DNA of 64,000 nt from Tubulanus polymorphus (taxonomy: Eukaryota > Nemertea > Palaeonemertea > Tubulaniformes > Tubulanidae): NCBI RefSeq assembly GCF_964204645.1, contig NC_134032.1, positions 16,058,775 through 16,122,774 on the forward strand, read 5' to 3'. The notes under the pieces were generated by a model. That model was not told the DNA's origin, searched no databases, and saw only the letters and a program-made list of their open reading frames with translations. The translations under genes were made by a program, and so were the position numbers. Below, one piece after another: positions 1 to 64,000 of this stretch. Numbering within the stretch: the stretch's first letter is position 1; the number at the start of each line of letters is the position of its first letter.

Positions 1-767
1 GGATGATTTCAAAACTCAGAAATTGCAGTTGTTTTTAGAGGGGGGTTGGACCTCGTCTTGTACGTTCCAAACTTCATGTAGAATATATTTGTATATGTTA
101 ATGAGTTTATATAGCGAACACCCGGTGTACAATGTCCTAGAAACAATGTCTGCCCCCATTAATTCCCCCTATGACATCATTAATTTGTTAGCAAATTTTT
201 TACGCTATGTAATAAGGGATTTTTAAAGAGTCAGACATTTGGACGAGGGTTTACAATAGATTTCAATGTTTGATTCATATGGTCAGCGGGTGGATCAGGT
301 TTTATAGGTATCTGGTTAGAATTTAAGCTTCACGTAGGTGATGCCCTAAAAGTTGGTTTAGTTAAACACTGCATAACACTGATGTCAAGCTGTATATACA
401 ATATGGTATTCATTCATTTGGGGCCAGTTGAAAGTCAAAATTTGGTCAAGGGTCATTCATTTATGATGTATGCACGCATTGGGGAGAGGGGGTCGGGGTT
501 ATTGTTAATTGTAATGCTTAATGTACAGGGGGTTGAAAAAAGGGGCTCAAAGCAGTTCTATTTCCTGCTTGCTACTTATAGTTTCGTTGATATTCTCAAC
601 TTTTATAAGGAGCCTTGCGCTGTGTAAATGACAATTTATCATCATTATCATAAGAATTCAAATTTTATCAAAAGTGATAAATGAATGATCCCTTAAAGAT
701 TACTCACCAACTTTTGGGAATTTGCAGCCACAGATTGTAACTTAAAGACAACCTTTATGAGCTATTG
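1..767. other. Intergenic or intronic, no gene seen
   Basis: AT-rich sequence with only short, unremarkable open frames. I see no convincing splice-bounded exon, RNA gene or repeat family member in this stretch. Confidence 0.5.
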
Positions 768-876
768 TAACCTGTTTTATGGGCTGGTATTATCTTTAAC
801 CCGGGCGCTTACTCAATTGATAATGAATAAAGTTAGCCCTCGGGTTAAAGTTAATACCAGTCTATAAAACGAGACC
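768..876. repeat. F3 foldback element
   Basis: An imperfect palindrome of about 105 bp. The arms read CTGGTATTATCTTTAACCCG and, as the reverse complement, CGGGTTAAAGTTAATACCAG, around an AT-rich loop containing CTCAATTGATAATGAATAA. A closely related copy lies at 44680-44788 and a half copy at about 34776-34830. The architecture is that of a non-coding hairpin or MITE-like element. Confidence 0.75.
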
Positions 877-1007
877 TTGTGGCGCTGTAAAACCTACAGA
901 TATCCATGGAACAGAGTCCTGTGTGTTATTGACTTGTTGATGAGGCTATAAATCGTTATGCAATGAACAATTGTTTATAGAATCAGTGCTTCTCTCCCCC
1001 TATTTAC

Positions 1008-1072
1008 CCTCCCACTCTCCCTCCCACTCTCCCTCCCACTCTCCCTCCCACTCGTCCTCCCACTCCTCCTCT
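1008..1072. repeat. Pyrimidine-rich 12-bp tandem repeat
   Basis: Several tandem copies of CCCACTCTCCCT with small variants. Confidence 0.8.
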
Positions 1073-1194
1073 TCCTCACTGTTTGTCTATTGTGCATATC
1101 ATTTTTCAATCGGCTGAATTCGGAAATATTGAATAAACTGATTGTTTGTCAGAAGGTGTTTCGTAGGTTGAGGAGGCTTTCATCAACAACACCT

Positions 1195-1597
1195 GTAAAC
1201 ACACATGTAGACACATGTAAACACATGTAGACACATAAACACACATGTAGACACATGTAAACACATGTAGAGACATGTAAACACACATGTAGAGACACAT
1301 GTAAAACACATGTAGACACACATGTGAACACACATGTAATCACATGTAGAGACACATGTAAACACATGTAGACACACATGTAGACACATGTAAACACACA
1401 TGTAGACACATGTAAAACACATGTAATCACATGTAATCACATGTAGAGACACATGTAATCACATGTAGACACACATGTAGAGACACATGTAAACACACAT
1501 GTAGACACATGTAAAACACATGTAAACACATGTAGAGACACATGTAATCACATGTAGACACACATGTAGACACATGTAGACACACATGTAGACACTC
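1195..1597. repeat. ACATGT-based minisatellite
   Basis: About 400 bp of repeats built from ACACATGTAGAC and ACATGTAAACAC, 11-14 bp each. All three minus frames stay open because no stop falls in the repeat. The resulting Cys/Val/His-rich frames are artefacts, not genes. Confidence 0.9.
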
Positions 1598-2671
1598 TTG
1601 TATTATACACTTGTATTTTATGTAAATATCTATACATAGTTTAAATGTATTATTTATTTAATTGTTAGTGGTTTTTTTCACACAGAATTTAGAGATGTGT
1701 TTATGAATAGTTACTGCTGTGGTACTTAGTTTCTAGTTAGTTTTAAATAGTTTTAGAGATCACCGATTGAAAATTAGTTCTCTCAATAACTATTATAGTT
1801 TCACGCTGTTTTGTCGGTCGAGTTTTTGTACCTTTAAAAATAGATCTCGTTTGGGATACAAAGTAAAATTCAGTTATAATCGTCAAAGTTGTGATGATCA
1901 TCATATTGATGACTAATATTTATTACGGTGAACCTCGTTATAACGAACTTCAGGAAATCTGTTTGTCATAACTGATAGTTCTATGTTACAACGAACTTCA
2001 CGGGACCAGAAAATCTGTTCGTTATAACCGATATTTCGTTATTTCCTGTTTGAAATTAATCAATATTCTCTGGGACGAAATCTAGGTTGGTAATAACCGG
2101 TAAATCGTTTTAGTTGAGGTGGTTTTAACGATCTCCCACTGTACATGGAATTTGAAATACAAATTTAGACTACAGGAAATGTCGCCTAGCGAGTTAGAGA
2201 AGTCTGACAATCTGAATGATTTCCTGGTTTCCAAGTTTGTCAAAAGTTCGAATAGGTCATGTCCGTAAAAGGCAAGGTTCACTGTAATAGGAACAACTTC
2301 AGTGAAATGTGACAACTTATCCAAATGACGACTTCACCCTTCGTTTGACATATTGTCATCATACATGTGGTCAATGGTATCAGTAACGTAACGACCGTAG
2401 AACAACACGATCTTTCTGTTTCTGAATTTAGTATTTTGTATGTTTCTTTTACGTGTGTTATTGCTATCATCTTTATTTATCTTCACTGATTTTATTCACA
2501 CGACTTCGTCTTCTATCCATGGCATAGAAAACAACTTTGAAATTTGAAGGAATAAAAAATCTTTCACATTTTTATTTAAATTTTATGTTTTTTCTTCACT
2601 GCATTTGCTTATTGTGATCGTTGGCTAATATTAAAACACTCTATCTGGTTTATGAATAATGTTTAACCCTC
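1598..2671. other. No gene seen; degenerate DNA-transposon-like remnant
   Basis: Positions about 1925-2045 carry CCTCGTTATAACGAAC and its partial inverted partner GTTCGTTATAACCGA, as seen at termini of some animal DNA-transposon remnants. The rest is AT-rich with no splice-bounded exon that I can support. Confidence 0.4.
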
Positions 2672-2750
2672 AGGACTCGGTTCCACAGTTGTGAGTTAAG
2701 ATTTGGTTCAGAGTTAACTCGTTGAAAATGAATTCAATTTCATTTTGCGT
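2672..2750. repeat. Half copy of F1 hairpin element
   Basis: Contains GGTTCCACAGTTGTGAGTTA followed by the F1 loop region (GTTAACTCGTTGAAAATGAA). The second arm is missing or degraded. Confidence 0.7.
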
Positions 2751-2889
2751 CAAATCAATAATAATTCAAATATATATATATAAATATAACATGAAAAACA
2801 AATGATTATTGAAATAAAACTTGCAACAATTTTAGAATAAAAGTTGTCTTAAGTGTGAAAAATTCGATCTTGTTACTTTGTTTCTCCCC

Positions 2890-3090
2890 TCAGTCTCTCT
2901 ACTGTGGTCCAAGAGGGTTCTTTCTCTTCACTGTGGTTCACGTGGGTTCTTTCTACTGTGGTTCACTAGGGTTCATTCACTTCACTGTGGTCCATGAGGG
3001 TTCATTCTCTTCACTGTGGTCCATGAGGGTTCATTCTCTTCACTGTGGTTCACGAGGGTTCATTCGACTGCGGTTCACGAGGGTTCCCTC
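2890..3090. repeat. 27-30 bp minisatellite
   Basis: About six copies around the core CACTGTGGTTCACGAGGGTT, with further diverged copies at about 3205-3245. Confidence 0.8.
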
Positions 3091-4208
3091 TCTCATTGTT
3101 CTTGTAATTCCAGCCCGTATGATGTTCACATCGGACTGCAACCAGTGAGTTTATAGTGACTCTCATTGTGATAGGGGTTAGAAGTGGCATAAAGGGGAAA
3201 TTGTGGTCCACGTGGATTCTGTCCACTGTAGCCCACGAGGGTTTGAACTTAAGCGTGGTTCTGACTTAACTTCATGTGAACGCCGCCTGGTGGATCTTCC
3301 ATTGGAAAAGTAATTTTACTCAAACGATCTGACCACCTACAACGCCATCTACTAGACCATATAGCATAGTCTCTTGTCCCCATTGACCCACTCCCTAGCG
3401 CCCCCTCACGGATACTAAACTGCCACAGTAACGTTTGTTAGCCCAGGACGACCAACTTCACACTAGCGCCACCTCTCGGACCTAAGATTGCTGCAATGGC
3501 GGCACAGATCTCTCGGTTCTCAACAAAACTATATTCATCAGCGTCGTTTCATGGTTAGATTTATTTACCGCAAAAAAAAATACATCCACAATCACAATAG
3601 TCTCGTGATCGAGTGCGTTCGAACCCCGAAATACATCGATTAATTATTATTTAGTATAGCAGAAAAATAACACTATAAAATGAAATTGTATTTTGGTACG
3701 ATACAATAATACATGACATAACACGAATTAAGCAGATCTCACGTTGGACGAAAAATATTCCTTTTTTTTATTCATACATTGAAAAAAGAAATAATTGCAA
3801 TGTGTATCAGAGGTCTATTCATTTCGGAAAACATCTCTTTATATGCAATGTACGCGTGTTTACCATCACCAGGATAGTCCGTTCAACTTCATATGAGCTC
3901 TGTCTCAAATATAGCTCAACAATTCAGCAAAGATTTTACACTTATATATAATACATGACACGTGATTCTTGTCACCCGTAAATGACGTAAGCGATGGATC
4001 AATAATTTTGTAACGAATGCCGTATCTGCACTTCACCGATAAATCCTGAAACGCGACAGGAGAGTAGAACTCGAGGCTCCCAGGTTGGGACTCGAGGGAA
4101 CGCTTTCAGCTGGGAATCGTGAGTCTTCTATTCAAGATTCAATGTTTGAAGAAGCTGTGTGTTGCTTGTAGGGGATCGATTCAGCTAGAGCCCATCCCGA
4201 GGATACTG
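3091..4208. other. Possible 3'UTR or flank of the minus-strand gene ending at 4775
   Basis: No coding signal. On the minus strand this lies immediately downstream of the terminal exon that stops at 4775. Several TTTATT words on the plus strand (AATAAA on the minus strand), for example near 3561 and 3768, could serve as poly(A) signals. The assignment is inference. Confidence 0.3.
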
Positions 4209-4476
4209 GAGGAGTTCCCCAGTTCCACTGTTGTGAGTTAACTCTGAACTCAGGACTCAGTTCCACAATTGTGTGAGTTTGAGTTAACTGTGAACTCATG
4301 ATTCAGTTCCACAGTTGTGAGAGTTAGAGTTAACTGTGAACTCAGGATCCAGTTCCACAGTTGTGAGAGTTAGAGTTAACTGTGAACTCAGGATCCAGTT
4401 CCACAGTTGTGAGTTAGAGTTAACTCTGAACTCAGCCAGTTCCACAGTTGTGAATTAGAATTAACTCTGAGTTAAA
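4209..4476. repeat. 45-bp tandem array derived from F1 arm
   Basis: Five copies of a roughly 45-bp unit containing CCAGTTCCACAGTTGTGAG and GAGTTAACTGTGAACTCAG. The unit matches one arm of the F1 hairpin, a full copy of which lies just downstream at 4595-4706. Confidence 0.85.
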
Positions 4477-4594
4477 ATCAGAATCAGTTTTTTCTTTCAA
4501 TAAGTCAAATAAATGAGTCAAATAAATAACTAAACTTGGACCAGGAAATCGTAAAACTGGGACCAGGAAACTGGGATTACAAAGTATATTCTTC

Positions 4595-4706
4595 AGGGTC
4601 CAGTTCCACAGTTCTGAGTTAAGATTTGACTCTGAGTTAACTCATTGAAAATGAACTAACTTTAACTCTGAGTTAACTCTAACTCATGACTGTGGAACTG
4701 GGTCCA
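4595..4706. repeat. F1 foldback hairpin, full copy
   Basis: A palindrome of about 110 bp. The left arm starts GGGTCCAGTTCCACAGTT, the right arm ends ACTGTGGAACTGGGTCC, and the loop contains CATTGAAAATGAAC. Other full copies are at 26036-26147 and 55672-55778. Confidence 0.9.
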
Positions 4707-4774
4707 GTTTTTTTATCGGCGGGGGGAGGGGCGTTCTCTGGGTTCATCCGCAGAGTGATAGATAGTCTCTCGGT

Positions 4775-7700
4775 TCATCCGTTTGTGGTGATCTTAATAA
4801 TTAACGCGATCAACAATCCGATTACGACCAGTACAGTGATTACAGTGATCACCTGCGCGAATCTATTCGGTTCTAAGATGATGTTGTAATCTTCGGTTTG
4901 GTTTTCGGAATCAGCCTCGTCAGTTCCGGTTGTACTTCCCAGCGTCGCTAACGAATTCGAACCGCCGCCTTTCTAAAAATAGAACATTCGAAATATCGAT
5001 TATTTGTCAGTTCGATAAAAAAAATCGATCGATCGATCCCCTGAAAACAAAATGGTGGTTATCATCGCGTGAAACCCCCCTGACATCATCAGCCTGCACT
5101 CTTCCCCCTATGACATCACCAAGCGGTGACGTAGATAAACTTTGACCCCTTTTAAACTTTGGTTAAATTGTATTATTCTATGAAGTTCATAAATTAGTGC
5201 AAAAATCACAAAAATGTGAATTCTAAGTCACACGTAACCCTAACATCGTAAATCTCCGATTCCAGATCGCCAGCCGAGCACGCTTACCACAAGTTGTTCA
5301 AAAGTTGAGCAAGACAGCAGCTGCAGCCCGAAACCAACCCACTAACCCTAACCCTAGCAGGACTCGAACCAAGAGCCTGCAGCATGACAGTCAAGCACGC
5401 TAACCACTAGACCATAGACCAGTAGTGACTCACTGAGTTTGTAAGTTTGTCTGGTCAGTGTGGTGACTGGTGACCGGTCAGGTGTGGTGACTGGTGATCA
5501 GTCAGGTGTGGTTACTGGTGATCAGTCAGGTGTGGTAACTGGTGTCCAGTCAGGTGTGGTTACTGGTGACCAGTCAGGTGTGGTGACTGGTGACCAGTCA
5601 GGTGTGGTGACTGGTGACCAGTCAGGTGTGGTGACTGGTGACCAGTCAGGTGTGGTGACTGGTGATCAGTCAGGTGTGGTTACTGGTGATCAGTCAGGTG
5701 TGGTAACTGGTGTCCAGTCAGGTGTGGTTACTGGTGACCAGTCAGGTGTGGTGACTGGTGACCAGTCAGGTGTGGTGACTGGTGACCAGTCAGGTGTGGT
5801 GACTGGTGACCAGTCAGGTGTGTTGACTGGTGACCAGTCAGGTGTGGTGACTGGTGACCGGTCAGGTGTGGTGACTGACGCCAGTCAGGTGTGGTGACCG
5901 GTGACCAGTCAGGTGTGTTGACCGGTGACCAGTCAGGTGTGGTGACTGGTGACCAGTCAGGCGTGGTGACTGGTGACCAGTCAGGTGTGGTGACTGGTGA
6001 CCGGTCAGACGTGGTGACTGGTCACCAGTCAGGTGTGGTGACTGGTGACCAGTCAGGTGTGGTGACTGGTGACCGGTCAGACGTGGTGACTGGTCACCAG
6101 TCAGGTGTGGTGACTGGTGACCGGTCAGGCGTGGTTACTGGTCACCAGTCAGGTGTGGTGACTGGTGACCGGTCAGGCGTGGTTACTGGTCACCAGTCAG
6201 GTGTGGTAACTGGTGACCAGTCAGGCGTGGTGACTGGTGACCGGTCAGGCGTGGTTACTGGTCACCAGTCAGGTGTGGTAACTGGTGACCAGTCAGGCGT
6301 GGTGACTGGTCACCAGTCAGGTGTGGTGACTGGTGACCAGTCAGGTGTGGTTACTGGTGTCCAATGAGGTGATGTGTATATTCACTAACCAGCTATCATT
6401 CTGGGCTCTGATTACAACAGCAAGTTCCAATCATCAAAAGTAAAGGATATGAATGTGTATTTCATACATTTCGCTATTAAATTAAATCATCCGATGTCTG
6501 GTGTGTTACAGGATTGTACCATTCATCCAGATATGCCTCGTCGCCTTGGTAATGAGCCATTGTATATCGTATCACAAATCGCCTTACGGCTTCTTCAACT
6601 GGGAGAAAATTAATCTTTCAATTCCTAGATTTTTCTTTACGACGTTTATCAAACGTCTGAGGAAATACGTGTCTCCAATGAGTATAGAATTTGACTCAGA
6701 AGTGAAATAAACAAATTTATAACTGTGGAACTGGATCCTGAGTTCACAGTTAACTCTAACTCACACAACTGTTGAACTGGATCCTGAGTTCACAGTTAAC
6801 TCTAACTCACAACTGTGGAACTGGATCCTGAGTTCAGAGTTAACTCTAACTCACAACTGTGGAACTGGATCCTGAGTTCAGAGTTAACTCTAGTGGAACT
6901 GGATCCTGAGTTCAGAGTTAACTCTAGTGGAACTGGATCCTGAGTTCAGAGTAAACTCTATCTCACTACTGTAGAACTGGATCCTGAGTTCAGAGTTTAC
7001 TCTATCTCACAACTGTGGAACTGGGTCCTGAGTTCAGAGTTTACTCTTTCTCACAACTGTGGAACTGGGTCCTGAGTTCAGAGTTAGTCTACTAGAACTC
7101 ATCGGTACCGAGTAAGGAGATTGTATCTCCTGTGTTAGCGTGATCAACTTTGTCTGCTAGCTGTAGATTTTGCTCTGTAATTACTAACTGTTCCAACGGT
7201 GCAAAATAGCGGATAAATCCAGCATTAGTATTCTATCGATGTCCTATTGTACCAGCCAGTTACTTATGTACGGCTTAATTATATAATTCATTAAACTACC
7301 ACCCACTTGTGTCACGCAATCACCTTACGACGATCTATTCTATCACTAATATTGTCGTGCATGGGCAGATCTAGGATTTTCCATGGGGGGGGGGGGGAGG
7401 GGGTGTCCAATGAGAAAAAGGGTTCTATTAACGAAACACCACGTACCCCATCCCCCCCCCCCCCGGTACTCCGGATACTTCTACACCATTTTAGGGGGTG
7501 CTTTCGGTCATTTCATGCCTTGAAAACATTATCATAGGTGGAAAACCTTGGTCATAAAATTTTCGGGTGACATTTTTGAGGGCACTTTAAATTTAAGGGG
7601 GGTCCGGACACCCTGACATCCCCCTAAAACTACCCCTGTCGTGTAGAATATAGTACCGTTCACAGGCCAGGAAGAGGACAGTGATAATATACTGAACTGG

Positions 7701-9715
7701 TTGAAATTGAAGAAGTCCCAGCTGCTGCTGCTGCTGCGACTGTTAACTGCTCCCGGAATCGCTCAATAATTATAGCACTTATTGATATAGTAGCCATTAG
7801 CAACTAATCAGCATAATGTGATCGTCTGGCGAGTGAGTGAGATATCAATATCGTTTTGATAGTTATAATGATAATCCAGTTCACCATGCTACAGAACTCA
7901 GTGGGGGGTATAAAAACATAGAACTAAAACGAGACTGTCATAAATTGTTAGATTGGCTATAGAACTAAAATGAGCTTAGACTGGTTTTAAGTTGTTAGTT
8001 TGGTTATAGAACTAAAATGAGCTAAGACTGGTCTTAAGTTGTAAGATTGGTTATAGAACTAAAATGAGTTTAGACTGATCTTAAGTTGTTAGATTGGCTA
8101 TAGAACCAAAATGAGTTTAGACTGGTTTTAAGTTGTTAGTTTGGTTATAGAACTAAAATGAGCTAAGACTGGTCTTAAGTTGTAAGATTGGTTATAGAAC
8201 TAAAATGAGTTTAGACTGGTCTTAAGTTGTAGATTGGTTATAGAACCAAAATGAGTTTAGACTGGTCTCAAGTTGTAGATTGACTATAGAACCAAAATGA
8301 GCTCAGACTGGTCTTGTTAGATTTGCTATAGAACTAAAGAGTGAGCTTTTATACTGGTCTAAAATCAAGGCCTGACAATATAAATGTAACTGATGTTTAC
8401 ATCACAGATTATTTCGGTTTTTTGTGAGTTCATTGTGTGATCATCTGTAACGGTTTTGTGCGTAGATAATGCGTTCTTATTCTGCTGCGCACCTTAAAAC
8501 CCAAACATGACACGAACGAATCTGCAAATTCATGGATTAATAAACACGCCCTAAAGCGGCACGGCGGCGCACGGCATCGGCAGCAGCCGTACCCATTAGC
8601 AACCGTGTCAGTTGAATCATCACGTGGAAAAAATACAACAAAAAACAATTAACGAATGTACGTGTGGCAGTGAACTCATTACAGTAACTACAGAGACTGG
8701 GTCGTAAATTATATAGACTGTTATAAACACCCCTTCACACGATCTGGAGCCACCCCTTCACACAATCTGTAGTTTGGAGCCACCCCTTCACACAATCTGT
8801 AGTTTGGAGCCATCCTCTTCGCACAATCTGTAGTTTGGAGCCATCCTCTTTGCACAATCTGTAGTTTGGAGCCATCCCATTCACACGATCTGTAGTTTGG
8901 AGCCACCCCTTCACACGATCTGTAGTCTGGAGCCACCCCTTCACACAATCTGTAGTTTGGAGCCATCCCATTCACATGATCTGTAGTCTGGAGCAATCCC
9001 ATTCACACAATACCCTGGACTATCATTTTTCACGCATTTGTCACACAATCATTTTTCAATTAAAAATGTCTCAGGTGAAGCCATGAACACATGTGAAGTG
9101 TGGACGATCAGTTTTTGAGAGTGTGCTGATAAAATGTCTAATGTCTGGTGTTTGTAGTTCATTTTCAATTAAAAATGTCTCAGGTGAAGCACTGAACACA
9201 TGTGAAGTGTGGACAATCAGTTTTTGAAAGTGTTCCGATAAAATGTCTAATATCTGGTATTTGTAGTTTGTAGTTCATCTGAAATGTTTGATGTGTGGAA
9301 TGTATGACAAAACTGAGAAAAGGAAAACGTAAAACTAAAATTAAAAGAGAAAAGAAACGCGCAGCAGGGAGTGTTAAATCTCGCGCTGAACGCAAACCAT
9401 CAATCATAAACTATCAAACAAACAGAAAAAAATAAACCAGAGATCATTTCAATAATTAAACTTAAAAGTTACCCTCATTATTGAAACATCACGTGCGAAA
9501 ACAACAGTTCCTAATGAAACTCCTTCCGTTGATTGTCGTCGTTTGGTTTTTTTTTTCAAACGTTCTGTAATACATCCATGTCGTGATGGTAGCAGGCAGC
9601 GTGTAGCGGGTTCTGGTGACTGCGCGCGGGTACTTTCAGTTTTATATAATACTGTATTATCTTGTGAACAGAGCGAATCCATCAGTTCATTAATCGCGCT
9701 ATCATTGTGACGACT
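4775..9715 (-). CDS. Candidate gene with C-terminal membrane anchor (unrecognised)
   Basis: Tentative model from four splice-bounded exons: 9715-9473, 7187-7109, 6598-6510 and 4972-4775 (stop TGA). All junction phases agree (0/0, 1/1, 0/0). Exon 1 contains ATG at 9682 (reads MDSLCSQDNTVLYK) and a basic stretch RLKKKTKRRQS, and ends at AGG|GTAACT. Exon 2 reads EQNLQLADKVDHANTGD; its donor GTACCG is weak. Exon 3 has a good pyrimidine tract plus CCCAG acceptor and reads EEAVRRFVIRYTMAHYQGDE. Exon 4 follows ATTTTTAG, is acidic, carries a possible N-glycosylation sequon (NQT), and ends with a hydrophobic helix (VITVITVLVVIGLLIALII) followed by KITTNG. This suggests a single C-terminal transmembrane anchor. 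From ATG 9682 the product would be about 191 residues. It could instead be the 3' part of a longer gene including the exon at 15473-14784, which has compatible phase. I do not recognise the family. Confidence 0.42.
5350..5462 (-). repeat. tRNA-derived SINE head
   Basis: On the minus strand an A-box-like TGGTCTAGTGGTTA (5414-5401) is followed by a B-box GGTTCGAGTCC (5370-5360) at tRNA-like spacing. A second copy at 12745-12880 shares both boxes and the adjacent TTGTAAGTTTG...GGTCAG segment, so this is a dispersed SINE rather than a tRNA gene. Confidence 0.75.
5459..6366. repeat. 24-bp minisatellite, about 38 copies
   Basis: Unit GTGACTGGTGACCAGTCAGG plus TGTG, with GACCGGTC and GTCACCAG variants that form higher-order blocks after 6000. 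It starts exactly in the SINE segment GGTCAGTGTGGTGACT. Because 24 is divisible by 3, long repetitive open frames occur; they are not genes. Confidence 0.95.
6719..7088. repeat. F1-derived tandem array, opposite orientation
   Basis: About eight units containing AACTGTGGAACTGGATCCTG and GAGTTCAGAGTTAACTCTAA, the reverse complement of the 4209-4476 array. It lies between exons 2 and 3 of the candidate minus-strand gene. Confidence 0.85.
7200..7914. other. Intron-like sequence, no exon supported
   Basis: Contains poly-G and poly-C runs (7385-7400, 7452-7464) and a short CAG-rich stretch on the minus strand (about 7720-7740). A perfect branch-point-like TACTAAT on the minus strand (about 7225-7231) lies about 40 nt upstream of the exon starting at 7187. 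Confidence 0.4.
7915..8345. repeat. About 47-bp tandem array derived from F2 element
   Basis: Nine or so units with TATAGAACTAAAATGAG, TAGACTGGTCTTAAG and TTGTTAGATTGG, the same words as the interior of the F2 foldback element. Confidence 0.85.
8727..9010. repeat. 30-bp minisatellite
   Basis: About nine copies around CACACAATCTGTAGTTTGGA with GCCACCCCTT or GCCATCCTCT spacers. The open minus frames are repeat artefacts. Confidence 0.9.
9055..9300. repeat. Tandem duplication, about 120 bp unit
   Basis: Two head-to-tail copies starting TTAAAAATGTCTCAGGTGAA, each with CACATGTGAAGTGTGGAC and GATAAAATGTCTAAT. They differ by a few substitutions. Confidence 0.85.
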
Positions 9716-9813
9716 CTGCGGCGATCACTCCGAAACTCATCGCGTTTTAAAGTTTTAATTGAGCGTTAATTCAGCAACAACAAAGTATCGTGTATTACAT
9801 TATGGCCTACAAC

Positions 9814-9824
9814 TGCGCATGCGC
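9814..9824. promoter_or_regulatory. NRF-1-type palindrome
   Basis: TGCGCATGCGC is a perfect NRF-1 core palindrome inside a locally CpG-rich stretch. It lies about 100 bp upstream (minus strand) of the exon beginning at 9715 and 130 bp upstream of ATG 9682, so it could mark a TATA-less promoter for the candidate gene. Function is inferred from motif and position only. Confidence 0.4.
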
Positions 9825-9866
9825 CGTTTAAATCGCGCAGAAACTAGCCATTTGTTTATCACCTAA

Positions 9867-9898
9867 TCATCGGATTAGGATTAGGATTAGGATTAGGG
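9867..9898. repeat. GGATTA hexamer run
   Basis: Four to five copies of GGATTA ending in TTAGGG. This is a short degenerate telomere-like microsatellite. Confidence 0.8.
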
Positions 9899-9954
9899 TC
9901 GTTAATCTTATTGCTTTTGCTTATTGAGTGGTTTGGATACGGACACGGTGTGTC

Positions 9955-10505
9955 GAGGACTGACTGCGACCCACCGCCCTCCAGAGAACAGACTGCGACC
10001 CAGAGGACAGACTGCGACCCACCGCCCTGCAGAGGACTGACTGCGACCCACCGCCCTGCAGAGGACTGACTGCGACCCACCGCCCTGCAGAGAACAGACT
10101 GCAACCCATCGCCCTGCAGAGGACTGACTGCGACCCATCGCCCTGCAGAGAACAGACTGCGACCCACCGCCCTGCAGAGAACAGACTGCGACCCACCGCC
10201 CTGCAGAGGACTGACTGCGACCCATCGCCCTGCACAGGACTGACTGCGACCCACCGCCCTGCAGAGGACTGACTGCGACCCACCGCCCTGCAGAGAACAG
10301 ACTGCGACCCATCGCCCTGCAGAGAACAGACTGCGACCCACCGCCCTGCAGAGGACTGACTGCGACCCATCGCCCTGCACAGGACTGACTGCGACCCACC
10401 GCCCTGCAGAGGACTGACTGCGACCCACCGCCCTGCAGAGAACAGACTGCGACCCACCGCCCTGCAGAGAACGAGAACAGACTGCTACCCACCGCCCTGC
10501 AGAGG
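9955..10505. repeat. 29-bp minisatellite, about 18 copies
   Basis: Unit GACTGACTGCGACCCACCGC plus CCTGCAGAG, alternating with a GAGAACAG variant. Period 29 leaves all three minus frames open for over 500 bp; these are artefacts of the repeat. Confidence 0.95.
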
Positions 10506-12170
10506 ACTTCCGGTCAGCTGTTCGTTTCCGCCATTGCCACCGTTAAATCAGCCCTCCGGCCAGAATTCGAAAGATACAGCGCTGGTTCACTCAGCAAAAA
10601 AGGAGGCGATGTGTGTGCAACCTATATCATTCATCTTGAATTAGCGAGTAGTTTAATATCGCAAACTTGTTAAAAATCTTCTCGCACATTATAGCCATGG
10701 TTACGGGTTATCATTGCCGTAACGTGTTTGAAGGTCACCCTACGACATGCCAGGACGGCAGCCGACACCGGCGTAACGAGACTTTACCGATAGTTTGAGA
10801 GCGCCGCCGCATCGACTCGCGAAACAGGCAACGGCAAATATTAAACTCGATTTAAACAAACATAAACATCCGCGGTGTTTACATCCAGTGAGAGATATCG
10901 ATCGATCAGCTGAGTGATAATGTAAGTGATCCCTAGTCGACCTAGACACGCCATCTGTCGGTGTATCGCTACATCACGATTTGGCTTATTGAATTCAACC
11001 TATTTGACCATACATTTTGAGGTGTCGTCCAAGACACATGGACGATTTGAGTTCTTGGAGTAACCCTACTCTTGGAAATTCTTCAATTCTGATGCCTCTT
11101 GTTTTAGACACATTTTTATAGTACACTTGACCCCTTTCTGCACCCCTGTCTTCCCATTGAAGTCAAAGATAATTTAATCCGGAAAATGTGAAACTCGTCC
11201 TTTAGGAAATTTGGCATATTTTTGGATGTTTCTTTTCAAAATACATCTTATAATGACTCGGGTGGGACCCTGATTGTGGCCCATGAAATGTTTGCTTTCA
11301 TCTAAAAAAAATACCCTGTCTTCTGGACCCCGGTCTCCCAAATTTCCTAGATCCGCCCCTGTTTAGCGTTCACTCCGTTGCCTTTCAGAAATAATCATAC
11401 GCGGGGAACTCATCCAACCACTGGCATGCGAGGAAGATAAACATTACGAAACCGTAATCAATCTTCAAATCTTTTTTTTTTATCGGACCCGTTCTCTGCG
11501 GGGAAGTTAAATATTTAATCAATAACAAGCAAACATTGCCGCAACGAGAGGATATTTCCGGTTCCACAATGCAACGGCAAATTTCAAAAAACGACCGTTA
11601 AAAACCGACTTCCGGTCGCCAGCCGATCGATCGAAGTATTTATGCAAATGAGCCACCGTTATATTTGAAATTCCGTACCCTCGATACGGTTACTGTTGGT
11701 ATTAACAAAATTGGAAAACTGCCAGCGATAAGCAATCATATTTCTATTAGATTTAATATTGCAATAACGAGGCGAAGAGAAAGCTGCCGTTATCACACAG
11801 TCTAATCGCTGTGGGGGGGGGGGGGGGGGGGGTGGAAGAGAAAGCTGCCGTTATCACACAGTCTAATCACTGGGGGGGGGGGGGGTTGGAAGAGGAAGCT
11901 GCCGTTATCACACAGTCTAATCGCTGTGGGTGTGTGGGGAGGGGAGTGGGCCGAAGAGAGAGCTACCACAGTCTGTGTGTTTTATGGTCTCCGCGATACT
12001 CTATCCCAGTTCAGTCTGAATCAAGGTGGGTGGGGAGGAGGGCTCCGAGAAATTCTATCCCAGTCGTGTCTAAATTGAGGTGGGTGGGGGAGGAACCGGC
12101 GTGTTTTATGGTAAAACTGAATCAGTATATGCTATAATTGAAGTAACGTCATCATATTATTATTCTACCA
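10506..12170. other. No gene supported
   Basis: Mixed sequence with several ACTTCCGG words (10507, 11608) and poly-G runs at 11812-11832 and 11872-11886 within a roughly 60-bp imperfect tandem repeat (11775-11935). No splice-bounded coding exon was convincing on either strand. Confidence 0.35.
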
Positions 12171-12288
<118 letters not shown>

Positions 12289-12408
12289 TTAAACGTCTGA
12301 TTTACGTCGTCACCTAGCAGCCGCAACAATTACCGCTATTCTCCCGCCACAATTATATCTTTTCATTAAAATCTAATGATTATCAATGATTGTTGATTCA
12401 ATGATTTT

Positions 12409-12552
12409 ATGACAATCTCCCCGTCTGTCTCCGTCACTCTCCGTCTATCTCCGTCACTCTCCGTCTATCTCCGTCACTCTCCGTCACTCTCCGTCTGTCT
12501 CCGCCTGTTTCCGTCACTCTCCGGCTCTCTCCGTCACTCTCCGTCTCCGCTC
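12409..12552. repeat. CCGTC-based minisatellite
   Basis: Repeats of CTCCGTCACTCTCCGTCTAT with 12- and 18-bp spacing. Confidence 0.85.
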
Positions 12553-12744
12553 GGAGAAACGTACCTCCTCTGCGCTAACGCGGAATTTCTAAAATTCTTA
12601 GGGCAGCTCCTCAGAGCGATTTTAAAAGAATTTTAAAAGAGAACACGGTTCTCATTGGACAATTGACGCAGTCCTCACCAAAATATAAACTAAACATTTG
12701 CGCTGATAAAAACCCTTCGTGCAAAAATTCACAACAGCCAGAAA

Positions 12745-12880
12745 GCCTTAAGGCTTCGAACCCGGGACCTGCAACACGCCAGTCGAGCATGATAACCACT
12801 AGACCATAGTCCCGAGGCAATAGACTCGGATTGTAAGTTTGGCTGGTCAGCGTGGTGACTAACAATACCAGCTATATCAG
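12745..12880 (-). repeat. tRNA-derived SINE, second copy
   Basis: Minus strand: TGGTCTAGTGGTTA (12806-12793) and GGTTCGAAGCC (about 12761-12751), followed outward by the segment shared with the 5.4-kb copy (TTGTAAGTTTGGCTGGTCAG). The anticodon arm is not a good tRNA stem, which argues against a functional tRNA. Confidence 0.75.
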
Positions 12881-13245
12881 TATCTGCTGATATAGCACTA
12901 TATCTCATGTTCACGTCATCTCCGGACTAATATTGTCACAATGTGGAAAATAAAACATCATTTAACTATACAAACACGGTTTATCTGACTATAGATGAGG
13001 TCAATAGAATTGATTTCCCTATAGGGCAGTGACTTGTTCATTATATACTCAACAGCTAATTGATTCCGACTGTCAATCCCCAATATAGCCCCCACGGTAA
13101 ACTGTCACTTTAGTATATTACAGCATAGGTAGTTTAAGCATCCACTATGGCTATCAGGCAGTCAGTTAACAAATACAGCTATCAGGCAGTCAGTTAACAA
13201 ATACAGCCATCAGGCAGTCAGTTAACAAATATAGCCATCAGGCAG

Positions 13246-13592
<347 letters not shown>

Positions 13593-14783
13593 ATAGAGAG
13601 CGTCTAAGTCTATAATTTCACGCAGAGTCGCGACTGTGTCGTTAAACGTCACCGTTTGCGAGATGAATTAATCGATGACGGCGCAGACGATAAAATATTT
13701 CTTATGTTCGCGAGAAGAATAAAAAAAGGAAAAACGTCAGAAAATATCAGCGAAAATGATTGATGCTCGAATAACCACAATACCATACGACGACTTCCGG
13801 TGGCTGCCGCGCGCGGCGGTGAATACTAAATTGTTAATCGAAGCAGATGAAACGCCGAAGCGATATTAAATGCGTTTGATGAATGGGGCAGATCGAAATG
13901 GTTGATAAATTCATGGACTTTAATAGTTTAGCGCTGATTATTGATGATTATTGAAAATCTGGATCTATAGCAGTCGGGATTAACGTAAGACTAGTTTAAA
14001 CAAATCTGGTTTAAAATAATGATACCAAATTATCTGATTTATTTAATTGTAGTGGTTCGTTCCTACAAGTATTGAAAATAAACTAGAAATCTTTGAGAAG
14101 TTGAGCTCTTAGAAACTACTCACAAATAGTAGTCCTAGTCAGTATATTCAAAGCTGGGTTTCGGCCCCGGCCTAGTAAAGTCTAGTAATGAAAAACTGCC
14201 AATGAAGAGTGGACAGCGTCAAAAACCTTCTGCTTTCACTGGACGAGTTTTATTCGTCGTGTGACTGATAGAGAAACATATTGATGCAATTTTAATGAAA
14301 TATCATAAAGTCGTTCTGCGCGCTAATCCTTGAACTAAATCCCTTACCGAAATCCTTGACACGAAATCATGAAAATCGTTGCAGTAATTGGTCGTTAAAA
14401 ATCTATTCAAACATTTCAAACTCACGTGAGTAATTTGTTGCCGTTTACGAGATACTCAAATATTCTAAACGAAACCTTTTTAACTAATGAGCTCAAACTT
14501 TCATTCCATATATTCTTAGGCAAAATGTGTTTCAACTAACATAAAAATATGTGTGAAATATCGGCCAACATAGAAATGAATATAGACTATTCGCATTCAT
14601 TAACACAATTACACTGGAAATTTCAAAATGGATACTAAAGAAATTGGTGTTGAATGTTCTCTGGTCGTAGGCTAAACTAAAATAGGGGATACACAATCGT
14701 GAGAATAAAAATAAAGGGTTTTCTTCGAAAAAGCAGAAAGTCTTGAAAATCAGATCGGATATGGAAGATGATAATCAACTTAC
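13593..14783. other. Intron or intergenic, no exon supported
   Basis: AT-rich. A short minus-strand open stretch at about 13650-13590 (reads [18 protein letters not shown]) runs into the CT microsatellite without a donor and is not called as an exon. Confidence 0.35.
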
Positions 14784-15229
14784 CCTTGTGTGCAGCGATT
14801 CTTTTTCGTCCTGGCTGAACAAACCAAAACTATTCCGTCTGGCGAAACTAAACAGCGCTGCTTTCGCTGATTGTCTTTGTCCGGCAAAACCATTCTGTTG
14901 AGGTCTATCTGCAGCGCCACCACCGGCACCAGTCCCTGTCCCAGCTCCACCACCGGCACTAGGTGTCGCTGTTTCCAAATCCGACGGTTCACGCACGCGT
15001 TTTTGAAATCCAAAAATGGTGGGCGTTGGTGTTTTTGTCGACGTGGCAACCACCGGTGAGTCGGTGCCCGGTCCGGTGCCCGAGCCAGCGTCCGGGCCGG
15101 TTGCAACCGGATTCGGTCCATTTTTTGCCGACGCTGTCGTGCAAAATATAGCGTCTAGTTTTTCTTGATTACGAATGATTTCGTCAGTTTTTCTCCGCAA
15201 ATTTGTCGATGATGAGTTAACGGAGTTCG

Positions 15230-15268
<39 letters not shown>

Positions 15269-15473
15269 GCTGCTGTTCGTCTGAGGCGGATATCGAGCCC
15301 GATGAACTACGATCATCTATTTCGGTCTCGTCAGTGTTATTTTCGCTGCTATCCAGCGCGACACAGTCCGTACCGCCACCGCCGCCGCTAATACTGGTGG
15401 CGCCCCCACCGTAGTTAGGGTATCGTTCATCCGGGTATATCCGCGTTATGCAAGGCCGTCGAAACAACGATCG
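14784..15473 (-). CDS. Internal coding exon, poly-Q and Gly/Thr-rich, unrecognised gene
   Basis: A 690-bp open block (230 codons, phase 0 at both ends) bounded on the minus strand by a pyrimidine tract plus TTTTCCAG acceptor and an AGG|GTAAGT donor. It has no Met, so upstream coding sequence must exist. Order of features: an N-terminal segment reading RSLFRRPCITRIYPDERYPN, a Gly-rich patch, an acidic/Ser stretch, a Gln tract (about 12-13 CAG codons, plus-strand CTG at 15231-15275), a Ser/Asn linker, a Gly/Thr/Ala-rich low-complexity region, and a C-terminal basic segment with ARRNSFGLF that resembles a PKA or 14-3-3 site. Low complexity and phosphorylatable motifs suggest a disordered cytoplasmic or scaffold region. 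Its phase would allow splicing to the exon at 9715-9473, but that link is unproven. Confidence 0.6.
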
Positions 15474-16261
15474 CTGGAAAACAAAGCGACAATAAAAACT
15501 ATAATTGACACTAACAGCGAGATAGCGACGGTGCTTCCTCCACCCTCTCAAACTCGATACGTCCGATAGAAACAGTTCTGAGCGAATAATGTGTCTATCA
15601 CAGGGCGGGGTATGATATAACCGATCGCCGATAACCAATGGTTTATCTCAATATTTCATTTCAAAACCTCAATTTCAAGTATATCCCGAAATAACGATCG
15701 TGACCTGAGATCTCAATATCGTATATCGTTCGAATTAACGGTAACGCTATCAATAATTTTGAGATAATAGATGATATTCTCCAGCATCAGGCGCGGTCCG
15801 GTTCACGGTCTGTTACTACCGGGAACGCTGGCGTTAAACAGAATGTCAAAGTTCCTCCGTCTCCTGTTCGAACGCGTGTGGTGAACGCAACGCGAGTAAC
15901 GACGTCGGCGACGTTACTGCTTTTACGTTACGTTATTAAAGTATTTATGATCGATTCTCAATCGGACGCCGTTTCCTTAGTAACGCGTGAGAACCCCGAA
16001 AAAAGATCGGGTACTTTTGATTGTCGCCCGTATTATCCGCTAGATGGCGGAAGATGCACCTGTAACGTTTTAGACGACGAACTACATTTCATTTTTAAAA
16101 CTGTAAATTATTTACCGTATTCCGCGAAAGCTACCTAAATTCAAATACCTTTCGGAATCTTGATGTTTTAATAAATCAAACTTTTAAACTGGCTAAATTT
16201 ATCAAATTAGGTCTAGATGTATATAGATCCCTCCGGTAGTGTGTGTAAATAGTATGCTATA
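15474..16261. other. Intron or 5' flank of the poly-Q gene
   Basis: Contains a CpG-rich stretch at 15790-15930 with CGTTACG and AACGCG words. The plus-strand open frame at 15878-16138 has no family resemblance or splice support. Confidence 0.35.
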
Positions 16262-16395
16262 AATAACGTTTGTTATGTTTCAAAGTGTTTTTATCGACTG
16301 TTTTTGTAAATAATTGTAAATACTGTTTTTTCCTCCATGTACCATGTGAATGGTTGGAGTGTAATAAATATTCGTATTCGTATTCGCTGGTAAGG
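16262..16395 (+). repeat. LINE-like 3' tail
   Basis: Ends in TGGTTGGAGTGTAATAAATA followed by (TTCGTA)n. The same CCTCCA..GTAC...GGTTGGAGTG word order followed by a short tandem tail recurs at 39884-40035, typical of non-LTR retroelement 3' ends. No reverse transcriptase is present in this window. Confidence 0.5.
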
Positions 16396-16428
16396 ATGTC
16401 GTACAGGCGTTTAACACAATTGAATTAT

Positions 16429-16521
16429 CCTCGCTTGCCAGTGAGGTGTTCGTGAAGGTGTATCCGCGCTTACCGGTGCGAAACCAGCACGGGTTCAACA
16501 AACCAACCCTGGCAAGCGAGG
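16429..16521. mobile_element. F4 MITE-like element, 93 bp
   Basis: Bounded by inverted CCTCGCTTGCCAG and CTGGCAAGCGAGG. A second element with the same ends but a different interior is at 19169-19271. No obvious target-site duplication. Confidence 0.7.
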
Positions 16522-17308
16522 ACGCAGATTGGAGGAGAGTCGAAGTGGGATTCGACCCTGCCGGAGACTAGTGTAACGCGCGATACCTCTGTCCAGCGAT
16601 GCCACAGTCCCAGCTGTTCCTGAGTACTCGATCCTCACGATGCTGTTTGAAACACTTTCAACCAAATTCATCTTATGGTTAGATTTATAAATTTAGACCC
16701 CTCTAGTATTTTTCATCCATTACTCCGAGATTTTTGGACCGCGAGACTACTTGGTTATAATGTATGAAGGAACCGAGTTCTTTCTCTTGGTCACGTGTAT
16801 CTGATGACATGTGTCGCAGGGATGCCCTCTTGCACCCATCGCTGGTATGACAGTTCTCAGCCTGGTAACCTCTTCTCAGGAGCAAACTTTTTCGGAAGTC
16901 TTTTCGATCGGTTTTTTATTCACGATTATTTCGTAGGGCACGGGCTAGGGCCCACTCGTCACGTGTATTCCTGAAGGCCTTGTGAGACAAGGTGCACTCT
17001 TCGGGCAGGTTTAGACCCCTAGAGTTCTTAATTATAGAATGTTTTTAGTTGTAAGTGTTAATGCAGTTCAGATTGTTAATACATGTGGCGCGGAATACGT
17101 TAATAATGTTGTATCCGTTGTAGATTTCTATCAGACACGTGATGTCAAAAGCACGCTCCGAGTAGCAACTTCTGTGTGAAAAACAAGGTGGACACATCGC
17201 CGGTAGTTTTTGGAATTTATACGCATTCAATATCCTTTGGGGTAGGCGACCGGGTATATACACTCAAAATCAGCAAAGGACTCCCACCGCAGGATAATCT
17301 AAAGCCTA
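16522..17308. other. No gene seen
   Basis: Unique sequence without supported exons. It contains GCCTGG and ACACGTG words only. Confidence 0.35.
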
Positions 17309-17782
17309 TGGTGCACACCTTTGCGATTGATAGTATGATCGCTTCATCGTATGATCGCTTCATCGCATGATCGCTTCATCGTATGATCGCTTCATCGTAT
17401 GATCGCTTCATCGTATGATCGCTTCATCGCATGATCGCTTCATCGTATGATCGCTTCATCGTATGATCGCTTCATCGTATGATCGCTTCATCGTATGATC
17501 GCTTCATCGCATGATCGCTTCATCGTATGATCGCTTCATCGTATGATCGCTTCATCGTATGATCGCTTCATCGCATGATCGCTTCATCGTATGATCGCTT
17601 CATCGTTAAGGTATGCGGTCTAGCATCCGGAGCCGATTTCATCGCAACAAATCAAACATGTTCGATATTTTCGCATGCGATTTTTTACCGTGCGATAAAA
17701 ATGGCAAAGGTGTGCGGCGATGATGCAATTTTCAGCGTGTCAGAATTGTATCTGACCCGTTGATCGCAAAGGTGTGCGCCCG
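17309..17782. mobile_element. TIR-bounded element with internal 16-bp tandem array
   Basis: Outer inverted repeats GCACACCTTTGCGAT (about 17313) and ATCGCAAAGGTGTGC (about 17763) enclose about 17 copies of ATGATCGCTTCATCGT (17331-17607) and an AT-rich 3' half. The layout resembles a non-autonomous DNA transposon with an expanded subterminal repeat. Confidence 0.6.
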
Positions 17783-18908
17783 AGGACAGAGGAGTACAGA
17801 GGGTACGGATGTTTTCGTGAAAAGGCGCATGAGAGTTCCCAGTCACGTTCCCGGAGGTCATAATGCAAAGCAGAGTACATTTAGTTGTATAATTCCTAAT
17901 TAACTGTGAATCATTGCCCCAATTATCACGAGAGTAAACTTTCTGGAAGTGTTAATATTTCAAATTGATGCCGGAATATTGTTTAATTCAGTAGGATTCA
18001 GTAGATTTGTTAAATATGTTTGAGACACGTGAAAATATTCCACGTTTTTCAATACTCACTGACTACAGAGCGCAGGGTCGGCACAAAAACTGATCAGAAG
18101 ATGGGGCCCTACCACAGAAAATCTATACAGTAAATAAGGCATGATTTGATTGGTCCCTACTTCTGGATTCCGGAATTCTCTTCTGGCGCGTATTGTTGCG
18201 ACCAGATCGACCTATTCGGGAATAATGTATTATGTATGTAGTTTAGACCTCACAGGCGGTCGGTAGAAAGTAGGTTAAAATTACACCTCAAGCGCAATAC
18301 ACAAACGTTCATTTTTTATTATCTAGAGTTTTAATGTTTTCAGATTTAAGTCGAGTTAAGAAAAATTTAATCCCAACACATGACCTAAAAAAAAGTTCTT
18401 GTTTTCCGATCCTTTCTGGCCGCGGACTTCAGAGTTACATGGCCCTAAAACAGGACGGTATGACGCAGCCCGTGAGTATAGTGATTGCCTATTCGATCAG
18501 ATCGATATTCGATCGATGATTGTATTGATTTGGTTTAAAGGTCGTTTGGTGAAGCAGTAATCATTGAATGAACCGCATATATATCCACACGACTCTCTCA
18601 CTGTCTGCGCACCACCGAGCTCTCTCTCTGCGGGGCGCTGATCATTTTTCTTTAAGTGAATTGGATTCTAGATTGTGTGTGTGTCGATCGAATAGGCGGC
18701 CGCCTGTGCGATTATATTGCGTGCTCTGATTTGATTGACTGATGCAATTTATATAGCGTCAAACGCCGTAGTGAGTCGTTTAAATCATCATTAATAGATT
18801 AGTGTTCGACTTCGGTCGGTGACCCAGAAAAACGCGTCCATCACCAGACGACTCCCTCGTGATGCTGCTGCTGCGCGGCATCATGTTGCGCTACGGTATC
18901 AAAAACGA
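17783..18908. other. No gene supported
   Basis: Contains a CATATATATCC TATA-like word at 18576 followed by pyrimidine-rich sequence, which could be a plus-strand promoter, but no coding exon could be attached to it. Confidence 0.3.
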
Positions 18909-19054
18909 GCACCTGGGGTCGGTTGCATAGTCATGGCTTAGACTTAAGACCAGTCTAAGACCAACTTAGTTCTATAGCCAATCTAACAACTTAGAACCAG
19001 TCTTAAGATTTAAGACCACTTTTTGACTTAAGTCACGACTGTGCAACTGGCCCC
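18909..19054. repeat. F2 foldback element
   Basis: About 140 bp. Arms GCATAGTCATGGCTTAGACT and AAGTCACGACTGTGCAACTG; interior CTTAGTTCTATAGCC. Same family as 34629-34776, 35232-35514, 47284-47435 and 62845-63018. Confidence 0.9.
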
Positions 19055-19168
19055 TGGTTTTTAGAGCATCCATCGGTGACCTCCACATTGCTGGGAAGGT
19101 CAAAGTCTCATTAGCTCACGTGACAGCCCAGTCACACGTCGAAAATGATTCGTACCGATCCCAACAAA

Positions 19169-19271
19169 CCTCGCTTGCCAGGGGGTAGGGGATGGTGGGT
19201 GGATTGTAACTATTTACAATTTCCCGTCAAAGTTCACGTCCTCGCCTCAAACCCGGCCCTGGCAAGCGAGG
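19169..19271. mobile_element. F4 MITE-like element, 103 bp
   Basis: Inverted termini CCTCGCTTGCCAGGG and CCCTGGCAAGCGAGG, 15 bp perfect. Confidence 0.75.
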
Positions 19272-19747
19272 ACAGACTCGCGAGTTCCTGTGCGCGTGAC
19301 TGGATTGTCACGAGGGCCGCTGCTCATAGCACTTCCGGAAAATGGTCACGTGATCGTCAGTCGCGAGCTACCGCACACGTAGAGCCACGTGACTGTAGAC
19401 AAAACGGCGTGGAATTAGAAATCGTTATCGGATTGTTTCGTATTGATTTTTACTCACCGGACTGTTTGTGTTTTCCATTTAGTTAATTCCATGTTCGACG
19501 TATAGGGAATGTATGCGGTCGTATCGAGTCCTCACCAGCCTCACCTTAAAAACACCACCGCAAAAAAATAATTCATATAACCAGCTCTTGGGACCCGGGG
19601 GTTTCAACTGAGTGAGGAGGTGGCTGGTCTGAACGCGTTAACCAGCGGAACCAGGTTCAAATCAATACCATACTCAAATACTGGGTACCGTGGTGATTGA
19701 GTCAGTCGACTTGTCGATACAACGTTAATCTAAGTCCCGTAGAACCT

Positions 19748-19852
19748 ACACAACACTGTGGAAAACCTGGTCCAGACACCTACACTGTGGAGAACCTGGT
19801 CCAAACACCCGCACTGTGGAAAACCTGGTCCAGACACCTATACTGTGGAATA
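19748..19852. repeat. About 29-bp tandem repeat, four copies
   Basis: Copies of ACACTGTGGAAAACCTGGTC plus CAGACACCT. Confidence 0.85.
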
Positions 19853-20765
19853 TGTGGAACTGGGTTCTCTGAGTCAGATTAAGCGCCTACAACACAACAC
19901 AGAGCTCTGTGGTTCCACCGCCGATCACTCTGTTTGTAATATCTCATCATCGAAATTCAGTAAATCCATTCATTGAATTTTTTTCCGCAAAATAAAATAA
20001 TTGATTATTTGAATAACGTCGTTTAACGGTTTTCTCACTGTTTAGTATCGGGAGGGCCGCGCACTCAGAGGTACAGGTGCTAGAGTAAGAGAGAGGGGGA
20101 GAGTATCGCGATGTATTAATTAAGTTTTAATTAGCTACGATTATTGATTGTGACTCGCGCGCTCTCGCATCGCAATAGGTGAATACAACTAGAAGCATGA
20201 CTTTCAATAATTGATGAATTGTATTGATAAACGACCGACACTGAGTAATTAAATCATGCAGTTCTGACACCCATCCAGATACACTGCGTCGTATCAACAC
20301 TATCACTCCGCTGGGTGCAGTGCGAGCGACTACCTGTTGCACCGCCACCATTAATCACCACTATGACGTCATCACTGATGTTATATAGTTTGAAGTGACA
20401 TCATAAGATTCCCTATAATTGATATTTACCCTTCCGGAAACTTCTCTGTAAAATCCTCATATGACATCACAAAATTGCCTCTGGATCCTCCGAGCACGGG
20501 TACCGTAAATCCCCCTATGACATCATCAGATTCCATATTGAGACCCTTCCATTAAGATGGCCGCCTCCATAAAATCACTATGGCATCATTAATCACCATG
20601 GCGCCCGCGCGATACAATACATTTATTTAATTTTAAAGTTAATCTATTTATTATTATGCAAATTTATGACGTCATCAATATGGTGGATACGGGTAATTGA
20701 TTTATTATGGAGAACGGTGGCCATTATGGATTCCTTTCCGTGTCAGACAGGTAGACGGGTCTGAT
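19853..20765. other. No gene supported
   Basis: Several CCCCTATGACATCA words (20509, 20398 region) recur here and elsewhere in the window, indicating a dispersed short repeat. No exon was identified. Confidence 0.35.
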
Positions 20766-20945
20766 ATACTCATACACCTAACACTATAATCGGCGACCCT
20801 ACCCCTAACACTTCTATCGGTGGCCCTACACCTAACATTTCTATCAGCGGCCCTACACCTAACATTACTATCGGCCCTACACCTAACATTTCTATCGGTG
20901 GCCCTACCCCTAACATTTCTATCGGCCCTACCCCTAACATTACTA
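20766..20945. repeat. 24-30 bp degenerate tandem repeat
   Basis: About seven copies of GGCCCTACACCTAACATTTC plus TATC(GGT). Confidence 0.85.
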
Positions 20946-21293
20946 TTTCAGTTTCAGTTTACCTTATTTACGCCACAAGTAGTTATGATAACATTGCGCA
21001 GAGCACACAAAAAATAACACAGAAATTAAAGCATATTGCTACACCTACGATTTGCCCAGCACTACCTGCCCTTGTTTCTATTGATCGAATATATCAGTAG
21101 GATCGAATACGTTTGAGGATATGTGTTGTTTTGTCCTCACGATGAAGTGGAAATTTGAAACCTCGGAAAAACGAAAATACAATTGCCTTTATTTTCCACT
21201 CCGCGCTACAACAGTCGATATAGACACGAGTGCCGTTAAATATGACACCCTCCCCCTCTCCTCCCCTCCCCTCCCCCTACCCCCTCTCCCCTG

Positions 21294-21440
<147 letters not shown>

Positions 21441-21937
21441 ATATACTCTTCACTTGAAAAATGAATATTTGATTAAGAATGCGCGCCACTGCTAACAGTT
21501 GTGTTTAAAGTAAAAACGTTTGAATTGCTCTCAGTCAAACCCTGCAGCGGCAGCGGTGGAGTAGCGTTGATTATTAATATCATACGTTTACGTTATTGAC
21601 GTTATATAAACGATACGTTACAGCCGTTGTAGCGTTACAATTATTGTGACGTCATCGTCACCGACCGTTTAAAAACGTGGGTCATAGTTAAAGTAACGTG
21701 ACTGGGGTCGAACCCGGGTGATCCGTATCGGCCGCCGCCTTCATTCACCTCTTATGACATCATCGAATTGTCTAGTGACCTCATAACGGTGATTCCATTT
21801 TAGATCGTTGTTTTGGAGAGTAGCGATAGTGATGTCATAGGGGGATTTCAAAGAATAACAAAAATGTTCAACTCTTCAAAAACGGGAGTATATTACGACG
21901 TAACTATATGATATCCGAAGGAAGGAACCGTTCTGAC
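21441..21937. other. No gene seen
   Basis: Unique sequence with dispersed GTGACGTCATCG and TATGACATCATCG words. No exon support. Confidence 0.35.
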
Positions 21938-22530
21938 GGAGAGACCAGCAGCAGCAGCAGCAGCACCAGCAACAGCAGCAGCAGCAGCAGCAGCAGCTGC
22001 TGCAGTAACAGCACCACCAATATTAGCACCAGCTGCACCACCGCCAATAGCACCAGTAGCACCACCACCACCACCAATAGCACCACCACCACCACCACCA
22101 CCACCAGTAGCACTCTACCAGTAGCACCACCACCAGTAGCACCACCACCAGTAGCACCACTACCAGTAGCACCACTACCACCACCAATAGCACCACCACC
22201 AAAAGCACCACCACCACCACCACCACCACCACCACCACCAGTAGCACTCTACCAGTAGCACCACCACCAGTAGCACCACTACCACCACCAATAGCACCAC
22301 CACCACCACCACCACCACCACCAGTACCACTCTACCAGTAGCACCACCACCAGTAGCACCACTACCACCACCAATAGCACCACCACCAATAGCACCACCA
22401 CCAATAGCACCACCACCAATAGCACCACCACCACCACCACCAACACCACCAGTAGCACCACTACCAGTAGCACCACCACCAGTAGCACCACCACCAGTAG
22501 CACCACCACCACCACCGCCACCAGTAGTAC
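21938..22530. repeat. (CAN)n compound trinucleotide array
   Basis: About 600 bp of CAC, CAG and CAA triplets including blocks such as CACCACCAGTAG. Frames on both strands are open by composition only; no flanking splice sites in a consistent frame. Confidence 0.9.
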
Positions 22531-22779
22531 GCATCACCTTTAGAGAGAGTTTAATACTGGTTATCACGTTTTTCACGTTTGAAACTATGAGCGGGAAACT
22601 GTATCCGGTATTCTGAACCAAAATTAGAATATTTCCCTCAATTGTCACTTATTAAGAAACGCGCTAAAAGAATCATTTACTATTTGTTTATTGTGGTAAC
22701 GGTAAATTTGTTGCTATGGCGAATAAACTTATTATCGAACATCTACATAACAGAGTGGTGACCTCAAAATGACACTTCA

Positions 22780-23412
22780 GCATTTCTGAAACCAGTTCCA
22801 CATTTCTGGACTCAGTTCCACAGTTCTAGACTCAGATCCACAGTTCTGGACTCAGTTCCACAGTTCTGGATCCAGTTCCACAGTTCTGGACTCAGTTACA
22901 CAGTTCTGGGCTCAGATCCACAGTTCTGGACTCAGATCCACAGTTCTGGACTCAGTTACACAGTTCTGGGCTCAGTTCCACAGTTCTGGAATCAGTTCCA
23001 CGATTCTGGACTCAGTTCCACAGTTCTGGACTCAGATCCACAGTTCTGGACTCAGATCCACAGTTCTGGAATCAGTTCCACAGTTCTGGACTCAGTTACA
23101 CAGTTCTGGGCTCAGTTCCACAGTTCTGGACTCAGATCCACAGTTCTGGACTCAGTTCCACAGTTCTGGACTCAGTTACACAGTTCTGGACTCAGTTCCA
23201 CAGTTCTGGACTCAGTTCCACAGTTCTGGACTCAGTTCCACAGTTCTGGACTCAGTTCCACAGTTCTGGACTCAGTTCCACAGTTCTGGGCTCAGTTCCA
23301 CAGTTCTAGAATCAGTTACACAGTTCTGGACTCAGTTACACAGTTCTGGACTCAGTTCCACAGTTCTGAACTCAGTTCCAAACTTCTGGACTCAGTTCCA
23401 CAGTTCTGCATT
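22780..23412 (+). repeat. 20-bp minisatellite (ctcagt variant), about 31 copies
   Basis: Unit CAGTTCTGGACTCAGTTCCA. Same family and orientation as 23937-24200 and 46000-46690. The unit matches the terminal 20 bp of the F1 hairpin. Confidence 0.95.
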
Positions 23413-23512
23413 CAGTCGTGATTTAAGAATTGACCGAAAGGTTACCTAATCGAAAAACGGACTAATTTCAACCAATTTTATTTGATATCTAAAGCCACTT
23501 ACCTCTCCACGA

Positions 23513-23668
23513 ATTCGGTCCGGTCGAATATGTTTCCGAAAGTATTTTCCACTACCGAGGAATGAGGAGTGTTGCGCGGCCGCGAAGCCTCGCTTTTATC
23601 AATCAGATGTAACAGCGGAAAGTAAAACTGTGATTGGTGAAAACACAACAACCAGAGTCCATATATAC
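23513..23668 (-). promoter_or_regulatory. TATA promoter and candidate first exon
   Basis: On the minus strand a TATATAT box (23667-23661) lies upstream of a stretch ending in a strong donor GAGAG|GTAAGTGG (exon end 23513). A CACCAATCAC word lies between. No ATG-initiated frame reaches the donor, so this is most simply a 5'UTR exon of a minus-strand gene, possibly the gene containing the poly-Q exon 8 kb downstream. The link is inference. Confidence 0.4.
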
Positions 23669-23936
23669 TGCGAGTCCCATTCACCCGATTTTAGTGATAT
23701 CTAGACCCGTTAAATAGTTTGATGAAGAGGTATCCGAAGTGGTCGACTGACTGCCTCTCACTCGGGCTGGTAGTTACAGTCTCGTGTTGTCGTTCTCTCT
23801 CTCTCGCTCTCTGTATATAATTAAGTGTTGTGTGTATTCGTTTATTATTGATTGAATGGGATTTTAATTTCGCGCGGGAGCATCCGCAAAAATTACACGC
23901 TAGCGAATTGATATATCAGACTTAAATAGTTCCCCA

Positions 23937-24200
23937 AAATCCAGTTCCACAGTTCTGGAGCAAGTTCCACAGTTTTGAACCCAGTTCCACAGTTCTGAAC
24001 CCAGTTCCACAGTTCTGAACCCAGGCTCACAGTTCTGAACCCAGTTCCACAGTTCTGAACCCAGTTCCACAGTTATGAACCCAGGCCCACAATTCTGAAC
24101 CCAGGCCCACAGTTCTGAACCCAGGCCCACAGTTCTGAACCCAGGCCCACTGTTCTGAACCCAAGCCCACAGTTCTGAACCCAGTTCCGCAGTTCTGGGT
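23937..24200 (+). repeat. 20-bp minisatellite (aaccca variant)
   Basis: About 13 copies of CAGTTCTGAACCCAGTTCCA and the CAGGCCCA sub-variant. Confidence 0.95.
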
Positions 24201-25080
24201 TCACAATGTTGTCAGTTAAGAGTTAATTCACTTCCTCCAATATTAACATAGATTTAACGTAACTGCATGGATGCAGTAATTAAGCCGTTTTAATTGTCGT
24301 TTTAATTGTTGTCAACGGTGACGACGTGACACGAGGCTGGAAAACATCAATCAACAAACAACGTGAACTCTGATTGGTTTCTGATTGTTGGGGACATTTT
24401 GACAGATCGAAATTCACAAACACCGATTTTTAACAACGACAAACTAATTAACAAAATTTTCGTAATTTCCAATCAACGATTCTCTAATTGAAAATATTAC
24501 TAATAAATTATTTGAAATAGATTATTTTGAAGGAAAACGTATTGTACGCAATTACAAAGATTGGAAATAAACGAATTAAAATGTAGGGTCAAATTTGACC
24601 AATACAACGTTACTGTGGTGCCAGGTCCTTATAGGTCATCTATAGAACATAAACACTTCTAATTCGTGTTGTTAAGATGATATAAAATCCAATGATAAGA
24701 ATAGAAAATCGTTCTTATTGCTAACGAAAATTTTCTTTAAAAAGTAAAGTTTTAGAATGAGATTTAAAATTATCGACGTCATTTCAGTTCCGAAGAGGTG
24801 GATTTGTTCAATGATTGAGGACGAGAGCAGCGTGTTTTCAGAGGAATAAATATTTCACGAATAAACGAGTATCAGTTTAAGAGTAGTTTGATGTCAGAGC
24901 GGTGAATACTGCTCCACGCACAGCATTGTATTTACTCAGTATATAGATTGTAATATAAACACAGCGCGCTCTTGGTTTATCGGGGCCGGGCCTCGAAACC
25001 GTCACAGAAAAATCTAAAGAGAATCCTACAATAATAACGATAAAATGATATTAAGTCCGAAAATGGTTCCTTTAACTTAA
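24201..25080. other. No gene seen
   Basis: AT-rich, no exon support on either strand. Confidence 0.4.
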
Positions 25081-25905
25081 TTTAGTTTATTCAACGTTTC
25101 GACTATATCCTAATAGTCATCTTCAGGAATACTGTATTCCTTGAGCTAGTGTAGTTTATTCAACGTTTCGTCTTTATCCTAATAGTCATCTTCAGGAATA
25201 CTGTATTCCTTGAGCTAGTGTAGTTTATTCAACGTTTCGACTATATCCTAATAGTCATCTTCAGGAATACTGTATTCCTTGAGCTAGTGTAGTTTATTCA
25301 ACGTTTCGACTTTATCCTAATAGTCATCTTCAGGAATACTGCATTCCTTGAGCTAGAGTAGTTTATTCAACGTTTCTACTTTATCCTAATAGTCATCTTC
25401 AGGAATACTGTATTCCTTGAGCTAGTGTAGTTTATTCAACGTTTCGACTTTATCCTAATAGTCATCTTCAGGAATACTGTATTCCTTGAGCTAGTGTAGT
25501 TTATTCAACGTTTCGACTTTATCCTAATAGTCATCTTCAGGAATACTGTATTCCTTGAGCTAGTGTAGTTTATTCAACGTTTCGACTATATCCCAATAGT
25601 CATCTTTAGGAACACTGTATTCCTTGAGCTAGTGTAGTTTATTCAACGTTTCGACTTTATCCTAATAGTCATCTTCAGGAATACTGCATTCCTTGAGCTA
25701 GTGTAGTTTATTCAACGTTTCGACTATATCCGATAATATAGTCATCTTCAGGAATACTGTATTCCTTGAGCTAGTGTAGTTTATTCAACGTTTCGACTTT
25801 ATCCTAATAGTCATCTTCAGGAATACTGTATTCCTTGAGCTAGTGTAGTTTATTCAACGTTTCGACTTTATCCTAATAGTCATCTTCAGGAATACTGTAT
25901 TGTAC
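25081..25905 (-). repeat. 69-bp satellite array, about 12 copies
   Basis: Each unit contains TAGTCATCTTCAGGAATACT, the palindrome GGAATACTGTATTCC and TTTATTCAACGTTTCGACTT. It is the reverse complement of the larger array at 59425-61435. A diverged single unit is at about 28245-28360. Confidence 0.95.
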
Positions 25906-26035
25906 CACTTGTACGTAAAAAAAAAACAAATCCATATGAAGTGTTGATGAATCTCAAACCCTTTGGCTTGAAAACCTGTTGCTTGAAAACCTGGACGCTA
26001 TGGGGTCCCTCTAAATATATCATCAATATCAAACT

Positions 26036-26147
26036 GGGTCCAGTTCCACAGTTGTGAGTTAAGATTTGACTCGGAGTTAACTCATTGAAAATGAACTAAT
26101 TTTAACTCAGAGTTAACTCTAACTCACAACTGTGGAACTGGATCCTG
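26036..26147. repeat. F1 foldback hairpin, full copy
   Basis: Arms GGGTCCAGTTCCACAGTTGT and CACAACTGTGGAACTGGATC; loop CATTGAAAATGAAC. It lies about 0.8 kb upstream of the T-brain TATA box. Confidence 0.9.
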
Positions 26148-26810
26148 AAATCTAGCGAAATTCGTCGTATTAACATTGTTCCTAAATGCAACGTCTTTTT
26201 GAACAGCCCTGTGTCTTAGAAACCCGATTTGTTAACCATAGATGAAATACTCACAAAGAGTCCGATATTTTTCCTTGTGTAATGAACTGATTAATGGGTG
26301 ATTAGGTGTGTTCCCGGGGATATAAATTTCAGGATAAAGTTGAACAGTCGAATAAGCTACAACAGCTCAAAGAAATATTTCGGAAGTTTCTTTTTATTCG
26401 TTGTGCGCAAGGATTTTATACCGAACTAATTTCGTTTTAACTATGTTAAAAAAAAGCGGACCATGGAAAAAGATAAAAAGATTTTAATTTTCAGGAAAAA
26501 AATAGAATCATCTCAAGTTTTAAAAAAAACTATCCTCAAATTTATTTCTTGTTAAGTGTAGCACTAAGAATCTAGTGTTGGATAGAATTCAGCAATTAGT
26601 GGTTAGAGAAAGGAGAGGGGGGCAAGTGAGTTCCAATGATGTAATTGTTGTTGAACAAGTGGCACTTACGGGTCTGGTTCATTGTTTGACACGAGCCGGT
26701 CATTTTGAGTTTGTTGTTTTGAAGATTGACCGAAATTCACCTGAATTAGGAACCCGTTTTCGATTCCACTATTTCACCGTCACCACACTCGTGGCACTCG
26801 TGTTAGCCCT
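26148..26810. other. Upstream region of T-brain
   Basis: Non-coding by position. The open frame 26575-26970 runs through the promoter and TATA box and is not a gene. Confidence 0.4.
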
Positions 26811-26968
26811 AATTATGCTAATTAGCGCGCGCGCTGTTCGAGCGTACGCGCGTCCACTGCCTTTCGACCAATCGGCGACGATTATGCCGACGTCACAAAC
26901 GACGTCGACCAATCAGCGATCGAGCACGAGCAGAGGCGAAAGTTCGGGCGGTGTCAGACGGTATAAAT
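26811..26968 (+). promoter_or_regulatory. T-brain core promoter
   Basis: TATAAATA at 26961-26968 lies about 150 bp before the T-brain ATG. Two CCAAT boxes (CGACCAATCGG near 26867 and CGACCAATCAG near 26909), a CGACGTCAC CRE-like word (about 26890) and two TAATTA-type homeodomain sites (about 26811-26825) lie upstream. Transcription start is expected near 26990, giving a 5'UTR of about 120 nt. Confidence 0.7.
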
Positions 26969-27111
26969 AAAGGTTGAAGGTTTACTGATGACCAACAACA
27001 CAAACTCTCCACAACAAGTGATAATCGAAATTACATACTGCAAGATAGCGCGATCGTGACGATAGACATTCTCAACGCTGGTGAAAATATAACTTGAATC
27101 GGGTGTGAAAC

Positions 27112-37605
<10,494 letters not shown>

Positions 37606-38114
37606 TCAATCGTCTGCCATACCTCCCCCGCGGAGATCATACATACTGCCATCGCTGTGTTTCTAGCCTGTTTATCATGAGCGGCCATATTGGATCACGT
37701 GCCCACGATTTCAATGAGGTTTAAGGAAAATCGTCATTAGCATATGTGTCCAAAGTCTCACGAGATTTCATTTTATATTCACGCGCGATTCAAAATGGCC
37801 GCTGATTTATGAATTTAAATGTATATTTTATTTTTGTGCATCGGGAACTTGCTCGTCCCTTTTTTGGGATTCGAACCTGATGGTGATTTAGATAAACAAG
37901 TGTTGTGAAATTATAAACTTGTCAAAACGTGATGATGTAATCATGATGATAATGAAGATAATGATATACCGGTAATAATGTTAATTTTGTGTACAGTATT
38001 TTGTTGACAGCCGATTAAATTAAGCTCTAATTAAATTATAATCTATTCTTTCTGATGTGATATAAATATTGTAAATAATTGTATATACTGACAAAAGAAA
38101 TTACTTAAACATCG

Positions 38115-38120
38115 AATAAA
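38115..38120 (+). terminator. Poly(A) signal of T-brain
   Basis: AATAAA about 510 bp after the stop codon, the first clear signal in the 3' flank. The 3'UTR is AT-rich with ATGATGATAAT repeats. Confidence 0.65.
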
Positions 38121-38625
38121 CGTTGATATATTTAAGAGATACCGCTTTCCGGACTTGTTTTCTTTGTTTTCTGTACATTTAGGAGTGGCGCCACTATCGA
38201 GGAGAGTTCATTTTAAATCGGTGCCATTGACCTTGTCGAGGCTTGTCGAGGCTTAGGTTTAAAACCAGTCTTATCATTATCTTGGTTCCATTATTGATCT
38301 GATGACTTAGATATGTCCAGTCTAAGTTCAGCATAGTTCTGTTTTAGCCAGATCCATGGCTTTTTAGCCAGTCTTGAAATTCAAAACCAGTCCAGACCAA
38401 CTTAGTTCTATAACAAATCTAACAACGTAAGCCCATCTAAGTAAGCTCACTAAGAGTTTTGAAGATAAAATCCGAAAGTCGAATTGACACAGAATGTGAA
38501 CCTACACCAAAAATGAAAAAGACAAAAACTAATCTTACAAATATTCTTATATTGTTAACCATCCATGAAAATATCATAACCCAATAAACATAAACAGATG
38601 AGGCATAAATGATTCAAACTGACAT
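38121..38625. other. Intergenic, diverged F2 remnants
   Basis: 38238-38440 contains scattered F2 words (TTAGTTCTATAAC, AATCTAACAACGTAAG). No gene seen. Confidence 0.5.
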
Positions 38626-38872
<247 letters not shown>

Positions 38873-39246
38873 TTTTCGGGTCTGCAAAGCCCCAGCCTTA
38901 TTCGAAACAGTACAAGGAATATGTTTATAAAGCGGTTATATATCGTTTTATTTTTACAGGTGTTCAAAAGCTTCCAACGACCTAGTTTTCATCGTTGTTC
39001 GTGAAAACATGACTCAACCCAATAGCAATCAAACCAAAATAATTGAGTTTGTGAAACTGTGGACCACTAATAGGAAAGACACGCCACCTTTTATCTATCA
39101 CAGACACTGCATCAACTCTGTATCAGTTCCAATATAGTAACGTGCTGGACCTGTTCAACAGTGATGTACTTTGAACCAAACCGTTTTAAGACAGTGTTTC
39201 TTAAACATGGATGCTTTTGTTACCATGCACGGATGAGTCAGTTTGA

Positions 39247-42200
39247 TCACCTTGGTACACCAGATGGCGCACCAGTCGTAGGCTCCATCGATTCTCGGCT
39301 GGTGGCCGGCGTTTGCGTTCGTGTGTTGTACGTCATCGCGCATTGCGCTGACGTCGTATCGCTTTCGTCGGGTTTTTCCCCATCTGACGGCGGCCTTGAC
39401 GACTGCGCGAACGATTGCTGCACGGAATAGGGCGGCGGCCTCGAGTAGGAGATCACGGAATCCAACACGAAACGAGTCCGGTGTCCGAACAGCGAATCAA
39501 ACAATCTAGTTCGCCAATAAGATGGCGGTGATCTAGTCGGAGTGTCCGAGCTTGCGTTGTTAGTTTGACCGTTTTGATCTGTTTGACCATAACTAAATAA
39601 AGGCAGCGGATCCGATGCCGTATACGGTGGGGGCCGCATTGTTAATTGGAAGTTGTCCGGTGCATCGTCCGCATCTTCATTGTGGTTCCAGCGGTCCGGT
39701 GGCCAACGGAATACGGCCACGGAAATCGCGGTAGCGGAAAATATGACCAGTAACCACTTAAATAGAAAATCACCATTTTAAGAACAGCAATCAAGATTAA
39801 ATGAGGTTATGGCAGTAAGGGTTACTGATAACGCCTACTGTGGCAATCGAGGATTCACTAGGGGGCGCTAGTTTATGTTGAGAATAATTTTAAATGTTGT
39901 TAATTCCTATTTTGTTTTGTCTATATGTATATAATTCTGTTCATGTTTTGTAAATTTTTATATTTCATATTTTGTATTCAATCTTGCCTCCACGTACAGT
40001 TCTTATGGTTGGAGTGAAATAGATATCTTATCTTAAAATAACGGAGAAACTGTCGGCTGCCACGAGGGGGCGGGGGAGGAGGAGAGGGAGTATTCTTACC
40101 TCGAGTAAAATAATCGAGAAACTGTCGGCTGCCACGAGGGGGCGGGGAGGAGGAGAGGGAGTATTCTTACCTCGAGTAGAATAATCGAGAAACTGTCGGC
40201 TGCCACGAGGGGGCGGGGAGGAGGAGAGGGGGTATTCTTACCTCGAGTAGAATAATCGAGAAACTGTCGGCTGCCACGAGGGGGCGGGGAGGAGGAGAGG
40301 GGGTATTCTTACCTCGAGTAGAATAATCGAGAAACTGTCGGCTGCCACGAGGGGGCGGGGAGGAGGAGAGGGAGTATTCTTACCTCGAGTAGAATAATCG
40401 AGAAACTGTCGGCTGCCACGAGGGGGCGGGGAGGAGGAGAGGGAGTATTCTTACCTCGAGTAGAATAATCGAGAAACTGTCGGCTGCCACGAGGGGGCGG
40501 GGAGGAGGAGAGGGAGTATTCTTACCTCGAGTAGAATAATCGAGAAACTGTCGGCTGCCACGAGGGGGCGGGGAGGAGGAGAGGGAGTATTCTTACCTCG
40601 AGTAGAATAATCGAGAAACTGTCGGCTGCCACGAGGGGGCGGGGAGGAGGAGAGGGAGTATTCTTACCTCGAGTAGAATAATCGAGAAACTGTCGGCTGC
40701 CACGAGGGGGCGGGGAGGAGGAGAGGGGGTATTCTTACCTCGAGTAGAATAATCGAGAAACTGTCGGCTGCCAGTTTTTCTGGTTTATCGTGATGTTTAC
40801 ACACGAAATAAATCCACCAATAGAATAACAGACACACCACTAGACTGGGCAGTAGAATTCTGTGCGAGAAAACATGTAAATGAAACCGTAGTTTCACTTT
40901 ATGACAAATAGTCAAGCGAGTTCAAATACCTGCGAGAGATAGGATGAGTCTCATAAGGGCAAGAATTTGAATCCCTAATGAGAAAGGACAACTTTAATTA
41001 ACTAAGATCGTACCCCACCACTTATTGAGTCCCTGGGCGTTTTCAGGTTCGAATAGTCAAGCGAGTTCAAATACCTGCGAGAGATAGGATGAGTCTCCCA
41101 GGGCAAGAATTTAAATCCCTGATGAGAAAGGACAATTTTAACAATCGTAGCATCACTTATTGTGTCAGAGTCCCTGGGTGTTTTCAGGTTCGACTCCATT
41201 CCGACCGAGGGAGGTTGTCTCCTCTAGGGAAAGGTGAAAGGTTTTTGGGTTTTTGAATCCCTGCTGAAGGACAATGTGTGCGGGTAGGGTGTATGTAATT
41301 GAATCATTACTTTGACTTTACGAAATAGAGATTACTTTGGATGTGTGATATTTGGGGGGGGGGGGTACTATAGTATCATGCCTTTACTTACGAGACGACA
41401 AAGCACCAAGCAACCGATACTGTCCAATCAGCGGGCGCCTCCGGTTTATAAGCGATCGAATTACGGAATTTCTTCCAACCGATCGTCAAAACTGTCGTCT
41501 GCAAAAACAACGCCGATACCAATACCACGTGACTCCAGACAAACACCTACAAAAACAGAATTGAGTTAATTGGTTTCTTCAACGAACTTTTAAAATTTGA
41601 AATATTAACGGTTGCGATTGTTACCTGATTGTTGCGTACGATTTCGCTCAGACTTGTCGCGCAGCCGAGTATGAAAACCAAGGTCACGGTCACCAGTGCT
41701 GCCACCAAGCGAGGAACTAGAAAGAACAAAAGTCTGTTTTTACACGTAACTAAAGAAGTAATAAGTAGGGATGCCCTCGCAGTTCACTGAAGGGATTCCC
41801 TCAGTCCCCTGCGGAGAGATCCCCCTGCAGGGATGCCCTAGCTCGATTCTCACCTCCAACATCTTGCAGACTACGAACCACAGTTTCAGTCAAGGTTATC
41901 TGCGATATCAAGCCCAACAAGCTGATACAGCAATAAAATGAGAATGCGAGCATCTTACTGCGCAGGTCACCATCAAATATCTCGCTGAACAGGAACGGTA
42001 ACCTGAATAATGTGGATATGCGAAAAGTATTTCAGTTGTGTCACTTTTAGGAACCCGTAACAGACCAAAACATGACCTCAGAAGACCCCCCCCCCAAGTT
42101 ACCCAATCCCGCGGTTAACTCTTGACTTCGCTTGACTCTCGGATATTATGAGTTTATTTTCAATAAATCTATTCCACAATGGAACGGCGGCCATATTGGT

Positions 42201-45200
42201 TCACGCGCTATTTCAAATCTCACGTGATCCAAAATGGCCGCCGTTTCAAATGCGGAAGGAGTGATGTTTTAGTTGATAGATATTTTGTCCATGAGGTGCT
42301 TGATTAAACGTTTAACTGCGAGTTTCTGTTATTATGTTAGTATATATTATATGTTACAACACACACCAGTTGAATGTTAGTCCGGTATTTCCGTCACCTT
42401 CCATGGCCAGGATTGCCGCTCTATCGCTCAGACTCGAGGTCGGTGTGGCGGCAAACACGACCGCGAAGAGAATAACAGCCCCGAGCAATCTACAGAAAAA
42501 TAAACATCAATTTCGAAGGATCCAGCTCCGAATCTGGTTCCACAGTTCCGGATACGGTTCCACAATTCCGAATCTGGTTCCACAGTTCCGAATCTGGTTC
42601 CATAGATCCGGATCTGGTTCCAAAGTTATTGAATATGTGATTCTTGTAAGATGCGAGTTAAAAGAAATTGGGAAGATCAGAGTAAAACTTCTTTGATTTG
42701 GAAACTGGCCACGTTATCCTACTTATGCAAAGAGAGCGGTCAAAATTTTGCATATTGAAAACCCGCGCTTGGTAAAGATGTGCAGCCTTTCAACCATGCG
42801 TGGAAGTGGCTGCATCCATAACGTTCTGCATCACTCTACGTCAATCTATTGAATGTTCATAAAAAGTTTGATCGATTATTATTTATTACAATAATTAGTT
42901 ACCGACAAGCTGCTGAGATGAATGGTAACGCCCAGGCCATTTTAACTACCGACTGTGACTTCTTACAGTAACCCGCGTGCGCAAGTAAGATTCCGGAAGC
43001 CAGTCCGACGTCCATTGCGCTATACAACGCGACATCCGCCCAGGTCTTGATGTCGAAGAAACTGCCTGTTTACAGAATGAAATAAATGGTTAACAACAGG
43101 TCCATGAAAAACTTTAAACAATGAAGACATACTTCATACTTCAAGAAAATACTACTAAAAATCTATTTGGGAAACTAGGTTTGATTTTCTTCGTGGCAAA
43201 TCTGATGCAAAGAGTCGAGTAGTTACGGAAGCCCTTGAGTGACATACGAGATAATCTTTTCACAATTTCGACATAATCAAGTCGAAATTCGATATATTAA
43301 GTCGAAATTGTGAAAGAAATGATCTCGTATGTCACCTAGGGGCTTCCGTAAGTAGTACTATATCTCTTTCCATGCGACTTTCCTGGAAACCAGATCCTGA
43401 GATTTTGCGAACTTTATTTCGAAAAAAAAATTTTTTATATAGCTTTGATTGGTTTATTAGACGCACGAGCTTTCGCTACTAATATCTGGTAGCTTCATCA
43501 TCCTGTTCATTCAACTGATCTTGAAGATACTCTACATTAGTAGCGATAGCTCGCACGTAGAGTCACACCTATAAAGTAATACTCGTCACACTGTATTTAT
43601 GCTACGATCCCTCTACGAATCACCATAAGCTTTAAACGGTTAAGTTTGAATTGTTTTGTCCTCATTGAAAACATGAAGTAACCGATAAAAGCAAAAATTT
43701 GAGTTAAACATTTTCGTGAAATTTGACCCTGGTTCGTGAATAGCTTAGATTAAGCAATGGAAGAAGAAAATGAATTGATTTAACAGAGATTCCATACTCG
43801 AATCAAACCGGAACAGGAAGTTCATGGCGTCGGCGATTTGCGAATCAGTCCAGACTGCAGTAAGCGAGCAATACATTGGTATCCAAACGAACAGAACACA
43901 AGCGACTGGTATCAATACCTTACCGGCTTCAAACGTGATTGATACAATCACACCTGACATTGACGCGACCAACGCATGCGTAATTACCGGAATCGACGAC
44001 TGAAATATTAACCGTTACATTATTTATGTTAATCATTGTTAATTTATGCACGTACGCACTATATTTGTGTAGAAACGACAAATTTGAAAATATAATAATA
44101 ATTATCATGAATATTATAGAATGTTGTTATGTAACATTAGGCCTAATGTTAAATCATGCACGTACCTAATTGCATAAAATTAGTTGTGTCATATGCATAG
44201 AGAAAATTATGTTAATTTATGCAAAAATATGTTATGTCACATGCATAGAAAATAACGTTTGTTTTTGCACGAACTTTATTCGAAAAAAAAAGTGTTATAT
44301 CATATAATGATCATATAATTAATCATATAATATATGCATAGGAAATTATGTTAATTTATGCACGTATATATTCGCATATAATTCTACATGTCACATGAAA
44401 TTTCTTAAAGGTGATTAAAAAAATTCTAAATATCAACTATGTAAATTCCTGAATCGACCACGTGACGCGTTCGCATAAGATGTACCTCTGAGGTGATTCT
44501 GTAGAACTCGTGTTTAGAAGCGTCGAGGGTTCCGGGTAGCGCTTTTTGGACGGATCTGAACGTAAAATACACAGACCAACCGCATAATACACTCGTGTAT
44601 GATCTAGTACGTTAGAAAATAAAAACAATTCTTATTCTATGAATTGAGAAATAATTTTAATTTTTTTTATTCTTAAGGGCCAGGTTTTATAGACTGGTAT
44701 TACCGGGGGCTAACTTAATTCATTTTCAATTGAGTTAGCCCCGGGTTAAAGGTAATACCAGTCTATAAAACCAGTCCTAGGTGTTTTGCGGGTCCTGTTT
44801 TGATAGAAATTGATTTTGATTTAACTTTTCACTGAAGTCCAAAAGTGATCTTTATTGACCTTAAGAGTAGCAATGCAACTGAATGAGCTTATAGACTCTA
44901 GTCTTATAAGTTCAATTGCCTAGTGGTCTGAAATCTAGACCGGTCTCAAGCTGTTAGATCGACCGTAGAACTGGTTTATGAATCTTAGGCCACGACTATG
45001 CGATTCGCCATGAACCGATGGAGTCCCGGGTTTAAGCCCGACTTACGCGATCAGTAAGATGACAATCGTTGCGAAGACTGCGCAAATAGTATGCACCCGG
45101 CCGGCTACCGTACGGAACGTGGACACCAAACCGGCTCCCGTATGCCGACCCAAAACTAACATCAATGACGTCATCGGCACGGACCATATTCCGATCGAGA

Positions 45201-45935
45201 TTATCCAGATTATCAAAGGCGCCAGGCAACCTACAGGTTAATTACAACGATATATCATTAATTAACCAACATCTGGGTGATTTTAAATAGAATTTGAAGA
45301 AATTGTAAAATTTTCAGAACATTTCAAACTATTTGTCCAATGTACTTTCAATTGTGCTCTCCCAGAAGATGGAATATTTGTCTCAGATACTGTTCACACC
45401 CCAGAGCCCGGTTCTGCGAGTCATCGGTTCATTATCGGGTTCAGATTTCGCATCTGCACCACCCAGAGACGAAAGAAAGTCAAAGTAGATCGGTTGGACC
45501 TATTCCGGACGGACACGGTCGACTGACTGGTTGGCTACCCACTAAACCCCCCCCCCCCCCAAAAAAAGGATAGTAAATTCTTACCCTGATTTTTACTGTT
45601 TCGAGCCAGTATCATCGGTAGGCGCCAAATCATCCATGATTCGGTGATCGTGCATGCTATAAAACTGAACATAGTCGAACACGTGGACGAGTAAACCTGT
45701 CTGTTGTCGTCTGCGTCATCATCGGCTGCCTGGTGGCCCGCATCATCAGCAGCTGCTGCCACCTGGTGGTCACCTGCTTCCAGGGTCGAGGGGTTCTTTA
45801 TAAATGTATAATGGACACTTTAGTTGATCATTATACGTTGATATGATGATTTTATGGTTAATTGAATCGCGTGTAGTTGAGACACTTTACCTGCGCATGT
45901 GATGAACACGTTGGACTGTTATTATCTGCTGTCAT
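39247..45935 (-). CDS. Divergent SLC6-fold (sodium:neurotransmitter symporter-like) membrane protein
   Basis: Plasma-membrane carrier-like protein; substrate unknown. Exons: 45935-45891, 45795-45585, 45230-45047, 44555-44486, 43999-43785, 43061-42903, 42489-42367, 42002-41854, 41716-41625, 40859-40739, 39756-39247. About 625 residues. SLC6 order is visible: TM1 FIACTITESWMIWRLPMI (family GNVWRFPY), TM2-3 with PMTSLMLVLGRHTGAGL (family LxLGQxxxxG), TM4-5 with FEAGKVLIPVACVLFVWIP, TM6 KTWADVALYSAMDVGLASG (family VWVDAAxQIFFSL), TM8 SLLGLISQITLTE (family LGLDSxFxGxE), then TM9-11. The usual TM1 Asn and much of the sodium-site consensus are replaced, while the GLxSQ...E of TM8 survives. The 150-residue tail has three PPxY motifs (RPPPYTA, SPPSYWR, RPPPYSV), predicted NEDD4-type WW ligands. 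Nine of ten junctions agree in phase; exon 9 to 10 does not, so a short exon may be missing or the border misplaced. The exon 5 donor (GTTAAA) is weak. The 71-bp array lies just after exon 10. Confidence 0.78.
39855..39870 (+). promoter_or_regulatory. CTCF-like motif
   Basis: TCACTAGGGGGCGCTA, close to the CTCF core consensus. It lies in the last intron of the SLC6-like gene. Confidence 0.35.
39884..40035 (+). repeat. LINE-like 3' tail
   Basis: Ends TATGGTTGGAGTGAAATAGA followed by TATCTTATCTTA. Resembles the tail at 16262-16395 and abuts the 71-bp array. Confidence 0.45.
40037..40770 (-). repeat. 71-bp tandem array duplicating an exon end and its splice donor
   Basis: About ten copies. In gene sense (minus) each unit holds GTAAGAATAC, a long C/T tract, GTGGCAG, then the final 29 nt of exon 10 (starts CCGACAGTTTC, ends TACTCGAG) and the donor GTAAGA again. 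The first unit includes the true end of exon 10 (40739). Each unit also contains CCACGAGGGGGCGGGG on the plus strand, one change from a CTCF core. Confidence 0.95.
40912..41146. repeat. Tandem duplication of a SINE-like segment
   Basis: GTCAAGCGAGTTCAAATACC through AGAAAGGACAA occurs twice, 144 bp apart. A related B-box-like GGTTCGACTCC follows at about 41189, similar to the 54.4-kb sequence. Confidence 0.7.
42528..42625. repeat. 18-bp tandem repeat
   Basis: Five copies of TCCGAATCTGGTTCCACAGT-like units in the intron between exons 6 and 7 of the SLC6-like gene; related to the F1-derived 20-mer. Confidence 0.8.
43215..43355. mobile_element. Foldback MITE in the SLC6-like intron
   Basis: About 55-bp imperfect inverted arms: TTACGGAAGCCCTTGAGTGA...ACAATTTCGAC and the partner GTCGAAATTGTGAAAG...GGGGCTTCCGTAA. 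The interior is short and non-coding. Confidence 0.8.
44680..44788. repeat. F3 foldback element
   Basis: Arms GTTTTATAGACTGGTATTAC and GTAATACCAGTCTATAAAAC, loop TTCATTTTCAATTGAG. It lies in the SLC6-like intron between exons 3 and 4. Confidence 0.9.
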
Positions 45936-45999
45936 TCCGGCTCTTGGCCTAGAAATATTTGAAAATGAAATATTTTTCCACATCAGAGAAACCAGTTCC

Positions 46000-46690
46000 A
46001 CAGTTCCACAGTACTGGACCCAGTTCCACAGTGTACTGGATCCAGTTCCACAGTTCTGGATCCAGTTCCACAGTACAGGACCCAGTTCCACAGTTCTGGA
46101 CCCAGTTCCACAGTTCTGGACCCAGTTCCACAGTTCTGGACCCAGTTCCACAGTTCTGGACCCAGTTCCACAGTTCTGGACCCAGTTCCACAGTTCTGGA
46201 CCCAGTTCCACAGTTCTGGACTCAGTTCCACAGTTCTGGACCCAGTTCCACAGTTCTGGACCCAGTTCCACAGTTCTGGACTCAGTTCCACAGTTGTGGA
46301 GCCAGTTCCACAGTTCTGGACCCAGTTCCACAGTTCTGGACCCAGTTCCACAGTTCTGGACCCAGTTCCACAGTTCTGGACCCAGTTCCACAGTTCTGGA
46401 CCCAGTTCCACAGTTCTGGACTCAGTTCCACAGTTGTGGAGCCAGTTCCACAGTTCTGGACCCAGTTCCACAGTTCTGGACCCAGTTCCACAGTTCTGGA
46501 CCCAGTTCCACAGTTCTGGACCCAGTTCCACAGTTCTGGACCCAGTTCCACAGTTCTGAACCCAGTTCCACAGTTCTGGACCCAGTTCCACAGTTCTGGA
46601 CCCAGTTCCACAGTTCTGAACCCAGTTCCACAGTTCTGGACCCAGTTCCACAGTTCTGGACCCAGTTCCACAGTTACTGGGCACAGTTGT
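46000..46690 (+). repeat. 20-bp minisatellite (gaccca variant), about 34 copies
   Basis: Unit CCCAGTTCCACAGTTCTGGA, almost homogeneous. Frames on both strands are open through it (Pro/Gln/Phe/His or Glu/Leu/Trp/Asn repeats); these are artefacts. Confidence 0.97.
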
Positions 46691-46729
46691 GGATCTAGTT
46701 GGAGTGATGATTCTCAAGTATCAACCTAC

Positions 46730-46825
46730 CTCGAAAATCTTGATAGATATATCATCAAAATCGCCCTCTGTCGAGTTACTTAGGAATAATCCATCGAGAA
46801 CACGCGTATTCCCATACGGTGAGAT
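46730..46825 (-). CDS. Candidate upstream exon of the SLC6-like gene
   Basis: Open stretch reading ISPYGNTRVLDGLFLSNS then TEGDFDDISIKIFE, with donor TTCGAG|GTAGGTTG and a modest GAAAG acceptor. It ends in phase 0, so it joins the TM1 exon (45795) in frame but not the 45935-45891 exon. It could encode an alternative N-terminus, with the 20-bp minisatellite in the intervening intron. The true 5' border may be a few bases further out. Confidence 0.5.
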
Positions 46826-47283
46826 CTTTCTTTCAAGGAATTTCAAATTTCAGTTACATATTCGCAATTTTACAAACAATTCCCTCGACAGATTCAAACA
46901 CAAAATAAACATAAACTGTTTGAATGCAGGTAGAGATATGTGTTTATACGGTACATAGGGTCTCGCCTATGACTGTCTGTGTGTCACGTTGCGCTTCCAT
47001 AAATTGCGGATTGAATTTTAAAATATCTCTAAATTATTCATGAATCTTAACTGTGGATATATATATATATAGTGAGAGAGACAGATGGTGCTCACGCAGG
47101 TCTGATAACTGGAGGCCTAGTTGACTAACCAGACCCAGATTCTGCAGGTCTTTCGGGTTCTATTTGGATCAATAAGGCCGCAACAGAATCTATAACGAAA
47201 TTCGTCCTTGAAAAATAGTACATCACAACACGATCGATTGTGATTTTGTCGTGGCTCTACCGAACTCTACCGAACTCTACCGA

Positions 47284-47435
47284 ACTCTACCGAACTCTAC
47301 CTGGGGCCAGTTGCACAGTCGTGACTTCCAAAAGTGGTCTTAAATCTTAAGACTGGTCTTAAGTTGTTAGATTGGCTATAGAACTAAGTTGGTATTAGAA
47401 TGGTCTTAAGTCTAAGCCATGACTATGCAACCAGC
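47284..47435. repeat. F2 foldback element
   Basis: GCCAGTTGCACAGTCGTGAC at one end, GCCATGACTATGCAACCAGC at the other. Preceded by four copies of CGAACTCTACCG (47254-47282). Confidence 0.9.
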
Positions 47436-48540
47436 CCCTGAACTCTACCGAAAGACAACGATTTAACGAAAATTAGATCATTTTGAAGTAAGGCATTTGA
47501 TCCAGGAACCAGATTATGTAACCGCATTTGGTTTAATAGCCGCCATTCCTGACTGCTTAACGCTGATTACTGGAATCAGGATTAATTAAACCACACTCTA
47601 TATCACCCTGGAATGATAATGAGACAATTAGATGAATCCGGGGTCTAATTCTAACTGTAGCTTTACAGCAAATGGGCGTTTTTTTCCGGCCATGCGAATA
47701 TGAGGTATTATAAAAACATCAGGTCATCTCTTGTTCCACGGTCCAAATTCAACGCCAATGAGCCTTATTGTTTAAAAACATACCGTACACCAGTCATCAC
47801 ACCTAGACTGGTCACCTGTCCCAGGTTCGCGATGAGCAAGGGTTAACGGTTTTAGGGCAGCTAGGGTTAGGTTAACTGACCTGCCTGACGAGCTAGCCTT
47901 ATGGTGACACTTTATCGTTATTTTCGTCGCAAAGTTTGCCAGTTTGCCGGTAATTCATTTTTGGAATAAAGCTTTGAATTAACTGGAAATGTTCTGGGAG
48001 TTCAAAGACTTGAGTTTATGGCCGAGAATAGTTGGAAATGAGCTTATTATAAACTGCGGTGCTTAACTCATGACCGCGGAACAGGAATTAATCTCAACAC
48101 TTAATCTCGGTTAGAATTCACACCTAATCGTATTAACAGCATTATCATTTATTTGCGATGATTTTCCCCCAATATTCATACCATAATAATTGACTGGACT
48201 TAAGTTGTCAGGTTGGTTTTAGAACCAAACGTCGACTGGTCGTAAGTTGTTGGATTGGGTTAACTAAAGATGGACCTAGACTTAGGTTGCTAAATTGGCG
48301 ATTTAACTATAAAGAGCTAAGACTGACCCTAAACGAAATTCTACGGAATTCCGTCCCTGCTTTCCATGGTAACTTTACTAATCTTGTATGTCTTTTGATC
48401 CTTTTACACAAGCAGCAATTCACACATTCTATTTATACGGAATTCCGCGAATCAGCACAGGATTTCTGTTTGAACTTACTATAAGAATAAGGTGGTCAAC
48501 AGACCGTTGGTAACCTTGAAATATTTGAATTGGTCGCACG
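47436..48540. other. Upstream region of BCCT copy 1
   Basis: No exon supported. F2-like words at 48185-48290 (CTTAAGTTGTCAGGTTGG). Confidence 0.4.
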
Positions 48541-48544
48541 GGGG

Positions 48545-48552
48545 TATATAAA
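48545..48552 (+). promoter_or_regulatory. TATA box of BCCT copy 1
   Basis: TATATAAA in GGGGGTATATAAACAAAAAG. The expected start is near 48575, followed by a short non-coding exon. Confidence 0.7.
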
Positions 48553-48574
48553 CAAAAAGGCGTTAGCTTGGCGG

Positions 48575-48660
48575 CGTTAACAGTTCCGAGTCGTGACCAG
48601 TCACACACTCACACACGGAGGGAACAAGACAACATTTACACCCAGAACTAAAAGACGAAG
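48575..48660 (+). other. Non-coding 5'UTR exon of BCCT copy 1
   Basis: Ends GACGAAG|GTAAAC at 48660. The next acceptor is ATTTTTCAG at 49779, giving exon 2 from 49780 with ATG at 49799. Start coordinate estimated from the TATA box. Confidence 0.55.
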
Positions 48661-49779
48661 GTAAACTGTCAATTTATACACAGTTTAGTTTAGTTATCGA
48701 TATAGAAATATTGATAATTTCCAGAATTGTCAATATTTTCTTTTTACGTATTTCATCTGTTTTTCCACTTGAAGAAGAGTTATTTCAGAATAAGGAATAT
48801 TTTTTATACTAGAACCAGTTAATAACGTATCGTTAAACAATTTTCTGATGTTAATTATTGTCAGATTTTTAAATCGCTTAATTAGACTGTACTCATCACT
48901 TGAACAGTCGAACTGGCTTAGTAAATTGAATGTAAATTTAATTTGATTAAGGACTGAAAAAAAGTGTCCATTGTTTTCACCAGAAATTTAAACACACATT
49001 CTTGTTTAAGCGGATGCATAGGGACATTTCAAACTAAACCGTTTTAAATTTAACCGATCACATGGAACAGAGTGTGGTTGAAAACATGATCAAATTTGGC
49101 ACGTTTTTAAGTAACCACGCCGCTTCAACAATGAGTTAGTTATACAGTAATCTTCGGTGAACGAATTCTTGGAAATCTAATGCGATAACATTTAGAACAG
49201 GGTATAATTAATTAGTAAAATTGCTTCGGTATTTTTCTATTATGTTATAGCTTTAGATTGCCTAACTCTTAAAGTACCTACGCGTTAGGTGCGGTCGGTC
49301 GCCTGTTAGATTAACTAAACAACATAAACTAAAGTTGCCCTAGGCCGTGAAATATTCACGTCCAAATGAACCTTTGAGAATTATAATTTGTGAACAATAA
49401 ACTTCCATTTATAATAAGACTATGGATCGACAGGTGTGTCGACATTCCAAGCCATCGGGTGATTTTCAGAAAACTAATCCGGACATACTCGATTGTGTTG
49501 AACTTCTGTCAAAGAAGAGGTCACCGCATTTCAATGAGAACTCATAATAGATTCCCATGCGCGACTTATCTTATAAACTCGATTCGTGAAGATTTTATTT
49601 CTATGAATTTTATGGTACTTATTTCTGCGAATTTTACGGTATTTTTTTTAAAGAATTTTAGGGGAATTCATTTCCGTGAAAATTAAAGCTTTTTACATTC
49701 TTGAATTGTTGATATTTATTTATATCCATTTCTGGGAATGTTTTGGGGATTTTATTCGTGAATTTTATTCATTTTTCAG
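48661..49779 (+). other. First intron of BCCT copy 1
   Basis: AT-rich, no exon seen. The open frames at 49390-49686 and 49676-49942 are short and overlap the intron/exon border. Confidence 0.5.
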
Positions 49780-49798
49780 ACACAGATCGCTAAGAGAG

Positions 49799-52700
49799 AT
49801 GTCGGTAGACTATCGGAATGGTGGCACCGCATCCTACCAAATGAATCCTGATAAACCTTTCAACAACCATGAATTCGACGAAAAAGGCGCCTCCGATACG
49901 CCGGTAGGTGACAGAAAAAATGTTTTTCTCGAAAATGTATAATTGTTATTTTGTTTAGTGAAAAAGTTTAAGAATGTCAGGATCCAGTTCCAGTCTGAGA
50001 GGATTTCAACTTTATCAAAAAAGAAAAGAGATTTCAGCTCAAAAGTGAACTCTAACTCTGTGAAGTTGGGTCCTGTTGCTGGAAACACAATTTTGTTTTA
50101 AATTCGGGTTAACGGAGTCTAATGTATGATTATCATTATCACGATACTATTATCTTATCATACACAGCCTGGACCGACGGTGGTCGAAGACGATGAAGCT
50201 GTGAATTCTAAACGAGGAAGTTGTTATTGTACCGGTATGACAGGAGGATGTTTCCACCAGTGTATTCCCGACCCGGATGAAACTAACACAATCGCATACG
50301 ATAAAATCAAGGTTCGTGCAATCAATGAATTGAATTCTACAATGTATTATGATGTTGAAATAATTTATGTAAAACAACCGTCCACACGGGCAGATCTATG
50401 ATGTAGTCTCGGGGTCCCCCTTGCCTTCCTGTTGAGGTTGCGCCCTTAGCGTCTCGACGAAGATTGTTAAAATTAGACACTTATCCTTTCGGAAATTAGA
50501 ATTAACTGTGAACTCAGGATCCAGTTTCACAGTTGTGAGAGTTGGAGTTAACTTTGAACTCGGGACCCAGTTCCACAGTTGTTAACTGTGAATTAAAGCC
50601 AGTTTTTTTCCTTAATCAAATCCCATTTGAAAAATGTTTTATCCTTTATATAATTTCTATTTTTAGGACCGGAGTTGTTGGTTCAGGATCCCTAAGTTGA
50701 CGATCCGTCTAAACCCTATAGTTACTATTGCGGCGATCGTCTTCATTTGGGGTTTCGTTATTTTCTGTATGTTAAAACCGGACTTAACTGGAGCCGAGTT
50801 CAAAAGATGGAAAATATTCATCACGAAGACCTTCACATGGCTGTATGTCGGATCGCAGGATATCTGGGCTGTGTTTATCATCATAGTCTATTTCAAGGTA
50901 AGATTACGATTTGAAATATTTCGATGAACCGGGATGAAGATCCCCGGGAACTCTTTCGGCTGAAGATTGTGTTCTAGTCGGAGCCCAAACCATCGCTGAG
51001 ATCCATATCCCGATTTCCGAATCAACCATCCCCTGTTTTGATCCCGGCAGCACGTCCAGATATCCACATTCTCCGGGATCCAGGTGACGATTGTTCGACA
51101 CTATATTTCGACTCTGAACATACCCCGGTAATTAACTTTTATTACAGTACGGTCACGTGAAACTCGGTAAAGATGACGACAAACCCGAATATGGTAACGC
51201 GACCTGGTTCACCATGTTGTTCGCTTGTGGTATCGGAGTCGGGTTGTTCTTCTTCGGAGTGGCCGAACCGGTTTGGCATTACGTCCCGGAAGGAGGTGGT
51301 AATCGTTATATGTCGGATAAATCCATGCCGGACAATACTCTGGCTCAGATAGCTATCAACCTGACTTTATACCATTGGGGTAAGTAGTGTTAAACTATGA
51401 TACAGGGATAACCAACCAGCAGTTTCACGAATAACGGTCTAATACCTTATGAAATGATTCAGGCATTCAAATATTCAAAATAACCGTAGAATACCGTATA
51501 AAATGATTCGAAAGTTCATAATAACGGACAAATGATTAATGAGTTACATTGACGTTGTTATTTTTTGTTTTAACAGGTATTCACGGATGGGTCGTGTATT
51601 GTGTAATGGGAATGTTGATGGGTATCGTCTCTTATCGTATGGGTTTACCAATGACTGTTAAATCATGTTTCTATCCTCTACTCGGTGATAAGATATCCGG
51701 CTGGATGGGAGACGCTATCGACGCTTTGTCCATTATCACTACACTGTTCGGTGTCTGTACCAGTTTAGGTTTGGGCACGATTCAACTAAATACCGGACTC
51801 AACTTGATCAACCCTGACATCCCGATTAGCCGTATTAGTCAGATTATCATAATCTGGTGCATCACACTTCTGGCTACAGCCTCCACACTATCCGGTATCG
51901 GGCTGGGAATTCGTCGATTGAGCGAGTTATGTTTCGGAGTTGGAATGGTGATCATGTTGATCGTACTGTTCTTAGACAACACGTGGTACATCATGAATCT
52001 CTACACGCAGAGTATCGGGTTCTACTTCCAGAATATTTTACAACTCGGGTTTCATTGCGACGCCTTTGAACAGATCGGTAAATCTCACGGTGGAGCTGAT
52101 AGAAATAGAGGTCAGTTATCTTTAACCTACTAAATGTTTGATCGAGGAATGAATTGGTTTTTACTGGTTTGTAAAATGTTTTGTTTTCTGTTGCTATAGG
52201 TTACGCGGATGGTGAAACTGATGGACCAGAAATGTGGATGGATTGGTGGACTATTTTCTACTGGGGATGGTGGATCGCTTGGTCTCCTTTTGTCGGTGAG
52301 TTATTTATTAGTTTTATTAGTTCTATGTGGACTGCAGTATGGGACTGCTTGGGCTGCACTTGAGGGGCGTGGCGTAGGGGTCTTTTGTTAGTAGTTTAGG
52401 GCTCAAGGATGCGATGTGGAGCACTGAACTGCAGTATGGGGCTCTGGGCTCCAATCCAGGGCTATGTGGACTGCAGTATGGGACTTAAGCACTGTCCCAG
52501 CTCTGTGAAATGAAATCGGTTTACTATAACCCACTTTTTGATCGAACTGAAATCTTAATTTCAAAAGTCTTCAACGTTTTCCTTCTCTAAATTCAGGAAT
52601 GTTCATCGCTAAAATCTCCAAAGGTCGAACCGTCCGTGAGTTTGTTAACGGTACAATGACAGCGCCGATTATTTATGGATTTTTCTGGATGGTCATATTC

Positions 52701-53873
52701 GGCGGAATCGGAATCAAAATGGAACGCGAGGCGGCCGGCGCCGGACTGTGCTGCGGACACAATCTTAACGTCAACATCAACACATCCGATCCAAACGTGG
52801 GCCTACCAATCGGAAACTGGCTTTGCGAAAACAGCACTTGTAATCCATGTTCGAATCAGATTATAAACCGTCAGAAGACCATGTACTCAGATTCCTCTCA
52901 GTTCATCGCTCGTTTGAACGCATTGAACAATATCGCAAAACCGCAGGAAATGGGAGTCCAACTGGAAGACAAGAGATTGACTCGTTTATCTTGTCATTCG
53001 AAGGAACAAATGTGGTTCGACGTAATGGATTCTTACGGAAGTATTTCCGGATTTCTACGAATCTTTTCGATTATTGCTATCATTTTGTATTTCGTCACCA
53101 GTTCAGACAGCGGTTCTTACGTCATCGATTGTCTGGCCGCAAACGGCGATAAAGAACCACCGCGTATACAGCGAGTATTCTGGGCGTTTTCCGAAGGAGC
53201 CACGGCGTCTGCGCTGATATGGGTAGGCGGAAAAGATGCCCTGGACGCCCTACAGACCGTATCAGTTGCGGCAGGTTTACCGTTCACTATAGTAATCTGT
53301 TTCGTATGCGTGGCACTGTGGCGCGTTCTAGAAGTCGAAGGTGGTAATCGCGACCCGTACGGACCACAGTTTAAAGTCGGTATGTTCGACACACTTGCCC
53401 GACCTACACTACCCAGACTCGGTTGGATTCTGGCGGACTTTTTCCTAGCTCCGTACATATTCGCCCGAGCTATCGTTCATACTAGCAACACCAAAAGAAG
53501 AACGGCAATGCTGGTATTCTACACTGTCGTGCTCAGTATTTTACTGCTGGCGTTTATTGTCTTGTATATCTGCATAATTTGGGTTCCTGAGATTTATGCC
53601 ATTGCCTGGGTGTGTCTGGTAGCTTTCGGTACGGCCGCCGGTGGCGCTCGTATCGCTATGCGTAGTAAGTATAATATCGATGGTAACATGATTGAAGACA
53701 TCTTCTGCGCGATGTTGTATCCCCTACTTGCTTATCAACTTAACGAAACCGTAAACGACCGCGAGATGGCGGTGGCGTCGTCCCAAAACCAACCGGAACC
53801 GGTAGTGATCGTGAACGGTGCCGTAAATGACGTATATCTCCCGCCGCCTGACTACGAAACGACGAAAATGTAA
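49799..53873 (+). CDS. BCCT-family betaine/choline-type transporter, copy 1
   Basis: Plasma-membrane carrier of the betaine/choline/carnitine transporter family, expected to move a quaternary-amine osmolyte. Coding exons 49799-49903, 50168-50311, 50667-50897, 51148-51379, 51577-52110, 52200-52295, 52597-53873; all phases agree, 872 residues. A cytoplasmic N-terminus carries [14 protein letters not shown]; then TM1 ([17 protein letters not shown]), [26 protein letters not shown], the TM4 Trp box [11 protein letters not shown], and the TM8 signature [17 protein letters not shown] followed by [16 protein letters not shown]. The Trp pattern that forms the substrate box in bacterial BetP is intact. 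A Cys-rich extracellular-type insert (GLCCGH, NWLC, CNPC, LSCHS) after TM9 lengthens the protein against 500-700 in bacteria. The C-terminus ends with [12 protein letters not shown], a PPxY motif. The exon 2 donor GTTCGT is weak. Confidence 0.93.
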
Positions 53874-54089
53874 TGCAAGAAAATACTTATGTTTTGGGAC
53901 TTTAAATTTGACTGGAAATGTAGTTTAAGTATTTGATAATTTATAATATTAGTTTTAAACGTTGGTTTTATATATGTTAAGCTAGAAATTCTTCCATTTT
54001 TAAGGTGCAAACATTCGCGAGACTCGAATCATTTTAAATTTGTGTACCGTTTATTATTTATTTTTATTATTTATTATTATTTTTTAACT

Positions 54090-54095
54090 AATAAA
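54090..54095 (+). terminator. Poly(A) signal of BCCT copy 1
   Basis: AATAAA in CTAATAAAC, about 220 bp after the stop codon. Confidence 0.65.
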
Positions 54096-54139
54096 CTATT
54101 TATCTATGACAATATATAGAATGCGTAGTTTCTTTTCGG

Positions 54140-54151
54140 ATTTATATTCAA

Positions 54152-54183
<32 letters not shown>

Positions 54184-54390
54184 AAGTCAAAATAATAATG
54201 AAATTATCCGCTGTAATGTTTTGAGAGGAGCTGAGACCAAGGTGCACTAGTACACACACACATTCACGTCGGCAATGTTACATAATTGGGACAGCATACA
54301 TCGACGTCGGCAATACAACATCTTTGGGACACGCACATCGACGTCGGCAATATGGTATCATCGATTCGTGATGACTCTAGTGGTGCGAGC
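54140..54390. repeat. (AAT)n run and CGACGTCGGCAAT repeat
   Basis: ATA/AAT microsatellite 54155-54180, then three copies of CACGTCGGCAAT or ATCGACGTCGGCAAT at 54267-54350. Confidence 0.75.
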
Positions 54391-54439
54391 TGAGACGTGT
54401 TTCTTACTGTTTGTTCTACCAGCGGTACAGATATCTCCA

Positions 54440-54505
54440 TCCTGGCTGAGTGTAGCGATGCCATCAGGTTCGAGTCCCTGCAGAGGGAGGATGAGATATC
54501 TCTAA
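54440..54505 (+). repeat. tRNA-like SINE fragment
   Basis: A-box-like TGGCTGAGTG (54443-54452) and B-box GGTTCGAGTCC (54467-54477), followed by GAGGGAGGATGAGATATCTC. The spacing is shorter than in an intact tRNA. Related sequence at 41189-41225. Confidence 0.5.
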
Positions 54506-55515
54506 CAAGTAAAAAGCCACGGTATAAATTGAAAAAACATTTTTTTTTTATCTTCGAAAGTTTCGCAGTTACTTCTGAACCCCGCATCCAAATTAATACA
54601 ATAACGAATAATCATGGGAAGCAATCTTAGTCAATTAGAATCGTTATTGTATCGTTTTCTGATGATACGGGGGTTAGAAGTAGTCTCCAAACCGTCGTAA
54701 GATAAAAACAAATTTTTCAATATCTACTGTGGGTTTTAACTTGTTAACTCTTAACTGATATTAATATCACAAATATCGATTTGTACCGATCATCCATTTT
54801 CATATCCAACTCTGTCAACGAAATAAGAATCAAACTGCCTGTTTCGAGCCCTACGTCGGGTGACGTGGTCGGTTTAATGTAAGGTACACTAAACATTTAT
54901 AAGAGATATCCTTTAAAAAAGCTCGAAGTAGCAGCTGCCCCTTGCTCGGGAAGCAACCCCTCACGAATGCTCCTAGAAAGCAATTACAATCGAACTATTT
55001 TGCGAATTAAGATAGATAATTTATTCACGAATAATCAGAATTATTTGTCTTTATTTCTCAAATATAATGCGTATTTTCGATTCCATGAATATTCGATATC
55101 GATATGATTAGGATAAATTACACGAAGAATAAATTAAGATATGCATAAATTAGTTATACGAATAACTGTTACATTTAAGTATTTTATGCATTAACTACCG
55201 CGTGATCACAAGAATTATCACAAAATTGGGATTCGAACCCAATTGAACCGAACTAAAAAGTCAGGAATCCGCCAACTAACAAATTTTACTCTGCATTTTT
55301 TTTCCCAAATAATTAATCCAATAGCCCAAGGAACAAAGTCAACAGTTAATCACTAACCTCTATCTAAAGAAATGAATTCACGAGTGGTTCCTTTACCCGA
55401 AACAACCTCCCCATACTTGATGTATATCACAAGAGTATTTAAAACATAGCATTTCGAGTATATTTGTCTTGAATATAGAATATGATGCAACGATGTTAAA
55501 CTGATAGATAATGCA
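54506..55515. other. Spacer between the convergent BCCT genes
   Basis: AT-rich, no exon supported. Confidence 0.45.
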
Positions 55516-55519
55516 GGTT

Positions 55520-56216
55520 GGATGGAGTACTCTGGGTTATTCTATACCAGGAGTACTGGGTTATTCTGTGCCAGGAGTACTGGGTTATTTCATACTAGGA
55601 GTACTGGGTTATTCTGTGCCAGGAGTACTGGGTTATTCTGTGCCAGGAGTACTGGGTTATTTCATACCAGGACCCAGTTCCACAGTTGTGAGTTAGAGTT
55701 AACTCTGAGTTAAAGTTAGTTCATTTTCAATGAGTTAACTCAGAGTCAAATCTTAACTCAGAACTGTGGAACTGGACCCAGGAGTACTGGGTTATTCTAT
55801 ACCAGGAGTACTGGGTTATTCTATACCAGGAGTACTGGGTTATTCTATACCAGGAGTACTGGGTTATTATATACCAGGAGTGGTACTGGGTTATTCTATA
55901 CCAGGAGTACTGGGTTATTATATACCAGGAGTACTGGGTTATTATATACCAGGAGTACTGGGTTATTATATACCAGGAGTACTGGGTTATTATATACCAG
56001 GAGTACTGGGTTATTCTATACCAGGAGTACTGGGTTATTCTATACCAGGAGTACTGGGTTATTCTATACCAGGAGTACTGGGTTATTATATACCAGGAGT
56101 ACTGGGTTATTATATACCAGGAGTACTGGGTTATTCTATACCAGGAGTACTGGGTTATTCTATACCAGGAGTACTGGGTTATTCTATACCAGGAGTACTG
56201 GGTTATTATATGCCTA
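55520..56216 (+). repeat. 24-bp minisatellite
   Basis: About 24 copies of GGAGTACTGGGTTATTCTAT plus ACCA, interrupted by an F1 hairpin. Long open frames of LGYSIPGV repeats are artefacts. Confidence 0.97.
55672..55778. mobile_element. F1 hairpin inserted into the 24-bp array
   Basis: Full F1 palindrome flanked on both sides by CCAGGA from the array, which may be a short target-site duplication. Confidence 0.8.
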
Positions 56217-56523
56217 GATAGAGTACATAGTTTCGTGGACCGGAGTCGAGGTCGACTGAGTATTAACCGTAGCTAATGGTCATGAAGCCCACCGCGGTGG
56301 AACCCCGTAAGGTTCCAGGTGCAACTCAGAACAGCCTCACACTCAGATGTGGAGAATACAAGCACCTGATAATAGATATCCCGAAACGTCATGACTTCAA
56401 ATTTTCAATTCAATTTCAGATAAATAAATATTACGTTTTCACCCTTTTAAATTTGCTCCAGATTTTGTTTCGTTTTTTCCTCTCTACCTTCCAGTCCACG
56501 ATTCGGAAACATCTAAATATATT

Positions 56524-59500
56524 CTACTTAGATTTCAGTTCGATTTGCTCATCGCCATCATCATTAAACTCACCGGGGAACACAGAACTGCCGTGCTCCT
56601 TCATCGTCTCGGACAACTGGTAGGCCAACATCGGATACATAATCGAACAGAACATGTCCTCGATCATGTTACCGTCGATGCTGTACTTGGTTCGCATTGA
56701 AATACGACTAGCGCCAGCTACCGTACAGAATGCAAACAAAAACACACAGCCTATGGCGTACACCTCGTATATACCTAAACTCTTGATACAACCGAGGATT
56801 ACTAGTATCAGGAACGTCAACATGAACGTCGCCATGAATATGGTATAAGTGATCGTGATGCACTGCTTCTTCGTGCTGTTACTTGTGTGCGCCAGGACTG
56901 TGGCAAATGTGTACGGGGCGATGAATATATTAGCCATTACCCAGATGACATTGTGGGCGTTTGGACGCGCTAGAACATCGAACATACCGACCTTAAACTG
57001 TGGTCCGTACGGGTCGCGATTACCACCTTCGACTTCTAGAACGCGCCACAGTGCCACGCATGCAAAACAGATTACTATAGTGAACGGTAAACCTGCCGCA
57101 ACTGATACGGTCTGTAGGGAAGACAGGGCATCTTTTCCGCCTACCCATATCAGCGCAGACGCGGTGGCTCCTTCGGAAAACGCCCAGAATACTCGCTGTA
57201 TACGCGGTGGTTCTTTATCGCCGTTTGCGGCCAGACAATCGATGACGTAAGAACCGCTGTCTGAACTGGTGACGAAATACAAAATGATAGCAATAATCGA
57301 AAAGATTCGTAGAAATCCGGAAATACTTCCGTAAGAATCCATTACGTCGAACCACATTTGTTCCTTCGAATGACAAGATAAACGAGTCAATCTCTTGTCT
57401 TCCAGTTGGACTCCCATTTCCTGCGGTTTTGCGATATTGTTCAATGCGTTCAAACGAGCGATGAACTGAGAGGAATCTGAGTACATGGTCTTCTGGCGGT
57501 TTATAATCTGATTCGAACATGGATTACAAGTGCTGTTAACGCAAAGCCAGTTTCCGATTGGTTGGCCCACGTTTGGATCGGATGTGGTGATGTTGACGTT
57601 AAGATTGTGTCCGCAGCACAGTCCGGCGCCGGCCGCCTCGCGTTCCATTTTGATTCCGATTCCGCCGAATATGACCATCCAGAAAAAAGCGTAAATAATC
57701 GGCGCTGTCATTGTACCGTTAACAAACTCACGGACGGTTCGACCTTTGGAGATTTTAGCGATGAACATTCCTGAAATTAGAGTAAGAAAAAGTTGAAGAC
57801 TTTTAACTTTCTATGAAATACACAAAGGTCACAGAAAGCGATATTCCCGTATCACAGGGCTGAAGCATCCTTACCTTCCCGGCCACGCCCACATTGCATC
57901 CTTGAGCCCTAAACTACTAACAAAAACCCATACGCCACGCCCCTCAAATGCAGCCCAAGCAGTCCCATACTGCAGTCCACATAGCCCTAATTTAAAACCC
58001 AGTGCCCCATACTGCAGTTCAGTGCTCCACATTGCCGACTCGAAAGAGCCGTACATTACGTTCAGATCAGTTCTATATAAAACTAATAAATAACTCACCG
58101 ACAAAAGGAGACCAAGCGATCCACCATCCCCAATAGAAAATAGTCCACCAATCCATCCACAGTTCTGGTCCATCACTTTCACCGTCCGGGTAACCTATAG
58201 CAACAGAAAACAATACATTTTACAAACCAGTAAAAACCAGTAATCAAAATTAACTGTTTATGTAAAGATAACTGACCTCTATTTCTATCAGCTCCACCGT
58301 GAGATTTACCAGCCAGTTCAAAGGCGTCGCAATGAAACCCGAGTTGTAAAAGCCACTGGAAATAGAACCCGATACTCTGCGTGTAGAGATTCATGATGTA
58401 CCACGTGTTGTCTAAGAACAGTACGATCAACATGATCACCATTCCAACTCCGAAACATAACTCGCTCAATCGACGAATTCCCAGCCCGATACCGGATAGT
58501 GTGGAGGCTGTAGCCAGTAGTGTGATGCCCCAGATTATGATAATCTGACTAATACGGCTAATCGGGATGTCAGGGTTGATCAAGTTGAGTCCGGTATTTA
58601 GTTGAATCGTGCCCAAACCTAAACTGGTACAGACACCGAACAGTGTAGTGATAATGGACAAAGCGTCGATAGCGTCTCCCATCCAGCCGAATATCTTATC
58701 ACCGAGTAGAGGATAGAAACATGATTTAACAGTCATTGGTAAACCCATACGATAAGAGACGATACCCATCAACATTCCCATTACACAATACACGACCCAT
58801 CCGTGAATACCTGTTAAAACAAAAAATAACAACGTCAATGTAACTCATTAATCATTTGTCCGTTATTATGAACTTTCGAATCATTTTATACGGTGTTCTA
58901 CGGTTATTTTGAATATTTGAATGCCTGAATCATTTCATAAGGTATTAGACCGTTATTCGTGAAACTGCTGGTTGGTTATCCCTGTATCATAGTTTAACAC
59001 TACTTACCCCAATGGTATAAAGTCAGGTTGATAGCTATCTGAGCCAGAGTATTGTCCGGCATGGATTTATCCGAAATATAGCGATTACCACCACCTTCCG
59101 GGACGTAATGCCAAACCGGTTCGGCCACTCCGAAGAAGAACAACCCGACTCCGATACCACAAGCAAACAACATGGTGAACCAGGTCGCACTGCCGTATTC
59201 GGGTTCGTCGTCATCTTTACCGAGTTTCACGTGACCGTACTGTAATAAATATTGTATTACATTGCATTACGTAAATTAGGTTTATCAGATACAGAGAATT
59301 CACTGGAATATGAATCCCACAAAAGCTTTTTGAAAATCGAAACTGTTAAAATCTATTGAAATAATCCGAATTTTTTGGTTTTACACTAAAAACCATTTTC
59401 AAGGAGTAGCGAATAAATAAAGTCGAAACGTTGAATAAAATGCACTAGCTCAAGGAATACAGTATTCCTGAAGATGACTATTAGGATAAAGTCGAAACGT

Positions 59501-62258
59501 TGAATAAACTACACTAGCTCAAGGAATACAGTATTCCTGAAGATGACTATTAGGATATAGTCGAAACGTTGAATAAACTACACTAGCTCAAGGAATACAG
59601 TATCCCTGAAGATGACTATTAGGATAAAGTCGAGACGCTGAATAAACTACACTAGCTCAAGGAATACAGTATTCCTGAAGATGACTATTAGGATAAAGTC
59701 GAAACGTTGAATAAACTACACTAGCTCAAGGAATACAGTATTCCTGAAGATGACTATTAGGATAAAGTCGAAACGTTGAATAAACTACACTAGCTCAAGG
59801 AATACAGTATTCCTGAAGATGACCATTAGGATAAAGTCGAAACGTTAAATAAACTACACTAGCTCAAGGAATACAGTATTCCTGAAGATGACCATTATGA
59901 AAAAGTCGAAACGTTGAATAAACTACACTAGCTCAAGGAATACAGTATTCCTGAAGATGACTATTAGGATAAAGTCGAAACGTTGAATAAACTACACTAG
60001 CTCAAGGAATACAGTATTCCTGAAGATGACTATTAGGATAAAGTCGAAACGTTGAATAAACTACACTAGCTCAAGGAATAAAGTATTCCTGAAGATGACT
60101 ATTAGGATAAAGTCGAAACGTTGAATAAATTCCACTAGCTCAAGGAATACAGTATTTCTGAAGATGACTATTTGGATAAAGTCGAAACGTTGAATAAACT
60201 CCACTAGCTCAAGGAATACAGTATTCCTGAAGATGACTATCAGGATAAAGTCGAAACGTTGAATAAACTACACTAGCTCAAGGAATACAGTATTCCTGAA
60301 GATGACTATTAGGATATAGTCGAAACGTTGAATAAACTACACTAGCTCAAGGAATACAGTATTCCTGAAGATGACTATTAGGATATAGTCGAAACGTTGA
60401 ATAAACTACACTAGCTCAAGGAATACAGTATTCCTGAAGATGACTATTAGGATATAGTCGAAACGTTGAATAAACTACACTAGCTCAAGGAATACAGTAT
60501 TCCTGAAGATGACTATTAGGATATAGTCGAAACGTTGAATAAACTACACTAGCTCAAGGAATACAGTATTCCTGAAGATGACTATTAGGATATAGTCGAA
60601 ACGTTGAATAAACTACACTAGCTCAAGGAATACAGTATTCCTGAAGATGACTATTAGGATATAGTCGAAACGTTGAATAAACTACACTAGCTCAAGGAAT
60701 ACAGTATTCCTGAAGATGACTATTAGGATATAGTCGAAACGTTGAATAAACTACACTAGCTCAAGGAATACAGTATTCCTGAAGATGACTATTAAGATAT
60801 AGTCGAAACGTTGAATAAACTACACTAGCTCAAGGAATACAGTATTCCTGAAGATGACTATTAGGATAAAGTCGAAACGTTAAATAAACTACACTAGCTC
60901 AAGGAATACAGTATTCCTGAAGATGACTATTAGGATATAGTCGAAACGTTGAATAAACTACACTAGCTCAAGGAATACAGTATTCCTGAAGATGGCAATT
61001 AGGATAAAGTCGAAACGTTGAATAAACTACACTAGCTCAAGGAATACAGTATTCCTGAAGATGACTATTAGGATAAAGTCGAAACGTTGAATAAACTCCA
61101 CTAGCTCAAGGAATACAGTATTCCTGAAGATGACTATCAGGATAAAGTCGAAACGTTGAATAAACTACACTAGCTCAAGGAATACAGTATTCCTGAAGAT
61201 GACTATTAGGATAAAGTCGAAACGTTGAATAAACTACACTAGCTCAAGGAATACAGTATTCCTGAAGATGACTATTAGGATAAAGTCGAAATGTTGAATA
61301 AACTACACTAGCTCAAGGAATACAGTATTCCTGAAGATGACTATTAGGATAAAGTCGAAACGTTGAATAAACTACACTAGCTCAAGGAATGCAGTATTCC
61401 TGAAGATGGCTATTAGGATAAAATCGAAACGTGAATTAAACATAAGCTCCAGGAAACATTTCAGACTCTTGTTCCTTCTTATTTGTGAGATTTCTCAACC
61501 TACCTTTACATAGACGACAACTATGAATAGAGCCCAGATGTCCTGCGATCCAACATAAAGCCAGGTGAAGGTTTTTGTGATGAATACTTTCCACTTTTTG
61601 AATTCGTCCCCGGTCAATTTTGGCTCCAGCATACAGAAAATGACGAACCCCCAAATGAAAACAATCGCGGCGCAGGTGACAATCGGGTTAAAACGAATCC
61701 ATATCTTCGGAATCCGGAACCAGCAACTTCGATCCTGGGGAAAAAATAATCTCAAAATTGGAAAAATGGTAAATTCCTGAACTGAGACTCAATTATCAAA
61801 TCAGTTTTTTTGTATGACATAGGTTAATTTTACAATCATCGACGCCATCTATGGGAATTGTGAACTAAAATTTTAACTAAAATCTTAGTATTGGCACTGT
61901 TCCAATCTTCAGGTGTCTTGCAATTTTAGTAATCTATTATAATTTATTCATGTTTTATATATATTATGATAATTTTTGAAAATTTATTATAAATTATTCA
62001 TTAACAATTTGAATAAATGAAAATAAGTACGAAATTAATGGTTACCTTAATGCTGTCGTATGCGATGATGTCAGTTTGATCCGGGTCGGGAAAACATGTC
62101 TGAAAACATCCTCCGTACATGCCTTGACACCCGCATGCGTCGTCAAGCGGTTCTTTATCCTCGATCACAACAGGTCCGCCATTTCTCTGCGAGTCATTCT
62201 TGTCGTCGGGGCCTTCGTCGTCAATGACGACGGCGTGGTTGTCATGACCGTGCGACAT
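56524..62258 (-). CDS. BCCT-family betaine/choline-type transporter, copy 2
   Basis: Paralogue of copy 1, convergent with it. Coding exons (minus) 62258-62046, 61734-61504, 59239-59008, 58810-58277, 58194-58099, 57770-56524; phases agree, 850 residues. The first exon continues upstream as 5'UTR to a good acceptor (TTTCTTCAG) at 62391. The N-terminus lacks the intron found in copy 1 and reads [15 protein letters not shown], then [14 protein letters not shown], the same Cys pattern as copy 1. From the [11 protein letters not shown] exon to GMFD in the last exon the two proteins are nearly identical; the N-terminal exon, TM1-2 exon and final 145 residues are only about half identical. The Trp box ([12 protein letters not shown]) is intact. 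The C-terminus is acidic ([16 protein letters not shown]) and lacks PPxY. The 2.26-kb intron 59240-61503 is filled by a 69-bp satellite; the matching copy 1 intron is 250 bp. Confidence 0.93.
59425..61435 (+). repeat. 69-bp satellite array, about 29 copies
   Basis: Units of CTAGCTCAAGGAATACAGTA, TTCCTGAAGATGACTATTAG and GATAAAGTCGAAACGTTGAA with TAAACTACA. Two main subtypes (GATAAAGTC and GATATAGTC) occur in blocks, indicating local homogenisation. Located in an intron of BCCT copy 2. Confidence 0.97.
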
Positions 62259-62391
62259 GTTTGCGAGCCTCGATTCAGATCAGCCTCTCGCAATCACCCT
62301 CGTTCTTCTATCTCTTGAACCCCTCTGTCTTGAACTCTTGGTTCGGTCTCTCGCTCTTTTCTTTTCCTTTCTCTATCTCTCTCCGTTCCCG

Positions 62392-62844
62392 CTGAAGAAA
62401 TTGGCAACAGAAGAAGATAATATCAGTAAACCACGCATAATATATGACTCGAACACGGGAAACACTGACTTATCACTAATCTGGACAAAAACGAAATCAT
62501 TTATTGATTTTCTATTATTTTTTCCGATCGTTAAAACTCGGAATGGCTTATCAAATTGGTTTTTTCTAGAATGATAATTTTGACTCACGAATCGACCTGT
62601 TGGGTATTATGATTAGCATTCCCGGGTTACCGGTATGTGAAGGTCAGTCGATGAGGCCAGACCCGGACTCCTTACGGCAAAAACCCACCCGCGTTGTCTG
62701 GAATTAGCTTCCGCGTTCCAGTGCCTTGATTAGTTTTGAATAGAAGTTATCAAGGTTCGGTGATTCATGTATTGCGTAGTTCAAATGATAAAAACGATAT
62801 TTTTCAGAATGAATAAATTCCTGCTAAAGTAACCGTTATCAAAG
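62392..62844. other. Upstream region or 5' intron of BCCT copy 2
   Basis: Lies 5' of the 62391 acceptor on the minus strand. The upstream UTR exon and promoter were not identified. Confidence 0.4.
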
Positions 62845-63018
62845 CCTGGGGCCAAAATGCGCGCAATACAGGAAACCAGTCACACGGTCACGGCTTAGAT
62901 CTACGTAAGACCAGAACTTGAGAAGGTCGAAGTTAACTTTAAATCCGGTCTTGTGATTTGTAAGACCACTTTTCAACTTAACACAAATCGTGACTGATAA
63001 ATTACGCAACTGGCCCCG
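62845..63018. repeat. Diverged F2 foldback element
   Basis: Contains GGTCACGGCTTAGATCTACG and ACTGATAAATTACGCAACTG with an F2-like interior. Confidence 0.6.
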
Positions 63019-63117
63019 GAGCAGGTTCCGATAGTCGAGGCGAAATGTGGTCTTAAATCTTTAGACCAGTCTCAAGTTATAGAACGATGACCACACTCAA
63101 ACGTGGTGAACGGATAA

Positions 63118-63290
63118 TAAGATAAAATCCCGCTATTTACAGATTAAAAGAATTTAAAAACAAGAATTTATTTATTAAATCTAAAATATTTAAAAGACAC
63201 GACGTTTCGATCTCACCCTAGAGATCATCGTCAGGTGAAATTCTTGTTTTTAAATTCTTTTAATCTGTAAATAGTGGGATTTTATCTTAC
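63118..63290. mobile_element. F5 inverted-repeat element
   Basis: Arms of about 50 bp: GATAAAATCCCGCTATTTAC...AAACAAGAATTT and the reverse complement ending GTAAATAGTGGGATTTTATC. The interior holds ACGACGTTTCGATCTCACCC. A partial copy is at 29145-29260. Confidence 0.85.
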
Positions 63291-63299
63291 AGTCTCAAG

Positions 63300-64000
63300 T
63301 TGTGGCTACGTTATGTGCTAGTTCAAGTATAAACTATAGCGCGACTGACACCATCCAGGGGTGGTTGTACATACTCCAAATAGTACGTACATTCTTCCAC
63401 AAAACTTAAGCAAAGATAAAAGAGCTCGACATATTCGTCTGGTTTGAATATATATCTTTTTTTACATAAATCGTGCGATCACGTGTTCACATAATGAACC
63501 TTTTGTATCAAACGCGATGCGCTTCGCTAAATGTCAAGGTCGACCTACTGTTGATCATAAATATTTTTGTAATTACCATAACAATTCAATCGATTTTTTA
63601 CAAAAGATTCAAAGTGTATTTCAATGAATACCTTTCAGGTTTAACATGTGAACGAGAATGTGAATAATTTTAGCGCTGGTTTTGAAGAAAGCCGAACGGA
63701 CGAAAAGATCATTGACGTCGTCGTGTAGAGATCATTTGTTCACGTTCACAAGAAGAAAAATCACCTGATTCAAAATGAAATATGAATTGCCAATTATTGT
63801 GTCACTGCTGTCGAACTTATATTTCTCAAAGTTTTCAAAATGTAATTCTCGATACCTGGACCGCGACTTCTACATTTGTCGGTTACATTTGACTGTATGC
63901 TCGGAGGGAAGGTTCATTTAGTTAATCTAATTTTTAAGTTTGTTCATTTCAAATATTTAAACTGGAGGCAAACTTTTTGTAAGCTATGTGAAACTAGACC
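63300..64000. other. No gene seen
   Basis: AT-rich, no splice-bounded exon or repeat family recognised. Confidence 0.4.

Follow-up and report, generated by a model that had tools for sequence, protein, structure and literature searches.

The founding paper on 'mirage' minisatellites is said to be that of Canestro et al. 2002. In amphioxus, these tandem repeats lie over an exon-intron boundary in Adh3 and in the globin genes BflGb6 and BflGb9, the unit length being 10-72 bp in Adh3 and 150-160 bp in the two globin genes; AG/GT signals are present in many units, and splicing is reported there to be regular (PMC3087553). For the Adh and troponin C mirages, the account cited states that no aberrant mRNAs result (PMC3902484). 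In the literature searched, no further exon-boundary repeat was recognised by title and abstract, and unrecognised cases may be in print. A C. elegans minisatellite has been linked to alternative splicing, repeated splice sites being absent from the description cited (PMC4039745), and MIRAGE1 in PMC9071541 is the name given to a transposon.

Here, we analysed a stretch of DNA of 64,000 nt (the window; C8:16058775-16122774) in which a 71-bp minisatellite spans the end of an exon. The array matches mirage anatomy and turnover and would add to the known mirages. Like those of amphioxus, it is homogenised inside and diverged at its edge (PMC3087553); it differs from them in that the 3' end of the exon is present about 10 times and in that nine units have 29 nt flanked by an acceptor and a donor. 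The lancelet PGBD5 repeats (60 and 108 bp) also lie over splice sites but are imperfect, whereas the present array has ten near-identical copies. With a case described in potato it shares a duplication over an intron-exon boundary that carries splice signals; the potato case stands apart in that a new intron was detected there (PMC4974935). Internal tandem repeats in human segmental duplications are likewise minisatellites altering gene structure, but those described in the source cited lie inside exons and introns, whereas serial donors are a feature of the 71-bp array (PMC2812944). On the basis of the results below, we think it likely that the array is a mirage minisatellite removed with the intron from its first donor, and not a row of working mini-exons.

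Anatomy and concerted evolution of the array

The features of the array and its host gene are as follows (coordinates are those of the window).

41392..41546, minus strand: exon 9, which leaves 2 nt over, the codon being finished in exon 10
40739..40859, minus strand: exon 10 (121 nt), whose last 29 nt (40739-40767) are array unit 1
40037..40773, minus strand: 71-bp minisatellite array across the exon 10/intron 10 boundary (Tandem Repeats Finder, TRF)
40733..40738, minus strand: donor 1, GTAAGA, the putative authentic 5' splice site of exon 10
40094..40667, minus strand: donors 2-10, GTAAGA at 40667, 40596, 40525, 40454, 40383, 40312, 40241, 40170 and 40099
40057..40738, minus strand: ten spacers, 42-43 nt long, every one a C/T tract with CAG at its end (latent acceptors)
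Just before 40696, 40625, 40554, 40483, 40412, 40341, 40270, 40199, 40128 and 40056, minus strand: the array CAGs
40011..40056, minus strand: eleventh, decayed unit with the dead donor AGATAAGA, placed by local alignment to the unit consensus
39247..39756, minus strand: coding part of exon 11, with the WLLVIFSATAISVAVFRW helix followed by a tail; stop codon TGA at 39247-39249
38947..38952, minus strand: AATAAA, some 300 nt past the stop, a candidate poly(A) signal

TRF gave the array a period of 71, 10.4 copies, 98% match and a score of 1423. In gene sense it starts within exon 10 and extends into intron 10, and in unit 1 the final 29 nt of exon 10 are followed by the donor and 42 nt from the start of the intron. 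There are 11 units, ten with the intact donor GAG/GTAAGA and a decayed eleventh; each is opened by CCGACAG (at 40767, 40696 and so on to 40128 and 40056), with nine spacings of 71 and a last one of 72. Full cassettes of C/T tract, CAG, 29 nt and donor are found in 9 of the 11 units. Thus, the 71-bp unit set out in the preliminary description, with its C/T tract, CAG, 29 nt, GTAAGA and 42-nt spacer, was recovered in nine complete cassettes, and the row of about ten equivalent 5' splice sites claimed there proved to be ten GTAAGA donors running from 40738 to 40099.

The array has undergone concerted evolution, with one variable site in units 1-9 and decay of unit 11. The single site is unit base 40 (C/T), where units 1, 7 and 8 have C; the exon end therefore joins in the turnover of the array, or else the change recurred. 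Unit 10 has a T in its exon part that is common to the decayed unit 11, and one extra C. In unit 11 the donor has changed from AGGTAAGA to AGATAAGA, and the similarity of this unit past its first 13 bases was matched by none of 500 shuffles. The distal edge of the array stays outside turnover. Three of the features reported for mirages are found here: the unit lies across an exon-intron boundary, its 71 bp fall within the reported 10-160 bp, and the inner units are homogenised while edge units 10 and 11 have diverged. It should be noted that ten intact identical donors would also be expected under selection for their use, and the array is too homogeneous to tell.

Six bases, TGGCAG, are common to exon and spacer at the left breakpoint. 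Apart from the A of CAG, all spacer adenines are in the first nine bases, against the donor, so that a spacer would appear to have no room for a usual branch point. No second haplotype or copy of the array was found in the assembly, in which it is a single locus; pattern and DNA searches of the genome (267.8 Mb, 77 contigs) matched it at its own locus only. The introns mark this genome as eukaryotic, and its gene content suggests an animal; it is smaller than amphioxus assemblies. COX1 had no match in the assembly, and neither had the GFP family or an arthropod cuticle family, although the controls for these two families were silent as well.

We suggest that a tandem duplication with its left breakpoint in the exon would have made a repeat unit out of the 29-nt end of exon 10, its donor and 42 nt from the intron start, and that slippage or unequal exchange would then have expanded and homogenised the array into the intron. 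Donor 1 would normally be used, the array leaving within the 982-nt intron. The latent acceptors may be passengers of the C-rich spacer and of a breakpoint that happened to lie at CAG.

Host gene, reading frame and splicing consequences

The first base of exon 10 completes the codon of exon 9, the frame ILLPSLVV...SIILLE is open, and the exon ends in phase 0 before GTAAGA. Exon 11 starts in phase 0 at 39756 after TTTAAG, its phase matches that of exon 10, and intron 10 is 982 nt long. Within the open frame, which runs from 39777, this TTTAAG (at 39757) supplies the first AG and the sole one before the helix; as an acceptor it looks weaker than the array CAGs, which follow a long C/T tract. The exon 11 tail (39247-39756) contains three PPxY motifs (PPPY, PPSY and PPPY). 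Such motifs occur in proteins bound by WW domains, and frame-shifted isoforms would lose them.

The SLC6 identity given to the gene in the preliminary description can be upheld weakly: dopamine transporters match two joined exons at E 0.037. With the ten exons joined, there was no Pfam match below E 0.44, PF00209 being absent up to E 1, and no PDB match at E ≤ 1. A genome search with PF00209 found 149 places, none of them in the array gene (82 of 316 candidates scored), and the genome contains no paralogue of the array gene at E ≤ 0.01.

To be read as an array of micro-exons, the locus would have to include 29-nt units by skipping at least one neighbour, over introns of at least 113 nt. With three, six or nine units included, the last helix would be preceded by an insertion of 29, 58 or 87 residues; with any other number, the C-terminus would be short and would lack the helix and PPxY tail. 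Several features speak for it. Nine cassettes of CAG, 29 nt and GTAAGA have both splice-site consensuses, and the long C/T tract before the array CAGs contrasts with the TTTAAG before exon 11. Moreover, when inclusion of 0-9 units was tested, the frame was kept, with no stops, at n = 0, 3, 6 and 9, and it was kept at the same n with 22-nt units; the earlier claim that one extra unit shifts the frame and three restore it is borne out. The other numbers gave 85-145 residues from exon 10, versus 209, and the last helix was not in its frame. As to the donors, splicing from donor 2 would lengthen exon 10 by 71 nt and throw the reading out of frame, with an end within exon 11, and use of any of donors 3-10 would reach a stop at the donor of unit 2. 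The full protein is obtained from donor 1 only, and strong selection should therefore hold donor 1.

Intron lengths argue against splicing from unit to unit. They were estimated from all 149 SLC6-family rows, each paired with its neighbours, which gave 63 introns of 67-2977 nt (median 111); with a subset of 99 of the 149 rows (49 pairs) the minimum was also 67 nt. Seven further pairs outside the overlap filter had introns of 78-305 nt, and the introns that could be placed exactly (8 of 18 attempted) measured 78-147 nt. Because a profile match can bridge a short intron, the 149 rows were checked for hidden introns: 14 had 75-336 extra nt, one had 33 nt without stops and the rest had at most 15. 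The 42-nt spacer is therefore shorter than each intron seen, as the preliminary description had said with regard to most introns (42 nt versus a minimum of 67 in 63 estimates). From donor 1 to the array CAGs the distances are 42, 113, 184 and so on to 682 nt, and skipping one unit from donor 1 gives 113 nt, within the intron lengths of the genome. Accordingly, the mini-exon array proposed earlier stands as regards the signals, which are present in nine units, and is in doubt as regards unit-to-unit splicing, which would need 42-nt introns. Neighbours lying 42 nt apart, below each of the 63 estimated introns, weigh against the micro-exon reading, which we hold to be unlikely.

The alternative offered in the preliminary description, competition among donors instead of true exons, fits better; in a synthetase array of like build (see below), joining from donor 1 gives the conserved protein, and the later exon copies are altered. 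In its regulatory form, this explanation says that the donors, by their number, bind U1 and so adjust how efficiently or how fast intron 10 is removed, array length setting expression or the share of truncated product. Energies of pairing with U1 were predicted. The value was the same for the ten array donors (-9.6 kcal/mol), the strongest among the seven donors compared, the other six donors in the gene having values between -5.2 and -8.9 kcal/mol. Classic work on duplicated 5' splice sites is reported to have found that, when all are well bound, the one closer to the acceptor is usually preferred. By this rule, ten strong donors should disturb the use of donor 1. On the other hand, an array of this sequence is present at one locus of the genome only; the amphioxus mirages are reported, in the sources cited, without disturbance of splicing (PMC3902484, PMC3087553); and the predicted closure of the donors by folding was no greater than with shuffled exon ends. 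We consider such regulation quite unlikely.

A hairpin closing each donor was examined separately. For the ten array donors, the stretch from -3 to +6 had a predicted chance of being open of 5e-6 to 5e-5, versus 0.004-0.04 for five other donors of the gene. The candidate was rejected, since shuffles of the exon end were as closed in 40 of 100 cases for the array and in 56 of 100 for a one-unit version.

Minisatellites and exon-end arrays elsewhere in the genome

Minisatellite abundance was measured in 264 kb, made up of the window and 20 pieces of 10 kb; 16 of the 20 were taken from the contig of the array at even steps, so that the pieces are not a random sample of the genome. Non-overlapping arrays numbered 86 at a period of at least 20 and 44 at a period of at least 30, and arrays of period at least 20 covered 17.9% of the window and 8.3% of the 20 pieces. 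With minisatellites so many, some must fall on exon ends, and the presence of exon-end arrays needs no special mechanism. Under the mirage explanation, they would be expected collisions in a minisatellite-rich genome, of which the survivors keep the first boundary intact. In the window, the 71-bp array alone touches an exon span (50 TRF rows of period at least 15, compared with 22 exon spans), and 13.4 kb of SLC6-family loci contained no array with a period exceeding 14.

When the 44 arrays of period at least 30 were read on both strands, a donor together with a CAG/TAG acceptor (at least 10 of 14 pyrimidines) in each unit was found in 1 of 88 array-strands, which is the 71-bp array; there were 4 of 88 at a threshold of at least 9 of 14 pyrimidines and 0 of 88 at at least 12 of 14. 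The absence of such cassettes, at 10 of 14 or more, from the other arrays in the 264 kb counts against micro-exons.

Some further features of the window were recorded. At 50123-53873 (plus strand) and 56524-62279 (minus strand) lie two BCCT (betaine/carnitine/choline) transporter genes, alike and facing one another; the last exon of the first matches PF02028 at E 9.5e-44, and the second was read from like open frames. A 69-bp minisatellite (TAGTTTATTCAACGTTTCGAC...) is found at 25083-25901 and at 59417-61441 in opposite orientations, and a stretch like it lies beside array L043 on C3, as in a dispersed minisatellite family. Arrays of a 20-bp unit (CAGTTCCACAGTTCTGGACC and variants) occupy 22793-23416, 23941-24197, 42523-42627 and 46001-46688, and a related array forms the end of L044.

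The genome was also searched with donor patterns, overlapping matches being included in the counts. For three AGGTAAG spaced 62-92 nt apart there were 220 matches versus 289 for the reversed pattern, two AGGTAAGT at 60-90 spacing gave 45 versus 125, and three AGGTAAGT at 30-60 spacing gave 26 versus 112. A general excess of donor arrays was rejected, since the reversed patterns were commoner in all three comparisons; many of the matches listed are purine-rich simple repeats. Twenty places (L043-L062) were read with their flanks. The AGGTAAG pattern had 12 arrays counted among the matches listed, of which 11 were read; the two-AGGTAAGT pattern had 13 distinct places, nine newly read and three already in the set. 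For both patterns, the one place left out is the simple repeat at C1:12590792.

An exon was identified by homology in only 2 of the 20 places (L047 and L057), which suggests that mirages are few in the genome. The first (L047/L063) is a prolyl-tRNA synthetase exon (PF00587 at E 1e-7; PDB at E 1.3e-10) whose 72-bp unit consists of 42 nt of exon end and 30 nt of intron. Its three donors lie 214, 142 and 70 nt before the next exon. Donor 1 gives REFLMK/DLYTFD, gap-free across the junction against Pro-tRNA ligases (best E 1.5e-18), and donors 2 and 3 would give in-frame insertions of 24 or 48 residues at the junction; exon copies 2 and 3 have RGF in place of REF. The second (L057/L064) is an N-myristoyltransferase exon (N-myristoyltransferase 1 structures at E 2.1e-31; PF01233 at E 2.2e-23). 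After the exon, which ends in LYKLPE, comes an array of 19.4 copies of a 37-bp unit that includes 17 nt of exon. Its 20 sites comprise 15 GTTAGT, 3 GTAAGT and 2 without a donor; the true exon donor is GTTAGT, and the three later GTAAGT copies are nearer the general consensus. The altered exon copies or some altered donors of these two arrays are a further point against the micro-exon reading of the 71-bp array.

The remaining places gave less. L044 has a 31-bp unit, nine donors and a 61-aa open frame into the first donor, with no Pfam match at E ≤ 0.1 and nothing below E 0.07 in PDB. In L048 (39-bp unit, 81-aa open frame, no Pfam match at E ≤ 0.1) the exon contributes only 3 nt to the repeat. 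The open frame of L061 reaches 116 aa, but there are just two donors and Pfam gave no match; for L059 (72 aa) and L062 (82 aa) the open frame has no other support. At the other 13 places, the few hundred bases read showed no open frame longer than 60 aa leading into the first donor. At 16 of the 20 places read there is no defensible exon-end array.

Three of the arrays have peculiarities of their own. L043 (G000:C3:25996624-25997350) is a 91-bp array with AGGTAAGCAG in nearly each unit, and no upstream exon was found for it. In the 31-bp array of L044 (G000:C1:92236-92490) and the 34-bp array of L054 (G000:C6:889824-889998), an AG, mostly CAG, abuts GTAAG, as would be the case for exons of zero length, or for recursive splice sites, arranged in series.

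These comparisons also bear on whether intron 10 itself arose from the array, that is, by intron gain through tandem duplication, with the mirage as its trace. The route has been proposed by the amphioxus authors (PMC3087553), and a case is reported in potato (PMC4974935). Among the fetched loci, two regular SLC6-family genes, L033 and L037, were the only ones read over the loop-helix part, and in both the loop runs into the last helix with no intron there; intron 10 may thus be lineage-specific, the alignment being weak. However, the score of this SLC6 alignment was reached by 2 of 200 shuffles with L037 and by 184 of 200 with L033, and the array gene is without a paralogue at E ≤ 0.01. The start of exon 11 is no copy of the unit, and the last donor of the synthetase array still gives a 70-nt intron, as if the intron came first. 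We regard this origin of intron 10 as very improbable.

Donor choice and the spread of mirages

It is also conceivable, if very improbable in our view, that exon-end minisatellites are a length-variable splicing device in which unit number sets the share of transcripts entering the array. If so, repeat number would be a heritable dial on one gene, turned via unequal exchange, and the products would either gain residues ahead of the last helix, in frame whenever units enter by threes, or have a C-terminus that lacks both helix and PPxY tail.

Ten identical strong donors in a row amount to a natural experiment on 5' splice site choice among equals. At stake is whether the choice follows exon definition and transcription order or nearness to the acceptor: donors 2-10 equal donor 1 yet are nearer the acceptor, which raises the question of why donor 1 should win. 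For this question the same genome offers the synthetase gene, with three donors in frame and 24 residues apart, together with the N-myristoyltransferase gene, whose roughly twenty units carry 18 donors. Exon-end arrays bear, in addition, on intron lengthening and donor movement. If the host lies outside the cephalochordates, mirages would be wider spread than the papers cited here say.
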